DNA from: Gemmatimonadota bacterium
GTDB taxonomy: Bacteria; Gemmatimonadota; Gemmatimonadetes; Gemmatimonadales; GWC2-71-9
DNA length: 64,000 nucleotides
NCBI GenBank assembly: GCA_003222195.1
Contig: QHVB01000027.1
Location: 186,001 to 250,000, forward strand
Reading direction: 5' to 3'
Part shown: positions 1 to 64,000 of the stretch, one piece after another
How positions within the stretch are numbered: position 1 is the first letter of the stretch
Layout of the letters: each line of letters opens with the position of its first letter
Position numbers and translations under genes: made by a program
Notes under the pieces: model-generated
What the model was told of the DNA's origin: nothing
The model's input: the letters and a program-made list of their open reading frames with translations, nothing else
The model's database searches: none

Positions 1-1
1 C

Positions 2-463
2 TCGGCCACGCGTCTCTACGCGACGGCGTTCATGGTTTTGCTGGTCGGCGTGTTCGCCTGGTTCGCGTGGACCGTGCTGCGCGGCCAGCGGCAGCGGTTT
101 GTGTTCGGCTCGCTCATGCAGGGCCTGGCTGTGCTGGCCGGCCTGCATCTCCTCAACCCCGATGCCTTCATCGTCAAGACGAATCTCAATCGTCCCGCGG
201 CTGAGCGGCCGTTCGACGCGAAGTACGCCGTGACACTGGGGGGAGACGCCGTGCCCTCGCTTCTCGCCGCCTTGCCGCAGCTCGGCGCCGACACCCGCTG
301 CATCGTGGTGCACGGCCTGCTGAAGCGCTGGGACAAAGCGGAAGTCGATTGGCGCACCTGGAACTGGAGTCGCGCACGCGCACGTAGCCTTGTCCGCAGC
401 CAAGCCGACGCCCTGAGGGCGTCGTGTCCAACCCCACCGCAGGAGCAGCGCAATGATCACTGA
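2..463 (+). CDS. DUF4153/DUF4173-type membrane protein, C-terminal fragment
   Basis: The reading frame is open from the left edge, so only the last ~153 residues are present and the start lies outside the window. The fragment has two hydrophobic helices (around the FMVLLVGVFAWFAWTVL and LMQGLAVLAGLHLLN stretches), followed by a soluble tail with the phrase NPDAFIVKTNLNR. That combination of helices followed by NPDA.IV.TN is what I know from the C-terminus of DUF4173/DUF4153 membrane proteins of unknown function. The last 11 bases overlap the next gene, which suggests translational coupling. Family assignment is from memory of the motif; function is unknown. Confidence 0.65.
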   Translation, partial: SATRLYATAFMVLLVGVFAWFAWTVLRGQRQRFVFGSLMQGLAVLAGLHLLNPDAFIVKTNLNRPAAERPFDAKYAVTLGGDAVPSLLAALPQLGADTRCIVVHGLLKRWDKAEVDWRTWNWSRARARSLVRSQADALRASCPTPPQEQRNDH

Positions 464-1079
464 TGGGTTGAATCCGTTCACGGTCCTGCTCTTTGTGGGC
501 GCCGTGCTGGTGGGGGCGACGCTCATCCTCCTCTACGTGATCGCGCGAGTGACGAAGCGCGAGCCGTTCGCCCGAATTACACTGCGGCTGCTGCTCGGGG
601 GCGCGGGTCTATATCTGCTCCTGTTCCTCGGCGCCTCACTGCTGAGCCACAATCGCGTGCTGGCGCCGGGCGAGGAGAAGCACATCTGCGAGATCGACTG
701 TCATCTGGCGTACGCAATCGCGGCGACCAAGTCGGAACCACTGCCGAACGGGCTGGTACGGACCACGGTGACGGTCAAAGTCCGATTCGATGAAGAGACG
801 ATCTCGTCGCGCCGGCCTCGGGACGCGACGCTAACACCCAACAGCAGATACGTCGCGTTGGTGGATGACGCGGGCAACCGGTACCCGGGGTCGACCGATG
901 GGCTGAAGCGCAAACTGATTCCCGGCGAGTCGTACACGACTGACATCGTGTTCGACGTACCTGCGGCAGTACCGGGCTTACGCTTGATCCTGCGCAACAA
1001 CGATCCCGAGACGGCATTCATCATCGGGCACGAGAACAGCCTGCTCCATGGCAAGACCACCTTTCGCTTGCCAGGATAG
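453..1079 (+). CDS. Hypothetical protein, two membrane helices and a periplasmic domain
   Basis: 208 residues. An AGGAG ribosome-binding site lies 7 bases upstream of the ATG, which overlaps the end of the preceding membrane-protein gene by 11 bp. Two hydrophobic segments (about residues 8-28 and 43-62) precede a ~145-residue extracytoplasmic domain rich in beta-type sequence, containing a Cys pair (ICEIDC, about residues 79-84) that could form a disulfide. I do not recognise the domain. Coupling to the DUF4173-type gene suggests a partner role in the same envelope process, but this is inference. Confidence 0.7.
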   Translation: MITDGLNPFTVLLFVGAVLVGATLILLYVIARVTKREPFARITLRLLLGGAGLYLLLFLGASLLSHNRVLAPGEEKHICEIDCHLAYAIAATKSEPLPNGLVRTTVTVKVRFDEETISSRRPRDATLTPNSRYVALVDDAGNRYPGSTDGLKRKLIPGESYTTDIVFDVPAAVPGLRLILRNNDPETAFIIGHENSLLHGKTTFRLPG

Positions 1080-1080
1080 G

Positions 1081-1102
1081 GGTCAGGTGTCTGGTGTCAG
1101 GG
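1081..1102. repeat. Left heptamer-type inverted repeat arm flanking the four-helix-bundle gene
   Basis: Tandem units of the form GGTGTC(N) (GGTGTCT then GGTGTCA). Bases 1086-1101 are a perfect 16-bp inverted match to 1553-1568 on the far side of the gene. The stop codon of the four-helix-bundle gene (1097-1099 on the minus strand) lies inside this arm. Confidence 0.85.
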
Positions 1103-1480
1103 ACGACGTGCCTTGAGCGCCCGGACGAGACCGGCAAGGAGCCGTCCGACGTCTCCGCTCAAATTCAGCCCGTGCTCTAAAGCGGCCTGATCGATGTAGT
1201 GCCTGCGCGAGGCGATTAGAAACTGAGTCTCAAGCTCCATCAATGATCCATTCGCAATCGATAGGTGATGGAGATACTCTCCGAGGTGTTGCCTTCCGTG
1301 TCCCTCAGCGATGTTGCTGGGAATCGACGCGGAGGAGCGCTGCATTTGACTCGTTAATGCAAATCGCTCGTCCCTAGGAAACGATTTGGTGACCTCGTAG
1401 GCGAAGTCAGTGAGCTCCATCGCGCGCTGCCAAACGATCAAATCGCGATACGAAACGACACGGGTTCGTGCAACGGTCAT
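1097..1480 (-). CDS. Four-helix-bundle (23S rRNA intervening-sequence / Avd-like) protein
   Basis: 127 residues starting at the ATG at 1480. Contains the family signatures YRDLIVWQRAMEL near the N-terminus and SSASIPSNIAEGHGR in the middle, followed by ANGSLMELETQ; these define the TIGR02436/PF05635 four-helix-bundle family. Members were first seen inside intervening sequences of 23S rRNA and are structural relatives of the accessory variability determinant of diversity-generating retroelements; their molecular function is unclear. The gene is visibly more AT-rich than its neighbours. It sits alone between inverted heptamer repeats (1081-1102 and 1551-1583) and takes its stop codon from the left one, so it looks like a mobile cassette inserted between the flanking genes. 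No reverse transcriptase or rRNA is nearby. Confidence 0.9.
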   Translation of the reverse strand: MTVARTRVVSYRDLIVWQRAMELTDFAYEVTKSFPRDERFALTSQMQRSSASIPSNIAEGHGRQHLGEYLHHLSIANGSLMELETQFLIASRRHYIDQAALEHGLNLSGDVGRLLAGLVRALKARRP

Positions 1481-1550
1481 CCTCGACAATCGTATGTCAG
1501 CGTCGGTCGTTGTCAGACCATTCGAGCTCCCCTGGGCACATTCGAGCGCA

Positions 1551-1583
1551 GACCTGACACCAGACACCCGACACCTGACACCG
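1551..1583. repeat. Right heptamer-type inverted repeat arm flanking the four-helix-bundle gene
   Basis: Read on the minus strand it is four consecutive heptamers GGTGTCA, GGTGTCG, GGTGTCT, GGTGTCA, varying only at the seventh base. Bases 1553-1568 pair perfectly with 1086-1101. It lies 15 bp upstream of the phzF-like start codon. Confidence 0.85.
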
Positions 1584-1598
1584 CTAGATTTGATCATC

Positions 1599-2408
1599 AT
1601 GCTCCTCCGTATCACGCAGGTAGACGCCTTCACCAATCGCCCGTTCGCCGGCAACCCCGCCGCCGTCTGCATCCTTCCCAAGGCCGCCGATTCCGCCTGG
1701 ATGCTGAACGTCGCGCGCGAGATGAACCTCGCCGAGACCGCGTTCCTCGTTCGCCAAAAGGATGGCTACGATCTCCGCTGGTTCACGCCCGCGGTGGAAG
1801 TCGATCTCTGCGGTCACGCGACACTCGCGAGCGCGCACGTGCTATGGGAAGACGGACATCTCAAACCTGATTCGCAGGCGCGCTTCCACACCAAGAGCGG
1901 TCTCCTGACAGCCGATCGGCGCGCGCCCTGGATCGAGCTCGACTTTCCCACCACGCCGCCAGTGGCCGCACCTCCGCCCGCCGGTCTCGTCGAGGCGCTC
2001 GGCGCCAAGCCGAGATTCGTGGGTCGCAGCTGCTTCGATTACCTCGTCGAAGTCGACGACGAAGCGACCGTGCGTGGGTTGACTCCCGATCTCAACGCCT
2101 TGAGTCAGGTCCAAGCGCGCGGTGTGATCGTCACGACTCGGAGTGATGGAAAGAGCGACTACGACTTCGTGTCGCGCTTCTTCGCACCACAATCGGGCGT
2201 TCCAGAGGACCCCGTCACCGGATCCGCCCACTGCGCGCTCACGCCATACTGGAGCGCGAAGTTGGGAAAGACCGAGTTGGTCGCCTATCAGGCGTCGGCG
2301 CGCGGCGGCGAGCTGCGGCTGCGACTCGCCGGCGACCGGGTTCGTATCGGCGGACAGGCCGTGACGGTGTTGCGCGCAGAACTCACCGCGGGCAATATGG
2401 CATCGTGA
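1599..2408 (+). CDS. PhzF family isomerase/epimerase
   Basis: 269 residues from the ATG at 1599; an upstream extension would run through the inverted repeat and is not family-like. PhzF-fold motifs are present: DAFTNRPFAGNPAAVC at the N-terminus, the catalytic Glu in NLAETAFL (about residue 47), VDLCGHATLASAH, and PEDPVTGSAHCAL in the C-terminal half. PhzF proteins are two-domain diaminopimelate-epimerase-fold enzymes; phenazine-forming ones isomerise trans-2,3-dihydro-3-hydroxyanthranilate, but most homologues act on unknown substrates and no other phenazine genes are here. The stop overlaps the GTG start of the EamA transporter by 4 bases, so the two are probably co-translated. Confidence 0.92.
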   Translation: MLLRITQVDAFTNRPFAGNPAAVCILPKAADSAWMLNVAREMNLAETAFLVRQKDGYDLRWFTPAVEVDLCGHATLASAHVLWEDGHLKPDSQARFHTKSGLLTADRRAPWIELDFPTTPPVAAPPPAGLVEALGAKPRFVGRSCFDYLVEVDDEATVRGLTPDLNALSQVQARGVIVTTRSDGKSDYDFVSRFFAPQSGVPEDPVTGSAHCALTPYWSAKLGKTELVAYQASARGGELRLRLAGDRVRIGGQAVTVLRAELTAGNMAS

Positions 2409-3334
2409 CGGAATCCAAAAGCGCAAATCGCGTCGTCGGCTATCTCTTTGCCCTAGGCGCCGGCGCCACATGGGGCACGACGGGCCCGCTCTCGACCGGC
2501 CTTTACGATCTCATGCCAGCCACGAGTATCGGCTTCTGGCGGGTGCTGATCGGAACGGTCGCCCTCGCCGTCTGGGGCATCCTGTTCCGTCGTGACTTGT
2601 TTCGAGCAGACCGCCGCGGCTGGCTGCTCGTTGGGCTCGGTGGTGGCGCGATGGTTGCGCTGTTCGAGATCGCGTATCAGTTCGCGATCGGCGGCGTCGG
2701 CGTCGCGGGAGCGGCGGCACTCCTCTATACTGCGCCCGTGATCGTCGCCGTCCTGGCTCGCGTGATTCTAAAGGAAGCGTTGACGCCGACGCGCGTAGCG
2801 CTCGCGGTCAGCGTCATGGTCGGAGTAGCACTCACCGTCACCGGCGGCAGTAATGCCGGAGCCGAGGCGGCGCGCATGGGCGCGAGCGCGGGGATTGCCG
2901 GCGGCCTGTTGTCGGCACTGAGCTATGCGCTTACATCGCTGATGGGGCGTTACGCGGCGCCTCGCTACGGCGTGGTGAAGGTCCTGTTCCTCGAGGCGAT
3001 CGGCGGCGTGCTGTTGATCTGGATTGCATTGGCGATTTGGGGCCGCCCGCCGCACTTGCCGCCGTCGCCAGCCGCATGGCACGGCTTGCTCGGACTCGCC
3101 GCCGGCTCCGTGATCGCCGCGAACCTCTTGTTCTTCGGGGCAATGAAGCGGATCGAAGCCGCTCCCGCCTCGGTGGCTGCGACGATCGAACCCGTGGTCG
3201 GCGCATTGCTGGCGCTGCTGCTCTTCAGCCAGCGCCTCACCGTCCTGGGCTGGCTGGGACTACTGATGGTGGTGGGAGGAGTCGCCGCCGGCTACATGCT
3301 GGAGGGATTGAAAAAGGATCCCGAACCAGCCTAG
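2405..3334 (+). CDS. EamA/DMT-superfamily permease
   Basis: 309 residues starting from GTG in a GTGA overlap with the PhzF-family gene. Ten predicted membrane helices arranged as two five-helix EamA halves: the first includes GAGATWGTTGPLSTGL, the second includes GLLSALSYALTSLMGRYA and ends with EAAPASVAATIEPVVGALLA, the typical fourth-fifth helix signature. Drug/metabolite transporters of this family export amino acids and other small metabolites. Coupling to PhzF suggests export or uptake of the PhzF substrate or product, which is inference only. The gene end overlaps the convergent gene at 3331 by 4 bp. Confidence 0.93.
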   Translation: MTESKSANRVVGYLFALGAGATWGTTGPLSTGLYDLMPATSIGFWRVLIGTVALAVWGILFRRDLFRADRRGWLLVGLGGGAMVALFEIAYQFAIGGVGVAGAAALLYTAPVIVAVLARVILKEALTPTRVALAVSVMVGVALTVTGGSNAGAEAARMGASAGIAGGLLSALSYALTSLMGRYAAPRYGVVKVLFLEAIGGVLLIWIALAIWGRPPHLPPSPAAWHGLLGLAAGSVIAANLLFFGAMKRIEAAPASVAATIEPVVGALLALLLFSQRLTVLGWLGLLMVVGGVAAGYMLEGLKKDPEPA

Positions 3335-3753
3335 CGCGCCGCCGTAGTTTCGGACGCGACGAGCTGTCCGCTGTAGAAGTTGGGTTTGCCGGACGCTTGC
3401 AAGAGCCCATGCACCACAAACTCCAGACCCACGAAGAACACACCGCCCCACATGAGCGGCGGTAGCTCGCCGGTGTTACGACCGTACAAGAGCAACGCCC
3501 AACGCCCCAGCTCGTAACACCACAGGCCACCCGCAAACCACCCAAACACGCGGACGATCTTGCCACCGGGCGTCTCGATGCCGGGAATCTTCAGCAACAA
3601 GACCTCCACCAGGTGGCCGACGTACGTGAAGGAAAAGGCGAGCGTAAACCCGTCGAGAAAGTCCCAGCCGAAAGCGCCATGGCCTGGGAGCACGGCGGCC
3701 AGGAGCAGTGCCAGCGGTATCGCCAGCAGCGTGTTACGGGTGAGCGCTTTCAT
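3331..3753 (-). CDS. Hypothetical integral membrane protein
   Basis: 140 residues from the ATG at 3753; the longer in-frame extension overlaps the S9 peptidase gene and is low-complexity. An N-terminal hydrophobic helix (LLAIPLALLLAAVLPG) is followed by a ~100-residue region with about three further helices (FSFTYVGHLVEVLLLKIPG, IVRVFGWFAGGLWCYELG, LMWGGVFFVGLEFVVHGLL). No recognised domain. It overlaps the end of the upstream S9 peptidase gene by 20 bp and is probably transcribed with it. Confidence 0.7.
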   Translation of the reverse strand: MKALTRNTLLAIPLALLLAAVLPGHGAFGWDFLDGFTLAFSFTYVGHLVEVLLLKIPGIETPGGKIVRVFGWFAGGLWCYELGRWALLLYGRNTGELPPLMWGGVFFVGLEFVVHGLLQASGKPNFYSGQLVASETTAAR

Positions 3754-5746
3754 GCAGGTGCACCTCCAGCCAGTCGAGGACCGTACCCCACCAGATGCGG
3801 CGATTGCGCGGCCGCAGCACCCAGTGCCCTTCGTCCGGGAAGTACAGAAACTTCGCGTCGAGACCCATCCGCTTGGCTGCCGTGAAGGCCTGATAGCCTT
3901 CCGACAGGTCCACACGATAATCCAGCTGGCTGTGAACGACCAATAGCGGCGTCTTCCAGTCGCTCACATGGTTTAGCGGTGACCACTTCTCGTAGAGGGC
4001 CCGATTCTGATATAACGGCCCGCCGAACTCCCAATCGGTGAACCACAGCTCCTCGGTGCTGCCCGCCATGCTCACCGGATTGAAGACGCCGTCATGATCC
4101 ACGAGCACCTTGAAACGGTTCGTGTGCCCGGCGAGCCAGAGAATCATGTAGCCGCCATAGGACGCGCCGGCCGCGCCCATGCGCGTCGAGTCCACGTACG
4201 GCAGCCGCGCGACGGCGTCCACCCCTTTCATCACGTCTTCGTACGGGTAGTCGCCCCAATGCTGGGAGATCGCGTCGGTGAACTTCTGGCCGTAGCCCGT
4301 CGAGCCGTGGAAGTTGACCTCAGCGACAACGAATCCTCGGGCGGCGAACATCTGGTTATTCCACCGCGGACCCCAGCTGTCGGTCCACGCCCCCTGGGGG
4401 CCGCCGTGAATGAGATAGACGAGCGGATACTTGCGCGTGGGGTCGAAGCCCGGCGGCTTCTGGGACCAGCCGAACACCGAGTCGCCGTTGGCGCCGACAA
4501 AGCCGAACTCCTCGAGCGGCGGAAGATCGAGGGTCGCGAGTGCGGAATCGTTGTGATGGGTCAGCGCCTTCCCCGAGACCCAGATTTCGGGGGGCTGGGT
4601 GTTGCTCTGGTGGAGATAGACCAGCGTGCGATTGTCGGGGCCTACTTGTATCCCGGTGTTGACGCCACCTGCGATGACACGGGTGCGTTTATATCCGGGG
4701 ATGTCGATGCGATAAATGTTGTCGCGGCCGCGCTCTTCGACGACGGCGTAGATACATTTCGAATTCGGACACCAGCTATACGAGCCGACGGAGAGCGCCC
4801 AGCCGGCAGTCGCGTCGACGATCGGCCCCATACCGGTGCTGCGGTCGGCGACCATCAGCCGCACACGGTCGGCTTCGAAACCGGCGCGCTCCATCGAGAG
4901 GAACGACGTCCACCTGTTGTCGGGAGAAAACCGCGGTGTGTTGTCAGCACCGGGATTCGTGGTGGCCTGGTGCAGATTCGGGCCGTCGATCGCGTAGATA
5001 TCGACGTTCGTATTGTCGGCGACGGTGGAGTCACCGTGCATCGCGACCAGAATGTCTTTACCGTCCGGCGAGACCGTCACGTCCCCGTCGCCGCTTGTGG
5101 CGATCGCCGGCACGTCGTGATCGACCGGTGTGAGGTCCGTCGCCTTTCCCGTTACGATGTCCACGCGAAACAGATGCTGGCGCTTCCCTGTCCGGAAATC
5201 ATCCCAATGGCGCCACATCAACCCTGTCCAAATACGCGCGTCGGTCGGATACGCGCCGTTCCGCTGATCGATCTCCTGACTCGCGGGCCACTTGATGTCG
5301 CTCACGACGAGAAAACCGGAGCCATCCGGCAGCCACACGGGATCGGAAGCGCCGTCTGCTAACGTCGAGACCTTGCGCGCGTCGCCACCAGCGATCGGCA
5401 GGAGCCACACCTGCGCTCCGCCCTCACGCGTGGAGATGAACGCGAGCGTTTTGCCGTCTGGCGACCAGCGCGGCTGGCGGTCCGAGCCTGGCCCAGCGGT
5501 GAGCGCCCGTGCCTTGCCCGTCGCCACCTCGACGACCCAGACGCGCGAGACGTTGCGGTTGTCCTGGAGCGACGGCGTCGCGACGCTATATGCCACCCAC
5601 TTGCCGTCCGGCGAGAGCTGCGGATCGCTCACGCTTTTCAGCGCAATGAAGTCTTCGAATGTGATGGCACGTTTCTGGGCAAGCAGGGGAAGGGGGACGA
5701 GGGACGCGGGAAGGGTAAGGCACGCAAACAAGATTATCGATCGCAT
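3734..5746 (-). CDS. Secreted S9 family (acylaminoacyl/DPP-type) prolyl oligopeptidase
   Basis: 670 residues from the ATG at 5746 (a TTG directly upstream is the alternative). A signal peptide ends near LLAQ. The N-terminal ~390 residues form a WD40-like propeller with DPQLSPDGKWVAYSV and QPRWSPDGKTLAFIS repeats; the C-terminal alpha/beta-hydrolase domain holds the triad Ser529 (GASYGGY), Asp609 (HSQLDYRVD) and His641 (FPDEGHW). HGGPQGAW supplies the oxyanion region. Such enzymes release dipeptides or acyl-amino acids from peptides in the periplasm. The start overlaps the stop of the small upstream gene as TGATG. A second, DPP-IV-type S9 peptidase lies at 36010-38271. Confidence 0.95.
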   Translation of the reverse strand: MRSIILFACLTLPASLVPLPLLAQKRAITFEDFIALKSVSDPQLSPDGKWVAYSVATPSLQDNRNVSRVWVVEVATGKARALTAGPGSDRQPRWSPDGKTLAFISTREGGAQVWLLPIAGGDARKVSTLADGASDPVWLPDGSGFLVVSDIKWPASQEIDQRNGAYPTDARIWTGLMWRHWDDFRTGKRQHLFRVDIVTGKATDLTPVDHDVPAIATSGDGDVTVSPDGKDILVAMHGDSTVADNTNVDIYAIDGPNLHQATTNPGADNTPRFSPDNRWTSFLSMERAGFEADRVRLMVADRSTGMGPIVDATAGWALSVGSYSWCPNSKCIYAVVEERGRDNIYRIDIPGYKRTRVIAGGVNTGIQVGPDNRTLVYLHQSNTQPPEIWVSGKALTHHNDSALATLDLPPLEEFGFVGANGDSVFGWSQKPPGFDPTRKYPLVYLIHGGPQGAWTDSWGPRWNNQMFAARGFVVAEVNFHGSTGYGQKFTDAISQHWGDYPYEDVMKGVDAVARLPYVDSTRMGAAGASYGGYMILWLAGHTNRFKVLVDHDGVFNPVSMAGSTEELWFTDWEFGGPLYQNRALYEKWSPLNHVSDWKTPLLVVHSQLDYRVDLSEGYQAFTAAKRMGLDAKFLYFPDEGHWVLRPRNRRIWWGTVLDWLEVHLHESAHP

Positions 5747-6003
5747 CAATACTCCGGGTGGGTGAGGATGGCCCGCACCAGATCATCGAAGAGCTGCGAT
5801 TCAGGCGTCACGTTCCCAGCCGCGTCGGTGTGCACGTTCCAGGCGGCCAGCTCGTTCAGCGCAGTGGCTTCCTCGTAGGTGAGGTGCAGGACGTGCCCGT
5901 TCGCGCTCTTTCTCGCCTTGTCGAGCACGTTCTTGAGGACGTCGGGGAGGTGCTTGGCGTTGCGCACCGCGTCGTACTGTTGCCTAGTCACCGTGAGGTC
6001 CAT
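5746..6003 (-). CDS. Small hypothetical protein
   Basis: 85 residues from the ATG at 6003, soluble and probably helical, starting MDLTVTRQQYDAVRNAKHL and containing a Leu-rich middle (LHLTYEEATALNELAAWN). No recognised domain. It is the first gene of a minus-strand unit; its TGA overlaps the ATG of the S9 peptidase by one base, so it is likely translated with that enzyme. Divergent from fabH across 47 bp that must hold both promoters. Confidence 0.65.
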   Translation of the reverse strand: MDLTVTRQQYDAVRNAKHLPDVLKNVLDKARKSANGHVLHLTYEEATALNELAAWNVHTDAAGNVTPESQLFDDLVRAILTHPEY

Positions 6004-6050
6004 GCGGTAATCTTGAATGCCCCCGGAGTCACCCGCAACCCAGAGCTCGC

Positions 6051-7046
6051 ATGCCGCGCACTGCATTCCTGTCCACGGGCTTTCACGTCCCCGCGCGACT
6101 CGTCACCAACGACGATCTTGCAAAGGTGATGGATACGTCCGACGAGTGGATCGTGCAGCGCAGCGGCATCAAGACGCGCTATTGGGTGGATAAGGGCGAG
6201 ACCGGCGTGGGGCTGGCACGCGAAGCATCGAAGAAAGCACTCGACAAGGCCGGACTCGCGGCGAGCGACATCGACTGCATCATCTACTGCACCTGCACGC
6301 CCGATCATTTCGAGCCCGGCAATGGCGTCTTCCTGCAGCGCGAGCTCGGCCTCACCGACATCCCCGCGGTCGACGTGCGCAATCAATGCAGCGGTTTCAT
6401 CTATGGCCTGTCGATCGCTGACGCCTGGATCCGAACCGGCCAGTACAGAAACATCCTGCTCGTCGGCGCCGAGGTGCATTCGCGCGGGCTCGACAAGACG
6501 ACGCGCGGGCGGGATACGGCGGTGTTGTTCGGCGATGGCGCGGGGGCGGCGGTGCTCGGACCCGTGCCCGAGAACGGCCGCGGCGTGCTGTCGACGCACA
6601 TCTTTGCCGACGGCCGCTACGCCGAGAAGCTGTGGGTCGATGGACCAGGCCTGGCGCACGATCCCTACGTCAGCGTGGAGATGCTCGAGCAGGGATTGCA
6701 TCGTGCGGTGATGGAGGGGCGTGACGTTTTCAAGTTCGCGTCGATCAAGATGCCCGAATCGGTCGCCATCGCGCTCAAGACCAACCGCCTCACCCCCGCC
6801 GACGTCAAGCTGCTCGTTCCCCACCAAGCCAACCAGCGCATCCTCGAGATGGTCCAGAAAGCGGCCGGACTGCGCGACGATCAGGTCTACAGCAACATTC
6901 AGAAGTACGGCAACACCACGGCTGCGTCGATTCCGATCGCGCTGGATGAGGCGCTGGCGGAGGGCCGCCTCAAGCGGGGTGACCTGCTGGTGCTCACGGC
7001 GTTCGGATCGGGGTTCACCTGGGGGAGCGCGGCGATTCGCTGGTAG
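6051..7046 (+). CDS. fabH: 3-oxoacyl-ACP synthase III (FabH-like ketosynthase)
   Basis: 331 residues, full length for the family. The catalytic triad is intact: Cys113 (RNQCSGFIYG), His258 (VPHQANQRI) and Asn288 (YGNTTAASIP). RSGIKTRYW near the N-terminus and FGDGAGAAVLG around residue 160 are also standard. KAS III condenses acetyl-CoA or another short acyl-CoA with malonyl-ACP to start fatty-acid synthesis. It stands alone here with no fab genes beside it, so a specialised acyl-chain role (for example OleC/PqsD-like or polyketide priming) cannot be excluded. Its end overlaps the convergent gene at 7015 by 32 bp. Confidence 0.93.
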   Translation: MPRTAFLSTGFHVPARLVTNDDLAKVMDTSDEWIVQRSGIKTRYWVDKGETGVGLAREASKKALDKAGLAASDIDCIIYCTCTPDHFEPGNGVFLQRELGLTDIPAVDVRNQCSGFIYGLSIADAWIRTGQYRNILLVGAEVHSRGLDKTTRGRDTAVLFGDGAGAAVLGPVPENGRGVLSTHIFADGRYAEKLWVDGPGLAHDPYVSVEMLEQGLHRAVMEGRDVFKFASIKMPESVAIALKTNRLTPADVKLLVPHQANQRILEMVQKAAGLRDDQVYSNIQKYGNTTAASIPIALDEALAEGRLKRGDLLVLTAFGSGFTWGSAAIRW

Positions 7047-7689
7047 AATCGGCGTCCTTCAACTCCTTGAGCTCGCGCGCCGCGCCATTCGCGAGCGGCG
7101 AGCCGCGGTAGCGGTCGACAAAACGAGCCAGCTCCACCTTCAGTCGTCCAATTCGTCCCAATTTGCGATACAAATCGATCAGCCCGTTCGTGGCTCGCAG
7201 CTGTTCGCGTGCGTTCGCGGGCGGTCCCGCATCGCGGACCTCGAGATAGAGCCGCTCAGCTTCGTCGTATCCCTTGAGGCGCATCTCCAGCAGATGCGCG
7301 AGCTGGAGCCGCGCTTCGTGGTCTCCCGGCTCAATCCGCAGATGATCGCGAAACCAGCCCGCAGCCTCTGCAAACTTCCCCTGCGCAATCAACACATCCT
7401 GGTTTGGATAGGTGGGCGGTGGCGGAATGTCGCCATCGGCAAAGATCGTCTTGACCGTCAGGACCGCGGCGCCACCCACGGCGCGATGAATGACGATCAC
7501 ACCCAGGGCAGTGATTGGGAGATTGAGAATCAACAGCACAACGCAAACGAGTGGTGAGATCCGTCCCTTGCTCAGCATTCCAAGCCACAGCGACGACAGC
7601 ATTATGAAACACGGGAACCCGAACCACGTCGCCACACGAAACAGGCGAATGACGTCGCTCGCATCGCTGTATTGCGGGCCCTTGGCCAT
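7015..7689 (-). CDS. Membrane protein with C-terminal TPR-like repeats
   Basis: 224 residues from the ATG at 7689; a TTG at 7737 would add 16 residues. Two hydrophobic helices near the N-terminus (ATWFGFPCFIMLSSLWLGML and PLVCVVLLILNLPITALGVI) are followed by a linker and helical repeats: AQGKFAEAAGWFRDHLRIEP, EARLQLAHLLEMRLKGYDEA and a third weaker one, the A/G-F pattern of tetratricopeptides. TPRs mediate protein contacts; no enzymatic domain is visible. The 3' end overlaps fabH convergently by 32 bp. Confidence 0.75.
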   Translation of the reverse strand: MAKGPQYSDASDVIRLFRVATWFGFPCFIMLSSLWLGMLSKGRISPLVCVVLLILNLPITALGVIVIHRAVGGAAVLTVKTIFADGDIPPPPTYPNQDVLIAQGKFAEAAGWFRDHLRIEPGDHEARLQLAHLLEMRLKGYDEAERLYLEVRDAGPPANAREQLRATNGLIDLYRKLGRIGRLKVELARFVDRYRGSPLANGAARELKELKDADSTSESPRSPR

Positions 7690-7761
7690 CGCGCCCACAA
7701 TTGCGCCTGAAACGCCGCCCGCGCAAGTTGCGTACAACGCTGTACCTACAGGAGAGACGTC

Positions 7762-8028
7762 ATGTTCATTCTGGGACTCGCCTTGGCCGCCACGGCGCTC
7801 GTCGGCGGCTTTGTGATCACAAGAAACTTCGTGCGTCGTCGGCTGCGATTCGTGGACGTCGTGCAGAAGCCGGCGGCCCCGCTCATTGCCGGGACCATCG
7901 CCGCTGTCGCGCTACTTCCCGCGACGATCCTCCCGGCGATCGGAGTGGGAACGGCGCTGGCACTGGGTGTCGGCGTCGCTGGCGGGATAGCGAGCGGGCG
8001 CAACGCCCCGCCGCCCTCGTCCGACTAG
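7762..8028 (+). CDS. Small hydrophobic membrane protein
   Basis: 88 residues with a good ribosome-binding site (AGGAG, 7 bases before the ATG). One N-terminal helix (residues 2-20), a basic segment (RNFVRRRLRF) and two further hydrophobic stretches rich in Ala, Gly and Ile (APLIAGTIAAVALLPATIL and GVGTALALGVGVAGGIA). Positive charges between helices one and two suggest a cytoplasmic loop. No known family. Its end overlaps the convergent HD-domain gene by 4 bp. Confidence 0.65.
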   Translation: MFILGLALAATALVGGFVITRNFVRRRLRFVDVVQKPAAPLIAGTIAAVALLPATILPAIGVGTALALGVGVAGGIASGRNAPPPSSD

Positions 8029-8909
8029 CTCGCCCGCAGCGCTTCGGGACGTCCCGCGACCACGCGCAGCGCGCGCACGGCCTCGCGCGCGAACGTCCGG
8101 CCCGCGCCCTTCTCGATTTCTTCGAGCGCGCTCCAGCGCGTAAACGCCGGTCGGACCGGTGTCGCCATCTGGAGCGTCTCGAATGCATCGGCGACGGCCA
8201 GCACCTTCACGGCAATCGCCATCGGCAGCGCTTCGATATCCCAGTCATCACCCACGATTTCGTAGTAGTGCGAGTACTCGGCGATGATTTCGGCCGCGCC
8301 GCGCAGCGCGCGCGCCACTGTGACGGACTCATCGGTCACCGAGCGCGACAGCATTTTCAGCAGCCGCTGATCGGCGGTCCCCACCTCGTGCAGCAGGGCC
8401 GCGATCCGCAGGTTCTCGAGCTCATCGTCCATCAGGTTCAGCTCGGCGCCCATCGCCGCTGCCAGCTCGGCGACGCGGGTCGAATGGCCCTCCTGATTCG
8501 ATTCGGCGGACTCGATATGGAAGGTGAGGACTTCCAGCGTCGCGAGGTAGGCGTTCTTGAGATCGGCAAGGCGTGCGGCCCGCTGCTCGGCCAGGCTGCC
8601 GACGACATAGCCGGTCAGAATCAGGAAGCCGCCCCACGGGACGAGCGTCAGTAGCGCGTCCTGGGTGAGCCCGGGCTCCATTCCCATCCCTTGAGTGGCC
8701 TGGATGTACAGGACGAGCGCCACCACGAAGAATCCGGACCCCACCGCGAACCGTCGGCCACTGCGGAAACCAGCCAGGATGATGGGCAGATAATAGAAGC
8801 TGAGGAACGCGAACTTCTGCTCGATCAGGGAATTGATGGCGAGCATGGACGCAACGAGCAGAAGGACCAGGATTCGCTCGAAATACCTCAAAACGAACCG
8901 CTGAATCAC
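8025..8909 (-). CDS. Membrane-anchored HD-domain (degenerate HD-GYP-like) signalling protein
   Basis: 294 residues from a GTG at 8909. About three membrane helices fill residues 10-105 (LVLLLVASMLAINSLI, FLSFYYLPIILAGF, FVVALVLYIQA, WGGFLILTGYVVGSL), then a helical linker leads to an HD-type domain beginning ESNQEGHSTRVAELA. The expected metal-binding HD pair reads HE here (AALLHEVGT), and no GYP segment follows; a later conserved helix (VLAVADAFETLQ) is retained. HD-GYP proteins hydrolyse cyclic di-GMP; with the altered metal site this one may bind rather than cleave a nucleotide. Regulated targets cannot be read from the context. Confidence 0.8.
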   Translation of the reverse strand: MIQRFVLRYFERILVLLLVASMLAINSLIEQKFAFLSFYYLPIILAGFRSGRRFAVGSGFFVVALVLYIQATQGMGMEPGLTQDALLTLVPWGGFLILTGYVVGSLAEQRAARLADLKNAYLATLEVLTFHIESAESNQEGHSTRVAELAAAMGAELNLMDDELENLRIAALLHEVGTADQRLLKMLSRSVTDESVTVARALRGAAEIIAEYSHYYEIVGDDWDIEALPMAIAVKVLAVADAFETLQMATPVRPAFTRWSALEEIEKGAGRTFAREAVRALRVVAGRPEALRAS

Positions 8910-9211
8910 AAAGCCCTTTCTGCTAAGGAGATAAAGCGCGCGTGGACCAAAGTGAATGACGCCTGGGCAATCTGCAAGTGAGAGGCATCACACCTGAGCA
9001 CAAACGCGCTCGAAAACACGGTCGGCACGGAATTCGCTTCGGAGCGGCACCGGGGGACGGCCTGCCGCGTCCTAGAGGCCTCCCCCTCCAAGGGACCCGG
9101 GCACCGCAACTATTAAGTTGGTGCGCCTCTGCTGAGCTCTCGTACATCACGTATCACGCCGGTCTGACGCATTTCCTGTTTGCGCACATCGTCGCCGAGG
9201 TCTGCGACGCG
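8910..9211. other. 302-bp intergenic region without a convincing gene
   Basis: Only short overlapping frames without family signals. One imperfect hairpin at 9101-9124 (GCACC, 2-nt bulge, AACT, 4-nt ATTA loop, AGTT, GGTGC) has no T-tract. The region must include the leader of the HD-domain gene. I recognise no riboswitch class in it. Confidence 0.5.
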
Positions 9212-9433
9212 TCAGCGCTCGTCGTGATCGCGCTCGGATTCAGGGAGCGGGTCGGTCCCGCTCCGCTCGTACCCGGGGCAGCGCAGCACCGGTAGCGGCG
9301 GGTAGCGCACAAAGCGGGGATCGGGGGGGTCCATATCGGCGCGCAGGCACCGATAGAAGACCGACCCCCGCCGGTTTGTCGCGATTCGAACCCATCGGCA
9401 GGTCGCGCAAAGCCCTACGGCAGGGTCAGTCAT
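9212..9433 (-). CDS. Small four-cysteine (zinc-ribbon-like) protein
   Basis: 73 residues from the ATG at 9433. The pattern GLCATCRWVRIATNRRGSVF, then YRCLRAD, DPRFVRYPPLPVLRCPGYE gives Cys-x2-Cys ... Cys ... Cys, which fits a small conserved hypothetical family known from Actinobacteria and others in which the four Cys probably bind zinc. Role unknown. It is divergent from the Hpt-receiver gene with 27 bp between start codons, so the two share a promoter region. Confidence 0.7.
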   Translation of the reverse strand: MTDPAVGLCATCRWVRIATNRRGSVFYRCLRADMDPPDPRFVRYPPLPVLRCPGYERSGTDPLPESERDHDER

Positions 9434-9460
9434 TAGGTCGTAGGACAAGCTAGTTATATC

Positions 9461-10291
9461 TTGGAGCCCGTGAGCTCCCCCCCGCCCTCCCAGGGCGACG
9501 ACTTCGGGCTGCCCCCCGGAGTCCGGGACGACTACCTGCACGGAGCGCGCGATCAGCTGGGGGCAATCGCAGAGCTGGCTGAACGGCTGATCGCCGCTGG
9601 CGACGACACGGCCGCAATCGAGGAGCTGCGCCGCGACGCCCATCGGCTGCGCGGCTCCGCCGGATCGTTCGGGTTCCCCCAGGCCTCCGTCGTCGCCGGC
9701 GAGCTCGAAGAGGCCGCCAAGCACTGGCTGGAAAAGCCCAGCAACGGCGTGGCGAATCGAGGTCAAGCCGCTCGGGGTTTCGTCCGGCGGCTCGCCGCGG
9801 CGCTTTTCACGAAGCAAGCGGCCGCCGCTCCTCTCGCCGCCCCATCGCCGCCGGCTGTTCACGTCGCCCGTTCGCCGCCCCCCGCGGTCGCGGCAGCCGA
9901 GCCCAGCGACGTACCGGAAGTCATCGTCGTCGAGGACGACCCGGCCCTCGCCGAGCTGCTCACATTCGGGCTCGAGGCGCGCGGCTACCGCTTTCTCGCC
10001 TTTCGCAACGGGCGCGAAGCGCTGGACCTGCTCAAGAAGATGGACACGAGGGGCAGCCGGCAGCCGCCGTTGCTGCTCCTGGACGTCGATCTTCCCGCGC
10101 TCGACGGCTACTCGATCTTCGAAGAGCTGCAGCAGGAGTGCCCAGGAAAGTTTCGCGTCGTCTTCACGACGGTGCACGGCAGCGAAACGGAGCAGCTGCG
10201 CGGGCTCGAAGCCGGCGCGATGGACTACATGGTGAAGCCGATGAGTCTGCGCGTGGCGCTCGAGAAGATTCGGCGTTGGGTGGGCCGGTGA
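9461..10291 (+). CDS. Hpt domain-response regulator receiver fusion
   Basis: 276 residues from a TTG at 9461 (GTG at 9470 is an alternative start). The N-terminal ~95 residues form an Hpt domain with the phospho-acceptor His61 in DAHRLRGSAGSFGF. An Ala/Pro-rich linker (about 115-148) leads to a receiver domain with the acidic pair in VIVVEDDPALAELL, phospho-Asp208 (LLLLDVDLPALDGY) and VKPMS near the end. There is no output domain, so it is a relay or single-domain regulator that can hold phosphate on both His and Asp. Its stop overlaps the HEAT-repeat gene (GTGA), placing it first in the operon that ends in the GT2-YaiO gene; control of polysaccharide synthesis is a reasonable inference. Confidence 0.9.
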   Translation: MEPVSSPPPSQGDDFGLPPGVRDDYLHGARDQLGAIAELAERLIAAGDDTAAIEELRRDAHRLRGSAGSFGFPQASVVAGELEEAAKHWLEKPSNGVANRGQAARGFVRRLAAALFTKQAAAAPLAAPSPPAVHVARSPPPAVAAAEPSDVPEVIVVEDDPALAELLTFGLEARGYRFLAFRNGREALDLLKKMDTRGSRQPPLLLLDVDLPALDGYSIFEELQQECPGKFRVVFTTVHGSETEQLRGLEAGAMDYMVKPMSLRVALEKIRRWVGR

Positions 10292-11349
10292 CGGCCCGGC
10301 ATTTCCTCACGATCGTCGCGATCGTGCAGGGCATCCTGCTCGGCGGACTGATCGTCCTGATCATTCTGAACCGCTGGTTCAGATTGCGGCGCAGCACCCG
10401 GCTCAACCCACGCCGCGAGGCGATCGACGCGTCCATGCGGCGCTGGGCTGCGGGCACGACGCCGCTCGCGGGCGTCCTGGTGGGACTGTCGCGGCTGCCC
10501 GTGCCGCTCGCAATCGACGCGCTCGTCAAATGGTCGGCGCGGGTCCCGGGGGAGCGCTGGCGCCAGCTCGCGCAGGCGCTCGAGCACCACTGGTGGGCCA
10601 GGCTGGTCCGCACGAACAGCACCTCGGCGCGCTGGTGGAAGCGTCTGGAAACCGCGCGATTCTTGAGCGTCGTGGCGACGCCGAAGGACGTGAATCGTCT
10701 CACGCGACTCATCAACGATCCACACCCGGCGGTGCACGTGGCTGCCGTGGCCTCACTCGAGCGGATGGAAAACACGGCACTCACACTGGCCGCGCTCGAC
10801 CGGCTGCCGCGACTCGCCCCGACCGTCCAGGCGTACTATGCCGCGATGTTGCTACGGTCGCGACCCGTCGTCGTCGAACATCTACAGAAACGGCTGCGCC
10901 GCGCGGACGATCCCACCCTCCCCCGCCTCGCCGAGTTTGCGGCGCGCCTCGGGGAGCCGGCGCTGCGCGAGCGTCTGACCGCCCTCGCCGATCACGCCGA
11001 TCCCGAAGTTCGCATTCAGTCGGCGCGCGCGCTGGGCAGCTTCCCCCATCGCGAATCGGTCGCTGCCCTGAAACGACTCGCGACCGACGACGCCTGGGCG
11101 GTGCGCGCGCAAGCCGTCCGTTCGCTCGGGATGATCACCGACGTGAGCACATTGCCGCTCGTGAAAGCGGCGCTGCGGGACACCGAGTGGTGGGTGCGGC
11201 TGCGCGCGGCACTCGCGTTGATGCGCTTCGCGGGAGCCGGCCGCAACGCGCTCCTCGAGGCCGAAGTCGGCCCGGATCCCTTCGCGCGCGCGATGGCGCA
11301 GCTGGTCCTCGGACTGCCGGCGCAGGCGCTGGCGGAGTTCGCCGCATGA
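10288..11349 (+). CDS. Membrane-anchored HEAT-repeat protein
   Basis: 353 residues from a GTG in a GTGA overlap. One N-terminal membrane helix (LTIVAIVQGILLGGLIVLIIL) is followed by alpha-helical repeats of the HEAT/PBS-lyase kind: NDPHPAVHVAAVASLERM, DHADPEVRIQSARALGSF, DDAWAVRAQAVRSLGMI, DTEWWVRLRAALALMRF. Such solenoids are scaffolds. It lies between a phosphorelay protein and a glycosyltransferase and overlaps the latter as ATGA, so it may physically link signal input to the synthase at the membrane. That link is inference. Confidence 0.88.
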   Translation: MTARHFLTIVAIVQGILLGGLIVLIILNRWFRLRRSTRLNPRREAIDASMRRWAAGTTPLAGVLVGLSRLPVPLAIDALVKWSARVPGERWRQLAQALEHHWWARLVRTNSTSARWWKRLETARFLSVVATPKDVNRLTRLINDPHPAVHVAAVASLERMENTALTLAALDRLPRLAPTVQAYYAAMLLRSRPVVVEHLQKRLRRADDPTLPRLAEFAARLGEPALRERLTALADHADPEVRIQSARALGSFPHRESVAALKRLATDDAWAVRAQAVRSLGMITDVSTLPLVKAALRDTEWWVRLRAALALMRFAGAGRNALLEAEVGPDPFARAMAQLVLGLPAQALAEFAA

Positions 11350-13481
11350 GCGTGCTCACCAGCATCGTGGGAGTGACCGACCTGACGATCCTGGTCTATT
11401 TCCTCGTCCTGAACTCCTTCTACGCCGTGCTGCTCATGCTCTCGATCCCGGAAATCTGGGAGCAGACGCGGCTGGCCGAGGATGAGGACTTCCAGCGGCT
11501 GATGCAGAGCGACGCGCTGCCGCCGATCACGGTTCTCGTGCCGGCGTACAACGAGAGCGCGACGATCGAAGCGAGCGTCACCGCGATTCTGACACTCGAG
11601 TATCGCAACTACGAAGTCGTCGTCGTGAACGACGGCTCCAAAGACGACACGCTGGAGCAGCTGCGGCACGCGTTCGATCTCTATGAGATCCCGCGAGTCT
11701 ATCCCGAGACGATCGCCACGAAGCCGCTGCGGGCGCTCTATCGGTCGCGCTCGCGCTCGCGCCTGCTGGTGCTCGACAAGGAAAACGGCGGCAAAGCCGA
11801 TTCGCTGAATGCCGCCATCAATGCGTCGCGCTTCCCTCTGGTGATCGCCGTCGACGCCGATACCCTGATCGAGCCCGACGCGCTGTTACGCCTCACGCGA
11901 CCCTTCCTGCTGGGCCGCGAGATCGCCGCGGTCGGCGGGACCGTACGCGTCGCCAACAATTGCACGGTGAAGGACGGACGGGTAACGGACGCTCGGGTCT
12001 CGCCCAAGCCGATTCCCGGCATCCAGGTGGTCGAGTACCTGCGCGCCTTCCTGTTCGGACGGCTCGGCTGGAACCGGCTCGGCGGCAATCTGATCATCTC
12101 CGGCGCGTTCGGGCTGTTTCGCAAGGAATACGTCGTCGCGGTCGGCGGCTATCACACCAACAGCATCGTCGAGGACCTCGATCTCGTCGTGCGGATGCAC
12201 CGGCATCTGCGACGCCGCAAGATCAGGTACGAGATGCCGTTCATCCCCGACCCGGTCGCGTGGACGGAAGTGCCGGAGTCGTTGAAGATCCTGTCGCGGC
12301 AGCGCGAGCGCTGGCACCGCGGGCTCATCGCCGCGATGTGGCAATACAAGAGCATGTTGTTCAATCCACGCTACGGCAGAATCGGTCTGCTGGCGATGCC
12401 GTTTTACACCTTCGGCGAAATGCTCGCGCCGGTAGTGGAGCTCCTCGGCTACCTGATCACCGGGCTGGGGCTGGCGTTCGGACTCGTGAACGTGTCGTTC
12501 GCGCTGCTGTTCATCCTGGTCGCGTGGGGGTACGGCATGCTGCTCTCGATCTGGGCGGTGGTGCTCGAGGAGGTCAGCTTCCGCCGCTATCGCCGCTTCA
12601 TCGACCTGGTCCGACTGCTGCTGTTCGCCTCGCTCGAGAACTTCGGCTATCGGCAGTGCACCGTATGGTGGCGACTCAAGGCGTTCGTGAACGTCTGGAA
12701 GGGCGTCCATGTGTGGGGCGACATGGCGCGCAAGGGGTTCGGCAAGGCGAGCGTCGCCGCGCTGATCGCGCTGTGTTGCGCGACGCCATGTCTGGGCCAG
12801 CGTGTGCGCGTCAATGCCTGGAGCTCTTACGAGGCCGTCGAGAACAGTCAGGACTGGTCGACGCTCGGTGCGCAACTCACGCTGGCGTCCGCGCGCGGGC
12901 ATGCCGGCTGGGTGGCGGCCGAAGTGCTGGGCCGGTTTGGAGCAACAGATGTGACGGAGCGCATCGGGGCCGTCGTACATCCCACACAGCGGCTGTGGCT
13001 CACGGCGGAGGCGGGCACGTCGCGGCGTCCCGTGTTCTCACCCCTGAACACGTGGGAGACCGACGTCAGCGGCTTGGTCGCGGCGCGCACGTCCGTCGGA
13101 CTCGGGGTTAGGCGGTGGAACTACGCCGTGGGTCCGGTGGACGTGTTGATGCCGCACTTCACGGCCGAGACGCGCCGCATGTCGTGGAGCGTGCGCGTGT
13201 TCATCTCGCGCAATCCGTCGAAGCGGACCGACACGGCCGCCTCGCTCCGCGCCACGCGTGCCGTCTCCCGGCGCACCACGATCTCATTGCTCGGCGCGGG
13301 GGGCCGCGAGAGTTATCTCGTTGCCGGCGTCGTTCAATCCCTGAAGACGCTGTCGGGCGTGGCCGGCATCCGCTACAACGCGGCCGGCGGGACGACGCTG
13401 CGGCTGGACGTGAGCGTCATTCGCTCACGTCCAATTCTGTCACGGAGCGGGCTGTCGATCGGTGTAGAACGCGTGCTGTAG
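11346..13481 (+). CDS. Processive GT2 glycosyltransferase fused in frame to a YaiO-like outer-membrane barrel
   Basis: 711 residues in one uninterrupted frame. Residues 1-460 are a membrane GT2 of the BcsA/PgaC type: N-terminal helix, VPAYNESAT (65-73), NDGSKDD, DAD (170-172), SGAFGLFRKE, VED (275-277), QRERW (319-323), then 3-4 C-terminal helices. From Met460 the sequence becomes MARKGFGKASVAALIALCCA with a signal-peptide look and a cleavage-like CLGQ, followed by ~225 residues of beta-rich sequence resembling YaiO/PgaA-type outer-membrane domains. An internal ATG at 12723 with GGGG 5 bases upstream could start a separate barrel protein of 252 residues. Exopolysaccharide synthesis and export is the likely role. 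ATGA overlap with the HEAT gene. Confidence 0.88.
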   Translation: MSVLTSIVGVTDLTILVYFLVLNSFYAVLLMLSIPEIWEQTRLAEDEDFQRLMQSDALPPITVLVPAYNESATIEASVTAILTLEYRNYEVVVVNDGSKDDTLEQLRHAFDLYEIPRVYPETIATKPLRALYRSRSRSRLLVLDKENGGKADSLNAAINASRFPLVIAVDADTLIEPDALLRLTRPFLLGREIAAVGGTVRVANNCTVKDGRVTDARVSPKPIPGIQVVEYLRAFLFGRLGWNRLGGNLIISGAFGLFRKEYVVAVGGYHTNSIVEDLDLVVRMHRHLRRRKIRYEMPFIPDPVAWTEVPESLKILSRQRERWHRGLIAAMWQYKSMLFNPRYGRIGLLAMPFYTFGEMLAPVVELLGYLITGLGLAFGLVNVSFALLFILVAWGYGMLLSIWAVVLEEVSFRRYRRFIDLVRLLLFASLENFGYRQCTVWWRLKAFVNVWKGVHVWGDMARKGFGKASVAALIALCCATPCLGQRVRVNAWSSYEAVENSQDWSTLGAQLTLASARGHAGWVAAEVLGRFGATDVTERIGAVVHPTQRLWLTAEAGTSRRPVFSPLNTWETDVSGLVAARTSVGLGVRRWNYAVGPVDVLMPHFTAETRRMSWSVRVFISRNPSKRTDTAASLRATRAVSRRTTISLLGAGGRESYLVAGVVQSLKTLSGVAGIRYNAAGGTTLRLDVSVIRSRPILSRSGLSIGVERVL

Positions 13482-13557
13482 TACGACGGGCGCGTGATGG
13501 TGGTCACAAGGTGACTGAGGCTCTTGCATTCCCACCCTTCTCTCAAGGCCTTAGAGC

Positions 13558-14808
13558 ATGCGTAGACTCGCGATAGCCCTGACCGGCCTGGTTGCCTTGG
13601 TCCACTTGTCCTGCTCTGATGCTTCGGGACCTGGGGATCAAGCGAACAGCCGTATTTCCATCACCAACAATGCGAGCACATTGGCGTCGCGCGTCACCTA
13701 TCTGGACACCTCGATCCCGATCGACAGCGCGCACGTCGGGTATCCCACCGCCCCGGTGCCATTCGCGTCGGCCACGGTGAGCCGGAGCAGCGCGGCGAGC
13801 CAAGCGTTCAATCTGCAGCTCAAGGCGGAAGTCGCGCCGCCATCAATTGGCGGGCAGGTGCTGCAAGCGACATCCGTGTCCATCGTCGGAAATCTCGCGG
13901 TCGTCAGCTACAACATGGTCGGCAATCCGTATCTGGGCGGGGTCGATGTCATCGACATCAGCAACAAGAACCACCCGGTTCTCACGTCCGAGGCGCTGTT
14001 TCAGAACACCGACGTCAGTGCCGTGACGACATCAGGAGTCAACGTCTATCTCGCCGAGGCCACGGGCGATACGGGATTCGCGGCTCCGGCCGTATTCGAG
14101 GTCGTGAAGCTCGTCGGTAACCAGCTCGTGCTCACCGGCAATACCCGCACGGGTTTGAGCAGCTTCGCGGCGACCAGCGTCGCGTACGGCACGAGCGTCT
14201 ACGCGACCTCCGGCGACGCGGGCAGCCTCTTTGTGATCGATCCGACGCTCTTCACCGTCACGAGCTCGATCGCCCTGCACGATGCACGCTGGGTCGCCGC
14301 CGGCGGCGGCCAGGTTGCCGTCGTGCAGGGGACTCCAGGCACGCTGGACGTTTACAGCGAGAGCAACATGAGCGTGGTCGGCTCGTGGCCGTTCAAGGGC
14401 GCCGATATCGCGCAATCCAAGTCGCAGCTCGAGCTGGTGGGCGGCAAGGCGTTCATCGCGGCGGGGGACAGTGGCGTGCAAGTGCTGAGTGCCTCGACGG
14501 GCGCGGTCGTCGGCTCCGTGCCGCGGCCCAATCCCGACTCGTTGGGTCTGAGCCCTTCAGTCGTGGTCACGAACGCGGTCGCGATCGATCAAGACCTCAT
14601 GTTCATCTCGAACGGCGAGGCAGGCGTCTATCTGGCGCAAGGGAGCCAGGCGTTTTCGACAACTGGTTCCGAGACGCAACAGACCATCACGATGCGCGGC
14701 AAGCTCCGCTTCGGAAATCTCCAGTCTGTCAACCACGTGGCCCTGCAGTCCGGCCTACTGATCATCGCGGCTGGCCTGGGCGGGCTGAAGATCGTTCAGG
14801 TCAACTAG
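13558..14808 (+). CDS. Secreted propeller-like (LVIVD-type) repeat protein, probable lipoprotein
   Basis: 416 residues. The N-terminus has a signal peptide with Cys19 in LVHLSC, an imperfect lipobox (His at -3). The rest is made of beta-propeller-like units such as SVSIVGNLAVVSYNMVGNPY with GGVDVIDISNKNHPVLTSEA, and VSGDSGVQVL-type turns; the ending GLLIIAAGLGGLKIVQVN is typical of LVIVD repeats found in cell-surface proteins. Function unknown. It follows the GT2-YaiO gene by 76 bp on the same strand, so it may belong to the same surface-associated unit. Confidence 0.75.
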   Translation: MRRLAIALTGLVALVHLSCSDASGPGDQANSRISITNNASTLASRVTYLDTSIPIDSAHVGYPTAPVPFASATVSRSSAASQAFNLQLKAEVAPPSIGGQVLQATSVSIVGNLAVVSYNMVGNPYLGGVDVIDISNKNHPVLTSEALFQNTDVSAVTTSGVNVYLAEATGDTGFAAPAVFEVVKLVGNQLVLTGNTRTGLSSFAATSVAYGTSVYATSGDAGSLFVIDPTLFTVTSSIALHDARWVAAGGGQVAVVQGTPGTLDVYSESNMSVVGSWPFKGADIAQSKSQLELVGGKAFIAAGDSGVQVLSASTGAVVGSVPRPNPDSLGLSPSVVVTNAVAIDQDLMFISNGEAGVYLAQGSQAFSTTGSETQQTITMRGKLRFGNLQSVNHVALQSGLLIIAAGLGGLKIVQVN

Positions 14809-14924
14809 CTCACCTTACCGCGGTGACGCACTTCACGTTGCCGCGGTCCCACTGCCATACGTCTTAACGCACCGGTCCTGCACGCGTCTCAACCAGCACT
14901 CACAACCCTTTCGAGGACGAGGCT

Positions 14925-15305
14925 ATGAAGAACCGCACACTGATGGCTGCGTTGCTGGCTCTGGCGCTCGGCATCCCGGCCGCCGTGAATGCCCAGCAAC
15001 CCAGCGATACCACGGCAGACAGGCATGAGGTGCGTCGCGACCGACGCGAGCTGCGCCACGACCGGCGTGATACTCGCCAGGACCGACGTGACATTCGGCA
15101 GGACCAGCGTCAGCGCCGGCAGGAGATCAGAGAAGGTGACACGACCGCGGCGCGGCAGGAAACGCGCGACATCCGGCAGGACAAGCGCGATCTCCGCAGC
15201 GACCGGCGCGATCGTCGGTCGGACCGGCGTGATGTGCGGCACGACCGCCGTGATCTCCGCAGAGATCGTCACGACAGCACGACCGCCAAACCGACGAATC
15301 CGTAA
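14925..15305 (+). CDS. Secreted Arg/Asp-rich heptad-repeat protein
   Basis: 126 residues with GAGGACGAGG ribosome-binding sequence before the ATG. A clear signal peptide (LMAALLALALGIPAAVNAQQ) ends at AQ. The mature part is nearly all Arg, Asp, Gln and His in 7-residue units of the form D-R-R-D-x-R-x (DRRELRH, DRRDTRQ, DRRDIRQ, DKRDLRS, DRRDRRS, DRRDVRH, DRRDLRR), interrupted by EGDTTAARQETR. A charged single alpha helix or coiled coil is expected. No enzyme motif. It could bind polyanions or the cell surface; that is speculation. The gene ends just before a 28-bp palindrome. Confidence 0.8.
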   Translation: MKNRTLMAALLALALGIPAAVNAQQPSDTTADRHEVRRDRRELRHDRRDTRQDRRDIRQDQRQRRQEIREGDTTAARQETRDIRQDKRDLRSDRRDRRSDRRDVRHDRRDLRRDRHDSTTAKPTNP

Positions 15306-15319
15306 CCACCGATTCCGAC

Positions 15320-15347
15320 GTAGGGGCGCAGCATGCTGCGCCCCTAC
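15320..15347. repeat. 28-bp perfect palindrome, copy 1
   Basis: Left half GTAGGGGCGCAGCA followed directly by its exact reverse complement. It lies between the convergent Arg/Asp-repeat gene and the membrane-protein gene at 15367, followed by TGTTTT, so it may also terminate transcription. Identical copies at 24934-24961 and 27685-27712; a degenerate one at 46082-46108. Confidence 0.95.
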
Positions 15348-15366
15348 TGTTTTCTAAATCCCCCGC

Positions 15367-16326
15367 CTACACGCGAAGCTGTGGATGCTCGAGCAACCGA
15401 CGAGGCAGCATCGGATGCGTCCGCCACACTTGCCACCCCATCGCAAGCACCGCCAGGACATTCGCAACGGCCACCGACCACCACCCGACCGTCCCCAAGA
15501 CCCACTGCGCCGCTACCCCGATTGTCGCCAGGACGAGTCCCTCGAGCAGGATCGCGGTGAGTAGCACGAGCAGGGCCATGGCGGGGACCCGCTCCACCTC
15601 CTCCGCCAGCGCGACAAATACAATTCCGGCGATGACGAACGCAGTGACGTGGACGACGGTGTAGGCGGCGACCAAGCCGAAGGTCGCGACGATCTCTCCG
15701 GGTCCGGCCGCACCGAGCAACAGTGCAGAACCGAGCGCCGCCGGCGTGCGCAAAGGAGCGCCGCTGGCGAGATCCAGCAGGAAGAACCAAACCGCCACGA
15801 CGGCGGCTCCAATGAGCCCGGTGACGACGCCACGCACCAGCGCGGGGTGATTCCGCAGTGCAGCAAGGCCGACGGGGCGCGGATCGTGTTCGGCGTAATG
15901 TAAGTAGGACATCAGCACCAGGCCGGCGGCGATGTTCGCCCCAACGACGTGCGGCCACGCGACAACGCCGAGGTGTGGGGCATGCAAGAGGAGCAGCCCC
16001 ACATAAAATGTCACTTCCTGAAGCAGCAATCCAAACACCAAGCCGAGGAGTAGACGTGGGGGCGCTGTAAACGCCGCGCTGATCCACGCCATCATTACTC
16101 CCAAGATCGCGAAGACCCCGAAGTGCAGCACCGTGTAGGCGGTGATGAGGCGGAAAGTCGCCTGGGAGAACTCGCGATTCAGCAGAACGCCGGCGAGCAG
16201 CGTGGGTGTTCGGAATGGATGACCAGCCACGGTATCCGCGACGAGGAACCACAGCACGACAACGAGTCCAGCGAGGAGTCCACCGATCACACCGTGGACG
16301 ATTACTGCTTGTGCGGGTCGCCTCAT
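15367..16326 (-). CDS. Integral membrane protein with an internal duplication
   Basis: 319 residues and about eight membrane helices. The two halves repeat each other: residues ~22-75 (VVVLWFLVADTVAGHPFRTP ... ITAYTVLHFGVFAILGV) correspond to ~178-245 (VVAVWFFLLDLASGAPLRTP ... VAAYTVVHVTAFVIAGIV), sharing the order VxWFxxxDxxxGxPxRTP, a helix, then AYTVxHxxxFxIxGxx. This is a tandem duplication of a four-helix unit. I do not know the family. Convergent with the repeat-protein gene across the palindrome at 15320. Confidence 0.8.
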   Translation of the reverse strand: MRRPAQAVIVHGVIGGLLAGLVVVLWFLVADTVAGHPFRTPTLLAGVLLNREFSQATFRLITAYTVLHFGVFAILGVMMAWISAAFTAPPRLLLGLVFGLLLQEVTFYVGLLLLHAPHLGVVAWPHVVGANIAAGLVLMSYLHYAEHDPRPVGLAALRNHPALVRGVVTGLIGAAVVAVWFFLLDLASGAPLRTPAALGSALLLGAAGPGEIVATFGLVAAYTVVHVTAFVIAGIVFVALAEEVERVPAMALLVLLTAILLEGLVLATIGVAAQWVLGTVGWWSVAVANVLAVLAMGWQVWRTHPMLPRRLLEHPQLRV

Positions 16327-16381
16327 GTCCGACCTCGCGAAAAGGGGCTTCTGACAACATGGCGACGCTGGGAGCGCCTGT

Positions 16382-17614
16382 CTACCGGCGGGGCGGACTC
16401 CGCATTGCGACCGCGACGCGCTCTGCCTCTCGCATCACGCGCAGCGTATTCACTCCGGCCAGCTTCTTCACGTCCGTTTCCGCCCAGCCGCGCCGCAGCA
16501 GCTCAGCGATCAAATCGGGCAACTTCGAGACGTCCTCCAGGCCCACGGGAACTTCGGTGATCCCGTCGAAGTCGGAGCCGAGTCCGACGCAATCGATCCC
16601 GGCGACCTGGCGGATATGCTCGATGTGATCGGCGACCTGCTGCAACGTCGCGTGCGGGGCACGCGCATTCCACGCTTTCAGCGAATCGGCCCGTGTCGCT
16701 GAATCAGCGCCCGCGGCGCGCAGCGCCTCCAACCGCGCGTTTACGCTGTCGCCGTAGACGCGAACTGCCTCGGAAACAAAGCCGGGATTGAAATTCACCA
16801 TCACCACCCCGCGGTTCTTGGCAACGAGCTTCAAAATCGAATCGGGAACGTCGCGTGCGTGATTGGTGAGGGCACGTGCCGAGGAGTGCGAGAAAATGAT
16901 CGGCGCCCGCGACGTGTGCAGGGCGTCTGACATCGTCTGGTCGTTCACATGCGACAGGTCGACCAGCATCCCCAGGCGATTCATCTCGAGCACGACTTGC
17001 TTGCCGAAGGCCGACAGGCCACGGTGCGCGGTATCGGTGGAGGCGACGGCCCAATCGAGGCTCCGCCAGTGCGTCAGCGTCATGTAGCGCGTGCCGAGCG
17101 CGGAAAACATCCGCAGCGCACCCAGGGAGTTCTCGATGGCGTGGCCGCCCTCGATCCCGATCAAGCAGGAGATCTTGCCCGCCGCGAAGTTGCGCTGCAC
17201 GTCGGCGGCCGTGTACGCCATCGCCATGCTGCGCGAATTCCTGGCGCACAGCCGATGGATGAGGTCGATCTGCTCGAGCGCATAGACGGCGGGATGCGGG
17301 CCGGAATCCATCGTCGTCGACGGGACGTACGCCGCCCAGAATTGACCGCCCGCATGCCCGCTGCGAAGACGCGGGATGTCCGTCATCAGTTTGGGCTGGC
17401 TTACGGCGAAGTTGACGGAATCGAGACCGCCCCGCTCGCGAATGGCATCGGGGATGTCGTTGTGACCGTCGATGAGGGGCAGCGTGCGGAGGATGCGAAT
17501 GGCCTCGGCTCGATAGTCTTGGGCGGTTAAGCGGTTGGGCGGTTGAGCGGTTAGTAAGATGGTCACGCCAAGAGTTCGAACCGCCAAACCGCCCAACCGC
17601 CTAACCGAGTTCAT
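16382..17614 (-). CDS. M19 family membrane dipeptidase (renal-dipeptidase type)
   Basis: 410 residues from the ATG at 17614 (a TTG at 17641 is possible). Catalytic-site motifs of the M19 dinuclear-zinc family are present: DGHNDIPDAIRE near residue 50, GIEGGHAIENSLGALR with the bridging Glu, VDLSHV, FSHSSARALTNHARDVPD with two His, and VGLGSDFDG. These enzymes hydrolyse dipeptides, often with D-residues, in the periplasm. The signal-peptide region (about residues 4-31) is encoded almost entirely by an inverted repeat of tandem octamers (17524-17607), so its sequence is repeat-derived. Divergent from the molybdenum-hydroxylase operon. Confidence 0.93.
   Translation of the reverse strand: MNSVRRLGGLAVRTLGVTILLTAQPPNRLTAQDYRAEAIRILRTLPLIDGHNDIPDAIRERGGLDSVNFAVSQPKLMTDIPRLRSGHAGGQFWAAYVPSTTMDSGPHPAVYALEQIDLIHRLCARNSRSMAMAYTAADVQRNFAAGKISCLIGIEGGHAIENSLGALRMFSALGTRYMTLTHWRSLDWAVASTDTAHRGLSAFGKQVVLEMNRLGMLVDLSHVNDQTMSDALHTSRAPIIFSHSSARALTNHARDVPDSILKLVAKNRGVVMVNFNPGFVSEAVRVYGDSVNARLEALRAAGADSATRADSLKAWNARAPHATLQQVADHIEHIRQVAGIDCVGLGSDFDGITEVPVGLEDVSKLPDLIAELLRRGWAETDVKKLAGVNTLRVMREAERVAVAMRSPPRR
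17524..17607. repeat. Octamer-armed palindromic element inside the M19 signal-peptide coding region
   Basis: Left arm 17524-17553, right arm 17578-17607, 24-nt spacer; 26 of 30 arm positions pair. Each arm is four tandem 8-mers of the GGCGGTT(A/G) type. The element is in frame with, and translated as part of, the dipeptidase N-terminus. Architecture matches the elements at 20779-20864 and 54012-54081. Confidence 0.85.
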
Positions 17615-17662
17615 CAGTCTCACCGCGTTCGAGGAGCCCAAAAGCTAGATTACGTCCTGTCC

Positions 17663-18184
17663 ATGAGCAACGAATCCAAGGTCAAGATCGCGCTCAGCGT
17701 CAACGGGGAGCCCGCGGAAGTGGCGTTCGCGCCGCACAAGACGCTCCTCGAAGTGCTGCGCGAGGACCTGGGCCTCACTGGGACGAAGCACGGCTGCGAA
17801 TTAGGTGAGTGCGGCACATGTACCGTGCTGCTGGATGGAACAGCCGTTCTCTCGTGCCTGGTCCTCGGCGTCGCGTGTGAGGGACGCGCGGTGCGCACCG
17901 TCGAGGGGATGGCACAAAACGGACAGCTGCATCCGCTGCAGGAGACCTTCGCGGATCTCGGCGCCGCACAGTGCGGCTACTGTACCCCCGCGTTTCTGCT
18001 GGTGGCCGAGGCCTTGTTGGCCGCCAACCCTCACCCCACGCGTGACGAGATCAAGCACGCGCTGGCCGGCAACCTCTGCCGCTGCACCGGCTACATCAAG
18101 ATCTATGAAGCCGTCGAGCTGGCCGCGGCGCGGATGCGGGGGGAAGTCGCACAGCCCACCCGGGAATCGTTGTATGGCCGATAA
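17663..18184 (+). CDS. (2Fe-2S)-binding small subunit of a xanthine-dehydrogenase-family (HcrC-like) hydroxylase
   Basis: 173 residues. The plant-type ferredoxin motif CELGECGTCTVLLDG holds the first [2Fe-2S] cluster; the C-terminal helical domain has QCGYCTP and LCRCTGYIKI for the second. This is the electron-transfer subunit of three-subunit molybdenum hydroxylases. It is the first gene of the operon; its stop overlaps the molybdenum-subunit start by 11 bp. The FAD subunit two genes downstream carries the extra-cluster cysteines of 4-hydroxybenzoyl-CoA reductase, so this is best compared with HcrC. Confidence 0.95.
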   Translation: MSNESKVKIALSVNGEPAEVAFAPHKTLLEVLREDLGLTGTKHGCELGECGTCTVLLDGTAVLSCLVLGVACEGRAVRTVEGMAQNGQLHPLQETFADLGAAQCGYCTPAFLLVAEALLAANPHPTRDEIKHALAGNLCRCTGYIKIYEAVELAAARMRGEVAQPTRESLYGR

Positions 18185-20600
18185 GCGTCGGATCATCGGC
18201 ACAGCGCTGCGCAAGGTCGACGCCGTCGCAAAGGTGACCGGCGGGACGCGGTTCGCGGACGATCTGTCGTTTCCGCGCATGTTGTATTGCAAGCTGCTGC
18301 GCAGCACGCAGCCGCACGCCAAAATCGTCTCGGTCGACACGACGGCGGCACGGCAACTCGATGGCGTGCACGCTGTCCTGACCGGACAAGATCTCCCGAT
18401 TCCGTTTGGTATCCTGCCCGTCTCTCAGGACGAGCATGCGCTCTGCCTCGACAAGGTCCGGTTTATCGGCGATCCGGTAGCGGCCGTCGCGGCGACCAGC
18501 GAGGAGACCGCGACCGCCGCACTCGATCGCATCAAAGTCGCCTACGAACCGCTGCAGGCGTTCGACTCCGCCGAAGCGGCGGTCGCGCACCCCGAGCCGC
18601 GCATCCACGACTACGGCGACAGCGGCAACCTGCACAAGCTGATCAACCTCGAGTTTGGGGATGCCGACGCGGGGATCGCCGAAGCTGATCTCGTCCGGGA
18701 AGATCTGTTCTTCTTCGAAGGCAATACGCACCTGCCGATGGAGCAGCACGCCGCGGTCGCGATGTGGTCCCCCGACGGGAAGCTGACGTTGTGGACGTCG
18801 ACGCAGACGCCCCATTACGTCCATCGCGCGCTCGCCAAGGTGCTGGAGCTGCCGGCGGCGCGCGTGCGAGTCATCGCGACGCCCAACGGCGGCGGGTTCG
18901 GCGGCAAGAGCGATCCGTTCAGTCACGAGCTTGTTGTCGCGAAGCTGGCGATGGTGACAGGGCGTCCGGTAAAAATTACACTGACACGCGAAGAGGTTTT
19001 CTACTGTCACCGTGGCCGTCATCCGACGCTGATGTGGGTGCGAACCGGAGTAAAGCAGAACGGCGCCATCACGGGCATGCATTTCCGTTCGCTGCTCGAC
19101 GGCGGCGCGTACGGCTCGTACGGCGTGGCGAGCACGTACTACACCGGCGCATTGCAGACCGTCACCTACAACGTGCCGCGCTATCACTTCCAGGGCGCCC
19201 GCGCGTTCACGAACAAGGCGCCGTGCGGTCCCAAGCGCGGTCACGGCACGCCGCAGCCACGTTTCGCACTCGAAGTTCACCTCGACAAGATCGCCGAACA
19301 GCTCGAGATCGATCCCGCGGAGCTGCGCCTTCGGACACTCGTGCCGGCCCACTCGCTTACCGCGAACTACCTGCGCGTCGGCTCGATGGGCCTTGGGGAG
19401 TGCATCGCGAAGGTCGTGGAGGGATCGGGCTGGAAGCGAAAATTCCGTAAGCTGCCGCACGGACGGGGCGTGGGGCTCGCGTGCTCGAGCTACATCTCGG
19501 GCGCCGGGCTGCCGATTTACTGGAACAACATGCCGCACTCGGGCGTGCAGCTCAGATGCGACCGCGGCGGCGGCGTCACGGTCTTCTGCGGCTCCACGGA
19601 GATCGGCCAGGGTTCGGACTCGATCCTGGCCTACATCGTCGCCGAAATCCTGGGCATCGATCCGTTCGACATCGCGGTCGTCACCGCCGACACGGATCTC
19701 ACGCCGGTCGACCTCGGCAGCTATTCGAGCCGCGTCACACTCATGAGCGGCAACGCCGCGCTGCAAGCCGCCGAGCGCGCCCGGCAGATACTGGCCGTCC
19801 ACGCGGCGAAGAGGCTCGAGGTGCCGGCCGCGCGGCTGTCCTTTGCGGCCGGCCGGGTGTTCGACCGCAAGGACCATAAGCGCGGCATGTCATTCGCCGA
19901 AGCGGTCCAGTTGGCGGAGGCGGCGGAAGGGACGGTTGGGACGGTGGGGTCCTATACCCCGCCCCAGGGCGCCGGCAAATACCGCGGTGCTGGAGTCGGG
20001 CCATCGCCGGCGTACTCGTATAGCGCGTGCGTCGCCGAGGTCGAGGTCGATCCTGAGACGGGAATCGTGCGCGTGCCGACGATCTGGATCGCGCACGATG
20101 TCGGCCAATCCATCAATACCGCTGCCGTCATCGGCCAGGTCGAAGGCTCGATCTACATGGGACTCGGCGAGGCGTTGATGGAGGAGATGGCGTACCGCGG
20201 TAACCGCAAAGTCGTCCACAAGATCCCGTCGCTGCTCGAGTACAAGAGCCCCACGACGCTCGAGATGTGTGACGTCGTCACGTATCTGATCGAAGATCCT
20301 GATCCCAACGGCCCGTTTGGCGCGAAGGAAGTCGGCCAGGGACCGCTGCTGCCGGTGATGCCCGCGGTCGCGAATGCGGTCTACGACGCCGTCGGGGTAC
20401 GGATCGACGAAGTACCGATTACGCCCGAGAAGGTGCTCAAGGCAATCCGGCGAAAAGAAAAGGGAGAAGTCGGAAGATTCGGCCCGGATGCGTTCCCGGA
20501 GATCCCCTGGCCTGAGCCGACACAGATCCCCACGCCGTGGGAAGGTGGCGATGGAAAAGCAGTCACCGGGGCGCCGATCCCCCTTGAGCGGCCGCACTGA
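18174..20600 (+). CDS. Molybdopterin-binding large subunit, xanthine-dehydrogenase family (HcrA-like)
   Basis: 808 residues from the ATG at 18174. Family motifs in order: the N-terminal VTGGTRFADDL, the molybdopterin-contacting NGGGFGGKSDPFSHELV, TEIGQGSDSILAYIVAE, and the C-terminal GPFGAKEVGQGPLLP whose Glu is the position of the catalytic base. It should bind Mo-cofactor and the organic substrate. The partner FAD subunit is of the 4-hydroxybenzoyl-CoA reductase type, so the reaction may be reductive removal of a phenolic hydroxyl from an aryl-CoA, though no CoA ligase or benzoyl-CoA reductase gene is visible here. Stop and next start overlap as TGATG. Confidence 0.95.
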   Translation: MADKRRIIGTALRKVDAVAKVTGGTRFADDLSFPRMLYCKLLRSTQPHAKIVSVDTTAARQLDGVHAVLTGQDLPIPFGILPVSQDEHALCLDKVRFIGDPVAAVAATSEETATAALDRIKVAYEPLQAFDSAEAAVAHPEPRIHDYGDSGNLHKLINLEFGDADAGIAEADLVREDLFFFEGNTHLPMEQHAAVAMWSPDGKLTLWTSTQTPHYVHRALAKVLELPAARVRVIATPNGGGFGGKSDPFSHELVVAKLAMVTGRPVKITLTREEVFYCHRGRHPTLMWVRTGVKQNGAITGMHFRSLLDGGAYGSYGVASTYYTGALQTVTYNVPRYHFQGARAFTNKAPCGPKRGHGTPQPRFALEVHLDKIAEQLEIDPAELRLRTLVPAHSLTANYLRVGSMGLGECIAKVVEGSGWKRKFRKLPHGRGVGLACSSYISGAGLPIYWNNMPHSGVQLRCDRGGGVTVFCGSTEIGQGSDSILAYIVAEILGIDPFDIAVVTADTDLTPVDLGSYSSRVTLMSGNAALQAAERARQILAVHAAKRLEVPAARLSFAAGRVFDRKDHKRGMSFAEAVQLAEAAEGTVGTVGSYTPPQGAGKYRGAGVGPSPAYSYSACVAEVEVDPETGIVRVPTIWIAHDVGQSINTAAVIGQVEGSIYMGLGEALMEEMAYRGNRKVVHKIPSLLEYKSPTTLEMCDVVTYLIEDPDPNGPFGAKEVGQGPLLPVMPAVANAVYDAVGVRIDEVPITPEKVLKAIRRKEKGEVGRFGPDAFPEIPWPEPTQIPTPWEGGDGKAVTGAPIPLERPH

Positions 20601-21571
20601 TGCTGCGACTGCCGACGTTCCGCTACCTCCAGCCGCGTTCACTGCGAGAAGCGCTGGCGATGAAGGCAGACGCCGGACCCGATGGGATGTTCGTGGCGGG
20701 CGGCACGGATCTCTATCCAAACATGAAGCGGCGGCATCAGGAGCCGCGCGTCGTGATCTCGTTGATGGGAATAGAAGAATTGAGAAGGTTGGACGGTTGG
20801 AATGTTGGAACGTGTGTCACGTTGAGCGCACTTTCCAGCCTTCCAACCTTCCAACGTTCTCAATCTGCAGTCGCCGGCGCCGCCCAGCTCGTCTCCACCC
20901 CGCTGCTGCGCAACATGGGGACGCTCGGCGGCAACCTCTGTCTCGACACACGCTGCAACTACTACAACCAGAGCTACGAATGGCGGAAGTCGATCGACTT
21001 CTGCATGAAAAAAGACGGTGCCATCTGCTGGGTGGCGCCCTCGTCGCCGCGCTGCTGGGCGGTCAGCTCGTCCGACGTCGCGCCGGTCATGGTGGCGATC
21101 GGTGCGGAGTATCGGCTCGTCGGGCCGCAGGGTGAGCGCCTCGTGCCGGCGGGACGGTTCTACCACAACGACGGGATCAATTATCTGACCAAGCAGCCCG
21201 ATGAGATTCTCGTGGACGTTCGTCTCCCGGCGCCGAACGGCTGGGACGCGGTCTATCACAAGCTGCGGCGGCGCGGGTCGTTCGATTTCCCCGTGCTTGG
21301 CGTGGCAGCATGGATTCAGTGGAATGGCAAGAAAGTGGGCGAGGCACGGATCGTGTTGGGGGGTGTGGCGAGCTATCCGCAAGAGGTTGCGGCGGCCGGC
21401 GCGGCGCTCGAGGGCGCACCGCTTTCAGACGAAGCCATCGCCGCCGCGGCGGATGCGGCGTATCAGCCCTCGAAGCCGATGGACAATACCGATTTTGATC
21501 TGTCGTGGCGTAAGCAGATGACCCGCGTGTACGTGAAACGGGCCCTCGAAGAACTGAGGGCCCGTCACTAG
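20600..21571 (+). CDS. FAD-binding subunit with extra [4Fe-4S] loop (4-hydroxybenzoyl-CoA reductase beta type, HcrB-like)
   Basis: 323 residues. FAD-binding motifs VAGGTDLYP (32-40) and RNMGTLGGNLC (104-114) are intact. Right after them comes a Cys-rich insertion: Cys119, Cys135, Cys143 and Cys152, with spacings of 15, 7 and 8 residues. This is exactly the arrangement I know for the [4Fe-4S] ligands in HcrB of Thauera, and it is absent from ordinary xanthine dehydrogenase FAD subunits. The extra cluster reverses electron flow toward aryl-CoA reduction in that enzyme. Residues ~60-89 are encoded by an octamer-armed palindrome (20779-20864) that stays in frame. The last codons contain a 10-bp perfect stem (21538-21565). 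Confidence 0.94.
   Translation: MLRLPTFRYLQPRSLREALAMKADAGPDGMFVAGGTDLYPNMKRRHQEPRVVISLMGIEELRRLDGWNVGTCVTLSALSSLPTFQRSQSAVAGAAQLVSTPLLRNMGTLGGNLCLDTRCNYYNQSYEWRKSIDFCMKKDGAICWVAPSSPRCWAVSSSDVAPVMVAIGAEYRLVGPQGERLVPAGRFYHNDGINYLTKQPDEILVDVRLPAPNGWDAVYHKLRRRGSFDFPVLGVAAWIQWNGKKVGEARIVLGGVASYPQEVAAAGAALEGAPLSDEAIAAAADAAYQPSKPMDNTDFDLSWRKQMTRVYVKRALEELRARH
20779..20864. repeat. Octamer-armed palindromic element inside the FAD-subunit gene
   Basis: Left arm 20779-20810 and right arm 20833-20864 (32 nt each, 28 pairing), spacer 22 nt. Arms are tandem 8-mers of the GGTTGGAA type. The element is translated in frame between the FAD-binding segment and the RNMGTLGG motif. Confidence 0.88.
21538..21565 (-). 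terminator. Hairpin at the end of the FAD-subunit gene, likely terminator for padR
   Basis: Perfect 10-bp stem (ACGGGCCCTC, 8-nt loop, GAGGGCCCGT). Read on the minus strand, just past the padR-like stop, the stem is followed by TTT; on the plus strand no T-run follows. It lies in the last codons of the FAD-subunit gene. Confidence 0.55.
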
Positions 21572-21580
21572 AGCGAAGAC

Positions 21581-22147
21581 TTACGCGCTGGTTGCTGTTT
21601 CCTTCGCCAGCGCTTCAATTTCTGTCGTAGCCTTCGCGAGGATCTCCGCCACACCCTTGCGGGCGGCGTCGGATTCGGCTTTCCAGCCGGTGCGATAGAC
21701 AGCCTTCACAAGCTGGCCGAGAGCGCGGTTCACTTCCGCCATCGAGCCACCGACCGTGCGCTCGACGGTCTCCGTCACGCGATCGAAGATCTCTTCGACG
21801 ATGTCCTTGTGCTCGTCCAAAAACGCCCGTCCTGTGTCAGTGATTTCGTAGACCTTCTTGCCTTCCAGGTCACGCGCGACGACGAGCCCCTCGTCCTCGA
21901 GCCACTGCAGGGTGGGATAGATGGTACCCGGGGACGGCGAGTAGCAGCCGTGCATCCGCTCTTCCAACTCCTTCATGACTTCGTATCCATGCCGTGGCTT
22001 GTCGCGCAGCAGCTTCAGAATGACGTACTTCATGTCGCCGGCGCCGAACCACTGACGCCGCCAACTCCGGGGTCCGCGTCCACGAAAGCCCCATGCCCGG
22101 GGTCCGAATGCAAAACCAAACCCCTCCCAGCCGAACTTCCCGCCCAT
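21581..22147 (-). CDS. PadR family transcriptional regulator
   Basis: 188 residues. A Gly/Trp/Arg-rich N-terminal ~38 residues (WGFRGRGPRSWRRQWFG) is followed by a PadR winged helix starting MKYVILKLLRDKPRHGYEVM and including SPGTIYPTLQWLEDEGLV, then EGKKVYEITDTGRAFLDEH. The C-terminal half is helical and should dimerise. PadR repressors often respond to phenolic acids or toxic compounds. It is convergent with the HcrABC-like operon and divergent from the diiron-oxidase-like gene, so either could be its target. Confidence 0.93.
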   Translation of the reverse strand: MGGKFGWEGFGFAFGPRAWGFRGRGPRSWRRQWFGAGDMKYVILKLLRDKPRHGYEVMKELEERMHGCYSPSPGTIYPTLQWLEDEGLVVARDLEGKKVYEITDTGRAFLDEHKDIVEEIFDRVTETVERTVGGSMAEVNRALGQLVKAVYRTGWKAESDAARKGVAEILAKATTEIEALAKETATSA

Positions 22148-22172
22148 CTTTGCCTCTTGTGAGATGTTACGT

Positions 22173-22203
22173 CACGATATTCTTGCACGATATATCTTGT
22201 CAA
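22173..22203 (-). promoter_or_regulatory. Candidate padR promoter with repeated CACGATAT boxes
   Basis: Minus-strand TTGACA at 22203-22198 with an AT-rich TATCGT-type -10 about 17-18 bp downstream. Two direct copies of CACGATAT (22173-22180 and 22186-22193, 13 bp apart) overlap the -10 region and could be an operator, possibly for autoregulation. Confidence 0.45.
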
Positions 22204-22210
22204 GACGCCG

Positions 22211-22240
22211 TTGACATGCTGTGCGCCAAGTCACTATCGG
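22211..22240 (+). promoter_or_regulatory. Candidate sigma70-type promoter for the diiron-oxidase-like gene
   Basis: Plus-strand TTGACA at 22211-22216 and TATCGG at 22235-22240 with 18-bp spacing, about 100 bp upstream of the ATG at 22340. It adjoins the divergent padR promoter. Confidence 0.4.
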
Positions 22241-22339
22241 GCTTAAGCTTGCAAGTTCGACGCCCACCCGTACATTGAGGCCACGCTGGACCAGATATTT
22301 CCCTTGGTTGCCCCACCCGCGCCCGGGAGAGGAGCAGCA

Positions 22340-23017
22340 ATGGCAGTGGAGATCACGCCGCACCCAGGCTGGGTGGCGGATTTGGATGCGACGCTGGAGC
22401 CCAGTCGGCAGGCCATTCTCGATACGCCGGTCATCGTAGATGCGTCCGAGAATCAGCTCGTCGACGGGCAAATCCAGAACTTTCTGGTAGCGTTCTATCC
22501 CATCATTCGTGACTTCCCACAATGGCTCCAGATGTTGCTCGATCGCTCACCTGCGATGGGGCGTGAGTTCTTCACCGACAACATCCGCGTCGAGCGCCGG
22601 CATGACGCGATGTGGCGCGCCATGGGGGATGGCTTCAACGTACACAAGAAGCGGTTCCAGGAGCCGGAGCCGATGCTCCCCGAAACCAAGAAATTCCACG
22701 CGTACCTGACCGACATGTGCCGCAACGCCGAGTTCGGCACGGCCGTCGCCGCGACCAACTATGCCGTCGAAGGCGTCGCGCAGAAGATTTCCGAGAAGGC
22801 ACTCCGCGGACTCGCGAAAAACGCGAAGATCGGCCCGCGCGGGCGCTGGTGGCTCGAAGAGCATGCCAAGTACGACGACGAGCATCCCATCCATGCGCTG
22901 GAGATCATTAAGGACTGCGTCAAGCGCGGCGGCGACAGTCCCGACGAGGTCACCGAGGCCGCACTCGAAAGTCTCAAGCTGATGCGCTTCTCCATGGAGG
23001 CGTCTTATTACGCGTGA
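22340..23017 (+). CDS. Haem-oxygenase-like (TenA/CADD/PqqC fold) putative diiron enzyme
   Basis: 225 residues from the ATG at 22340, preceded by GGAG. The all-helical sequence carries candidate metal ligands in the order VERRHDAMW, YAVEGVAQK and HAKYDDEHPIHALE; the last has the H-x3-D-x2-H spacing of haem-oxygenase-like diiron oxidases such as CADD. Members of this fold oxidise amino acids or fatty acids, or act in PQQ or thiamine metabolism, so the substrate cannot be named. Its stop overlaps the hybrid kinase start (GTGA), an unusual pairing that suggests the product or activity feeds into sensing. Confidence 0.82.
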   Translation: MAVEITPHPGWVADLDATLEPSRQAILDTPVIVDASENQLVDGQIQNFLVAFYPIIRDFPQWLQMLLDRSPAMGREFFTDNIRVERRHDAMWRAMGDGFNVHKKRFQEPEPMLPETKKFHAYLTDMCRNAEFGTAVAATNYAVEGVAQKISEKALRGLAKNAKIGPRGRWWLEEHAKYDDEHPIHALEIIKDCVKRGGDSPDEVTEAALESLKLMRFSMEASYYA

Positions 23018-24930
23018 CTAAGACGCGTCGCCCCTCGCCCACCCGAGAGACTCGGGTATCAACCGCGGTAACCAAGGGACCGCGGCTGGACTTGCTGCAG
23101 GCGGCGGCCGACATCGTCGCGGCGCTGCCGGACGCCGTCGTGATCACGGGGGCGGATCGCCGCGTCCTGGCGGCGAACGAGGCAGGCGCGCAGTTGCTCG
23201 GCTGGCAGATGGACAACGTGGTCGGCCAGTTGATCGCGGATCACCTGACCGCGGCCGAGCGGGCCCACGTCGCGGCGCGAGAGGATAAGGTCCTCGCTGG
23301 CGAGCCGCAGCGCTACGAAACCCGCATCGTCAATCACCAGACAGCCGAAGAGCGCGACGTTTCCGTGTCGAGCGGGCCGTTCCGCGTGAACGGTGAGCTC
23401 ATCGGAACGGTCGCCACGCTCCGCGATATCACGGACCCCAAGCGCGCCCAGGATACCCTGGCTCGTTCCGAGGCCCGCTACCGTCACCTCGTGGAGTCGG
23501 CTTCCGACGCCATCGTCACCCTGGACGCGAACGGCCGCTTTACCACGGTCAACCACGCTGCGGAAAACATCTCCGGCTATAAGCGCGAGGAGCTGGTGGG
23601 CCAGTGGTTCGCCCCGATGCTCCCGGACGACGACCTCCCGAAGGCGCTGGCCCACTTCCAGCAGGCGCTCTCCGGTGAAACGGGGCTGTTCGAGTCGCAG
23701 TTCTATCGCAAGGACGGCGAAATTCGCACCATCTCGATCACCTACTCGACGCCGCAGAAAGACGAAGAAGTGTTGTGCCTCATTCGCGACGTCACCGACC
23801 AAAAAATGCTGCAGGAGCAGCTCATTCAGTCGGAGAAGATGTCGGCGATCGGACAGCTCGTCTCTGGTGTCGCCCACGAGCTCAACAACCCGCTGGCCGG
23901 CATCTCGGCCTTCGCGCAACTGCTGCTGGCCGAGAAGCGCTTTCCTCCCGATCAACGCACGGCGGCGGAAACGATCTACAGCGAAGCACGCCGCGCCAGC
24001 CGCATCGTACAGAATCTGCTGACCTTCGCGCGCCAGCATAAAGCCGAGAAGGTCCCCACGGCGATCAACCAGGTCCTCGACGACACGCTCGAGCTGCGCG
24101 GTTACGAGCTCCGGGTGCGCGGCATCGACGTCCGCCGCGAATACGACGAATCGATCCCGGAGACGATGGCCGATGCCCACCAACTGCAGCAGGTCTTCCT
24201 GAACCTCATCACCAATGCCGAGCAGGCGATGGAGCAGCGGGATGGGCATCACCACCGGCTGACCGTGCGCACGCGCCGCAATGCGGACGCGATCCGGATA
24301 GAAGTCGAGGACACCGGCGACGGTATTCCGGCGAACCTGATCGAGCGGATCTTCAACCCCTTCTTCACCACCAAGCCCACCGGTTCGGGAACGGGTCTGG
24401 GGCTCTCGATCTCGCTGGGAATCGTACGCGAACACGAGGGACGGATCTGGGCGGAAAACCCGCAAACAGGTGCCCGGTTCGTGGTAGAGCTCCCGATCAC
24501 CACGCCGCGCTCCTCGGGTGAGCAGACCGCCGTCCCCCAGGTGCAATCCATGGGCAGCGACCGGCTGCGGGTGCTCGTGGTGGACGACGAGGCATCGGTC
24601 CGCGTGTCGCTGCAGCGGTATCTCGCCGGCAAGGGCCACGAGGTCGAGACGACCGCCAGCGGCGAAGACGCCCTCGTTCGTCTCAAGGCATCGAAATACG
24701 ATGCCGTGATCGTCGATATGCGCATGCCGGACCTCTCCGGCGAGCAGCTGTTCGAGCGGCTGCGCAGCAACGACCCCGCCCACGCCGAACGCGTGATCTT
24801 CACGACGGGCGACCTCGTGAACGAGCAGATGCGCCGGTTCCTCGACGGCACAGGCCGGCCTTGCGTCCCCAAGCCATTCGAGTTCGCTTCTTTCGATCAG
24901 GCATTGCCCGCGGCACGACGCCGCGCGTAG
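23014..24930 (+). CDS. PAS-PAS hybrid histidine kinase with C-terminal receiver
   Basis: 638 residues from GTG. Two PAS domains (about 30-145 and 155-270), HisKA with His288 in SGVAHELNNPLAG, HATPase_c with NLITNAEQAME, DTGDGIP and TGLGLSIS, and a C-terminal receiver with phospho-Asp568 (VIVDMRMPDL) and a Lys in VPKPFEF. There are no membrane helices, so it is cytosolic and senses an internal signal, perhaps a cofactor in its PAS domains. It shares an operon with the diiron-oxidase-like gene. No DNA-binding regulator is adjacent; output must go through a partner elsewhere. Confidence 0.95.
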   Translation: MTKTRRPSPTRETRVSTAVTKGPRLDLLQAAADIVAALPDAVVITGADRRVLAANEAGAQLLGWQMDNVVGQLIADHLTAAERAHVAAREDKVLAGEPQRYETRIVNHQTAEERDVSVSSGPFRVNGELIGTVATLRDITDPKRAQDTLARSEARYRHLVESASDAIVTLDANGRFTTVNHAAENISGYKREELVGQWFAPMLPDDDLPKALAHFQQALSGETGLFESQFYRKDGEIRTISITYSTPQKDEEVLCLIRDVTDQKMLQEQLIQSEKMSAIGQLVSGVAHELNNPLAGISAFAQLLLAEKRFPPDQRTAAETIYSEARRASRIVQNLLTFARQHKAEKVPTAINQVLDDTLELRGYELRVRGIDVRREYDESIPETMADAHQLQQVFLNLITNAEQAMEQRDGHHHRLTVRTRRNADAIRIEVEDTGDGIPANLIERIFNPFFTTKPTGSGTGLGLSISLGIVREHEGRIWAENPQTGARFVVELPITTPRSSGEQTAVPQVQSMGSDRLRVLVVDDEASVRVSLQRYLAGKGHEVETTASGEDALVRLKASKYDAVIVDMRMPDLSGEQLFERLRSNDPAHAERVIFTTGDLVNEQMRRFLDGTGRPCVPKPFEFASFDQALPAARRRA

Positions 24931-24933
24931 CGC

Positions 24934-24961
24934 GTAGGGGCGCAGCATGCTGCGCCCCTAC
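24934..24961. repeat. 28-bp perfect palindrome, copy 2
   Basis: Identical to 15320-15347. It starts 3 bp after the hybrid kinase stop codon and ends 26 bp before the M14 peptidase start. Confidence 0.95.
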
Positions 24962-24987
24962 ACCCCACGACACACAACGGTACAACC

Positions 24988-27675
24988 ATGCGCCCCAGCC
25001 TTACCCTGCTGGCCGTCGTGTCGCTCGTGTCCCCGCTTGCCGCCCAGGTACCGTTCGACTTCTACGCGCGTGGCCCGTATCGCCCCGCTGTGCCACGCCC
25101 CGAAGCGATCACCGGCTACCCGGCCGGCGAGCAGCACACGATGTACGCAGTGATGCAGCACTATCTCGACACCCTGGTCGCCACCGCGAGCGACCGCGTG
25201 CGGATCGAGACGTGGGGCCGTACGACCGAGTACCGGCCGATTCGAGCGCTGATCATCTCCGATCCCGCGAACCTGGCCAAGCTCGATCAGATCCGCGCCG
25301 GCATGGCGGAACTCGCCGACCCACGGAAGACGTCGGCCGCGCGCGCCGCGGCGATCGCCGCGCAGAGTCCGGCCGTGGCGGTATTCCACTACTCGGTCCA
25401 CGGCGACGAACCGGCGGGGTTCGAGGCGGCGCTGCAGGTGGCCTATCAGCTGGCGGCGTCGGACGAACCGCAGACGCTCGAGATCCTCAAGTCGGTGGTG
25501 GTGGTGCTCAATCCGTCGGCCAACCCCGACGGGCACGAGCGGTTCGCCGCCTGGTATAACTCGATCGCCGTCGGCGCCGACCATCCGTTCGCGTTCGAGC
25601 AGGCCGAGCCGTGGAGCATCACGGGTCGCTACAGCCATTTCCGCTTCGACATGAATCGCGACCTCCTGGCGCAAAGTCAGCCGGAGGTGCGCGCGATGAT
25701 GGACGGCGTGATGCGCTGGCGACCGCAGGTGTTCGTGGATCATCACTCGACCACGGCGACGTTCTTCTTCCCGCCGGTCGCCCAGGCCGTGAACATGAAT
25801 CTTCCGCCCCAGACCACGAAATGGTTCGACACCTATGGGCGCGGCAATGCCGCGGCCTTCGATCGCTATGGCTGGCAGTATCAGGTGCGCGGGGTGTTCG
25901 ACTTCTTCTACGTCGGGTACTGGGACGAGTGGTCCACCTTCCAGGGCGCGACCGGCATGACGTATGAGACCGATGGCGGCCGCGAATTCAACAATCGCCG
26001 CGACGACGGCACGATCACGACATTGCGGGATGGGATCGCGCACCATTTCGTCGCGTCGCTGGCCACCCTCGAAACGACGGCCAAGAACCGGCAAAGCCGG
26101 CTTGTGGATTACTACGGTTTCCGTCGTTCCGCGATGGCGGAAGCCGCCACCGACCGCATCAAGCGCGTGGTCATCGTTCCCGGCAACGACCCACAGTCAG
26201 CGGCGCACGTCGTGGGGCTGCTGCTGCGCAACGGGATCGAGGTCACACGCCTGAGGGAGCCCTTAGCCTCGCGTGCGGCGCACAGCTACCTGAGTCTCCG
26301 CGGCGCCGCGTCCGCTCGAACATTCCCTGCCGGCAGCTACGTCGTCGATTTGAATCAGCCCCAGGGGCGGATCGCGAAGGCCATGCTGGAGCCCGACGCG
26401 GAAATGTCGCGATCGTTTGTCGCGCGGGAGCAGGCCAAGTTCCATCGTAACCGGCGCCGGGGGGAGGACGCGGATAAAGAGGACTACGGGTTCTATGACA
26501 TCACCGCGTGGTCGCTGCCGCTGTCCTTCAATCTCGACGCCTATTGGACCGAGGATGCCGGTGCCGGTGGCGAGGCCGTAGCGGACTCGACGCTCCCAGC
26601 TCCACCGCCGGCCACACGCGCAACGAGCGCCTATCTCTTTCTGAACGACAGGCCCGGAGCCGCACGTCTCGTGGTCGCGCTGGAAGGGGAAGGCTTCAAA
26701 CTGTCCGCGGCCCGAGCGCCGGTGCGGGCCGACGGGCGGACGTATCCGCGGGGCGCCTTCATCGCGCGCACCCAACGGAATCCCGCGACGCTGCACGAGC
26801 GCATCGCGGCGCTCGGGCCGACACTCGGCGTCCCGGTGATCGCCGTGCAGACGGCCTTCCCGGACTCCGCCGACGTCGGCATAGGGTCGGACGAGGTCGG
26901 TGGCCTTCACGCCCCCAAGATCCTGGTCGCCGCCGGTGATGGCGTCTCCGAAACGAGCTACGGCTGGCTCTGGTACTTCCTGGCCAAGGAGTTGAACGCG
27001 CCGTTCACACCCGTGCCCCTCCGGGCAATCGGGCGCATGAGCGACCTGCCAAGCTTCAATGTCCTGATCGTTCCCGACGGCAGCGGCAGCCGCATGCGCC
27101 GCGAGCTCGGCGATGACGGCGTGCAGCGGCTCAAGGCGTGGGTGCGTTCGGGCGGCGTGCTGATCGGATTCGGCGGGGCGGGCGAGCTGGCGTCCACTAA
27201 GGACCTCGAGCTTTCCAGTGTCGCGAGCGTGGCACCCGACAGCGGCGCGAATGCCGACACCACCATCACGGGCGATGCGCCCCCGATGATTTCCAAGACG
27301 GCGCCGCCACGCGATCGACCCGAATGGATCCCGGGCGCGATCTTCCGCGCTACGCTCGACACCACGCACTGGCTGACCCTGGGCTACGAGCGAGACCGGA
27401 TACCGATTTTCCTCGATGGAGACACGTTCTGGAAGCCATCGAAGAGCGGGGCGAATGCCGTCGCGTTCGCCGATCCGGTGGACTCGCTGGTGCTGTCCGG
27501 CTTCACCTGGCCCGACAACACCGCGCGCCTGCTCAAAGGCTCGACCTGGGCCGTGGTCGAGAACCAGGGCAATGGGCGGGTCGTGCTGTTTCTCAGCGAT
27601 CCGTTGTTTCGCGCGTTTTGGCGAGGTCCGGCGAAGCTTCTGACGAATGCGATTCTGATAGGGCCGAACCGGTAG
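24988..27675 (+). CDS. Secreted M14 family zinc carboxypeptidase-like protein
   Basis: 895 residues with a signal peptide ending LAAQ. The N-terminal M14 domain has HYSVHGDEPAG (zinc ligands His138 and Glu141), PSANPDGHERF, DMNRD and VDHHST (His252/253), and a Glu327 in GMTYETDGG as candidate catalytic base. Downstream is a ~500-residue region resembling glutamine-amidotransferase-like and beta-rich extensions often found in large M14 proteins, including LVAAGDGVSETSYGW and FNVLIVPDGSGS. These secreted enzymes likely trim peptides. A 28-bp palindrome lies on each side of the gene. Confidence 0.9.
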   Translation: MRPSLTLLAVVSLVSPLAAQVPFDFYARGPYRPAVPRPEAITGYPAGEQHTMYAVMQHYLDTLVATASDRVRIETWGRTTEYRPIRALIISDPANLAKLDQIRAGMAELADPRKTSAARAAAIAAQSPAVAVFHYSVHGDEPAGFEAALQVAYQLAASDEPQTLEILKSVVVVLNPSANPDGHERFAAWYNSIAVGADHPFAFEQAEPWSITGRYSHFRFDMNRDLLAQSQPEVRAMMDGVMRWRPQVFVDHHSTTATFFFPPVAQAVNMNLPPQTTKWFDTYGRGNAAAFDRYGWQYQVRGVFDFFYVGYWDEWSTFQGATGMTYETDGGREFNNRRDDGTITTLRDGIAHHFVASLATLETTAKNRQSRLVDYYGFRRSAMAEAATDRIKRVVIVPGNDPQSAAHVVGLLLRNGIEVTRLREPLASRAAHSYLSLRGAASARTFPAGSYVVDLNQPQGRIAKAMLEPDAEMSRSFVAREQAKFHRNRRRGEDADKEDYGFYDITAWSLPLSFNLDAYWTEDAGAGGEAVADSTLPAPPPATRATSAYLFLNDRPGAARLVVALEGEGFKLSAARAPVRADGRTYPRGAFIARTQRNPATLHERIAALGPTLGVPVIAVQTAFPDSADVGIGSDEVGGLHAPKILVAAGDGVSETSYGWLWYFLAKELNAPFTPVPLRAIGRMSDLPSFNVLIVPDGSGSRMRRELGDDGVQRLKAWVRSGGVLIGFGGAGELASTKDLELSSVASVAPDSGANADTTITGDAPPMISKTAPPRDRPEWIPGAIFRATLDTTHWLTLGYERDRIPIFLDGDTFWKPSKSGANAVAFADPVDSLVLSGFTWPDNTARLLKGSTWAVVENQGNGRVVLFLSDPLFRAFWRGPAKLLTNAILIGPNR

Positions 27676-27684
27676 GACAACATT

Positions 27685-27712
27685 GTAGGGGCGCAGCATG
27701 CTGCGCCCCTAC
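27685..27712. repeat. 28-bp perfect palindrome, copy 3
   Basis: Identical to 15320-15347. It sits in the 45-bp gap between the convergent M14 peptidase and PDZ-protein genes and could act as a two-way terminator. Confidence 0.95.
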
Positions 27713-27720
27713 ACAAGCAC

Positions 27721-28695
27721 TCAGATTGCTCGACTGGTCCGAATCACATCGCGAATCCTCAACACCGGGATCCGCAGCTCCTGACGCAGCTGCGGCGCCA
27801 ACCGGAACCAGCTCGGCTCCTCATGCATCCGCGGCGCCATCTTGTAGAAGCGGTTCTCGTGCTCCGGCACCTTCCAGGTCACGGCCACGTGTTTCTGCTT
27901 GCGCAGCACGTCCATGGTTACCGTTTCGCCGGCGTCATAGGAGCGCAGGATTCGCATTGCCTGCTCCGGTGACGTGGGCTTGCGGCTCCCGATCGACACG
28001 ATCACGTCGCCGCCTTTGAGCGCGAGGGAAGAATCTTCCGGCGCCCTCACCACCAGGACACCTTCCCGCGTGCCGAAGTAGTCGCCGAGATCGGGATTCA
28101 GCTTCACCATCTCGATACCACCCCAGGGGCTCCCAAACGCGAACCCGAATGCGCCGCCCTCCGGCATCTCCATCCTGGGCATCTCGAAGCGTCCCATATC
28201 CGGCATTTCCATGCGACCGCTCCAGCCCGGGCCACCGAGGTCCTCGGCAACCAGCGTGGCTTTGCGGTTGTCGTTCCCGCGCCGGTACTCGATCTGCGCG
28301 GTATCGCCCGGCTCCAGCTTCCGCGCCAGCTCGATCAGCTTCATGCCCGGCCCGGAGTTCTCCTCGTCCCCTCCGCGCGCGCCGCCGAGGTCGGTGCCGT
28401 TGAAGCGCGTGATGACATCCCCAACCTTGAGTCCAGCCTTGTCGGCCGGACCGTCCGGCGTGATGCCATCGATGCGCGCACCAACCTTGTCGCGCGTTGC
28501 GTCAGAGCGGGGATCCACGATCACGCCGATGCGACCGCGGTTGTCATTGAACGTATAGACGCCGAACGGTCCCTCCCGTGTCTCGACGCGCACGCGCGGT
28601 CGAGTACTCGGTCGCCGCGGCGTCTCCTGCGTCGTCGCCGCGGTGGGTAACATCAGACAGGCGGCAAGCGCGGCCAAAGTCCAATTGCGCATCAT
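27721..28695 (-). CDS. Secreted protein with two PDZ domains
   Basis: 324 residues with a signal peptide (LAALAACLMLPTAATTQ) and GGAGGAG before the ATG pair. PDZ 1 spans about 40-150 (RIGVIVDPRS ... ITPDGPADKAGLKVGDVITR), a Met/Gly/Glu-rich linker (MEMPDMGRFEMPRMEMPEGG) follows, and PDZ 2 spans about 190-275 (GDYFGTREGVLVV ... LKGGDVIVSIGSRKP). No protease domain is attached. It is the third gene of a unit with an ECF sigma factor and its anti-sigma factor, suggesting it binds exposed C-termini of envelope proteins in the stress response. Confidence 0.9.
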   Translation of the reverse strand: MMRNWTLAALAACLMLPTAATTQETPRRPSTRPRVRVETREGPFGVYTFNDNRGRIGVIVDPRSDATRDKVGARIDGITPDGPADKAGLKVGDVITRFNGTDLGGARGGDEENSGPGMKLIELARKLEPGDTAQIEYRRGNDNRKATLVAEDLGGPGWSGRMEMPDMGRFEMPRMEMPEGGAFGFAFGSPWGGIEMVKLNPDLGDYFGTREGVLVVRAPEDSSLALKGGDVIVSIGSRKPTSPEQAMRILRSYDAGETVTMDVLRKQKHVAVTWKVPEHENRFYKMAPRMHEEPSWFRLAPQLRQELRIPVLRIRDVIRTSRAI

Positions 28696-28713
28696 CAGCT
28701 CTCCTCCGGGCTC

Positions 28714-29304
28714 TTAGAGCCCAACGTAGCGAGCGCGTGTCGCGCGGGCATTCACCAGCTCGCGCATCAACCCCACACGCTCCTGCCAAAGTTTGACGAG
28801 CGCGGCGTCGCCCCCATGGGTGACGTGCTCCTGCTGCGCCAGCGTGCCGTCCAGCATGGAAATGCGGTCCTCCAGGTCGGCCACGAGGGCCGCCGCGTGA
28901 CCGCTCAGTACGCGACCATCGACGTCGTACTGTTGCAGGGAATCTTCGAGTGTGGCGGACTGCTGTTTCGCCTGATTCAGCTCGGCGTGCAGCTTGCCCT
29001 GTTCGCCACGCGGCGGCTGTACCAGCAGAACGGCGGCAATCGTAGCGGCGAGGGCGAGGCTGCCGGTCCACGTACCCCAGGTGCGACGGCGGCGGGAGCG
29101 CTCGGCACGCAGCGTCGCCTGAATGGCGGGCCAGCGGTCGCGCGGTGGGTGCAGCGCCGGCAAGGCTTTGAGCTGCGCGACACGCTGAAACAACGCCTCG
29201 AGCTCCCCCCGACACGCAGCGCAGGTGGTGATGTGCCGGCGCGCCCAGACCGACCCCTCACCTGCCCGCACCGCTCCCAGATCTTCCATCGTGCAATGCA
29301 TCAT
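28714..29304 (-). CDS. Zinc-finger anti-sigma factor with a membrane helix
   Basis: 196 residues from the ATG at 29304 in an ATGA overlap with the sigma-factor gene. The N-terminal H-x3-C-x2-C motif (RRHITTCAACRGELEAL) is the zinc-binding anti-sigma signature. One membrane helix (GSLALAATIAAVLLVQP, about residues 81-97) and an extracytoplasmic helical domain, rich in Gln, Leu and Glu, with coiled-coil character follow. It should hold the upstream sigma factor at the membrane until the outer domain senses or is cut by stress signals. Confidence 0.9.
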   Translation of the reverse strand: MMHCTMEDLGAVRAGEGSVWARRHITTCAACRGELEALFQRVAQLKALPALHPPRDRWPAIQATLRAERSRRRRTWGTWTGSLALAATIAAVLLVQPPRGEQGKLHAELNQAKQQSATLEDSLQQYDVDGRVLSGHAAALVADLEDRISMLDGTLAQQEHVTHGGDAALVKLWQERVGLMRELVNARATRARYVGL

Positions 29305-29831
29305 GCCTGCGCTCCTTCGTCGAGCATCCGCCGCAGCCGCGCATGGGCTCGCGCCAGCTGCGACTTGGAAAAGCTCACCGTTTTCCCCATCTGGTCCGCG
29401 ATCTCTTCGTGTGTATATCCCTCGACGTCGTGCAGCCACACGACTGCGCGCGATGTCTCGGATAGGCGGTCGAACGCCCGCTCCAGATCGAGGTTCGCCC
29501 CGACGTGCATTCCCGGTTTGCCCGGCTCTTCGTCCAGCGATTCCGTCTCCCGCACCTGTTCGCGACGAATGCGCATCAACGCTTTGGTCGTCGCGATGCG
29601 GCGGATCCAGCCCCACAGATAGCCTTCGCCGCGGAACTGCTTGATGTTGCGCACGACCTCGAGAAACGTCTCCTGCAACACGTCCTCCGCGTCCTCCGGC
29701 CGCCGCAAGATGCGCCGCACGAGATTGTAGACAGGCGTCTCGAAAGCCCGGTACAGGGCTTCGAGGGCTGCTTCATCTCCGGCTTGCGCGCGGGCGACGA
29801 TGACATCGGGAACGGCGAGAGCCACTGTCAT
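29301..29831 (-). CDS. ECF-type RNA polymerase sigma factor
   Basis: 176 residues from the ATG at 29831. Region 2 includes LYRAFETPVYNLVRRILRRP and EDAEDVLQETFLEVVRNIKQF with WGWIRRIATTKALMRIRR; region 4 includes SRAVVWLHDVEGYTHEEIAD and KSQLARAHARLRRML. Group IV (ECF) sigma factors control envelope or stress regulons. It leads the operon sigma / anti-sigma / PDZ protein. A GGAACC box at 29898-29893 upstream resembles an ECF -35 element and might reflect autoregulation, but no matching -10 is clear. Confidence 0.95.
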   Translation of the reverse strand: MTVALAVPDVIVARAQAGDEAALEALYRAFETPVYNLVRRILRRPEDAEDVLQETFLEVVRNIKQFRGEGYLWGWIRRIATTKALMRIRREQVRETESLDEEPGKPGMHVGANLDLERAFDRLSETSRAVVWLHDVEGYTHEEIADQMGKTVSFSKSQLARAHARLRRMLDEGAQA

Positions 29832-29928
29832 GTCCGAAAAGTTAGATGCCACAACTACGTAGAACGTCGCGAGTTGGCCTAGGGAAACGCATGGTTCCTT
29901 AAGGCGTTGCGGCGTAGTAGCTTGCCGC

Positions 29929-31035
29929 ATGCCCCCAACCGACGTAAAGGAATGGCTGCATCACTGGCAGGATGAAGCCGATGCGGCCTACCTCTATCTG
30001 GCCCTCGCCGGACAAGAGTCCGATGCCCACCGCAAGGACGTCTACATCAAGCTTGCCGGGGTCGAGGAGCGGCACGTGCAGATGTGGAGCAAGCTCCTCG
30101 CTGAACACGGCCACACGGTCGAGCACGCCAAGCCCTCGCTGAACGCTCGGTTGCGGGCCTGGTTCGGCCGCCGCTTCGGGACGGGCTATCTGCTGCCGAT
30201 GCTGCTGCGGGAGGAGGGGGAAGAGGTGAAGGGGTACCTCAACCTCCACAGGGAATCGAGCCTTCCCGACGCGCAGGAAGTCTCGCTCCAGCTCGCCAAG
30301 GAATCGGCCGCCCACGCCGGGACGCTCGCCGATCTCGCCGGCAAGGGCGCCGAGCCGTGGCACAAGACGGGCTCGGGCGGCTTCCTGCGCAATGTGGTGT
30401 ACGGCTTCAATGACGGGCTCACCGCGAACTTTGGACTCGTGGCGGGCGTAATCGGCGCGGCCGTGCAGCCGCACGTGATCATGATCTCCGGCGTCGCCGG
30501 GATGATCGCGGACGCGCTTTCGATGGGATCATCCGGTTATCTGGCCGCGAAGAGCGAGCAGGAGGTGTGGGAGCACGAGATCGCGATGGAGAAGGAAGAG
30601 ATTCGCCTGATGCCGGAAATAGAAGAGGACGAGATGGCCCTGCAGTACGAGGCGAAAGGCGTGGACCCCCGTACGGCACGCCGCATGGCGGAGGAAGTGA
30701 TGCGCGACCCGGTGCGCGCGCTGGGCGAGCAAGTCCGCGACGAGCTAAAAATCGGCGAGGCGCACGCGACCCCGTTCCGCGAGGGGTGGATCACGGGTGT
30801 CGCGACGGCGGTCGGCGCGTTCATTCCCGTCTTCCCGTTCCTCGTGCTCCAAGGGCGTGCCGCCATTTGGACGGCGTTTATCATCGCCATGTTGTCGCAC
30901 TTTGCCGTGGGCGCCGCACGCAGCTTCTTCACCGGCCGCGGCGTGATCCGCAGCGGAATCGACATGTTCGTCATCGGAGTCGGGGTCGCTGCCGTCGGCT
31001 ACTTCGTCGGCGAGCTGGTCGCGAAGACGCTTTAG
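29929..31035 (+). CDS. mbfA: Ferritin-like / VIT1 fusion membrane protein (MbfA type)
   Basis: 368 residues. The N-terminal ~145 residues are a rubrerythrin/ferritin-like four-helix domain with EADAAYLYLALAGQ, KLAGVEERHVQMW and KESAAHAGTLADL supplying E and ExxH metal ligands. The C-terminal half is a VIT1/CCC1 transporter with NVVYGFNDGLTANFGLVAGV, GMIADALSMGSSGYLAAKSE, a Glu-rich cytoplasmic helix (EIEEDEMAL) and three further helices. MbfA of rhizobia exports iron and protects against H2O2. It is divergent from the ECF sigma gene by 97 bp, so it may be part of that stress response. Confidence 0.93.
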   Translation: MPPTDVKEWLHHWQDEADAAYLYLALAGQESDAHRKDVYIKLAGVEERHVQMWSKLLAEHGHTVEHAKPSLNARLRAWFGRRFGTGYLLPMLLREEGEEVKGYLNLHRESSLPDAQEVSLQLAKESAAHAGTLADLAGKGAEPWHKTGSGGFLRNVVYGFNDGLTANFGLVAGVIGAAVQPHVIMISGVAGMIADALSMGSSGYLAAKSEQEVWEHEIAMEKEEIRLMPEIEEDEMALQYEAKGVDPRTARRMAEEVMRDPVRALGEQVRDELKIGEAHATPFREGWITGVATAVGAFIPVFPFLVLQGRAAIWTAFIIAMLSHFAVGAARSFFTGRGVIRSGIDMFVIGVGVAAVGYFVGELVAKTL

Positions 31036-33425
31036 ACGACCAGATTGACGAGTCGGTCCTGCACGTAAATCACTTTCTTCACTTTCTGCCCGTCGACGAA
31101 CTTCTTCACCGCCTCATCCGCGAGCACGCGGTCGAGCACGTCCTTCTCCGCCATCCCCCGCGGCACAGTGAGGCGCGAGCGGAGCTTGCCGTTCACCTGC
31201 ACGGCGATCTCGACGTCGCCGGCCGAGGCCAGGCGCTCGTCGTAAGAGGGCCAGCGCGCCTGGAACACTGATTCCGTGTTGCCCGACGCTTCCCACAATT
31301 CCTCGGCAGTGTGGGGAGCGTAGGGCGCGAGCATGATCACGAGCGGCTCGAGCAGCTGCTTGCCCCCGGCACCCTGCTCCCTGAGCTCGTTCACGTACTC
31401 CATCATCGCCGCGATGGCCGTGTTGTACTGCAGGGCTTCGGTATCGGCGGTGACCTTGCGAATGGTCCGGTGAAGCTTCTGCTCGGCCGCTGCGGAGCCT
31501 TTCCTCCCGCGCTCGTGAACGAGCGCCCACACTTTCTCCAGGAAGCGCCGAATCCCGACGATACCCTCGTCCCGGAAGTCGCCACCCTCCTGGAAGGGGC
31601 CGAGAAACATGAGATACATCCGGAACGTGTCCGCGCCCCACTGCTGGATGTAGGTATCGGGGATCACGACGTTGCCGCGCGACTTGGACATCTTGGCGCC
31701 GTCTTTCACGATCAGGCCGTGGGCGCGGAATTTCGGATATGGACTGTCGAAATGCAGATGCCCCAAATCGTACAGCACCAGGCAGATGAAGCGCGCATAC
31801 AAGAGGTGCAGCACGGCGTGCTCATTCCCGCCGATGTAGCTGCTTACCGGGAGCCACTTTTTGGTGCGGGCCGGGTCGAACGGCCGATCGTCGAACTCGG
31901 TCGACGGATAGCGAAGGTGGTACCACGCTGAATCGAGGAAGGTGTCGGAGACGTCCGTCTCGCGCCGTCCCTGGCTGCCACACTGGGGGCACTTCGCGAA
32001 GTACCACTCTTCATGGCGGGCGAGCGGGCTCACGCCCGTATCGTCGGGGCGGAAATCCTCGATGTAGGGGAGCTCCACCGGCAAGTCCTTTTCGGGCACC
32101 GGCACGACCCCACACTTCTCGCAGTAGATGATGGGAATCGGCGGTCCCCAGTAGCGCTGCCGCGAGATGCACCAGTCGTGCAGCCGGTACTGCACCCGCG
32201 GCGTAGCGAGCCCCCGCTCGGCGAGCCAGGCCACGATCTTGCGCGCACCCTCGACGCAGGGCGTCCCGTCGAAGGCGCCCGAGTTCATCAGCACGCCGTC
32301 CTCAGAAACGATCGGCAGCTTCTCTCCCGCGACGGCGACCACCTGCCGGATGGGGAGCTTGAACTGCGTGGCGAATTCGAAGTCGCGCTTATCGTGCGCG
32401 GGGACGGCCATGATCGCGCCGGTGCCGTACTCCATCAGCACATAGTCGGCGATCCAAATCGGAATGGCTTCGCCCGTCGCAGGATTTCGGGCATACGAGC
32501 CGATGAATACCCCGCTCTTGGTCTTCTCGCCCACCCGCCGCGAGACGATGTCCTTCGACTGCACGTCGCGCTGGTAGCCCTTCACCGCCGAGCGCTGCTC
32601 GACGGCCGTCAGCTCATCCACGAACGGATGCTCGGGCGCGAGCACGAGGTAGGTCGCGCCGAACACCGTGTCGGGCCGTGTGGTGAAGACGGTGATCTTC
32701 TTGCCGCTCGGCGTCTCGAAGATGAGCTCGGCACCCTCGCTCCGGCCGATCCAGTTGCGCTGGAGCAGTTTGGTCGACGTCGACCAGTCGATATGATCGA
32801 GACCGGCGAGCAGCCGTTCGGCGAAGTCGGTGATGCGGAAGAACCACTGATCGAGGAAACGTTGCTCGACCGGCGTGTCGCAGCGCTCGCAGCGGCCGTC
32901 GATGACCTGCTCGTTGGCGAGCACGGTCTTGTCTTTGGGACACCAGTTCACCGCCGCCCGCTTCTTGTACGCGAGCCCCGCCTTGAAGAGCTGGAGAAAG
33001 AGCCACTGCGTCCACTTGTAGTAGGCGGGATCGGTCGTCGACAACTCGTGGCGCCAGTCGAACATGCCGCCGAAGCGGCGCAATTGCCGGCGGAACGCGG
33101 CGACGTTCTGCGGGATCAGCTTGGCGGGATTCGTGCCGATACTCAACGCGTAGTTCTCGGAATGGATCCCGAACGCGTCGAACCCCATCGGCTCGAACAC
33201 GTCATAGCCCTGAAGCCGCTTGAAGCGGCCGTAGATGTCCGCACCGGTGAATGCGAACATGTTGCCGACGTGTAGGCCCTCGGCCGACGGATAGGGAAAC
33301 ATCATGAGGTTGTAGAACGGCCGCGGCGCACGATCGAGGTCCGGCTCGTTCGTGTGGCGCTCGTTCCAGCGGGCCTGCCACTTTGCCTCGAGCGAAGCCG
33401 GATCGTAGCTTGGGATGTCTCGCAT
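31032..33425 (-). CDS. leuS: Leucine--tRNA ligase
   Basis: 797 residues, at the short end for bacterial LeuRS. Class I signatures: HIGH-type PYPSAEGLHVGN near residue 50 and KMSKS in GAKMSKSRGNV. The zinc-site region VNWCPKDKTVLANEQV with DGRCERCDTPVEQR, the editing (CP1) domain with FTTRPDTVFGATYLVLAPEH and GTGAIMAVPAHDKRDFEFA, and the C-terminal anticodon-binding and LeuRS-specific domains are all present. It charges tRNA-Leu and edits norvaline and isoleucine. It stands alone, overlapping the mbfA-like gene by 4 bp at its end and divergent from a chemoreceptor across 22 bp. Confidence 0.98.
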   Translation of the reverse strand: MRDIPSYDPASLEAKWQARWNERHTNEPDLDRAPRPFYNLMMFPYPSAEGLHVGNMFAFTGADIYGRFKRLQGYDVFEPMGFDAFGIHSENYALSIGTNPAKLIPQNVAAFRRQLRRFGGMFDWRHELSTTDPAYYKWTQWLFLQLFKAGLAYKKRAAVNWCPKDKTVLANEQVIDGRCERCDTPVEQRFLDQWFFRITDFAERLLAGLDHIDWSTSTKLLQRNWIGRSEGAELIFETPSGKKITVFTTRPDTVFGATYLVLAPEHPFVDELTAVEQRSAVKGYQRDVQSKDIVSRRVGEKTKSGVFIGSYARNPATGEAIPIWIADYVLMEYGTGAIMAVPAHDKRDFEFATQFKLPIRQVVAVAGEKLPIVSEDGVLMNSGAFDGTPCVEGARKIVAWLAERGLATPRVQYRLHDWCISRQRYWGPPIPIIYCEKCGVVPVPEKDLPVELPYIEDFRPDDTGVSPLARHEEWYFAKCPQCGSQGRRETDVSDTFLDSAWYHLRYPSTEFDDRPFDPARTKKWLPVSSYIGGNEHAVLHLLYARFICLVLYDLGHLHFDSPYPKFRAHGLIVKDGAKMSKSRGNVVIPDTYIQQWGADTFRMYLMFLGPFQEGGDFRDEGIVGIRRFLEKVWALVHERGRKGSAAAEQKLHRTIRKVTADTEALQYNTAIAAMMEYVNELREQGAGGKQLLEPLVIMLAPYAPHTAEELWEASGNTESVFQARWPSYDERLASAGDVEIAVQVNGKLRSRLTVPRGMAEKDVLDRVLADEAVKKFVDGQKVKKVIYVQDRLVNLVV

Positions 33426-33447
33426 ACGGTGGTAAAACTAAACCCGA

Positions 33448-35547
33448 ATGGCCATCAAGTCACAGCAACTGCGGCAGAGTTTTCTGGTTTCGGGGGCCGG
33501 TGCCGCCGTCCTCCTCGTCATCTTCGTCGCGTGGATCACGAGTGACCGTATCGGTTCTGTGCTCGAGCAGCAAGCTGAAGCGCGCGGTCACGACGTGGCG
33601 ACCCGTGCAGCCGCCATCGTCACGCAATACCTCAAGGAGCGGCGGCGGGAAGTCGCCGCGTTGGCGAATCAGCCGCAGCTCGTCGCCGCGGTTCAGGCGG
33701 CCGCCCAGTCGGCCGTCGCCCGCGGGCTCGATCGCACGCCGATTCCCGATCTCGAGCGCGCGTTCAACGCCAGCCGGCAGCTCGGCGCCGACCCGGTGCT
33801 GCGGGATTATCTCCGCGCCTACGCGGCGACCTCGGATTTTGCCGAACTCATCGTCACGGAGAGCCATGGGTTGAACGTGGTCGCGTCCGATCGTCCCTCG
33901 GATTTCGTGCAACGCGACGAGGCCTGGTGGCAGCACGCGTTCTCGGAAGGAAGCTTCGAAGGCCAAGCGGGGTTCGACTCTTCCGCGAACGCCGCCGCGA
34001 TCGAGTTGGACCTCGCCATTCGTTCGCCACGGGCGCGGCAGCCGCTTGGCGTGATCAAGGCCGTCGTCGCGCTCAACAGGCTGACGGCGCTGCTCGGCAC
34101 GCAGGAAGTCGAGGGGGGCACGTATCTCCAGCTGGTGGACGGCAGGGGCGACCTGCTCGTCACGAAAGATCCCAGCTTGTTGCTGCAGAGCCTCCCGGAC
34201 AAGGATCGCGTCTCGCTCGGCCCCGAGCCGCGCTCCGCGCAGATCACCACGGTGCGGGGCGAGGACGAGCTGGTCGTCAGTGTGCCCGCGGGCCAATGGT
34301 GGGTGCTCTATCGCGAGCCACTCGCCACCGCATTCGCCGCAGCCCGCAGCACGCAGCGGGCCGTCTGGCTGGGGGCCCTGCTCGTCGCGGCCATCGCTGT
34401 CGGCGCCCTGTTCTGGCTGTCGCAGCGACTCGGCCGCCTCGTCACCGAGCCGGTCCGCGCGGCGGGCGCGATCGCGAGCCGCGTCGCCGGAGGCGACCTC
34501 TCCGTGACCGTCGCGACCCATCGTGCCGAGGCGACGGAAGTCGCGGAGCTGATGTCCTCCGTCCATTCGATGGTCGTGGCCTTACGGCGGCTGGTTGGCG
34601 CGATCCGCGCCGCGGCGGACGAAGCCGCCGCTATGGCCACGGAGATCTCCGCTTCGACTGAAGAGATGAGTGCCTCGACCGAGGAGATGGCGGCCACGTC
34701 CCAGGACCTCTCGCGGCGCGCGGGTGAGCAGGCGCAACTGGTCCGTGCCGCAGCGGATGATGCGGCGCGCATCCTCCAGATTGCGGCAAAACTCTCGCAG
34801 GGCGCGGAGGAGGCCGCGCGCCGCAACGCGGATCTGTCGGCGCTGGCGCGACGCCACAAGGACGGCCTGGACCAGAGCACGGTGCGTCTCGCCAAGGTGG
34901 CCGAGGAAGTCGCGAAGGGCGCGGAAGAAGCGGAGACGTTGATGCAGGCCACGGCGAAGATTCAGACGTTCGTGGCGCAAACGAAGGCCGTCGCGACCCA
35001 GACGAACATGCTCGCCCTCAATGCCGCGATCGAGGCTGCGCGCGCCGGTCCGCAAGGCCGCGGCTTCGCCGTCGTCGCCGACGAAGTGCGCAAGCTCGCG
35101 TCGGTCGCGGCGGCAGCGGCCGGGGCGACGGCCGATACGGTGCGGGAAGTGCTCGCGCGCGTGCAGGCGACTCGCGACCGCCTGGTGCGCCTCGCGGAAG
35201 GCGGCAGCGCCGTCCGCGAAGCCTCGCAGACCGCGGCACAGGGCCTCGCGACCGTGGCCGGCGAGGCCGACGCCAACGCCAACTGGAGCCGCGAGATCGC
35301 ACAGTCGGCCGCCGAGCTGCGCTCGCTCGTCGAAGAAATCGCGGGCCGCCTCACGACTGTCACAGAACAAACCGACACGCTGCTCGCGTCGGCCGAAGAA
35401 CTGGCCGCCTCGGGCGAGGAGCAGAGCGCCTCGACCCAGGAAATTGCCTCGTCGGCCAATCAGCTCGCGGAAGCCGCGGACCGGCTTACCGGTGCGGTGA
35501 AGTCATTTCGATTGTTGGCGGACGACGTGCAGCAGGCCGCCGACTAA
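33448..35547 (+). CDS. Methyl-accepting chemotaxis protein with periplasmic sensor
   Basis: 699 residues. Helix one ([19 protein letters not shown]) and helix two (about 306-324) enclose a ~260-residue extracytoplasmic Cache-like domain with DEAWWQHAF and [23 protein letters not shown] domain ([20 protein letters not shown]) follows, then a long signalling coiled coil with the conserved hairpin tip [15 protein letters not shown] and [15 protein letters not shown]. No C-terminal CheR-tether pentapeptide is seen. No che genes are in the window, so the array it joins is encoded elsewhere. Its 3' end overlaps a truncated DDAH gene. Confidence 0.95.
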
Positions 35548-35994
35548 GCCCCACTCGCTGAGAAGAGTCTCGAGCTGGGCAATGCCCTCCTGGTTCGTTC
35601 GTGAGGAGAGACCAACGTAGATCTCTCGGCCCCCCCCCATGGCGAGCACGTCACCGCCATCGAGCGTGCCAGGTGGCTGGATCCGTTGCAGCGACCTGTA
35701 CGCGCTCAAGGCCCTGGCCATGGATTCGATTTCCGGACGCCGCGAGGGAGCGCCTGGTCTCGTGATGATCGCGATCTCGTCGAGCACCAGCGCGGCATCC
35801 TCGACAAAGACTCCGTCCGGCAGCGTCGGTTCATCCGGCGCCCGGACAACCCTGGCGCCAAGCGAGCGCAGCGCCGCCTCGTAATGCTCGTGGTCGGCGA
35901 TCGCCTTGCCGACATCGATGGGATCGCGCGGGAGATGGGTCAGCTCGCATTCCGCTAGCCTGGGGCTGACGGCGCGCGTGACAGCGATGAGCAT
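35503..35994 (-). pseudogene. 3'-truncated dimethylarginine dimethylaminohydrolase (DDAH) remnant
   Basis: 163 residues where DDAH proteins have about 255. The first ~145 match the amidinotransferase-fold family: VGKAIADHEHYEAALRSLG, LPDGVFVEDAALVLDE (substrate-binding Glu-Asp), PGTLDGGDVLAMGG and IYVGLSSRTNQEGIAQL. Homology stops near LLSEWGL, where the expected GCLHLKS His motif and the C-terminal catalytic Cys should follow; instead the frame runs into the reverse of the chemoreceptor's last codons and stops. Without the catalytic His and Cys it cannot be an active DDAH. A deletion joining this gene to the chemoreceptor locus is the simplest explanation. Confidence 0.8.
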
Positions 35995-36009
35995 TTTCGC
36001 CCCGCTCGG

Positions 36010-38271
36010 TCAACGGCTCCGCGGCCCGGCGGGGAGATGCTCCATCAGGTACCGGGTGAGCAGCGAGTAGATGTGGAGCGTCGTGCCACGGCCCTCGCAG
36101 ATGCAATGCGAGCGATTCGGGTACGCCATGAAGTCGAAGGGCTTGTCGAGCGCGACCAGGCGGTTCATCAGACGTTCCGTGCCCTGGTAATGCACGTTGT
36201 CGTCGCCGGAGCCGTGCACGATCAACAGGCGTCCCTTGAGCCCCTCGGCCTGATTGATCGGAGAGGCACGCTGGTAGCGCGCGCTGTCCGCCGGGCCGTC
36301 CAGGAGACCCATGTAGCGCTCCTGATAAATCGTGTCGTACAGACGCTCGTCCGGCACCGGCGCCACGGACATACCGACCTGGTAGACGTCGGGGTAACGA
36401 AACATCGCCTGCAGCGTGCTCGATCCGCCGCCGCTCCAGCCCCAGATCGCGACACGCGTCGGGTCGAGATAGCGATGCGATCCGATGAGTGCCCGCACTG
36501 CGTCCGCTTGGTCCCGGCTCGACAACACCCCGATCGCCCCGTAAACCACCTTTCGCCACGCGCGCCCCCGCGGCGACGGCGTGCCACGATTGTCCACCGT
36601 GGCGACCACGTACCCTTGATCCGCGATCAGGTGGTACCACAAGGTCGCCCCCCCGCTCCAGGCGTCGACCGCAGTCTGTCCCGCCGGTTCGCCGTAGACG
36701 TACATCAGCAGCGGATAACCCCGAGTGGAGTCGAAATTCGCCGGCTTGATCATCCAGCCGTCGAGACTGACTCCATCAGAGACGGCAACCCTGAAGAATT
36801 CACCGGGACGCGTGATGAGTGGCGCCACCGCCGCCCGCTGTTTGCCATTGTCGACGAGGCTCCGGACGACGCGGTGAGACGGCAGCTGCACCAGCTCGAT
36901 TACCGAAGGGCTGTCGAAGTGCGAATAGGTGTGAAAGGCCCAGCGGGCGTCGGGGGAGATCCGGTAGGAGTGCGTACCCGCCGCCGTAGCCGGCGACACG
37001 CGTACGGCTGGCTGCCTTCCATCCAGCCGGGTGCGATACAGATAACGCTGGGTCGCGTTATCGGGAGACGCGACGTAGTAGAGCCACTGACCGGGCTCGT
37101 CCACCGCCGCGATGTCGACGACGTCGAACGCGCCGGGGGTGATGTTCGTGGCTCGCTTCCCGTCGCGGCTGACCCGATAGACGTGCCTCCAGCCGTCGCG
37201 TTCGCTCGTCCACAGGAACTCCGTTCCCTTCGCGAGCCACTGGATTTCGTCCACTACGTCGACCCAGGCAGTGTCGCGCTCGGTCAGAACTGTCCGCGTC
37301 GCTCCCGTCGCCGCATCCGCCAGCATGACGCGGTCGGTGTTCTGGAGCCGGTTGATCCGCTGGAGGATAAGCTCGTTCGGTCCCGCCCATTCCATGCGCG
37401 GGAGATAGTTCTCTCTGGGGTCGTCGGGAACCTGCAGCCACGTCGTGGGGCCACCATCGGCGCTTACGACGCCGGCGCGCACCGCCGAATTCCTGGTCCC
37501 GACCTTGGGATATTGAATCGGCGTGATTTTCGGATAGAGCGAGTCGGTGTCGTTGACGAGGAAATAGGTGCCCAGGCCCGTCATGTCGAACCGCCAGTAG
37601 GCGATCTTCGACCCGTCGGGTGACCAGCGGAAGGCGTCGCGGAGGTCGAATTCCTCTTCGTAGACCCAGTCGGTCATGCCGTTCACGTGGAGCGAGTCCG
37701 CATCGCTCGTCAGGGCCGTGATTGCGCCGTCCGAAAGCCGCTCCACGTAGACGTTTCCCCGTCGCACGTAGGCCACGCGATCGCCGGCGGGCGAAAACCT
37801 GGCATACATGAGCGAAGACGGCGGGGCGTTCGGTCCGCCGAGCTTTTTCAGCGCGCCAGTCTTCCGATCGAGGACCCAGTAGTCGCCGCGGGTATTCTGC
37901 CGCCACACCCGCTGAGTGTTGGTGAAGAGCAGCAGCAGGTTGCCGTCGGCCGACCATGTGTAGTCGTCGAAATCCAGCGCCTCGCTCGCACCCGAAGGCA
38001 CCAGCTGGCGCGCGGAGATGTAGACACTGCGGGCGCCTGTGGCGGTCTCGTAGCGCACGATGTCGGACGCATCCGGGATCGCCGCCGATTTCTCCACCGT
38101 GGTATAGGCGGTCCCGGTTTCGATCCACCGCGCCGGTCCGAAGCGCTGCGGCGCGAAGTCCGCCGAAGCGAAAATGCGGCGCATCATGTCGTTGACGTTC
38201 TCCGGCACCTGCGCCACCACGGGTGGGAGCACCGATGTGACCAACGTCAGCAGACCGAACACGACTCTCAT
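36010..38271 (-). CDS. Secreted S9B dipeptidyl-peptidase IV-like protein
   Basis: 753 residues with a signal peptide ending VVAQ. DPP-IV hallmarks: the double Glu in DWVYEEEFDLRDAF that binds the substrate N-terminus, FRWSPDGSKIAYWRFD, and a catalytic domain with Ser613 (WGWSGGGSST), Asp691 (HGSGDDNVHYQ) and His722 (PNRSHCICEG). It should remove X-Pro or X-Ala dipeptides in the periplasm, complementing the S9 peptidase at 3734. It is a single-gene unit divergent from the DUF4386 gene, with 218 bp between that include a repeat and hairpin. Confidence 0.96.
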   Translation of the reverse strand: MRVVFGLLTLVTSVLPPVVAQVPENVNDMMRRIFASADFAPQRFGPARWIETGTAYTTVEKSAAIPDASDIVRYETATGARSVYISARQLVPSGASEALDFDDYTWSADGNLLLLFTNTQRVWRQNTRGDYWVLDRKTGALKKLGGPNAPPSSLMYARFSPAGDRVAYVRRGNVYVERLSDGAITALTSDADSLHVNGMTDWVYEEEFDLRDAFRWSPDGSKIAYWRFDMTGLGTYFLVNDTDSLYPKITPIQYPKVGTRNSAVRAGVVSADGGPTTWLQVPDDPRENYLPRMEWAGPNELILQRINRLQNTDRVMLADAATGATRTVLTERDTAWVDVVDEIQWLAKGTEFLWTSERDGWRHVYRVSRDGKRATNITPGAFDVVDIAAVDEPGQWLYYVASPDNATQRYLYRTRLDGRQPAVRVSPATAAGTHSYRISPDARWAFHTYSHFDSPSVIELVQLPSHRVVRSLVDNGKQRAAVAPLITRPGEFFRVAVSDGVSLDGWMIKPANFDSTRGYPLLMYVYGEPAGQTAVDAWSGGATLWYHLIADQGYVVATVDNRGTPSPRGRAWRKVVYGAIGVLSSRDQADAVRALIGSHRYLDPTRVAIWGWSGGGSSTLQAMFRYPDVYQVGMSVAPVPDERLYDTIYQERYMGLLDGPADSARYQRASPINQAEGLKGRLLIVHGSGDDNVHYQGTERLMNRLVALDKPFDFMAYPNRSHCICEGRGTTLHIYSLLTRYLMEHLPAGPRSR

Positions 38272-38317
38272 GCTTCGCTCCTTGATTTACGGATCCGTCG
38301 CCGAATGTACGGTGAAA

Positions 38318-38386
38318 GCAGGTCCCTCGCGCCTTCGGCGCTCAGGATGACAAGAGCACGGTCCGTCTTGTTTGGGCACAAGACGG
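38318..38386. repeat. Intergenic repeat with two hairpins
   Basis: 38318-38352 is, on the minus strand, of the TCATCCTGAGCG...GGACCTGCT type, a repeat I associate with many soil bacterial genomes, and contains a GCGCC-TTC-GGCGC hairpin. 38363-38386 forms a perfect 9-bp stem (CCGTCTTGT, 6-nt loop, ACAAGACGG). A partial relative of the first (AGCGAAGGATCTGCT) lies at 39185-39199, in inverted orientation beyond the DUF4386 gene. Confidence 0.6.
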
Positions 38387-38489
38387 GCAACGTCGTCAGC
38401 GAATTGGCGTAGATTGTCGCAACAATGACGCATCGTGGCGCCGAAGAAGCCGAATAGTCTTGCCTGGTACGTTTCCTCAAGGGGGGCGC

Positions 38490-39179
38490 ATGTCACCGAA
38501 AACTCTGGCGAGGACTACCGGCGCCTTCTACCTGATCGTGCTGCTGGGCGGCATCGTGGCGCAAGGTGTCATCGCCAACGGGCTGGTCGTGCCCCGCGAC
38601 GCGGTCGCCACGGCCCACAATATCCTCTCGCAGCCGAGACTCTATGCGTTCGGATACACCGTGTTTCTCATCGAAATGGCGGCGCAGCTGGCGATGACGA
38701 CGCTGTTCTACGTGCTGCTGAGACCGGTCGATCGGACCGCCGCGCTCCTTTCGCTCGTCTTCGGCTTAGTGGGTGCCACGATCAAGACCGTGGCCCGCGC
38801 ATTCTACTACGCGCCGCTCCTGCTGTTGGGGGGCGCCGGCTATTTGACGGTGTTCGATGTGAGCCAGCTGCAGGCATTGTCGTTGCTTTTCGTCAAGATC
38901 AACAATCAGATTGCAAATATGGCGCTGGTCTTTCTGGGAATCAGTACGTTCTTTCTGGGCTATCTGATCGTAAAGTCGACGTTTCTGCCGCGATTACTGG
39001 GCGTCGTGTCGATCGTCAGTGGTCTCGGGTGGCTGGTTTACCTGTATCCCGCGCTCGGGTCGGCGCTCTTCTATTATCTGATCGTACTCGCGATGCTCGG
39101 GGTGTTGTTGACGAGCGGCTGGCTCCTCGTGCGCGGCGTCGACGAGCAACGGTGGCGGGAGCAGGCCCAGGTGGGTTGA
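38490..39179 (+). CDS. DUF4386 family integral membrane protein
   Basis: 229 residues from the ATG at 38490, with AAGGGGGG upstream as ribosome-binding site. Six to seven membrane helices and family phrases such as RTTGAFYLIVLLGGIVAQ, LYAFGYTVFLIEMAAQLAM and FFLGYLIVKSTFLPRLLGV plus SGLGWLVYLY identify DUF4386. Function is unknown. The gene is flanked by related intergenic repeats in opposite orientation (38318-38352 and 39185-39199), which hints that it may have arrived as a unit. Confidence 0.9.
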   Translation: MSPKTLARTTGAFYLIVLLGGIVAQGVIANGLVVPRDAVATAHNILSQPRLYAFGYTVFLIEMAAQLAMTTLFYVLLRPVDRTAALLSLVFGLVGATIKTVARAFYYAPLLLLGGAGYLTVFDVSQLQALSLLFVKINNQIANMALVFLGISTFFLGYLIVKSTFLPRLLGVVSIVSGLGWLVYLYPALGSALFYYLIVLAMLGVLLTSGWLLVRGVDEQRWREQAQVG

Positions 39180-39203
39180 AGCGGAGCGAAGGATCTGCTC
39201 TTT

Positions 39204-40808
39204 CTAATCTCCGAAATTCGCCAGCCGGACGTCCAACACATCCGGCAATCCCTGCAGCTTGTCGAGCACGCCGTTGGTCAGCGCCTGATCGACGTTGATC
39301 GCGGCCAGCGCGTCACTCGGTCCGCCTCCCGGCTGCGGGGCGCGCCGCGCCTGGTGATAGCTCGCGATGTTGATGCCCGCACTGCCGAGTGCCGACCCCA
39401 CGCGTCCGATCACCCCCGGCACGTCGCGATTGCGAACCACGAGCATCCAGCCATCCGGTACCACGTCCACATGGAAGTCGTCGATCCGGATCACGCGCCC
39501 GTGGCTGTCGCCGATCAGCGCCCCGGTCACGCGGACGCGCCCGCGCGTCGTGTCGACCTTGACGCCGATCGAGGTCTCGAATCCGGTCTCTGGGGCGCCG
39601 GTGCGGGTGCCGAGCTGAATCCCCTTCTCTTCGGCGAGCACCTGCGCGTTGACCAGGCTCACGGGACCCGCGTTCATGGCCGCGAGCAGCCCCTCGAGCG
39701 CGGACACGAGCACCGGTCGCTGCGCCGCCTCTTCTTTTCCGCCGTACGCGACTTCCACCGCTTTCACGGGGCCGTCGGCGAGCGCGAGCGCCAGCCGCCC
39801 CAGCCGTCGCGCGAGATCGAGCAGCGGTGCGAGCCGCCGCAGCAGGTCACCGCCCATCCCGGGCACGTTGATCGCGAACGAGAGATCGCCGGCGACCAGT
39901 GCATCACGCACCGCGCCGCAGATTTCCATTGCGACGCGCTCCTGCGCCTCGGCCGTGGACGCCGCGAGATGCGGGGTCAGGATCACACGGTCGAGCGCCC
40001 GCAGTGGTGCGTCCGGCGGGAGCGGCTCGACGGCGAACACATCGATCGCCGCCCCGCCGATCCGCTTCTCCTTGATCGCCTCGGCGAGCGCGGCTTCGTC
40101 GACAAGCTCACCGCGCGCGGTGTTGATCAACACTGCCGTCGGCTTCATGAGCTTCAGCCGCTGCGCATCGATCAGATGGTGAGTCTGATCGGTGAGCGCG
40201 ACGTGTAACGTGACGACGTCTGCGGTACGGAGCAGCTGCTCGAGCGGCAGCAGGCGGACGTGCAGCTCGCCGGCGCGCTCGGGAAGCAGATACGGATCGT
40301 GACCCACGACTTGCATGCCGAACGCGCGCGCGAGCTGGGCGACGTGACCGCCGATGCGCCCGAGACCAACGACGCCCATCGTCTTGCCGCGGAGCTCGGT
40401 CCCTTCGAAGCGCTTGCGGTCCCATTCGCCACGGCGCATCGCCGCCGCCGCGTCCGGGATGCGGCGCACCAACGCCAGCAACAAGCCCATCGCGTGTTCG
40501 CCCGCGCTGACGGTGTTGGCGCCCGGCGTATTCATCACCGCGATGCCGCGCCGCGTCGCCGCGGTCACGTCGATCGTGTCCACGCCGGTGCCGGCCCGCG
40601 CCACCAGGCGCAGGTGCGGCGCGCGCGCCATCAGGCTCGCGGTGACGCGCGTTTCGCTGCGGACGATGAGCGCGTGCGCGCCGGCGATGGCTTTATCGAG
40701 CTCCGCCGGCTTCCCCGCGACGTCTACAACCTCGAGATCGGGTGTCTTGGACAGCAAGTCGAGGCCGCTGGCCGCTACGCGGTCGGCCACGACCACTCGC
40801 CACGTCAT
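39204..40808 (-). CDS. serA: D-3-phosphoglycerate dehydrogenase
   Basis: 534 residues from the ATG at 40808. The Rossmann motif VGLGRIGG is at 147-154; the catalytic Arg232 (NTARGELV), Glu261 and His280 (LTPHLAAST) are present. The long C-terminal part holds the allosteric substrate-binding domain (SFAINVPGMGGDLLRRLAP, ALEGLLAAMNAGPVSLVNA) and an ACT domain (GWMLVVRNRDVPGVIGRVG) that binds serine for feedback inhibition. It oxidises 3-phosphoglycerate in the first step of serine synthesis. ATGA overlap with the upstream aminotransferase strongly suggests the two act in sequence. Confidence 0.97.
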   Translation of the reverse strand: MTWRVVVADRVAASGLDLLSKTPDLEVVDVAGKPAELDKAIAGAHALIVRSETRVTASLMARAPHLRLVARAGTGVDTIDVTAATRRGIAVMNTPGANTVSAGEHAMGLLLALVRRIPDAAAAMRRGEWDRKRFEGTELRGKTMGVVGLGRIGGHVAQLARAFGMQVVGHDPYLLPERAGELHVRLLPLEQLLRTADVVTLHVALTDQTHHLIDAQRLKLMKPTAVLINTARGELVDEAALAEAIKEKRIGGAAIDVFAVEPLPPDAPLRALDRVILTPHLAASTAEAQERVAMEICGAVRDALVAGDLSFAINVPGMGGDLLRRLAPLLDLARRLGRLALALADGPVKAVEVAYGGKEEAAQRPVLVSALEGLLAAMNAGPVSLVNAQVLAEEKGIQLGTRTGAPETGFETSIGVKVDTTRGRVRVTGALIGDSHGRVIRIDDFHVDVVPDGWMLVVRNRDVPGVIGRVGSALGSAGINIASYHQARRAPQPGGGPSDALAAINVDQALTNGVLDKLQGLPDVLDVRLANFGD

Positions 40809-41917
40809 TCCAGCGCCTGGCCGATACGCGGCAGCAGATCGTCGAGGGCTGCGACGGTATGATCGCCCATGTGGCCGATGCGGATCGTCGAGTCCTTGAG
40901 CGCACCGTATCCCGCGCCGATCGTCCATCCCTGTTGCTTGAGCGCGCCGACGACGTCCTTGGAATGTTTTCCTTCCGGCAGCCGCAGGCAGGAGACGGTC
41001 CAGCTGTGCCGGCCCTCGCGCGGGAGGAATTTCACGCCGTGCTCCGCGCTCCAGGCCTCGACCCGGCGCCGCATGGCGTCGTGCCGTTTCCAGCGCGCCT
41101 CGATGCCGCCTTCGCGCTCCATCCGCGCCAGCTGCACTTCGAGTGCATAGAGCAACGAGACGGCGGGCGTGTTCGTGGGTTGGAACTTCGTCGTCGCATT
41201 CAGGAAGCCGATGACGTCGAAATAGGCGCCGCGCTCCTCGAGCGTCTTGGCGCGATTCACGAGCCGCTCCGACGCCACCCCGAGCGCCAGCCCCGGCGGC
41301 AAGGCGAGCGCCTTCTGCGAGCCGGTGAAGACGAAGTCGAGCTTCCAGGCGTCTGTTTCCACCGGCGAGCCGCACATCGAGGTCACCGCGTCGACGAGCA
41401 GCAGCACGTCATCGAATTCCTTGACGACCTCAGCGTAGCCGGCGACGTCCTGCAGCACCCCGGTCGACGTCTCGGAATGCACGCACGTCACGGCGTCGAC
41501 CGGCGTGCGCTTCAACGCATCGCGCAGCATGTCCGGCTCTATCGCCGAGCCGAGCGGCACGTCGAGCCGGATGCACTCCTTGCCACACGCCGCGACGATC
41601 CCCGCGAAGCGCTCGCTGAAGGCGCCGTTGACGAGGGAGAGCGCGCGATGCCGCACGCCGTTGCGCACCGCCATCTCCATGAATCCCGTCGCCGACGTGG
41701 TCCCGACGAAGACCGGCCGCGCCGTACGACAAATCGCCCCGAGCTTCGGCGCGATTCCCTGCAACAGCTTCTCCATGGACGATGAACGGTGCCCGATCAT
41801 CGGCCGGATCATCGCCTCGAGGACTTCGGGGTGAACGTCGGTCGGCCCGGGAAGGAAGAACTTCCCGAATGTCGGAACCGCGACCGCGTGGGTCGGAACG
41901 GATGCGGTGGAGGTCAT
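40805..41917 (-). CDS. Class V aminotransferase (alanine-glyoxylate / phosphoserine transaminase-like)
   Basis: 370 residues from the ATG at 41917. Fold-type I, class V features: FFLPGPTDVHPEVLEAM at the N-terminus, GHRSSSMEK, Asp176 in LLLVDAVTSMCG and the PLP Lys202 in FTGSQKALALPPG. Family members transfer amino groups to glyoxylate, pyruvate or hydroxypyruvate; related enzymes serve as non-canonical phosphoserine transaminases in some deep-branching bacteria. Since it overlaps serA and no serC is visible, use in serine biosynthesis is the favoured inference. It also overlaps the nicotinamidase-like gene as ATGA. Confidence 0.92.
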   Translation of the reverse strand: MTSTASVPTHAVAVPTFGKFFLPGPTDVHPEVLEAMIRPMIGHRSSSMEKLLQGIAPKLGAICRTARPVFVGTTSATGFMEMAVRNGVRHRALSLVNGAFSERFAGIVAACGKECIRLDVPLGSAIEPDMLRDALKRTPVDAVTCVHSETSTGVLQDVAGYAEVVKEFDDVLLLVDAVTSMCGSPVETDAWKLDFVFTGSQKALALPPGLALGVASERLVNRAKTLEERGAYFDVIGFLNATTKFQPTNTPAVSLLYALEVQLARMEREGGIEARWKRHDAMRRRVEAWSAEHGVKFLPREGRHSWTVSCLRLPEGKHSKDVVGALKQQGWTIGAGYGALKDSTIRIGHMGDHTVAALDDLLPRIGQALE

Positions 41918-42585
41918 GCGCTGGCTCGTTCGAGCTCTTCGACCAGGCCGCCCATGACCACCTCGCTCGTCTTCACGAGCCGCACCCCTTCTTCGCCCCA
42001 CTCTTTCAGCAGATGCTCGGCCACGTCGCGGTCGATCGGCTTCATCGCGTCCACGACAGCGAACAGCCGCACCTGCGGCCGGTGCTGGAGCAGACCCTCG
42101 ATCGCGTACTTGTCGCACACGTCCAGTGCGACACCGTAGAGCACGATGTCGTGCGGGTTTAACACGTCCAGGACGGGAAGAAGGTTGGGATTGGAAAACA
42201 CATCGAACCGGTGTTTGTGAAAGAGGATATCGCCACGATGGCTACGAACCGATGCGGCAAGCGCGGTGCCGTCCTGCGGATCTGGCTCGATCACGAGAGG
42301 ATCCCGGAGGGCGGTTTCCGCAAGCTTGCGCTGGCCGGGCGTCCCTCGGAGGCAATGCGGGGGAAACGTCGTCTTCCAGTCGGGATTCGCCGAGATCTCG
42401 CTGTGGTTGACCACGTGATCATCGGCGCTGGCCACGATGCGGATGCCGTGCCCGTGGGCGTAGTCGGTGAGTTTCCGGAGGTTCGGAATCAACTGCTCGG
42501 CGTCCGGCACGTACAGCTTGCCGTCAGCCTTCATGAAGTCGTACTGGGTGTCAACGTCCCAGAAGATGACGCGCGAAGTAGGCAT
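41914..42585 (-). CDS. Cysteine hydrolase of the isochorismatase family (nicotinamidase-like)
   Basis: 223 residues. The catalytic Asp12 (WDVDTQYDF), Lys124 (FHKHRFDVF) and Cys157 (ALDVCDKYAI) triad is intact, and ASADDHVVNHSE supplies metal-site Asp and His residues as in nicotinamidases. PPHCLRGTPGQRKL matches the FPxHC-GT region of PncA-type enzymes. Hydrolysis of nicotinamide to nicotinate would feed the nicotinate phosphoribosyltransferase encoded at 46105 in the same gene run. Its stop overlaps the aminotransferase start. A poly-G run lies in the short gap to the GNAT gene. Confidence 0.88.
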   Translation of the reverse strand: MPTSRVIFWDVDTQYDFMKADGKLYVPDAEQLIPNLRKLTDYAHGHGIRIVASADDHVVNHSEISANPDWKTTFPPHCLRGTPGQRKLAETALRDPLVIEPDPQDGTALAASVRSHRGDILFHKHRFDVFSNPNLLPVLDVLNPHDIVLYGVALDVCDKYAIEGLLQHRPQVRLFAVVDAMKPIDRDVAEHLLKEWGEEGVRLVKTSEVVMGGLVEELERASA

Positions 42586-42612
42586 GGGACCGGAAATCTA
42601 GACGGGGGGGGG

Positions 42613-43095
42613 CTAAAGCGTCAGCGCTACCGCCACCTCATCGCACGCGTGCTGGCGCGGGCAGCGCGCGCAATCGGCCCACACTTTGAGCGGGAACTGC
42701 TCCTTCTCCGCCACACGAAAGCCAAGTCTCAAGAAGAACAGGGGTTTGCGCGTCAGCCCGAAGACCTCGCTCAGACCGAGCGCGCGCGCGTCCACGAGCA
42801 ACGCTTCCACGAGGGCTTTGCCGACGCCGCGCCCTTGCTGATCATCGCGCACGGCGAGCCCGGCGATCTCGGCAAGCTCGGTACTGTAAACCTTGAGGCT
42901 ACCGGTCCCCACGAGGCGGCCATCCGGTGCAGTCGCCAGGACGTACTCCTTGATGTGACGGCACAGATCGTAGTTCGAGCGCGGCAGGAGATCGCCCGAT
43001 GTCACGAACGGCGCCATCAGCTCTTCCATCGCGGCGACGTCCGCCAGGCTGGCGGGACGGAGCTTCGTCCCGGTGCCGATCGAGAGGCTGGTCAC
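42613..43095 (-). CDS. GNAT acetyltransferase, short N-acetylglutamate synthase type
   Basis: 160 residues from GTG. GNAT motif A with acetyl-CoA loop is in LAVRDDQQGRGVGKALVEAL, and FLRLGFRVAEKEQFPLKVW is followed by ADCARCPRQHACDEVAV, a Cys-rich ending typical of stand-alone ArgA-type acetyltransferases. It lacks the amino-acid-kinase domain of classical NAGS. Its position directly after argD and argB, with a GTGA overlap, supports acetylation of glutamate as the first step of arginine synthesis. Confidence 0.87.
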   Translation of the reverse strand: MTSLSIGTGTKLRPASLADVAAMEELMAPFVTSGDLLPRSNYDLCRHIKEYVLATAPDGRLVGTGSLKVYSTELAEIAGLAVRDDQQGRGVGKALVEALLVDARALGLSEVFGLTRKPLFFLRLGFRVAEKEQFPLKVWADCARCPRQHACDEVAVALTL

Positions 43096-44264
43096 GCGAG
43101 GACCTCTCCGAGAATCGTGACGCCCCGCTCGAGATCCTCACGGGTGATGGTGAGGGGCGGGACGATGCGAAGCACGGTGGGACCGGCCGTCAGGACCAGG
43201 AGTTGACGTTCTCGCGCCGCGGCGACAATCGGCGCGGCGACCTCGTTGAGCTCGAGTCCCCACATCAACCCGCGCCCACGGGCCTCGCGCACGAGCGCAC
43301 TGCTCGCCGCGAGTCGCTGCAACCGATCGCCGAGCCACGCACCCTTCGCGCGCACGGCGGCGAGGAACTCGGGTTCGGCGATCGTGCGGACGACGTCGTG
43401 CGCTACCGTCGCAACAAAGGGGCCACCGCCAAAGGTGGTGGCGTGATCGCCCGGCGCGAGCGCAGCGGCAATCGCGTCGCTCACCAGGATCGCCCCCATC
43501 GGCAGACCGCCACCCAGCGGCTTCGCGAGCGTGTACATGTCTGGTGTGACGCCCGTTTGTTCCGACGCGAACAGCGTCCCGGTGCGGCCGAGGCCGCATT
43601 GCACTTCATCGAAGATCAACGCACAACCGCAGGCGTCGCACTGCTCGCGCAAGAACGCGAGAAACTCCGCGGGTACGGGTCGGACGCCGCCCTCTCCCTG
43701 TACCGGCTCGATGATGACTGCTGCGGTGCGATCCGCCGTGATGGCCTGCTGCGCCGCCTCGACGTCGCCGAGGGGTACGATCTGCACGCCGGCGAGGAGT
43801 GGCTCGAAGGGCCGGCGATAATCTGGCCGATCGGTTGCCGCGAGCGACGCGAACAGCCGTCCATGAAACGAGCCGCTGAAGGCGACGATGTCGGTCTTCT
43901 TCGACCACTTACGCGCGAACTTGAACGCGCCCTCGTTCGCCTCGGCCCCTGAATTACAGAAGAAGGCTTGACCGCCCCCCCCGAGCGACTTGGTCAGCTC
44001 GGCGGCCAGCCGCTCGCCTGGCTCGGTCCGGTACAGGTTCGAAACGTGAATGAGCCCCGCGTCGAGCGCGCGCAGCACGGCATCGCGAATCACCGGGCTG
44101 TTGTAGCCGAGCGCGTTGACGGCGATGCCAGCGACGAAGTCGAGGTAGCGCGTGCCGTCCTCGGCGATGAGCTCCGAGCCTTCGCCCGCCACGAAAAGGG
44201 GACCGACGCGCGCGTAGACGCCGAGGAGTGCCGTGGCGTCTGCTGAGGTCGCCGGAATGGTCAC
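43092..44264 (-). CDS. argD: Acetylornithine aminotransferase
   Basis: 390 residues from GTG. Class III PLP aminotransferase with FFCNSGAEANEGAFKFARKW (103-120), GSFHGR (131-136), EPVQGEGGVRP, IFDEVQCGLGRTG (218-229) and the PLP Lys248 in LAKPLGGGLPMGA. It converts N-acetylglutamate-5-semialdehyde to N-acetylornithine and may also serve in succinylornithine or diaminopimelate steps. It overlaps argB upstream and the acetyltransferase gene downstream, both by 4 bp. Confidence 0.96.
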   Translation of the reverse strand: MTIPATSADATALLGVYARVGPLFVAGEGSELIAEDGTRYLDFVAGIAVNALGYNSPVIRDAVLRALDAGLIHVSNLYRTEPGERLAAELTKSLGGGGQAFFCNSGAEANEGAFKFARKWSKKTDIVAFSGSFHGRLFASLAATDRPDYRRPFEPLLAGVQIVPLGDVEAAQQAITADRTAAVIIEPVQGEGGVRPVPAEFLAFLREQCDACGCALIFDEVQCGLGRTGTLFASEQTGVTPDMYTLAKPLGGGLPMGAILVSDAIAAALAPGDHATTFGGGPFVATVAHDVVRTIAEPEFLAAVRAKGAWLGDRLQRLAASSALVREARGRGLMWGLELNEVAAPIVAAARERQLLVLTAGPTVLRIVPPLTITREDLERGVTILGEVLA

Positions 44265-45040
44265 GCTGTTTGAACGGGGGACGGAGGTACTGCGAGCAGG
44301 CGGGTGCCGGCGGTGGCATGCTCGAACATGTCGAGATCACCAATCCGTACGGCCCGAACACCCGCCCGCAAGGCTTGCGCGGCGGCGCGCAACTTGGCGG
44401 CCATACCGCCGGTCGCGACGCCGCCCTCAATCATCGTCTCGATTTCGGCCGCCGCAAGGGTGGGCTGGGTGACGCCGTCCACGGCGACGCCGGGCACGTC
44501 GGACACGAACAGCAACTCCTGCGCTTCGAGCGCCGCGGCAATGGCGGCGGCGGCCTGGTCGGCATTGACGTTGAGCGGCCGGACCGGCACTGCAAGCGAG
44601 GGTGCAACGGGCGCCACTACGGGGGTCAGTCCCGCCAGGAGCAGGCTGTGCAGGAGCGACGCCCGCACATTCACGATTTCGCCCACCTCTCCCAGCGCTG
44701 TTCCGTCCTGAAGCGGCTGGCCCGTCAGCAAGCCACCATCGACCCCGGATAACCCAATCGCGTCGAGGCCGGCGGCGCGGAGCGCGGTCACGAGCAGGCG
44801 ATTCATCGGTCCCCCGAGTACCATCTCTACGAGCTGCGCAATCTCCGGAGTCGTAACGCGCAGACCATCCCGCTGCTCCACCGGCAGACCTAGCCGGCGA
44901 GACCAGGTACTGACCGCCTGGCCACCGCCATGGACGACGACCGACGGTCCCAGGCCCGCAAGTGCGCGAGCGCATGCTGCCACCCATTCGGGGCGATCGA
45001 GCTCGTTGCCGCCGATCTTCACGACGCGAATGTTCAGCAC
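44261..45040 (-). CDS. argB: Acetylglutamate kinase
   Basis: 259 residues from GTG. The amino-acid-kinase fold is shown by VVKIGGNELDRP, VVVHGGGQAVSTW, GLSGVDGGLLTG, LNVNADQAAAAIAAAL, LLFVSDVPGV and IEGGVATGGMAAKLRAA. It phosphorylates N-acetylglutamate, the committed step of arginine synthesis. It lacks the N-terminal helix typical of hexameric arginine-inhibited NAGKs, so it may be a dimeric, less arginine-sensitive form. Separated from argC by 40 bp, overlapping argD by 4. Confidence 0.95.
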   Translation of the reverse strand: MLNIRVVKIGGNELDRPEWVAACARALAGLGPSVVVHGGGQAVSTWSRRLGLPVEQRDGLRVTTPEIAQLVEMVLGGPMNRLLVTALRAAGLDAIGLSGVDGGLLTGQPLQDGTALGEVGEIVNVRASLLHSLLLAGLTPVVAPVAPSLAVPVRPLNVNADQAAAAIAAALEAQELLFVSDVPGVAVDGVTQPTLAAAEIETMIEGGVATGGMAAKLRAAAQALRAGVRAVRIGDLDMFEHATAGTRLLAVPPSPVQTA

Positions 45041-45080
45041 GGCCGTTCACCCCCTGAAGGGTGTGGCTTTAGCCTGTCCA

Positions 45081-46040
45081 TTAACACGCCAAGCCTGCGG
45101 TTTCTGGTAGTCCGAGCATCACGTTCATGTTCTGGATCGCCTGCCCCGCCGCACCCTTCACGAGATTGTCGATCGCCGCGATCACGGTCAGACGCGGCCG
45201 GCGGACGTCCCGCACTTCCGCGACGCCGATGGCCACGCGGTTGCGATACACGACGTCCTTGAGCGACGGCAACACGCCGTGCATCACCTGGACGCAGGGC
45301 TCGGCGTCATACGTGGCACCGTAGAGGCCCTCCGCGGTCGCCTGATCGAGCACCCGCGTCAGGGGCACGTGAATGGTCTCGAGAATGCCGCGCTTCACCG
45401 GCAACAGATGGGGCGTGAAGACGAGATCACCGGTAAACCCGCCCTCGCGCGACAGCGACTGCTTCAGCTCGGCGAGGTGCCGGTGCGTGTTGCCGATCGC
45501 GTAGGCGCGATAGTCCTCGGCGACTTCCCCGAACAGCAATTCGCGTTTGGGATTGCGGCCCGCGCCGGTGACGCCCGAGGCTGCGTCGATGATGACTTCG
45601 CGCGACGGATCGATGAGCCCGAGCTGGGCCAGCGGGATCAACGCGAGCAGCGCGGCCGTCGGATAGCACCCCGGATTGGCGACGAGCTCCGCATCGGCAA
45701 GGCGCGGGCGCGTGAACTCGGTCAGGCCGTAGACGGCATCGGGCGAGAGACGAAAGTCGGCCGACAGGTCGACGGCGCGTTTCCCGCCGGCGCGCGCTTC
45801 GTGGACGTAGCGCGCGGAGACACCGTGCGGCAACGCCGACAGAATGATCTCGGCATCCTGCCACGGCGCGTCGTCTGCCTTGATGAGCTCGTGCCCGTCG
45901 ACCCATTCACCGGCTGCCGACTCGGCGGTCGCAAAGGCGACGGTGGCATCCGGATGGCCGTTCAACAGGCGCAACAACTCCTGACCGACGTAACCGGACG
46001 CACCCAGCACGCCGACCGGGATCGATGCATGATTATTCAT
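45081..46040 (-). CDS. argC: N-acetyl-gamma-glutamyl-phosphate reductase
   Basis: 319 residues. NADP-binding GVLGASGYVGQELLRLL at the N-terminus, catalytic Cys125 in ANPGCYPTAA, GVTGAGRNPKRELLF and GNTHRHLAE with the active-site His, and FTPHLLPVKRGILETIHV. It reduces N-acetylglutamyl phosphate to the semialdehyde. First gene of the arginine set (argC-argB-argD-GNAT); argE/J, argF, argG and argH are not here. Confidence 0.97.
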   Translation of the reverse strand: MNNHASIPVGVLGASGYVGQELLRLLNGHPDATVAFATAESAAGEWVDGHELIKADDAPWQDAEIILSALPHGVSARYVHEARAGGKRAVDLSADFRLSPDAVYGLTEFTRPRLADAELVANPGCYPTAALLALIPLAQLGLIDPSREVIIDAASGVTGAGRNPKRELLFGEVAEDYRAYAIGNTHRHLAELKQSLSREGGFTGDLVFTPHLLPVKRGILETIHVPLTRVLDQATAEGLYGATYDAEPCVQVMHGVLPSLKDVVYRNRVAIGVAEVRDVRRPRLTVIAAIDNLVKGAAGQAIQNMNVMLGLPETAGLAC

Positions 46041-46081
46041 TTGAGCGGAAAATTATGCAGACGCCCAGCGTCACGCAAGAT

Positions 46082-46108
46082 GCAGGGCGCAGCATGCTGC
46101 GCCCCTAC
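46082..46108. repeat. Degenerate fourth copy of the 28-bp palindrome
   Basis: Right half matches the consensus (TGCTGCGCCCCTAC); the left half has lost one G and carries one substitution. Its CTA at 46105-46107 supplies the TAG stop of the nicotinate phosphoribosyltransferase gene. Confidence 0.85.
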
Positions 46109-47166
46109 TCGACACGCTCCAGCCGCGGATTGGGCCGGTACGACCTCCCGACCTTCGCGCACGGCTTCCCCTCGAGCATCACCACGTCGGCGGTGAAATC
46201 GAATCGTCCCTGGAACAGGCTCGATCCGACGCCATAGGCGTCGACGGGGATGTCCTGTTCCTCGAAGTGCCGGATCTTCTCCACCGTGAAGCCGCCGGAG
46301 ACGACGATCTTCACATGTCGATACCCCTCTGCATCGAGCGCGCGACGCACGTTACGCACGAGCTGCGGATTGACGCCGGTCGGCTTGAACGTCCCCATCT
46401 GCAGAATGACCGACTTGTCGACCAGCGTCTCGGACGTGTCGAGCCGGACGCCGTACAGCCGGTCGCCGAGCGCGCGCGCCACAGCCAGCGAGGTCCCGAC
46501 GCAGTCGTTGTCAAAATCGACGAGGGTAATCAGGCGAATCGCAGGATCGCTGCGCTCGGCGAACCTGCTGGATGCGACCACGGTGTCGCCGTGGTAGGCC
46601 GCAATCAGCGCGTGCGGGACCGTGCCGATGCCTTCGGAGCCCCACCAGGACGCCTGCGCATCGGTCGAGACGCCGATCGCGCCCGCGATGTGCGCCGCGT
46701 AGCCGTCGCCCGTTTGCACCAGCCAGTGATCGTGGCGGGCCGGGAAGAACATGACCTCTTTCGGCTTCGCGGCTTCGACCACCTGCCGGGTGTTGGTGCC
46801 GACGCGCGTGCGCCGCGCGAGCACGCCGAGATAGAGCGTTTCGAGCACCGCGAAGGCGTCGTACGGCCCCTCGATGAGCAGCACCGTCTCCCAGGGCTGG
46901 ATTTCGTCTCCATCATAGAGCGCGTGGACGACCAGCTCATCCCACCGCTCGGCGCAGAGTTTCAGAATCGCAATCGCTTCATCGATGCCGCCGAGATAGG
47001 CGTGGGCTTTGCCGAACACCTGCATCGTCACCCGCGGGCGATGCCGGTCTTTGCGCAAGAGTTCGCGCGCGCGCACGAAGTATTTGTCCGAGTAATAGCC
47101 TTCCCGCATTTTCTCGACGGGAAGGTGGAAGATGGCGGGATCGAGGCGTTTGCGGCGCGCAGCCAT
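46105..47166 (-). CDS. Nicotinate phosphoribosyltransferase
   Basis: 353 residues. Type II PRTase-like signatures: YYSDKYFVRARELL, RVTMQVFGKAHAYLGGIDE, a barrel with LGVLARRTRVGTNTRQVVEA, GTVPHALIAAYHGDTV, VDFDNDCVGTS, VRLDTSETLVDKS, and the phosphate-binding IVVSGGFTVEKIRHFE. It forms nicotinate mononucleotide from nicotinate and PRPP in NAD salvage, and pairs with the nicotinamidase-like protein at 41914. The stop codon lies within a degenerate 28-bp palindrome. Confidence 0.9.
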   Translation of the reverse strand: MAARRKRLDPAIFHLPVEKMREGYYSDKYFVRARELLRKDRHRPRVTMQVFGKAHAYLGGIDEAIAILKLCAERWDELVVHALYDGDEIQPWETVLLIEGPYDAFAVLETLYLGVLARRTRVGTNTRQVVEAAKPKEVMFFPARHDHWLVQTGDGYAAHIAGAIGVSTDAQASWWGSEGIGTVPHALIAAYHGDTVVASSRFAERSDPAIRLITLVDFDNDCVGTSLAVARALGDRLYGVRLDTSETLVDKSVILQMGTFKPTGVNPQLVRNVRRALDAEGYRHVKIVVSGGFTVEKIRHFEEQDIPVDAYGVGSSLFQGRFDFTADVVMLEGKPCAKVGRSYRPNPRLERVE

Positions 47167-48024
47167 TCAGCGCCAACCCGGCCAGGAGAACGTGGCGGTG
47201 AGCGTATCGCCGTTCGGCAGCGCGAGCTGGCGCCCGACATTGTTGAGCCGCCCGCAAATCGTGCCGAGCGGCTCCGTCCCATCCGGACGGGAGACGCGGA
47301 GGCAGACGACGTCCGCATCGAGCGCGAGCGCGCGCTCCCGGGCTGAGCGCGCCGCATCGGGTCGGGTGAGGCTCAACACCAGGGTCGTGGCGCGTCCCCG
47401 CAGCACCAGCTGGACGATCCGCGATGGCTCGTCGGGCACCATATCCATGGGCCGTGGCGCGCTGACGGTGTCGCCGCGCACGAGGTTGAGAATCACCCGA
47501 GCGCGCCTGGGCCGGACGATGGCCTCCAAGCGGACGTCGCGCGTGGAATCGACGAGCTCGAAGACTTCGGCCGGTCGCGTCTCACCGCCCGCAAACTGGC
47601 GTTCGAGAATCAGCTCTACCCGGAGGGCCCTCGAGGCGCGCGCGCCCTGCGTCGAGTTGCCAAACGGGTAAATGCGCGCGGTATCGCTCCAGGCGAGCCG
47701 TACCAGGCGCCGGTAGGTGTCTTCCTCCCACAACGGTAGGCCTCTCCGCGAGCGTCCCACTTGGCGGCGAGTAAAGAATTCTCCGGCAAGGGTCACGGTG
47801 TCGCCCAACGGCGTCACCTGAAATAGCGCCTCGACTTCGGTGGTGTCGGTGCGGAGCGTGAGCCGCATGTCGCTGTCGAGCGGACCGCTCACGGCACCGC
47901 TCGCGAGGGTGCGCGGCGCAGCCGAGGCCGGCTCGATGACGCGAATCCGATACGTGAGCCGGGTGCCCGGCGCCTGCAGCAACGAAAGCGCGGAGAGGAG
48001 GCTAGTGAACGACGATAGTCCCAC
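47167..48024 (-). CDS. Hypothetical secreted beta-rich protein
   Basis: 285 residues from a GTG at 48024 that gives a short hydrophobic leader (LSSFTSLLSALSLLQAPG). The rest alternates short beta-type stretches with many Arg and Thr residues, e.g. LTYRIRVIEP, MRLTLRTDTTEVEALFQV, LARVILNLVRG-like segments, and ends ATFSWPGWR. No recognised domain. It overlaps the zinc-finger protein gene by 23 bp and abuts the nicotinate phosphoribosyltransferase start with no spacer, so it is in the same run. Confidence 0.7.
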   Translation of the reverse strand: MGLSSFTSLLSALSLLQAPGTRLTYRIRVIEPASAAPRTLASGAVSGPLDSDMRLTLRTDTTEVEALFQVTPLGDTVTLAGEFFTRRQVGRSRRGLPLWEEDTYRRLVRLAWSDTARIYPFGNSTQGARASRALRVELILERQFAGGETRPAEVFELVDSTRDVRLEAIVRPRRARVILNLVRGDTVSAPRPMDMVPDEPSRIVQLVLRGRATTLVLSLTRPDAARSARERALALDADVVCLRVSRPDGTEPLGTICGRLNNVGRQLALPNGDTLTATFSWPGWR

Positions 48025-48352
48025 GCGATTCCTCGAGCGTACCACCGCCACCGGGGCCGCCCCACTGACCGTGGGCGACCCATCCGGCGGCGAGACCGGT
48101 CCCCAGCGCGATCACGACCCAGACGGCGAGGGTGCCGGCCCGGATCGACGGCCGCGGCACGACGAACGCGTGCGGATTTCCGGCCGACCGTGCCAGCGCG
48201 ACCCGCACTTCGAGCTGGCTGGCGCGGGCGCCGGCACAGTGCGCGCACGTCGCCAGATGCTTGGCGAGCGCGGCGCGCTCGATGAGGGAGAGCTCACCGT
48301 CCAGCTCGGCATCGATCTGGACGAGCCACTGCTCGTGCGTGGAATCGGCCAT
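48002..48352 (-). CDS. Small zinc-finger (anti-sigma-like) membrane protein
   Basis: 116 residues. The zf-HC2 motif H-x3-C-x2-C is in LAKHLATCAHCAG, preceded by AELDGELSLIERAAL; one membrane helix (LAVWVVIALGTGLAAGWVAH) follows, then a short Gly-rich extracytoplasmic tail. Usually such proteins hold an ECF sigma factor, but the neighbour upstream is a glycosyltransferase, not a sigma gene, so its partner is unknown. Start and upstream stop overlap as TAATG. Confidence 0.85.
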   Translation of the reverse strand: MADSTHEQWLVQIDAELDGELSLIERAALAKHLATCAHCAGARASQLEVRVALARSAGNPHAFVVPRPSIRAGTLAVWVVIALGTGLAAGWVAHGQWGGPGGGGTLEESRGTIVVH

Positions 48353-49059
48353 TAGACCTCCTCCTTGACCCGGTAGCGGAGCGCCCGGCGCTGCATCCAG
48401 CGCACGGCGAAAGCATCGACCAGCGACCGCAGCACGCGATTCCACATACCGTACTTGGTCACGCCATGTTTCCGCGGCCGGTGACCAACCGGAACTTCGG
48501 TCACGGTGCCACCTTGCATCTTGATCAACGTCGGCAGAAAACGATGCATCCCCGTAAACAGCGGCACCGCTTGCACAGCATCGGTGCGAAAGGCCTTCAG
48601 CGAGCACCCCGTATCCCGAATCACTTCGCCGTTGAGCCGGTTTCGCACGCCGTTGGCGATCCGGCTCTGCAGCCGCTTCCAGGGTGTGTCGCGCCGCGTG
48701 GCGCGATAGCCGGCCACGGCGGTGGCGCCGCTGCGCTGTAAGGTATCGACGAGCGTTGGAATATCGGCAGGATCGTTCTGCAGGTCGGCGTCCAGCGTGA
48801 CCACGATCGGCGCGCGCGCCGCGCGAAACCCCGCCGCGAACGCCGCGGTCTGGCCGGCATTCCGCTCGAAGGCAATGACGCGCAGCTGGGGATACTGGCG
48901 CCGCAAGGCCTTGAGCGCTTCGACCGACCCGTCGCTGGAGCCGTCGTCCACGACGATGACCTCGTAGCTCCGGCCGGCGAGGGCGGCTGCGATTTCGGCG
49001 AGCAGCGGGGCGAGGTTTTCCCGCTCGTTGTACGCGGGGACCACGAGCGAAAGCTCCAC
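48352..49059 (-). CDS. GT2 glycosyltransferase, dolichol-phosphate mannose synthase-like
   Basis: 235 residues from GTG. GT-A features: LSLVVPAYNERENLAPLL, VIVVDDGSSDGS, FERNAGQTAAFAAGF, DAD in VTLDADLQNDPADIP, and GCSLKAFR with HRFLPTLIKMQGGTVTEV. This is the compact soluble catalytic core without C-terminal membrane helices, similar to DPMS/ArnC-type enzymes that load a sugar on polyprenyl phosphate. It begins the minus-strand run that continues through the arginine and serine genes. Confidence 0.93.
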   Translation of the reverse strand: MELSLVVPAYNERENLAPLLAEIAAALAGRSYEVIVVDDGSSDGSVEALKALRRQYPQLRVIAFERNAGQTAAFAAGFRAARAPIVVTLDADLQNDPADIPTLVDTLQRSGATAVAGYRATRRDTPWKRLQSRIANGVRNRLNGEVIRDTGCSLKAFRTDAVQAVPLFTGMHRFLPTLIKMQGGTVTEVPVGHRPRKHGVTKYGMWNRVLRSLVDAFAVRWMQRRALRYRVKEEV

Positions 49060-49079
49060 GGGGTGGGAACGATAGCAAG

Positions 49080-49108
49080 TTGACAGCCGCTAGACGAGTG
49101 GGTAAAAC
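49080..49108 (+). promoter_or_regulatory. Candidate promoter for the asparaginase-like gene, possibly leaderless
   Basis: TTGACA at 49080-49085 and TAAAAC at 49103-49108 with 17-bp spacing. The ATG follows at 49114, so transcription would start at or near the start codon; no Shine-Dalgarno sequence is visible between them. Confidence 0.4.
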
Positions 49109-49113
49109 CGTTC

Positions 49114-50163
49114 ATGCCTGAGTTTTGGTCGCGTCGGGATTTTTTGCGCTCCGCCGCAAGTGGACTGGCCGCGAGCACGGTGACGGGGATTCCCCACCCG
49201 ATGCGGCCGCCCCGGCCGCTCCCGCCCGAGTCTCGTTGGGCGGCGAAGCCCGTGGCGATCGCGAGCGCGAACGGCCTGCGCGCCGTGCAAAAGGCGTTCG
49301 ATCTGTTGATGCAGGGCGCCGACACACTCGACGCCGTCATCCAGGGCGTGAAGATCCAGGAGCTCGATCCGAACGACGACTCGGTCGGGTACGGAGGTCT
49401 GCCCAATGCCGAGGGCGTGGTGCAGCTCGATGCCTCGTGCATGCACGGACCCACCAAGCGCGCCGGCGCGGTCGGCGCGCTCGAGAACATCAAGACCCCG
49501 TCCGAAGTCGCGAAGCTCATTCTCAAGTACACAGCCCACATCTTTCTCGTCGGCGAAGGCGCCAAGCGGTTCGCCCTGTCCTACGGCTTTAAAGAAGAAG
49601 ATCTGCTGACCGAGCACTCGCGCGAGGCCTGGCTGCGCTGGCGCGCCAACCTGAGCCCGACCGACAACTACCTCGACGTACCCGATTCGGATCACCTGGT
49701 CGTGACCAAAACCGGGACCATCAATTGCGACGCCGTGACGCCGCAGGGGGATCTCTCGTCGGTGACGACCACGAGCGGCCTGTCCTGGAAAATCCCGGGC
49801 CGGGTGGGGGACTCGCCGATCATCGGCGCGGGGCAATACTGCGACAACGACGTCGGCGCGGCGGGATCCACGGGCCTGGGCGAGGCGAACATCAAAGTGT
49901 GCGGCGGATTTCTCACGGTCGAGCACATGCGGCGCGGCATGAAACCGACCGATGCCTGTCTCGAAACGCTGAAGCGCGTCGTCGCCGAAACGGAAGCGCG
50001 CCTGCTGGACCCACAGGGGAAACCGAAATTCGATCTGGTGTTCTACGCCGTCACCAAGCGCGGAGAATTCGGGGCCGCGTCGCTCTATCCCAACCACTTC
50101 GCGGTGCACGACGGCACCGACGCCAAGATTCGCGACACGGCCTACTTATTTACCCGCGCCTAA
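49114..50163 (+). CDS. Tat-exported N4-(beta-N-acetylglucosaminyl)-L-asparaginase family protein
   Basis: 349 residues. A twin-arginine signal (SRRDFLRSAASGLAAS) starts the protein. It is an Ntn-hydrolase of the glycosylasparaginase family: GADTLDAVIQGVKIQE, SVGYGGLPNAEG, and the autoprocessing site with Thr202 (KTGTINCDAV), then RVGDSPIIGAGQYCDNDVGA and GLGEANIKVCGGF. After self-cleavage the new N-terminal Thr acts as nucleophile on Asn-linked amides such as GlcNAc-Asn or small isoaspartyl substrates. Its 3' end overlaps the outer-membrane barrel gene. Confidence 0.94.
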   Translation: MPEFWSRRDFLRSAASGLAASTVTGIPHPMRPPRPLPPESRWAAKPVAIASANGLRAVQKAFDLLMQGADTLDAVIQGVKIQELDPNDDSVGYGGLPNAEGVVQLDASCMHGPTKRAGAVGALENIKTPSEVAKLILKYTAHIFLVGEGAKRFALSYGFKEEDLLTEHSREAWLRWRANLSPTDNYLDVPDSDHLVVTKTGTINCDAVTPQGDLSSVTTTSGLSWKIPGRVGDSPIIGAGQYCDNDVGAAGSTGLGEANIKVCGGFLTVEHMRRGMKPTDACLETLKRVVAETEARLLDPQGKPKFDLVFYAVTKRGEFGAASLYPNHFAVHDGTDAKIRDTAYLFTRA

Positions 50164-51275
50164 CCGTCCTCCTCGTCGCGCTGGCGACACCGCTCGCGGC
50201 ACAGACTGCGGCACATCCAAGATACGAATGGGTCGATCATCTCTACCCATACGTTTCCTACAGCTCGATCGACGGGTTCTGGGGAGCCGGGCATTACGAT
50301 TGGTCGATCCCGATGAGCTTCGCCGAACGGCCGGAGCCGAACATCGGCCGCATCGCGTTCGATGCCGGCGCGAGCACACGGGGCAGCTATCTGCTGAGCG
50401 CGGACGCACAGTTCCCCGCCTATTGGGATGGCTGGCGATTCGGTCTAACGGTCGGTCTGGTCCGCGCGAATCGACTCGGCTACTACGGGCAAGGCAATCG
50501 CACCACCTACGACCGCGACAGCACCACCGCCCCCGGTCGGTCCTACTTCTATCGGGTGAGCCGCAAGACTGCGGGCGCGCGGCTTACCGTGCAGCGGAGG
50601 GTGGCGGGCCCGTTGCGCGTCCTCGTCGGCGGCTCGCTCCAACGGACCGCCTTTCGCACGCTACCCGGCGTGACCTTGTATCAACGGGACAGCGTCGCGC
50701 CGTTCAACGATGCCGTCGCACGCGCCGGCATCGTCTTCGATTCCCGCGATCTCGAATCAGACCCCCACCGCGGCATCTTCGCCGAGGCGCTGGTCGGACG
50801 GGGTCGCGGCTATACGCGCACGACCGCCGCGGTTCGAGCCTACGCCCATCCGCTCGAACGTCTGATCCTTGCAGCACGCGTCGCCGGTGAAAAGATGACC
50901 GGGGCGCCGCCACTGGCAGCGCAGCAAACGCTGGAATCAAGTGAGGGGCCGCTCGTCGCCCTGGGCGGCTACCGCTCGCTGCGCGGTTATTACGACGGCC
51001 GCTTCGTGGGACCTGGCAAGCTGGTTGCGGGAGTCGAAGCTCGCTACGGTCTGATCTGGGCGCCGCGCCTGCTCGAGGTCAAGCTATTCGGGTTCTACGA
51101 TGCTGGGCGCGTGTTCGGCCCCGGGGAAGTGGTGCACCTCACGCGCCAGGGGCTGCATTCGGCCTGGGGTGGCGGGGTCGGTGCGGCACTCATGCGGAAC
51201 ACGGTGATGACGTTCTTCATCGGACGGGGCACGGAAGGAGCGCTGGTTTCGTTCGCGACGACGTGGAGTTATTGA
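50148..51275 (+). CDS. Outer-membrane beta-barrel protein (BamA/TamA surface-antigen-like), start codon unclear
   Basis: About 375 residues. A signal-peptide-like stretch (PRLTVLLVALATPLAAQ) is followed by ~340 residues of alternating beta strands, with FDSRDLESDPHRGIFAEALVGR, GGYRSLRGYYDGRFVG (the RGY-type barrel-turn motif) and KLFGFYDAGRVF, as in the C-terminal barrel of Omp85 surface antigens. No ATG, GTG or TTG precedes the signal peptide in frame at a sensible distance; an ATT at 50148 is the nearest plausible start, inside the end of the asparaginase-like gene. Rare start, coupled re-initiation or a sequence error are all possible. Confidence 0.8.
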   Translation: MYPRLTVLLVALATPLAAQTAAHPRYEWVDHLYPYVSYSSIDGFWGAGHYDWSIPMSFAERPEPNIGRIAFDAGASTRGSYLLSADAQFPAYWDGWRFGLTVGLVRANRLGYYGQGNRTTYDRDSTTAPGRSYFYRVSRKTAGARLTVQRRVAGPLRVLVGGSLQRTAFRTLPGVTLYQRDSVAPFNDAVARAGIVFDSRDLESDPHRGIFAEALVGRGRGYTRTTAAVRAYAHPLERLILAARVAGEKMTGAPPLAAQQTLESSEGPLVALGGYRSLRGYYDGRFVGPGKLVAGVEARYGLIWAPRLLEVKLFGFYDAGRVFGPGEVVHLTRQGLHSAWGGGVGAALMRNTVMTFFIGRGTEGALVSFATTWSY

Positions 51276-51279
51276 TCGA

Positions 51280-52416
51280 TCACGTTACTTGTCGGACCTC
51301 CATCCCCCTCTGCTTCAGTTCATCCACGTACGCCCGGAACGGCACCGCCTCATCCGGCGTGTAGACGCCGGTCGACTTGATCCGGCCATCGACCTGCATC
51401 ACTCCGGTGATCGCCAGCGAGAATCCCGTCGTGCGCATCATGGCGCTGATGCCGGTGGCTTCGTCGTAATAGTCGAGCAGCTGCCAGGCGACGCGGCGGC
51501 CGCCGCGCCCCTGCACTTCCACACGCAGCGCGACGAGATCGCGAGCATTGGGCTTGGTGAGCTGCGGCGATACCGTCGCAATGAACGCCTCGCGCGGCAC
51601 GATCTCCGTGCCTTTCACGCTGACGGGATCCAGTGAGAGGAGTCCGAGCTCGCGGATCGGACGCATGATCGCGACGTGCCCCGGATATCGCAGCGTCTTG
51701 TACTCCATGGTGCGCACCCGACCGCGGTAGGCCCACGGCATCGTCGAAATGCCGCCGCCCGTATGGAACGCTTCGAGCGTCCCGACGGGGCTCGGGAACT
51801 CGACGGCTTCGACTTCCGACAGCGCATCGACGCGCTCGGGGCGGCCGTCGCGCAGCACCCAGGACGGCGTCGTGTAGTAGTCGAGCGCGCCTTCGAGCGA
51901 GTAGACGATCTGATAATTGAGTGGCGGCTCCGGCTGCTGCGGCAACCCGCCCACGAAAATCTTCACACTCTCGACATCGCCGACGCGGCGAATGCCCTCG
52001 GCGGCGATGATGTTGACCATGCCGGGCGCGAGACCGCAGTCGGGAATGATCGAGACGTGCTTTTTCTGTGCGGCAGCGTGAAGCGTTTTCTGTTTTTGGA
52101 CGATCTCCGTGTTGCCGCCCAGGTCGGCGCAATGCAGCCCCATCGCGACGGCGGCCTTCGCGACGGGATAGTTGAAGTAGTAGGGCAACGCGTTCATGAC
52201 CGCGTCGTGACCGCGCATGAGCTCGCGAAGCTGCGGCCCGCGCTTGGCATCGAGCCGGACGGTGACGAGGCGTTTGTCCTTCTTTTTCTTTAGGAAGGCG
52301 GCGGCGCGTTTCGGTTGCAGGTCGGCCAGGGTGACGCGCTCGACGTCCGGACGCCGCAGGAGGTCAAATGCGCAGGCAGAACCCTGCAGCCCAGCACCCA
52401 GCACGAGCATGCGCAT
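51280..52416 (-). CDS. Saccharopine dehydrogenase-like NAD(P)-binding oxidoreductase
   Basis: 378 residues. The Rossmann motif VLGAGLQGSACAFDLLRR begins the protein, followed by a Lys-rich turn (FLKKKKDKR), HDAVMNALPYYFNYPVAKAA, GLHCADLGGNTEIV and IPDCGLAPGMVNIIA, then the C-terminal dimerisation domain with GGLPQQPEPPLNYQIVYSLE. This is the lysine-6-dehydrogenase / saccharopine dehydrogenase group. The precise amino-acid substrate is not readable from the sequence. Divergent from a TetR gene across a short gap, which could regulate it. Confidence 0.92.
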   Translation of the reverse strand: MRMLVLGAGLQGSACAFDLLRRPDVERVTLADLQPKRAAAFLKKKKDKRLVTVRLDAKRGPQLRELMRGHDAVMNALPYYFNYPVAKAAVAMGLHCADLGGNTEIVQKQKTLHAAAQKKHVSIIPDCGLAPGMVNIIAAEGIRRVGDVESVKIFVGGLPQQPEPPLNYQIVYSLEGALDYYTTPSWVLRDGRPERVDALSEVEAVEFPSPVGTLEAFHTGGGISTMPWAYRGRVRTMEYKTLRYPGHVAIMRPIRELGLLSLDPVSVKGTEIVPREAFIATVSPQLTKPNARDLVALRVEVQGRGGRRVAWQLLDYYDEATGISAMMRTTGFSLAITGVMQVDGRIKSTGVYTPDEAVPFRAYVDELKQRGMEVRQVT

Positions 52417-52482
52417 TGCGTCCCACGCCTCCGATGATTGTTGGGAGATGAAGCGGCGGGAAAGCTAGTAGATTCGGCCACG

Positions 52483-53091
52483 GTGTTGCACCCCTCGAAC
52501 TTCTCGAGCTCGCCTGCCGGCGCCGCGGAGCTCACGCGCCAGCGCTTGATTCGCGCCGCCTTCGAGCTGTTCACGACCCGCGGCTACCACGACACCACCA
52601 CGGCCCAGATCGCCAAGAAGGCCGGGATCGCCGAGGGGACGATTTACCGCCACTTCGCCAGCAAGCAGCAACTCATGAACGAGCTCTATCGCGCCGCCCA
52701 ACGGTGGGCGACCAAGCTGGTCCAGGACACCGCTCGCGATCCGGAGGCGCGAACGGCCCGCGCTCAGCTGATGGCCGTCGCGCACGGCTTGTTCGAGGGG
52801 GCGGCGGAGGACGCGGCCGTCGTCAAACTCGGACTGCTGGAGCGGCTCGAAGCGGTGATCGATGATGAGAGTCGCAAGGCAGCGCGGGAGTTTCGGTTGG
52901 CGCTCGAGCGGATCGTCGCCGAAGGCAAAGCTCAGGGCGCGGTACGAACCGGTGCTGTCGAGATCTGGGCAGGGGTCTGGCTGGCGACGATCAGCCACGC
53001 GTTAGAGAAGATCGTTGCCGGCGACTGGAAACCGGGAGATGCCGGCGTGCGATTGGTGATCGATGCGGCATGGAAGGCAATTAGCGCTTGA
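52483..53091 (+). CDS. TetR family transcriptional regulator
   Basis: 202 residues from the GTG at 52483 (a TTG at 52438 would add 15 residues). The N-terminal helix-turn-helix reads RLIRAAFELFTTRGYHDTTT and AQIAKKAGIAEGTIYRHFAS; the all-helical C-terminal ligand domain ends DAGVRLVIDAAWKAISA. TetR repressors respond to small molecules. The gene is divergent from the saccharopine-dehydrogenase-like gene and is followed at once by a strong terminator. Confidence 0.93.
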   Translation: MLHPSNFSSSPAGAAELTRQRLIRAAFELFTTRGYHDTTTAQIAKKAGIAEGTIYRHFASKQQLMNELYRAAQRWATKLVQDTARDPEARTARAQLMAVAHGLFEGAAEDAAVVKLGLLERLEAVIDDESRKAAREFRLALERIVAEGKAQGAVRTGAVEIWAGVWLATISHALEKIVAGDWKPGDAGVRLVIDAAWKAISA

Positions 53092-53155
53092 TCGAGGGGG
53101 CCCGGTCGGCGACAAAACAACGCAGTCGCTCTGCGGGCCCCCTCGCTCAAGCGCT
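53083..53155. terminator. Strong bidirectional terminator-type hairpin
   Basis: Arms 53083-53104 and 53134-53155 pair at 21 of 22 positions (AGCGCTTGA...GGGGGCCCG), with a 29-nt loop, then TTTT on the plus strand. The left arm includes the last codons and stop of the TetR gene. It separates the convergent TetR and metallophosphoesterase genes. Confidence 0.8.
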
Positions 53156-53157
53156 TT

Positions 53158-54363
53158 TCAAGACCGCCGCAGTTCGAACAGCGCAATCTCCGGCGGTACA
53201 AAGACCCGCAGCGGCACTCCTACGACACCGATCCCGCGACTCACGTACAGTTGACTGCTCCCCTGCACGAAGTGCCCCATCACGTACTTCGTGATCAGTC
53301 GCCCCGGTGACCAGCCGACCACGGGCAGACAGAACTGGCCGCCGTGAATGTGGCCGGCCAGGGTGAGAGGAATCCCGCGCGGCGCGGCGCCGTCGAAGGC
53401 ACCGGGGCGGTGAGCGAGCAGGATGCGGAACGCGTCTTTCGCCGGCGGCGTGAGCCGCAGCGCGGGCTCGAGGTCGTAGTCCTGCGGATCGTCCGCGTGC
53501 CAGTTTCGCGGGTCGTCGATGCCGATCAGCGCGAGCGCGGCGCCGCCCCGCTCGATGACGTGCGCGCCATTCTTCACGAACACCTGCCCCGCATCGCGCA
53601 CGCCACGAATCACGGCGTCCTCGCCCGTGTAGCGATCGTGATTGCCCAGGACAGTCACCACGCCGAGCGGAGCGCGCAGGTCGCGAAACGCTCGCACATA
53701 GTCCGAGATATACGATTGCGAGATGTCGATCATGTCGCCGGTCTGCACGATCAGATCGGCGCCGAGGGCGTTCGTCTGCGCGACGATGGCCCGCATTTTC
53801 GCTTCGGACATGTGAATGCCGGCGTGCACATCGGAGAGATGCGCGATGCGGAGCCCGTTGAGCCCGGCCGGCAGATTCGGAAATACCAGCGCGCGGCGCG
53901 TGACCTCCGGAAGGCGCTCGGCGCTCCAGATGCCGTAGGCCGACACGCCGAGTCCGGCGGCGGCGTAGGCGTAGGTGGCGCGGGCAAGAAACTGGCGACG
54001 CGACACCCGTTCGTCGTCCGTCGTGCGTCGTGCGTCGGGAGGCTGGCCAGAGCGCTCACGCACGACGTACGACGCACGACGCACCGTCCACCAGACGCCC
54101 TTCCCGAGCAGGTAGATGCAGATGAGCCCGCAGAATATCCAGCCGAGCAGCTGCCAGGCGATCCAGGGCGCGATGTAGGGAACACGACTGATCCCCCACA
54201 GACTGCCGGAGAACATCCGCACGGCGACGATGCCCCACGGGATGTTGAAGACGACGAACACGAGGGTGAGCCAGCGCCGCGCCGAGAGCGGCAGGCGCTC
54301 CCGCAGATAGAGATAGAGCAGCAGTTGAGGCGCTGCGAACAGCGAAAGGTAGATTAGGGCCAT
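53158..54363 (-). CDS. Membrane-anchored metallophosphoesterase
   Basis: 401 residues. Three or four N-terminal helices (residues 1-90), a basic linker (about 94-118), then a Tat-like SRRQFLARATYAYAAAG helix and the catalytic domain with the five metallophosphoesterase motifs: HLSDVHAG, GDMID, GNHD, AHRP and GHIHGGQF. This is the YkuE/YaeI-type group, which may act on membrane lipids or nucleotides. The linker is encoded by a heptamer-armed palindrome (54012-54081). Its start codon shares CATG with the start of the divergent S41-like gene, leaving no intergenic space. Confidence 0.93.
   Translation of the reverse strand: MALIYLSLFAAPQLLLYLYLRERLPLSARRWLTLVFVVFNIPWGIVAVRMFSGSLWGISRVPYIAPWIAWQLLGWIFCGLICIYLLGKGVWWTVRRASYVVRERSGQPPDARRTTDDERVSRRQFLARATYAYAAAGLGVSAYGIWSAERLPEVTRRALVFPNLPAGLNGLRIAHLSDVHAGIHMSEAKMRAIVAQTNALGADLIVQTGDMIDISQSYISDYVRAFRDLRAPLGVVTVLGNHDRYTGEDAVIRGVRDAGQVFVKNGAHVIERGGAALALIGIDDPRNWHADDPQDYDLEPALRLTPPAKDAFRILLAHRPGAFDGAAPRGIPLTLAGHIHGGQFCLPVVGWSPGRLITKYVMGHFVQGSSQLYVSRGIGVVGVPLRVFVPPEIALFELRRS
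54012..54081. repeat. Heptamer-armed palindromic element inside the metallophosphoesterase gene
   Basis: Left arm 54012-54035 and right arm 54058-54081, pairing at 22 of 24 positions, 22-nt spacer. Arms are tandem CGTCGT(N) heptamers. Translated in frame as the cytoplasmic linker between the membrane helices and the SRRQF helix. Confidence 0.85.
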
Positions 54364-55660
54364 GTCATTCCGTACGCTGGCGTTTTTTGCCTTGTTCCCC
54401 GCGGTCCTCGCCGCCCAGCGACTCGCGAGTGTCGATCGACAGCTTGTGGCAGCGGGTCTGTGGGCCGAAGCACGCTACAACTATGCCTACTGGGACGTCG
54501 TCCGCGCGAATTGGGACTCCGCGTTGGCGGCCACGGTCACCGCTACGGAAGCGCGGCCCGCGCCGAACGACTTGCAATTCTTTCGCCGGCTGCGGCGCTG
54601 GGGCGCGCTGCTCAACGACGGCCAGCTCGACATTCTGGCGCCTGCCGCCATCGCGAACCGCATCGCGCGCCCACCCCTGGCGCTACGGAGTATCGAGCGC
54701 CGGCCATTCATCATGGACTACGTCGTCAACGACGAGATGCGCGTGGCACGGCCAGAGCGGTTGGCCGAGATCCTGGCGGTCCAAGGCATCCCTGCCGCCG
54801 TGTGGATTCGCGATTCGGTCCTGCCGGAAATCACCGCGACCAACGAGGCGAGCCGCTGGGAGCGCGGCGTCGCGCAGATGCTCGACGGCGAGCGCGGCAC
54901 GGCGCTGCATCTCCTGCTCCGACTCCCGGGCGGTGCCGAGCGCGGCGCGAGCGTCACGCGCACCCTGGCGTTGACCGCGCGGTCGTCGCTCGACCGCGCC
55001 GCGCTCGAAGCCGATACCCTGCCCGACGGGGTGATCTGGATGCGCGTGAACTCGTTCGCCGATCCGGATGTCGTCAGCCTGTTCGATCACGCCCTCGGCG
55101 ACGCGGCGCGCGAAGGACCACGCCATCGCGGCTTGATTCTGGATCTCCGGGAGACCACCTGGACTCCCCACGAGCGGGATCAAGGCTACGCGCTGCTGCT
55201 CTCCCGCCTCATCGACCGCCCGTTCCTGACCGCCCAGCGTCGCACGCCGCGCTACAGTCTCGACTCCCTCGACTGGGCCAGCTCCCCCCCCGACACGATC
55301 TGGCCACCGCCGCGACGCGAGCGGATCGCGTACAGCGGCCCAGTCGTCGTGCTCTGCTCACCGCGCACGGCGGGCGCCGCGGAAGATTTCGTCGTGGCAT
55401 TTCGGGCGGGGGATCGCGGTCCGCTCATCGGCGAGGGGACGGGCGGGAGCACGGGACAGACCGCGGTGCTACCGGTCGCCCCGGGATGGAAGATCCGCCT
55501 GACCGTGTCGCGCGACGCGTTCCCCGACGGCAAGGAATTCGTGGGAACCGGGATCGCGCCCGACATCCCGGTGGACGTGCGCGTCGAGGACGTGCTCGCC
55601 GGACGAGACGCGGCGCTGGATCGCGCCCGCGCCTACCTCAGCGAAACGGCCCGGCGTTAG
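54362..55660 (+). CDS. Secreted S41 peptidase-like protein lacking the catalytic serine
   Basis: 432 residues with a signal peptide ending VLAAQ. The C-terminal ~220 residues fit the S41 (tail-specific/tricorn core) fold: GVIWMRVNSFADPDVVSLFD, RGLILDLRE, GPVVVLCSPRTAGAAEDFVV, GEGTGGSTGQT and FVGTGIAPDIPV. The segment normally reading S-A-A-E/S-A-S-E has GAAE here, so the nucleophilic Ser is Gly. It may bind but not cut peptides, or use another residue. The start overlaps the divergent metallophosphoesterase start within CATG. Confidence 0.83.
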   Translation: MSFRTLAFFALFPAVLAAQRLASVDRQLVAAGLWAEARYNYAYWDVVRANWDSALAATVTATEARPAPNDLQFFRRLRRWGALLNDGQLDILAPAAIANRIARPPLALRSIERRPFIMDYVVNDEMRVARPERLAEILAVQGIPAAVWIRDSVLPEITATNEASRWERGVAQMLDGERGTALHLLLRLPGGAERGASVTRTLALTARSSLDRAALEADTLPDGVIWMRVNSFADPDVVSLFDHALGDAAREGPRHRGLILDLRETTWTPHERDQGYALLLSRLIDRPFLTAQRRTPRYSLDSLDWASSPPDTIWPPPRRERIAYSGPVVVLCSPRTAGAAEDFVVAFRAGDRGPLIGEGTGGSTGQTAVLPVAPGWKIRLTVSRDAFPDGKEFVGTGIAPDIPVDVRVEDVLAGRDAALDRARAYLSETARR

Positions 55661-56430
55661 CTCTTCAGCTGCGCGCGGAAGAAGCTGATCACCGCGCGCC
55701 ACGCGCTGTCGGCGACTTCCGGTTTCTCGCGCGTGCGCAGAAAGCCGTGCCCGACCCCCGGATAGACGGTGTACGGGTAGTCCTTGCCGGCGGTGCGCAT
55801 CGCCGCCGCCGCGTCCGGCAGACCGGCATCGATGCGGGCGTCATTCTCCGCGTACACGCCTAGCCCTTTCGCGCGGATCTTCGCCATGTCGGCCGGGTTG
55901 GGGGCGGCCCCGTAGCACACGACGAATGCCTTCAACTCCGGCGCGTTCGTGGCATAGCGGAAGCTCTGACTGCCGCCCCAGCAGAAGCCGATGACACCGA
56001 CGTCGTTGGCGCGGGCGGCCTTTACCGTCTTGAGGTAGGCGCGCGTCGCCTCGAGATCGGCCGTCACCGTATCGGCGTTCAGGGTGGCGATCAGCTTGCG
56101 CGCCGAATCGGGCGAGCTGGGCGTGCCGCCGCGCCGCGACAACAGGTCCGGCGCGATGGCGACGAAGCCGTCCTTCGCGAGCTGCTCGGTCGTTTGCCGG
56201 ATGAAATCCGACATGCCGAAGATCTCGTGGATGACGATCACCGCCGGCGCCGGCTGCGGGCGCTCAGGATACGCGATATACGCGGTCACCGTGTCCTTGC
56301 CGCTGAGATATTTGACGTACTCTGAATGAATGTCGGGGCCCCCAAAGGCGCTTAAGGGCGCGAAAAGGCGCAGCAGCAGCCCGGCGAAAGCTCCAGCCGT
56401 CAGGACCGCGCCGTTGTAATTACCGTCCAT
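55657..56430 (-). CDS. Secreted dienelactone hydrolase family protein
   Basis: 257 residues with an N-terminal hydrophobic segment (LTAGAFAGLLLRLFAPLSAF). Alpha/beta-hydrolase triad Cys150 (GFCWGGSQSF), Asp197 (AENDARID) and His228 (GVGHGF), with Glu69 in VIHEIFG, as in dienelactone hydrolases. The substrate may be a carboxylic ester or lactone. The gene start overlaps the end of the PQQ-type dehydrogenase gene by 11 bp; both are probably exported and work on sugars or aromatics. Confidence 0.92.
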   Translation of the reverse strand: MDGNYNGAVLTAGAFAGLLLRLFAPLSAFGGPDIHSEYVKYLSGKDTVTAYIAYPERPQPAPAVIVIHEIFGMSDFIRQTTEQLAKDGFVAIAPDLLSRRGGTPSSPDSARKLIATLNADTVTADLEATRAYLKTVKAARANDVGVIGFCWGGSQSFRYATNAPELKAFVVCYGAAPNPADMAKIRAKGLGVYAENDARIDAGLPDAAAAMRTAGKDYPYTVYPGVGHGFLRTREKPEVADSAWRAVISFFRAQLKS

Positions 56431-57505
56431 AAGTCACCCTCCAGATTTTGCCGCCCATGTCATCACTCACCAGCAGCGATCCGTCTGGCAATACGAGCAA
56501 GCCGACGGGCCGTCCCCAGCGAGTGCCATCGGGACGTTGCCAGCCGACGATGAAATCCTCGACCCCAACGGCGCGATGACCGCCGCTGTCGACCTGGACA
56601 CGCACGACTTTTGCGCCCGTGGGAACGCTACGGTTCCACGAGCCGTGCAGCGTGACGAACGCATCGCCGCGATACTCGCGGGGAAACTGTGTGCCCGTGT
56701 AGAACGCGATGCCGAGCGGCGCGGAGTGCGCCTGGATCGTGATAGCCGGCGGCTCGACATTCGAGCAGTTCGCCGATCCGTACTCGGGATTCGGCTTGCC
56801 GGGGAGATAACACTCCGGCCAGCCGTAGTTGCGGCCGTCTTTGATGATGTTGATGTGCTCGGCCGGCACGTCATCGCCGAGGTTATCGCGGTCGTTATTG
56901 CCGCCCCACAGCTCGCCCGTTTTCGGGTTGAACGCCAGGCCGACGGTATTGCGCAGCCCCCGCGCGAATATCCGGCCTCCCGAGGCGTCGGCGTTGAACT
57001 GCGTCACCGCCGCCCGCATCGAGTCACGCTCGTCGCAGACATTGCATGAGGACCCGACCGCTACGTACAGCTTCCCGTCCGGACCGAACACGATCGTCCG
57101 GGTCGAATGACCGCTGCGTGGCAGGTGCAGTAGCGTCTTTGGCTCGCGAACGCCCGGATCGTAACGAACGACCTCGAGCTCCCCGGCGACGTACATTGTG
57201 TCGCCGCGGAAGGCGATGCCGAAGGCGCCTTTCAGTCCGCTCGCGACCGTCACCACGCTGTCGGGGACGCCATCGTGATTCGCGTCGATCAGCTTGACGA
57301 CCACACCGGGCCCCGGCTGCGAGGCATAGACCACGTTGCCGGGGCCGAGCGTCATAAAGCGAACGTTCTCCAGATTCTGTGCGAACACGGCGATTTTGAA
57401 CCCCGGCGGCACGCGGAGCGCGTCGTCGCTCCGTGCCTGACTACGGGCGGAAGCTCCGCTGCAGGCGACGGCGATGACAGCGGCGAACAAAGCACGTAGG
57501 CGCAT
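56420..57505 (-). CDS. Secreted PQQ-dependent sugar dehydrogenase-like propeller
   Basis: 361 residues with a signal peptide containing AVACSGAS (possible lipobox at VAC). Six-bladed sGDH-type propeller signatures: LRVPPGFKIAVFAQNLENVR, AFGIAFRGDTMYVAG, HSTRTIVFGPDGKLYVAVGS, SCNVCDERDSMRAA, FARGLRNTVGLAFNPKTGEL and NNDRDNLGDDVPAEHINII, NYGWPECYLPG and VTLHGSWNRSVPTG. Soluble glucose dehydrogenase relatives oxidise sugars with PQQ and calcium. No PQQ synthesis genes are seen here. It is followed by the dienelactone hydrolase, which could act on the lactone product. Confidence 0.9.
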   Translation of the reverse strand: MRLRALFAAVIAVACSGASARSQARSDDALRVPPGFKIAVFAQNLENVRFMTLGPGNVVYASQPGPGVVVKLIDANHDGVPDSVVTVASGLKGAFGIAFRGDTMYVAGELEVVRYDPGVREPKTLLHLPRSGHSTRTIVFGPDGKLYVAVGSSCNVCDERDSMRAAVTQFNADASGGRIFARGLRNTVGLAFNPKTGELWGGNNDRDNLGDDVPAEHINIIKDGRNYGWPECYLPGKPNPEYGSANCSNVEPPAITIQAHSAPLGIAFYTGTQFPREYRGDAFVTLHGSWNRSVPTGAKVVRVQVDSGGHRAVGVEDFIVGWQRPDGTRWGRPVGLLVLPDGSLLVSDDMGGKIWRVTYGR

Positions 57506-57508
57506 TCG

Positions 57509-59113
57509 TTACCTCCGACCGATGGCGGTGACTCGCAACAGAAGTTTGCCGTCCGGATCCACTAGAACCTCGGCAGGCGTAAACGGCAGATCCACCCGGG
57601 TGGACGTCTCGCGACCTCCACCCGTCACGGTGATGTCGCGGCGCACGGTCGCGCCGTTCGCTCCCCGAAACTCGAGCGTCAGCACAGGGAGTCCAAACAA
57701 ACCCCACTCAGGCTTTTGGCGTTGGGTGATACCCAGAACCACTTTTCTCGCTCCGGCGTCGTATTGCCAGGTCACGTCGAGCTGTGGGTACCCCGGTTGG
57801 TACAGCCATTGGTGGAAGAACCAGCCGAGATCCGCTTTGGCTTCCTTCTCCATTACGCGCTGGAAGTCCTCACTCGTTGCGGTGGAGTCGCGGTAGGTAC
57901 GGTAGTAGGCGCGGAGCCCGCGAAAGAAGGCCGAATCGCCGATCGTGCCGTGGAGCATGTGCAGCACCCAGGCGCCTTTGGGATAGCTGTTCGCATTCAG
58001 CAGTTTGATGGGATCGGCGGCATACCCCGAGTCCACGATCGGCCGGTCGGTGACGTCGGATTTGAAGTAATTCTCGGCGTTCGCGCGCATCGCATTTGCC
58101 AATACCGAGTCGCCATCCAACGCGGCGCCGATGACACCATCGAAGTAGGTCGCGAAGCCTTCGGAGAGCCAGATATCGGGCCAGTCGCGTTCTGTGACCG
58201 CGTCGCCGAACCACTGGTGCGAGGTCTCGTGCCGCACGACGCCCTCGCCCATCTTGCGCTCCACGTACGGCTTCTCGGCGTAGAAGATGGCGCTCGAGTT
58301 CTCCATTCCCCCGAATTTCGTGGATGACTGCACGTGCGCGAGTTTCTCGTAGGGGAACGGCCCGATGAGTCGCTGCATCACCTCGACGATCTCAGTGGCG
58401 CGGCGGAACGGAACCGAGTCGGCAAACGCCGAGTCTTCGGGGTAGGTCCAGACCTGGATCGGGACCGTGTCGCGGCCGTTGATCGCGGGCCGGTGCGTTG
58501 AGACCGTGAACTCGCCGGCGCCGATGACCATGGTGTAGGTGGGGATGGGGCGTGTTTCGACCCACGGCCGATTCATCCTGCCGTCCACACGGAAGACTTC
58601 GCGTCGTCGGTCATAGACGCCGTTTGCTACGACGCGCCAACTAGCGGGCGCCGACACGTCGATGGCCACGGTCGCCTTGTCGCTCGGGTGGTCAACGGTC
58701 GGGAGCCAGTACCGCGCGCGTTCGGGCCAGTTGTCGGCAAAAATCGCGCGTCGGCCGCGGGCGTTGGTCCCGATGATCAGGCCATCGCGCGGGACGCCGT
58801 GGTAGCTCACTACGATGGTGTCGGTGCGGGCCCCGCGCGCCAAGGGAACACGAATCTTCCGTCCATCGTAGGTGAACGCGATTGACCTCTGGGAGTGTCC
58901 GACCGAATCGACGCTCATATCGACGAGCTGAAGGTCGATAGTGTCCGCGCCGGGGCTGCGCCGAAAGACGATCCAGGCCCGGGCCTGAATGACGCTGCCG
59001 CTGTCCGGGAGTGCGACCAGGAAGTCGTAGTGCTGCACGTCGATCCCGCGCTGCTGCCCGGCCGCTGGCGCGCCAAACAGCAGCGCAGCGAGCAGGCTAC
59101 CGACCGTTCGCAT
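57509..59113 (-). CDS. Secreted M1 family metallopeptidase
   Basis: 534 residues from the ATG at 59113 (or 537 from 59122). Signal peptide LLAALLFGAPAAG. M1 motifs: exopeptidase loop FGGMENSS (a GAMEN variant), zinc site HETSHQWFGD with WLSEGFATYFDG placing the third ligand Glu, and a C-terminal domain ending GKLLLRVTAIGRR. Aminopeptidase activity on N-terminal residues is expected in the periplasm. It overlaps the E1-alpha gene by 17 bp. Confidence 0.93.
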   Translation of the reverse strand: MRTVGSLLAALLFGAPAAGQQRGIDVQHYDFLVALPDSGSVIQARAWIVFRRSPGADTIDLQLVDMSVDSVGHSQRSIAFTYDGRKIRVPLARGARTDTIVVSYHGVPRDGLIIGTNARGRRAIFADNWPERARYWLPTVDHPSDKATVAIDVSAPASWRVVANGVYDRRREVFRVDGRMNRPWVETRPIPTYTMVIGAGEFTVSTHRPAINGRDTVPIQVWTYPEDSAFADSVPFRRATEIVEVMQRLIGPFPYEKLAHVQSSTKFGGMENSSAIFYAEKPYVERKMGEGVVRHETSHQWFGDAVTERDWPDIWLSEGFATYFDGVIGAALDGDSVLANAMRANAENYFKSDVTDRPIVDSGYAADPIKLLNANSYPKGAWVLHMLHGTIGDSAFFRGLRAYYRTYRDSTATSEDFQRVMEKEAKADLGWFFHQWLYQPGYPQLDVTWQYDAGARKVVLGITQRQKPEWGLFGLPVLTLEFRGANGATVRRDITVTGGGRETSTRVDLPFTPAEVLVDPDGKLLLRVTAIGRR

Positions 59114-60188
59114 ACACTCCATCCAACGCGCTCTCCGCCTTTGGCATCTTCTCGCGACTCGCGATCGCCTCCTCGGCGGCCTTCGCTACCTGCGCCGTCA
59201 CGTCAGCCTCGACCTCACCGAGCTGTTTGGCCTTGACGCCCTCTTCCTTTAAGTACTCTTCATACAGACCGATCGGGTCTCGCTTGCCCCATGTCTTGAA
59301 GAGCTCCGCCGGGAACGTCTCGCGCGCCTCGCGCTCGTCATGCGTGGCATGCCCACCCATCCGGAACGTTTCGGCAATCAACAACGCCGGACCCTCGCCC
59401 CTACGACACCGCTCGGCGGCCATTCGTGTCGCCGCAAAGGCGTCGAGCACGTTGTTGCCGTCGAACGACGCGCCCCACATACCATAGCTCGCCGGCCAGT
59501 CCTTGAAATCGGCGGGCAGATGGTGCTGTTCGAGACGGGTCCCGAGCGCGACCTGGTTGTTCTCGATGATGAAGATGGCGGGCACACGCTGCACCGCGGC
59601 GAAGTTGGTGCCTTCGTGCGCCGCTGCGGTCTTGGTGGAGCCATCACCAACCCACGTGAGCACCACGCGCGGCTCACGCTTGATCTTGAAGGTCAGCGCC
59701 AGCCCCGCGATCACCGGCACCATGTCGCCGACGTGCGAGATCGGTTGGAGGACTCCATGAGCGAACGATCCCACGTGCAGATCGCGCCCTGCGCTCGGCG
59801 AGTCCGCAGTGGCGAGATACGCGCGCAGCATGTCGGCGATCGACATCCCCATTTCGCAGCACGCCGCGGCGTTGCGGATCATCGGAGCGACGATGTCGGT
59901 ACCGCGCTCGAGCGCCTGCACCGGCCCGACCGTCGTCGCTTCTTCACCGGTGCCGAGCCACGCTTTCGAGATGACGCCCGTACGCACCCAGCGCTTCAGC
60001 TCGACGTCGTGCAGGCGCGCGCGCAGCAGGCCACGATAAAGCTGGAGTTTGGCGTCAGGAGTCAGGGCTGATACGATCGAAGCGCGCTCGGGATCATTTT
60101 CGATCGTGGCTCGGAATGCCTTGACGAGCTTCGGGTCAGGCTTCCAGTCGACGTACTCCGGTGGGTCGAACGCGGGGAACCGCTTCAC
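59097..60188 (-). CDS. Thiamine-diphosphate-dependent dehydrogenase E1 alpha subunit
   Basis: 363 residues from a GTG in a GTGA overlap with the amidohydrolase gene. E1-alpha signatures: GTGEEATTVGPVQAL, IAPMIRN-like AAACCEMGMS, and the ThDP motif VGDGSTKTAAAHEGTNFA ... IFIIENNQVALGTR, then LLIAETFRMGGHATHD. It should decarboxylate pyruvate or a branched 2-oxoacid with an E1-beta partner. No beta, E2 or E3 gene lies nearby, so the complex is assembled from a distant locus or the subunit has a specialised role. Confidence 0.93.
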   Translation of the reverse strand: MKRFPAFDPPEYVDWKPDPKLVKAFRATIENDPERASIVSALTPDAKLQLYRGLLRARLHDVELKRWVRTGVISKAWLGTGEEATTVGPVQALERGTDIVAPMIRNAAACCEMGMSIADMLRAYLATADSPSAGRDLHVGSFAHGVLQPISHVGDMVPVIAGLALTFKIKREPRVVLTWVGDGSTKTAAAHEGTNFAAVQRVPAIFIIENNQVALGTRLEQHHLPADFKDWPASYGMWGASFDGNNVLDAFAATRMAAERCRRGEGPALLIAETFRMGGHATHDEREARETFPAELFKTWGKRDPIGLYEEYLKEEGVKAKQLGEVEADVTAQVAKAAEEAIASREKMPKAESALDGVYANGR

Positions 60189-61492
60189 GGCACGCCGGCA
60201 ACGCTCCGGCCGAGGACTTGTCCGTCCCGTTTGAACACCTTGCCGTCCTTCATGACGAAATCGACGTGCTCGAGAACCTGGATGTTCTGGAGCGGATCCC
60301 CGGTGACCGCGACGATGTCGGCGCGTTTGCCGACCGCGACCGTGCCGACGTCGCGCTCGAGGCCGAGCAGCGTCGCCCCGTTCGAGGTCCCCGCGACGAT
60401 CGCCTGCATCGGCGTCATCCCCCACCGGACCATCAGCGTGAACTCCCGCGCGTTGGTGCCGTGCTTCATCACTCCGGCGTCGGTGCCGAGGGCGATCTTC
60501 ACACCCGCGTCGACCGCCAGCTTGAACGAGTTGTGCATGCGCGGCGCGATCGCGAGCGCCTTGGCGGCGATGGGCGCCGGCAGCCGGCCCGCGGTGGCCA
60601 GTGACTCCACGGTGAAGCCCGCCAGCAAAGTCGGCACCAGCCAAGTTCCGTGCTGCTTCATCAGCGCCACGGCTTCCGCGTCCAGGATCGAGCCGTGCTC
60701 GATCGACGTCACACCGGCGCGCACGGCGGCCTTGATGCCGGCCGTGCCGTGCGCATGCGCGGCCACGCGCCGATCGAGCTGTGTCGCGGTCTCGACGATC
60801 GCGCGCATCTCGTCTTCGGTGTATTGCTGCACACCGGCTGAGTCGGTCAGCGACAGCACACCGCCCGTTGCGCAGATCTTGATGACGTCGGCCCCGTACT
60901 TGACCATGTAGCGGACGGCGTTGCGGACTTCCTCGATGCCATCGGCGACGCCTACCTCGATGCCTCCCTCGTGGTCCAGCGCGTCAGGTTGCAGACCGTT
61001 CGTTTCGTCGCAGTGGCCGCCGCGAATACCGAAGGAGATACCCGCGGCGACGATGCGTGGCCCCGGAATCCAGCCGGCGTTGATGGCATTGCGCAGCGCG
61101 ATGTCTCCAAAATGCGCGGTGCCGACGACCCGCACGGTGGTGAATCCCGCCTCGAGCGTCTGCTGCGCGTGCGCCGCGCCGAGCAGCGCGAGCTGGCTCG
61201 ACATCTCGGTGAGACCGGCGTGTTGCCAGTCGCCGTCGCCGATCGTTCGGAACGCCAGGTGGACGTGGGCGTCGATGAACCCGGGGAGAACCGTTGCTCC
61301 CGACAGATCAACGACCGTAGCGCCGGCGGGTACGGGCACATTCGTACCAACTGCCGTGATGCGATCGCCCTGCACCAGGATCACGGCGTTCTTGACCGGC
61401 GCCCCGCCCGTGCCGTCGATGAGCGTGCCCGCACGGATCGCCGTCACCGCCGGTCCCTGCTGCAGGACCAGCATTGCCAGCAGAGCGATCAA
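60185..61492 (-). CDS. Secreted amidohydrolase (Xaa-Pro / prolidase-like)
   Basis: 435 residues from a TTG at 61492 (ATG at 61474 is possible) in a TTGA overlap with the kinase gene. A hydrophobic leader (IALLAMLVLQQGP) precedes an amidohydrolase with the metal motifs DAHVHL, a bridging Lys in VIKICATGG, HAHGTAG, IEHGS and GTDAGVMKHG, and the beta-sandwich domain AGTLIDGTGGAPVKNA. Related enzymes remove C-terminal residues from Xaa-Pro and Xaa-Arg dipeptides. Confidence 0.93.
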   Translation of the reverse strand: MIALLAMLVLQQGPAVTAIRAGTLIDGTGGAPVKNAVILVQGDRITAVGTNVPVPAGATVVDLSGATVLPGFIDAHVHLAFRTIGDGDWQHAGLTEMSSQLALLGAAHAQQTLEAGFTTVRVVGTAHFGDIALRNAINAGWIPGPRIVAAGISFGIRGGHCDETNGLQPDALDHEGGIEVGVADGIEEVRNAVRYMVKYGADVIKICATGGVLSLTDSAGVQQYTEDEMRAIVETATQLDRRVAAHAHGTAGIKAAVRAGVTSIEHGSILDAEAVALMKQHGTWLVPTLLAGFTVESLATAGRLPAPIAAKALAIAPRMHNSFKLAVDAGVKIALGTDAGVMKHGTNAREFTLMVRWGMTPMQAIVAGTSNGATLLGLERDVGTVAVGKRADIVAVTGDPLQNIQVLEHVDFVMKDGKVFKRDGQVLGRSVAGVP

Positions 61493-62580
61493 GAGAATTT
61501 CTCCTTGAGCTTTCCGAGGAAGCCGGTGGACGGTGCGGCGGAACCGCCGCCACTCAGCGCATCGCCGAATTCGATAGCTGTGGTGAAGCGGTCGTCGGGG
61601 CTCGTCTGCAGGGCCTTGGTGAGGGCCTTCTCGACCGGCTCAGGAACGTCGGGCCGATACTGACGAATCGGCATGGGCTGGCTGCGCAGCCGCGCGATCA
61701 TCATCTCCTGCGCATTGCGTCCCTGAAACGGCAGCTTGCCGGTGAACATCTCGAACGCCACGATGCCCAGCGCATAGATGTCACTGCGCGCATCGAGCAC
61801 CTTCCCGCGAATCTGCTCGGGGCTCATGAACTCGGGCGTGCCGAGGATGATCCCGGTCGCGGTCAGCTTCGCGATCGCGGGGTCGGCGCGCCGCTCTTTG
61901 GCGAGGCCGAAATCCATCACAACGGCGTGCTCGGCGCCGCTGTCGTCGTCCGGCACGAGCATCACATTCTCGGGCTTCAGGTCGCGGTGAACGATCTGTA
62001 GCTCGTGCGCGTGGTGCAGGCCGGCGCACATCTGCTTCAGCAGCGTCACGCCGTGGGCGATGTCCATCGGCCCGCCGCGCACTTCCCGGTCGGAGAGCAG
62101 CTCGCCCTTCAGGAACGGCATCACGAGATAGATCAGCCCGTCCTCCGACTCGCCGAGGCGCAAGATCCGGCAGACGTTCGGATGATCGAGCCGCATCGCC
62201 AGTCCCGCTTCCCGCCGCAGCCGCTCGACGGAGCTCTTGTCGGCCGCGAGCCGCGGCGACAGCACCTTGATCGCCACCGTAGCGTCGGACGAGATCTCCT
62301 TGGCGAGATAGACATAGGACATGCCGCCCTCGCCCAGCTTCTTCATGACCTGATAGCGGGCATCGAGGATCTGATTGGAGAGGCTGGAGGCGCGGTCCAA
62401 ACCGGCCTTGCCCGGCGGAAGCGGCGTGCGCACACCCGTTCCGCTGCCCGACGTGGGGGGAGGAGCTGCCGCCGGTTTCTTGGCCTGGATTTCGACGAGC
62501 ATACTCCCGTCCTTGGGACAGAAGCGTGCCCCGCTGTCGGTGTACACCGACCCGCACTTGGGGCAGCGCCGCTCGCTCAT
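61489..62580 (-). CDS. Cytosolic Ser/Thr protein kinase with N-terminal zinc ribbon
   Basis: 363 residues. A zinc-ribbon-like RRCPKCGSVYTDSGARFCPK opens the protein, then a Pro/Gly linker and a Hanks-type kinase: LGEGGMSYVY, Lys105 (TVAIKV), HRDLKPEN (Asp200), DFG (Asp223 in VVMDFGLAKE) and the P+1 region GTPEFMSPEQIRG. No membrane helix or sensor domain follows; the end is a Ser/Gly/Pro tail. It is coupled by 4-bp overlaps to the GGDEF gene before it and the amidohydrolase after it. Confidence 0.95.
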   Translation of the reverse strand: MSERRCPKCGSVYTDSGARFCPKDGSMLVEIQAKKPAAAPPPTSGSGTGVRTPLPPGKAGLDRASSLSNQILDARYQVMKKLGEGGMSYVYLAKEISSDATVAIKVLSPRLAADKSSVERLRREAGLAMRLDHPNVCRILRLGESEDGLIYLVMPFLKGELLSDREVRGGPMDIAHGVTLLKQMCAGLHHAHELQIVHRDLKPENVMLVPDDDSGAEHAVVMDFGLAKERRADPAIAKLTATGIILGTPEFMSPEQIRGKVLDARSDIYALGIVAFEMFTGKLPFQGRNAQEMMIARLRSQPMPIRQYRPDVPEPVEKALTKALQTSPDDRFTTAIEFGDALSGGGSAAPSTGFLGKLKEKFS

Positions 62581-64000
62581 TGCCGGACCAAGTTGCGGCC
62601 TTCGTTCTTGGCGCGGTAGAGGGCCTGATCGGCGAGCGACACGAAGCTGTCGGCGCTGTGGACGCGATCATCGGGAAACATCGCGAGTCCGATGCTGATC
62701 GTCACGCGGACGGGATCATCACCGGGGTCGGCGAAATCGCGATTCTGCACGCGCGAGCGGACGCGTTCGGCGAAGATCGCCGCGCCTTGCGTGGACGTTT
62801 CCGGCATCACGACGACGAATTCCTCGCCCCCGTAGCGCGCGACCAGATCGACCGACCGGGCTTCGCGTCGCAGCAGCTCGCCGACCTGGCGCAGGACTGA
62901 ATCGCCCGCGATATGGCCGCGGGTGTCATTAATCGATTTGAAACGGTCGAGATCCGCGAGCATGATCGTCAGCGCCAGGTTGTACCGCCGGGCGCGATCC
63001 AGCTCTCCCGCCAGCGCGTCGGCCAACGCGCGGCGGTTCATGCAGCCCGTGAGCGCGTCGGTCGACGCGAGCTTCTCGAGCCGTTGCTTGTCCGAGACGG
63101 CGCTCTCGAAGTCGTATGCTTTTTCGATCGCCGACACGGCGGTCTTGATGACGGTTTCCGCGAACTGCGCGTCGGCGCGGGTGAGCGGCGGGTCGTCGCC
63201 CGTGGTCCGCAGGAAGAACACGCCGATCTGCTGGTCCTTCATCCAGAACGGCAGCGCAACCGCCGAGCGCGTCGGCACCTTGATCTCTTCGCGCTCCCAG
63301 CGGCGCCGCTCGTCCTCGTACAGCGCATCGGTCGCCACGTCTTCGACGAGCACGAGACGGCCCGTGGAAACGGCTTTGCGGATTTCCGGATAGCGGCTCA
63401 GCTCGATCTGGAGGTTGCGCAGCATCGGGTTTTCGTACGCCGCCACCACGACGCCCTGCTGATCCCCCGGTTTCGCGAGGACCATCGAGCACTTCGAGAT
63501 GTTGAGCGCGCGCGCCACGCGCCGGGCGAGGATGTGATACATCTCGTCCGGCTTGAGGGAGTCGGTGACCTCGTGGAGGATGTCCACCATCGCCGCGCGG
63601 CTGCGGGCCTCTTCGCGCGCCTGCGCGAGGGCACGACCGACGCGGATGTGGGCTTCGACGCGGGCCAGCAACTCCCGGACGCGGAACGGCTTGGAGATGA
63701 AGTCGGCGGCGCCGAGGCCCAGCGCACGGACGGTCGCTTCCTCGGGCGGCATCGAGGAGACCATGAGGACCGGCAGGTCGCGGTAGCGCTCGTCCTGCTT
63801 GAGCCGCTCGAGCAGCTGCAGCCCGTCGACCTTGGGCATCATGATGTCGAGGAGCAGCAGCGCGGGCTTGACCTCTTCGAGCTTGGCGAACAAGCCGTCC
63901 CCGCCGGGGCAAACCGCCACCTCGTATCCGTTCTCCTTCAGGATCCAGGTGAGCGTCTGTACCAGCGATGCGTCGTCGTCGGCGACCAGGACTCGTGTTG
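62577..64000 (-). CDS. REC-GAF-GGDEF diguanylate cyclase, 5' end outside the window
   Basis: The frame runs off the right edge, so the first few residues are missing; ~474 are visible. A receiver domain starts at RVLVADDDASLVQTL and has its phospho-Asp in LLLLDIMMPKVDG; a GAF domain covers the middle (VLVEDVATDALYEDERRR, TRSAVALPFWMKDQQIGVFF); the C-terminal GGDEF domain has the active GGEEF motif in ARYGGEEFVVVMPE and the inhibitory RxxD site just before it (RSVD). It should make cyclic di-GMP when phosphorylated, with product inhibition. It overlaps the Ser/Thr kinase gene by 4 bp, so the two signalling outputs are co-expressed. Confidence 0.95.
   Translation of the reverse strand, partial: TRVLVADDDASLVQTLTWILKENGYEVAVCPGGDGLFAKLEEVKPALLLLDIMMPKVDGLQLLERLKQDERYRDLPVLMVSSMPPEEATVRALGLGAADFISKPFRVRELLARVEAHIRVGRALAQAREEARSRAAMVDILHEVTDSLKPDEMYHILARRVARALNISKCSMVLAKPGDQQGVVVAAYENPMLRNLQIELSRYPEIRKAVSTGRLVLVEDVATDALYEDERRRWEREEIKVPTRSAVALPFWMKDQQIGVFFLRTTGDDPPLTRADAQFAETVIKTAVSAIEKAYDFESAVSDKQRLEKLASTDALTGCMNRRALADALAGELDRARRYNLALTIMLADLDRFKSINDTRGHIAGDSVLRQVGELLRREARSVDLVARYGGEEFVVVMPETSTQGAAIFAERVRSRVQNRDFADPGDDPVRVTISIGLAMFPDDRVHSADSFVSLADQALYRAKNEGRNLVRQ

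Follow-up and report, generated by a model that had tools for sequence, protein, structure and literature searches.

A short gene enclosed by two inverted arrays of tandem heptamers, here termed arms, was found between two protein genes of the window, i.e. the whole stretch of 64,000 nucleotides that was analysed. The window lies on contig C17 of the source genome, a 3.5-Mb draft with 99.8% completeness. We refer to the gene together with its arms as the cassette and to the oligomer repeated in the arms as its word. The locus has the following features:

453..1079, + strand: upstream flanking gene without Pfam match; its TAG stop codon (1077-1079) marks where the insertion is bounded on the left
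1078..1101, + strand: left arm, tandem heptamers GGGGTCA GGTGTCT GGTGTCA, starting within the upstream TAG stop codon, with the G-rich strand facing inward
1097..1480, - strand: cassette gene encoding a four-helix-bundle protein of 127 aa (PF05635 / TIGR02436, 23S rRNA intervening-sequence protein, Avd-like fold)
1481..1548, - strand: leader of 68 nt between start codon and right arm
1549..1582, - strand: right arm, heptamers GGTGTCA GGTGTCG GGTGTCT GGTGTCA GGTCTG on the - strand, inverted with respect to the left arm
1599..2408, + strand: downstream flanking gene of the PhzF family (PF02567), forming the right side of the insertion site

The arms pair over 24 nt (1078-1101 with 1553-1576, 92%), including a perfect 16-bp core (1086-1101 with 1553-1568), and the right array of four to five units is longer than this core. 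Out of 3000 equally long intervals drawn at random from the window, none paired as well as this locus. A previous sequence-only reading of the window had described the perfect core, a stop codon lying in the left arm and a gene more AT-rich than its neighbours, and all three descriptions were confirmed: the left arm forms the TGA stop codon of the gene, and the GC content of 56.2%, compared to 61.9% and 65.4% for the neighbouring genes, falls into the lowest 0.2% among 384-nt windows. The arms were paired in the predicted RNA fold of the cassette (z=-3.96), and a search of the window for Rfam families retrieved none. The cassette is not located inside a 23S rRNA gene, as protein-coding frames are present on both sides.

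The family assignment made from the letters alone was likewise borne out by profile scores for PF05635 (E=4e-35, 120.6 bits, cut-off 33.8) and TIGR02436 (E=8e-33, 112.9 bits, cut-off 24). The AlphaFold model of the protein (pLDDT 98) is a four-helix bundle which superimposes with Xcc0516 (2gsc) at a TM score of 0.97 and with DGR Avd at 0.82, while the Avd profile scored 35.8 bits against a cut-off of 80 bits. Crystal entries of relatives (2gsc and 2rld) comprise five chains apiece, and by analogy the window protein is probably pentameric. Five residues (Q, N, E, G, E) are invariant; polar residues listed as invariant are Q35, R38, N46, E49 and E72 (A1 numbering). The dN/dS ratio of 0.08-0.11 for the window gene indicates purifying selection, which speaks for a functional protein. 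Within the unit, profile matches of the gene were confined to PF05635 and bAvd, and neither a transposase nor a recombinase was recognised; no second annotated gene was present inside the plasmid copies described below. A PADLOC search for anti-phage defence systems and a search of the INPHARED phage records yielded no match to the window protein and gene, respectively, and the gene was present on ten contigs of IMG/VR. In one congener, the gene orthologous to that of the window (L424, G001:C118) is broken at about codon 107, and its arms are still perfect 27-nt inverted repeats.

The cassette occupies the same position in five members of the genus. In congener G003 it is located about 800 bp away, in the gap between the PhzF gene and the next gene. 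In congener G005 the genes flanking the window cassette adjoin as ...GGGATAGCTTAGATTGC... with neither a cassette nor a trace of an arm; the boundaries of the window insertion follow from this one empty congener at 71-77% identity, in which loss by the lineage is possible. A second cassette of the source genome (GGGACGG word, C87:72145) is missing in seven congeners with a clean boundary. The genomes of the order are drafts.

Filled and empty sites were also compared among near-identical cyanobacterial plasmids. At site A, where the flanks are 97% identical, the sequence is AAAAAGTAATTAACAAA in empty plasmids and AAAAAGTAAT[cassette]GTAATTAACAAA in filled ones, so that the 5-bp sequence GTAAT flanks the cassette on both sides and is present as a single copy in the empty plasmids. 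At site D1, the empty sequence AGGTTCTAGGTTATG corresponds to the filled sequence AGGTTCTA[cassette]TTCTAGTTATG, with TTCTA on either side of the cassette and once when empty. Both 5-bp duplications overlap a stop codon. In another plasmid, a cassette with the word GGGGAAA occupies the next gap of the site D1 operon. Presence and absence at one stop codon were also observed at site C, with no distinct duplication, and at sites B and E a relative lacks the copy and the boundary is blurred. Target duplications are thus clear at two plasmid sites only and blurred elsewhere, including the window. The small mobile unit which had been proposed earlier is well supported by the empty plasmid sites, the 5-bp duplications and the congener comparisons, and the empty sites carried no arms, neither in G005 nor in the near-identical plasmids. 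Judged from these sequence comparisons, the cassette is mobile and inserts as a whole unit with its arms, mostly at the 3' ends of genes.

The arms are not restricted to the window locus. The source genome contains about eleven PF05635 genes, and inspection by eye showed inverted tandem 7- or 8-mers on both sides of nearly all of them, with a separate word for each gene (GGAGTCN, GGTGTCN, GGGGCCT, GGGACGG, GGCGGTTA, GGCGTGC, AATGNNC and others). Across 41 genomes of the same order, inverted flank repeats were detected at 102 of 119 family genes, the criterion being an inverted repeat between the two flanks that scored beyond the 99th percentile obtained with mismatched ones; about one was expected by chance and a control in direct orientation gave two. 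The inverted flanks of the remaining 17 genes were not significant. A cross-phylum scan with one genome per species yielded 80 loci from Acidobacteriota, Cyanobacteria, Planctomycetota, Pseudomonadota, Bacteroidota, Chloroflexota, candidate phyla and one archaeon; an initial alignment of 28 PF05635 proteins had been too diverse for use as scan query. Tandem arrays were present on both sides of 55 of the 78 genes for which both flanks were available, compared to 4 of 428 decoy intervals. Arms are therefore the usual condition at free-standing homologues, whose flanks had been named earlier as the place to look for inverted tandem oligomers. The period of the arrays was 7 in 50 of the 55 elements, in 49 of them the inward strand was rich in G at the left array and in C at the right one, and the modal number of units was four on each side. 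An arm was located at the stop codon of a neighbouring gene in 43 of 51 elements, compared to 14% of random positions, a preference that may reflect either targeting or selection against damage.

Arm similarity was then related to protein identity for 163 genes at unrelated sites. It was 0.20 for proteins of less than 40% identity and increased to 0.23 (40-50%), 0.29 (50-60%), 0.41 (60-70%), 0.73 (70-80%) and 0.90 (>80%). As word similarity rises with protein identity although the sites are unrelated, arms and gene evolve as one unit, and each protein lineage carries a private word. The two arms of one locus were alike at 0.71, far above the arms of unrelated loci. The tracking of words with proteins would fit specific recognition of the word by the protein; alternatively, it could reflect plain co-inheritance of the arms with the gene.

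Arrays also occur without a gene. In the source genome, the strict pattern GGTGTCNGGTGTC gave 37 matches at about 17 places and none in the reversed control, and most of the GGTGTC places are short hairpins with unrelated loops. Across 400 kb of one contig together with the window (464 kb), 17 inverted array pairs were counted, compared to zero after shuffling; several of their words match those of resident cassettes, and single, unpaired arrays occur as well. The private word of each lineage and the dispersal of gene-less hairpins with the same word through the genome extend beyond what the sequence-only reading had described. Three gene-less hairpins lie in the window itself. One of them (17523-17607) consists of tandem 8-mers GGCGGTTA, the word of a PF05635 cassette of the same genome (L036); another 8-mer hairpin of the GGTTGGAA/GGACGGTT type (20784-20859) overlaps predicted reading frames, and no cassette with such a word was seen in the source genome; the third (54008-54084) is a GTCGTGC heptamer hairpin which also overlaps predicted reading frames. 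Counts of GGTGTC arrays per genome were 37, 37, 39, 20, 15 and 4 where a window-type protein is present and 24, 14, 4 and 3 in genomes where it was not found; this excess is suggestive only. Hairpins with the word of the window are thus also present in the incomplete drafts G009 (24 matches) and G004 (14 matches), in which no window-type protein was found.

The words at a given site can be replaced. One intercistronic site in the genus carries hairpins of five different words in five genomes and is empty in five others, and another site shows four words. In ksgA (L004 1500-1600, G000:C8:8284), two inverted arrays of the GGTGTC type bracket native codons in three genomes, while the same two positions carry a different word in two genomes and no arrays in four. 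Arrays can hence arise around native sequence, which a simple cassette or cut-and-paste model does not predict. Elsewhere in the source genome, one of two inverted 8-mer arrays follows gcvP and the other is apparently located inside the next, lipoate-ligase-like gene (L235 2046-2463, G000:C87:62046), with words that vary among congeners. Inverted arrays were also found in an apparent linker-coding stretch (L233 14836-15159, G000:C87:34836), where the arms of G001 differ in word. A GGTGTC-like stretch in proS (L018) was rejected as an intragenic array, because the orthologues align without gaps and the sequence is native. The palindrome GTAGGGGCGCAGCATGCTGCGCCCCTAC (L235 10515-10590) has nearly identical copies at very many places in the searched congeners.

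In a rival reading, the arrays are mobile or expanding hairpins in their own right, and the four-helix-bundle gene is a mere passenger, often caught between two of them. Such a family would account for the excess of gene-less hairpins over cassettes and for arrays enclosing ksgA codons, a linker-like coding stretch and part of the lipoate-ligase-like gene after gcvP. We nevertheless regard this as unlikely, as arrays accompany most family members in many phyla and are absent from adjoining decoy intervals, the words track the protein, the gene is under purifying selection and the entire unit arrives jointly in near-identical plasmids. We consider it probable, at roughly 70%, that the feature is a mobile element of about 500 bp comprising one four-helix-bundle gene with an array of about four tandem heptamers on either side, the two arrays being inverted to each other.

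Among known elements, the 23S rRNA intervening sequence (IVS), long suspected to be a mobile remnant, comes closest. It lies in an rRNA gene and is cut from the rRNA, whereas the cassette is located between protein genes of chromosomes and plasmids, has a private word in each lineage and is accompanied by gene-less hairpins elsewhere. Both share the protein family (S23p ORF) and terminal inverted repeats which form a stem around the ORF, e.g. in Coxiella burnetii, where two or three copies of the tandem heptamer GACAGAT stand beside the ORF (PMC4990558). REPIN/RAYT systems likewise combine an autonomous gene between inverted repeats with many gene-less hairpins of the same sequence; RAYT, however, is a Y1 (HUH) transposase, whereas a four-helix bundle and arms of tandem heptamers are found here. 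An origin of the hairpins from REP/RAYT was rejected, since the repeat beside the Y1 transposase gene (G000:C14:3864-4350) is a different palindrome, the REP-like CACAGGCTAAAGCCTGTGCTCGGC..., which is dispersed in the genus (also L233 7745-7844). With insertion sequences and transposons the cassette shares terminal inverted repeats and, at two plasmid sites, a 5-bp target duplication, but a transposase of its own was not found. DGR Avd has the same fold and a distant sequence match, yet the window protein scores below the Avd cut-off and no reverse transcriptase was found in the genome. The element is apparently of a widespread and undescribed kind, as comparison with IVS, IS, RAYT and DGR placed it in none of these groups. 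Heptamer arms around PF05635 genes were not described in the available parts of the open-access literature naming the family, and a prior description is possible.

Similar repeats have been reported by Rehm et al. (PMC4692102), who describe the heptamers GGGAATC of Xanthomonas and GGGGA(C/T)T of Nostoc. These occur preferentially as four units, lie near stop codons and form convergent inverted pairs, of which a Xanthomonas genome has 70-75. There they are presented as quadruplex repeats, generally without association with mobile elements, and the available passages make no link to PF05635 genes. As cyanobacterial cassettes have similar words (GGGGAGT, GGGAACA), we infer that these heptamers may be tied to this gene family. 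The replacement of repeat classes in the stem of the Nostoc trnL intron (PMC4476775) and the unexplained TAACTGA repeats (PMC4679880) may be related, too.

For the mobile element proposed here, a mode of action can be sketched. By analogy with the five chains in the crystals of relatives, a ring of protein subunits could bind the array, one subunit per heptamer over a run of about four or five, with the array presented as a DNA single strand or as RNA; tandem arrays would be the natural footprint of such a ring. The bound ring would mark both ends of the unit, as well as the ends of gene-less hairpins, for mobilisation, and cutting and joining would most likely be carried out by an enzyme of the host for which the arm hairpin is the substrate. 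A host enzyme is our preferred guess because the unit contains no recognised transposase and the search of the source genome for a reverse transcriptase was negative. It is also possible that the protein itself has a catalytic activity of an unrecognised type, for which the five invariant residues would be candidates. The earlier suggestion that the arms are recognised by the unit's own protein or by a trans-acting enzyme stands insofar as the words follow the protein, which makes the protein itself the putative reader of its arms.

Movement through an RNA copy was also considered, in which an arm-closed transcript would be excised like a 23S rRNA IVS and reverse-transcribed by a trans-acting enzyme, with the protein playing an Avd-like role. 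The kinship of the protein with Avd in fold and sequence, the excision of rRNA IVS by RNase III (PMC4990558) and the insertion at gene ends would agree with this route. We judge it quite unlikely, as the 5-bp target duplications fit DNA strand transfer and the reverse transcriptase family PF00078 was found neither in the 99.8% complete source genome (G000) nor in 8 of 9 congeners; a resident reverse transcriptase in the source genome is itself unlikely. It is very unlikely that the arrays are regulatory sites and the protein a post-transcriptional regulator which binds the hairpins of a regulon and autoregulates its own gene. The hairpins do occupy intercistronic gaps and the 3' ends of genes, positions at which the structure of the mRNA might be important, the cassette RNA is predicted to fold with paired arms (z=-4.0), and most such repeats are transcribed in Xanthomonas (PMC4692102). 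In close relatives, however, the sites are empty or carry a different word and hence are not conserved as a regulon, and clean empty sites with target duplications mean insertion. Finally, replication slippage and template switching alone, building inverted heptamers at hairpin-prone spots without any movement, would be in keeping with unit numbers that differ between strains (PMC4990558) and with the likeness of the two arms of a locus, but this is highly improbable, as it fails to explain how a gene of about 360 bp could arrive, why there are empty sites and duplications, and why one word recurs at many sites per genome. Slippage, which the plasmid comparisons contradict for cassettes, may still shape the length of the arrays.

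Returning to the mobile element, a wider reading is held only tentatively: there may be a separate class of very small transposable elements in which PF05635 proteins provide recognition and perhaps catalysis as well, with a pentameric ring that would read the heptamers one per subunit. The class would extend over the bacteria and to at least one archaeon and would comprise rRNA IVS, free-standing cassettes and gene-less derivatives, the latter being heptamer repeats that have long lacked an explanation, such as cyanobacterial STRRs, the Xanthomonas GGGAATC repeats and RNA-gene stem repeats. To our knowledge, no function is assigned to the free-standing S23/IVP "four helix bundle" genes annotated in very many genomes, the question of where the 23S rRNA IVS comes from is decades old and the heptamer repeats of Nostoc and Xanthomonas have no accepted origin. 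If the reading is true, a single class of elements would unite these three, and a kind of mobile element would be added whose sole gene resembles no transposase.

It would also suggest why PF05635 genes appear in CRISPR operons and in a survey of CRISPR association: such cassettes are probably passengers which could pass for CRISPR-associated genes. On a plasmid of Picosynechococcus PCC 7003, a cassette (L435 1486-1842) is located between cas10 and cmr3 of a type III-B system, and PCC 7002 is without it. On a plasmid of Anabaena sp. 90, a cassette (L407 2986-3354) lies between cas6 and cas4 of a type I-D system.

Follow-up and report, generated by a model that had tools for sequence, protein, structure and literature searches.

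In Bradyrhizobium, cytochromes b and c1 are made as one precursor, FbcH, in which a membrane protein and an exported protein form a single chain that is cut at an internal signal sequence. The products of FbcH are unrelated to polysaccharide synthases and outer-membrane barrels, and both of them remain at the inner membrane. A fused polypeptide is also found in Komagataeibacter/Gluconacetobacter, where AcsAB (fused AcsA-AcsB) is described as proteolytically processed in PMC4877109, and for the E. coli pair NfrB-NfrA PMC8669469 gives an overlap of 14 nt between the two genes. There was little on the function of YaiO in the literature that we searched, and the papers reached by our searches contained no report of a synthase-YaiO fusion and no description of a fusion with products destined for two different membranes.

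The window, which is the whole stretch of 64,000 nucleotides from a Gemmatimonadota genome that we analysed, carries on its forward strand an open reading frame at 11346..13481, 711 codons long and without an internal stop in translation. From the sequence, residues 1-465 can be recognised as a processive GT2 synthase, 460-484 as a signal peptide and 485/486-711 as a YaiO-type barrel of 14 strands. The anatomy given in a preliminary description (a GT2 that runs without a stop into an embedded signal peptide and a YaiO-like barrel) was thus right, as seen from the matches to PF13641 and TIGR04390 and from a hydrophobic segment at residues 465-483. In this genus of soil bacteria, two proteins for two different membranes very probably come from the one frame, split at the signal peptide in mid-chain. 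The reading that we favour, with a probability of about 0.7 and on the basis of sequence, structure models and analogy, is that the frame encodes a two-protein precursor, or polyprotein, that would be cut by signal peptidase at G484|Q485 and that originated when two neighbouring genes of a small exopolysaccharide-type locus were fused.

The GT2 catalytic domain (residues 59-326, 11520..12323, + strand) matches PF13641 with 98.7 bits, the cut-off being 27. Processive GT2 enzymes share the motif set D, DxD, ED and Q(Q/R)xRW, and here we find D96, DAD at 170-172, ED at 276-277 and QRERW at 319-323, of which D96, D170, D172, E276, D277, Q319, R320, R322 and W323 are invariant in the 22 rows of our alignment A3. 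The QxxRW motif of processive GT2 enzymes is also named in PMC8669469. By domain and motifs the first part of the frame is a processive GT2 polysaccharide synthase. Its best Foldseek match is a hyaluronan synthase (E 9.5e-15), with cellulose synthases matched too, and its best named NCBIfam match is PgaC_IcaA (TIGR03937), for which the score of 140.9 bits lies below the curated cut-off of 422.3 and gives no PgaC/IcaA equivalog assignment. Pfam found no PilZ domain in the fused protein. The synthase ends with the motif WGDMARKGF (residues 457-465, 12714..12740, + strand), which precedes the stop in unfused GTs; WGxMxRKGF or a variant ends nearly all synthases compared, and W457, G458, M460, R462 and G464 are invariant in A3 (22/22 rows). 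A structure model of the joined chain had a mean pLDDT of 72.4, and as A3 covers the barrel with no more than six rows, the model was of low quality there; hydropathy and charges were accordingly used to judge the topology. By hydropathy the synthase has three membrane helices, at about 13-31, 363-381 and 385-403, and a helix at 418-451 that is too polar for the membrane (0.84). Since the loop 412-418 holds four Arg and the tail 430-470 is basic (7 Lys/Arg vs 2 Asp/Glu), the C-terminus of the synthase is predicted by rule to lie in the cytosol, which is what an embedded signal requires.

The last part of the frame (residues 485-711, 12798..13478, + strand) is a YaiO-type outer-membrane β-barrel with 14 predicted strands. 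It aligns over its length with clear YaiO members, and TIGR04390, the YaiO barrel model, matches residues 501-708 with 29.7 bits in the whole chain and 33.1 bits in the part from 12723 (cut-off 32). Because this is barely over the cut-off, and because the Pfam YaiO model PF19413 stays under its own (18.3 bits against 23.9), the sequence places the barrel as a borderline and divergent member of the family. When the barrel was modelled alone with AlphaFold2 the mean pLDDT was 90.2, with 14 strands of which the first begins at residue 486, and a β-barrel fold behind the signal peptide is predicted. The solved barrels matched by the model were a TodX mutant (Z 21.4), Omp33 (21.2), FadL (about 20) and OmpG (18.4-19.8), which speaks of fold and not of function; a sequence search of the PDB gave no match for the barrel.

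The embedded signal peptide occupies residues 460-484 (12723..12797, + strand). Its segment 465-483 has a mean Kyte-Doolittle value of 1.68, the AlphaFold2 model of the barrel part has a helix at 467-478, and in the alignment the peptide corresponds to the signal peptide at the N-terminus of the separate barrel encoded at locus L119. The separate barrel of the relative G001 begins MSARIVAAAFVLVTLPASRLGA|Q, with a signal peptide of its own that aligns with the embedded one, and the matching stretch in the window reads GKASVAALIALCCATPCLG|Q and has no canonical start codon. By this alignment the fused clade has retained the signal peptide of the barrel, but not its start codon. A cut by signal peptidase at G484|Q485 is predicted from alignment, hydropathy and model together. 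The residue at -1 is small and the one at +1 is Gln in 6/6 sequences (five fused and G001), and at -3 there is a Cys, which is acceptable although not the classic Ala. In the AlphaFold2 model only residues 479-485 separate the signal helix from strand 1, and as these 7 residues cannot cross the periplasm, either a cut in the chain or a separate initiation of the barrel is needed. An uncut bridge, with the synthase as its anchor in the inner membrane and the barrel as its anchor in the outer one, would agree with the missing stop and the conserved frame, but the periplasm is roughly 20 nm wide and the modelled linker would reach at most about 2.5 nm, and the signal would have to escape cutting despite a c-region that by eye is signal-peptidase-like. 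The bridge was rejected on linker length and we consider it very improbable; a single chain spanning both membranes had been judged unusual already in the preliminary description.

One contig of the window's own assembly carries the frame unbroken, and so do four further genomes from the genus, each time with exactly 711 codons and with no indels among the five. Protein identity to the window's ORF is 78-87% in the other four, as read from the mixed alignment A2, in which the N-terminal parts of separate barrels are misplaced and which is the source of the identity figures only. In the genus set of 10 genomes (G000, G002-G010) the full-length single-frame match is found in five (G000, G004, G006, G008, G009), G010 has a synthase with a stop, and no synthase match was found in G002, G005 and G007. 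The halves lie on two contigs in G003, at 99-100% identity, and as the second contig opens with codon 457 and continues in the reading frame of the barrel, this fits the fusion without bridging it. The survey loci L001 and L016 have the same sequences as G009 and G008, respectively, and were counted once. The assemblies are drafts, and an error of assembly or sequencing could in principle have removed a stop or shifted the frame, but the same 711 codons in five separate assemblies, four of them diverged from the window's to the extent given above, make the likelihood of this practically negligible, and we rejected it for the genus.

An open frame alone is weak proof in GC-rich DNA, and in the barrel part of the five genomes another forward frame has only 1-2 stops and one reverse frame 0-4. 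The proof is instead the conservation of this particular frame, with dN/dS in the 10 pairs of the five genomes of 0.057-0.123 for the synthase, 0.112-0.362 for the barrel and 0.102-0.503 for the signal segment, where 25 codons are a small sample. A chance open frame was ruled out by these values, and together with the separate genes in relatives they show one conserved frame that codes for two proteins of separate function, an arrangement like that of AcsAB.

The phylum was searched in 395 genomes with a synthase threshold of E <= 1e-50. The synthase is present in 109/395 genomes and the YaiO family in 61/395, and the match runs through residue 711 in one frame in only the five genus members. 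Pairing of the synthase and YaiO search tables gave 12/395 genomes (G001, G127, G129, G171, G239, G249, G297, G303, G306, G313, G356 and G390) where the synthase is followed on its own strand, at a distance of <=350 nt, by a YaiO barrel encoded in a separate open frame of different length; other genomes have the YaiO barrel kilobases away from the synthase or on other contigs, and most genomes with a synthase are without any. In most of the other family members that were checked, no barrel comes after the synthase. This, the faster evolution of the barrel (dN/dS 0.11-0.36 vs 0.06-0.12 for the synthase) and the 3/10 genus genomes that have no synthase match would be in line with a merely tolerated fusion, in which the barrel half would be a read-through tail that the cell can do without and that is degraded or in the course of being lost. 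We think that this is improbable, as dN/dS is well below 1 in 10/10 pairs and the full length, the signal and the strand pattern have all been kept.

Junctions between synthase and barrel were read in G001, G306, G127, G297, G356 and G249, and the barrel start could be placed in all but the last two. The genes overlap by 4 nt in G001 (ATGA) and in G306 and G127 (GTGA), and in G297 they are separated by a gap of 4 nt. G001 has two synthase copies (C29:56559-57953 and C268:472-1863), and of these only the C29 copy was seen to have a barrel after it. Closest to the fused clade stands G010, where a stop follows directly after the WGxMxRKGF tail and the synthase overlaps (GTGA) with a TPR-bearing protein of 849 residues, followed by a protein with PgaA-like TPR repeats (40.9 bits). 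The slot behind the synthase in this genome of the same genus (L118:2765-6792) is thus filled by the 849-residue TPR protein and a TPR/barrel-like protein, with no YaiO barrel; the former is glycosidase-like by eye, with Pfam matches to TPR only, and a similar TPR protein stands behind the synthase in L006. In the synthase tree (28 of 33 rows, since L011, L181, L184, L192 and L022 were dropped by the motif filter) the five fused sequences group together in a single clade (99/98), to which G010 is sister (99/100); the fused locus L074 is distant from them, beside the unfused G249. From these comparisons the fused frame is a derived fusion of two neighbouring genes. The preliminary description had held that a stop codon found consistently in orthologues would point to a local frame fusion or a sequencing error. 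The orthologues outside the clade do have a stop, in some of them within a 4-nt overlap, and the fusion is therefore lineage-specific; the suspicion of an error falls, since the frame is kept in five genomes under purifying selection.

Two routes from one frame to two proteins had been suggested there, cleavage at the embedded signal and initiation at an internal ATG (M460, 12723..12725, + strand). The latter would yield a barrel precursor MARKGFGKASVAALIALCCATPCLG|Q..., and the read-through would be an unused or degraded synthase tail. This ATG is the sole canonical in-frame start near the junction that is common to all the fused genomes (5/5), the segment downstream of it would make a good signal peptide, and its SD-like energy of -4.7, compared with sites in 459 kb of the same genome, is stronger than at 83% of the 1319 internal ATGs and at 72% of the 39 confident starts, the 39 being a small set obtained with simple ORF rules. 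It is, however, also the invariant Met of the WGxM motif of the synthase, and the preceding TGGGG holds the W-G codons, so that both are conserved in 22/22 rows of A3 regardless of fusion. The energy at the equivalent site of 25 unfused synthases is if anything stronger, with a mean of -5.69 (31/35 loci passed the filter, 6 fused and 25 unfused), and fourfold-site identity is average in codons 441-460 (0.53 vs a mean of 0.53), though mildly high in codons 451-470 (0.68, sd 0.09). The long chain would moreover be made anyway, as no stop follows the synthase. Since the G-rich leader belongs to the W-G codons, the SD and synonymous-site tests are not decisive between the two routes, but with an ATG that is the motif Met, a stronger SD in unfused synthases and an average synonymous conservation upstream, nothing points to selection for a start at 12723. 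We therefore favour cleavage and regard the internal start as unlikely, although both may occur.

From all this we infer a topology, a cleavage and an export route for the precursor. The inner-membrane synthase would be translated first, and its C-terminal WGDMARKGF would stay in the cytosol. The former signal peptide of the barrel would come next, with the RKGFGK tail of the synthase serving as its positively charged n-region, and would engage Sec once more, whereupon signal peptidase I would cut at G484|Q485. The barrel, residues 485-711, would then cross the periplasm to the Bam complex for insertion into the outer membrane, and the synthase would keep the spent signal as an extra C-terminal helix in the inner membrane, unless this is degraded. 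The polymer made by the synthase would probably be exported through the barrel or together with it.

The gene is part of an apparent operon, of which the first gene encodes a protein with Hpt and receiver (REC) domains (9461..10291, + strand; PF00072 73.4 bits, PF01627 42.5 bits). The second encodes a HEAT-repeat protein (10288..11349, + strand; PF13646 117.7 bits) with an N-terminal hydrophobic segment by eye; its GTG start overlaps the preceding stop (GTGA, 10288-10291), and the ATG of the fused ORF in turn overlaps the HEAT stop (ATGA, 11346-11349). These upstream junctions are of the same kind as the synthase-barrel overlaps in relatives. Orthologues of the Hpt-REC protein adjoin HEAT and GT genes in many relatives, and the Hpt-REC and HEAT-repeat proteins are likely the regulatory and scaffold part of a polymer locus. 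No promoter- or terminator-like sites were found at 9100-13700. A putative lipoprotein with a VHLSC lipobox (by eye) and weak YVTN/LVIVD beta-propeller signals is encoded at 13558-14808, and it is also found downstream of the fused gene in L001 and downstream in L014; the small product of 14925-15305 looks secreted and consists mostly of Arg/Asp-rich repeats.

Extensions behind the synthase were surveyed in the best 80 of 587 loci, and the end of the synthase was visible in 77 of these (L014 is without a synthase, and L007 and L019 run off their contigs). More than 100 residues follow the synthase in 5/77 of these best-matching loci, namely L001 and L016 from the genus, L074, L043 and L075. 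L074, from a distant Gemmatimonadetes MAG, is a synthase-YaiO fusion with a C-terminal part that scores 100.8 bits with TIGR04390, and by sequence it is apparently independent of the genus fusion. An assembly error is possible for L074, because a single contig carries it and the search of the 395 genomes gave no further full-length copy. L043:4944-7946, from Nitrospira, encodes 1001 aa with a synthase, a signal-like segment (by eye) and about 500 residues that gave no Pfam or NCBIfam match, and in L075 the synthase is followed by a hydrophobic segment in which no cut site stands out by eye. We hypothesize, and find it reasonably likely, that the fused frame is a bacterial envelope polyprotein that sends a synthase to the inner and an exporter to the outer membrane in 1:1 synthesis. 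Such polyproteins would arise repeatedly when overlapping genes for synthase and barrel merge into a single frame, so that the RKGF tail of the synthase, which lies in the cytosol, turns into the n-region of the signal peptide. On this view the window's genus and L074 would be two origins, and L043 a third variant, with an uncharacterised exported part of about 500 residues.

If this is true, a signal peptide is able to function immediately after a multi-span synthase, a single round of translation supplies two membranes, and a polymer synthase and the partner in the outer membrane are obligatorily made 1:1. As a fusion usually joins partners, the frame would also support YaiO as the export partner of PgaC/YaiP-like synthases. 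For annotation pipelines it means that the product would be named a glycosyltransferase and that the barrel could be missed.

Among the known systems, the pair PgaC and PgaA, the synthase and export porin of PNAG, is brought to mind by the best named NCBIfam match of the synthase, but the barrel, in which no TPR was matched, is not a PgaA, and the synthase is far below the PgaC_IcaA cut-off (422.3). In E. coli K-12 the yaiP-yaiX-yaiO cluster likewise holds a putative glucosyltransferase and the name-giving YaiO protein on one strand, although yaiP and yaiO are separate genes and an acyltransferase gene, which IS2 has broken, lies between the two. NfrB-NfrA resembles the frame of the window in that a GT2 synthase and an outer-membrane pore come from one operon, but the two are separate genes, NfrA has TPR repeats and NfrB an MshEN domain. 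AcsAB, the fused BcsA-BcsB cellulose synthase, is like the frame of the window in having a processive GT2 and an exported partner in one polypeptide, which in AcsAB is separated by proteolysis and in the window would be cut at the predicted site. It differs in that the window's protein has no PilZ match, and in that AcsB is periplasmic and anchored in the inner membrane, whereas the second product of the window's frame is a predicted outer-membrane barrel.
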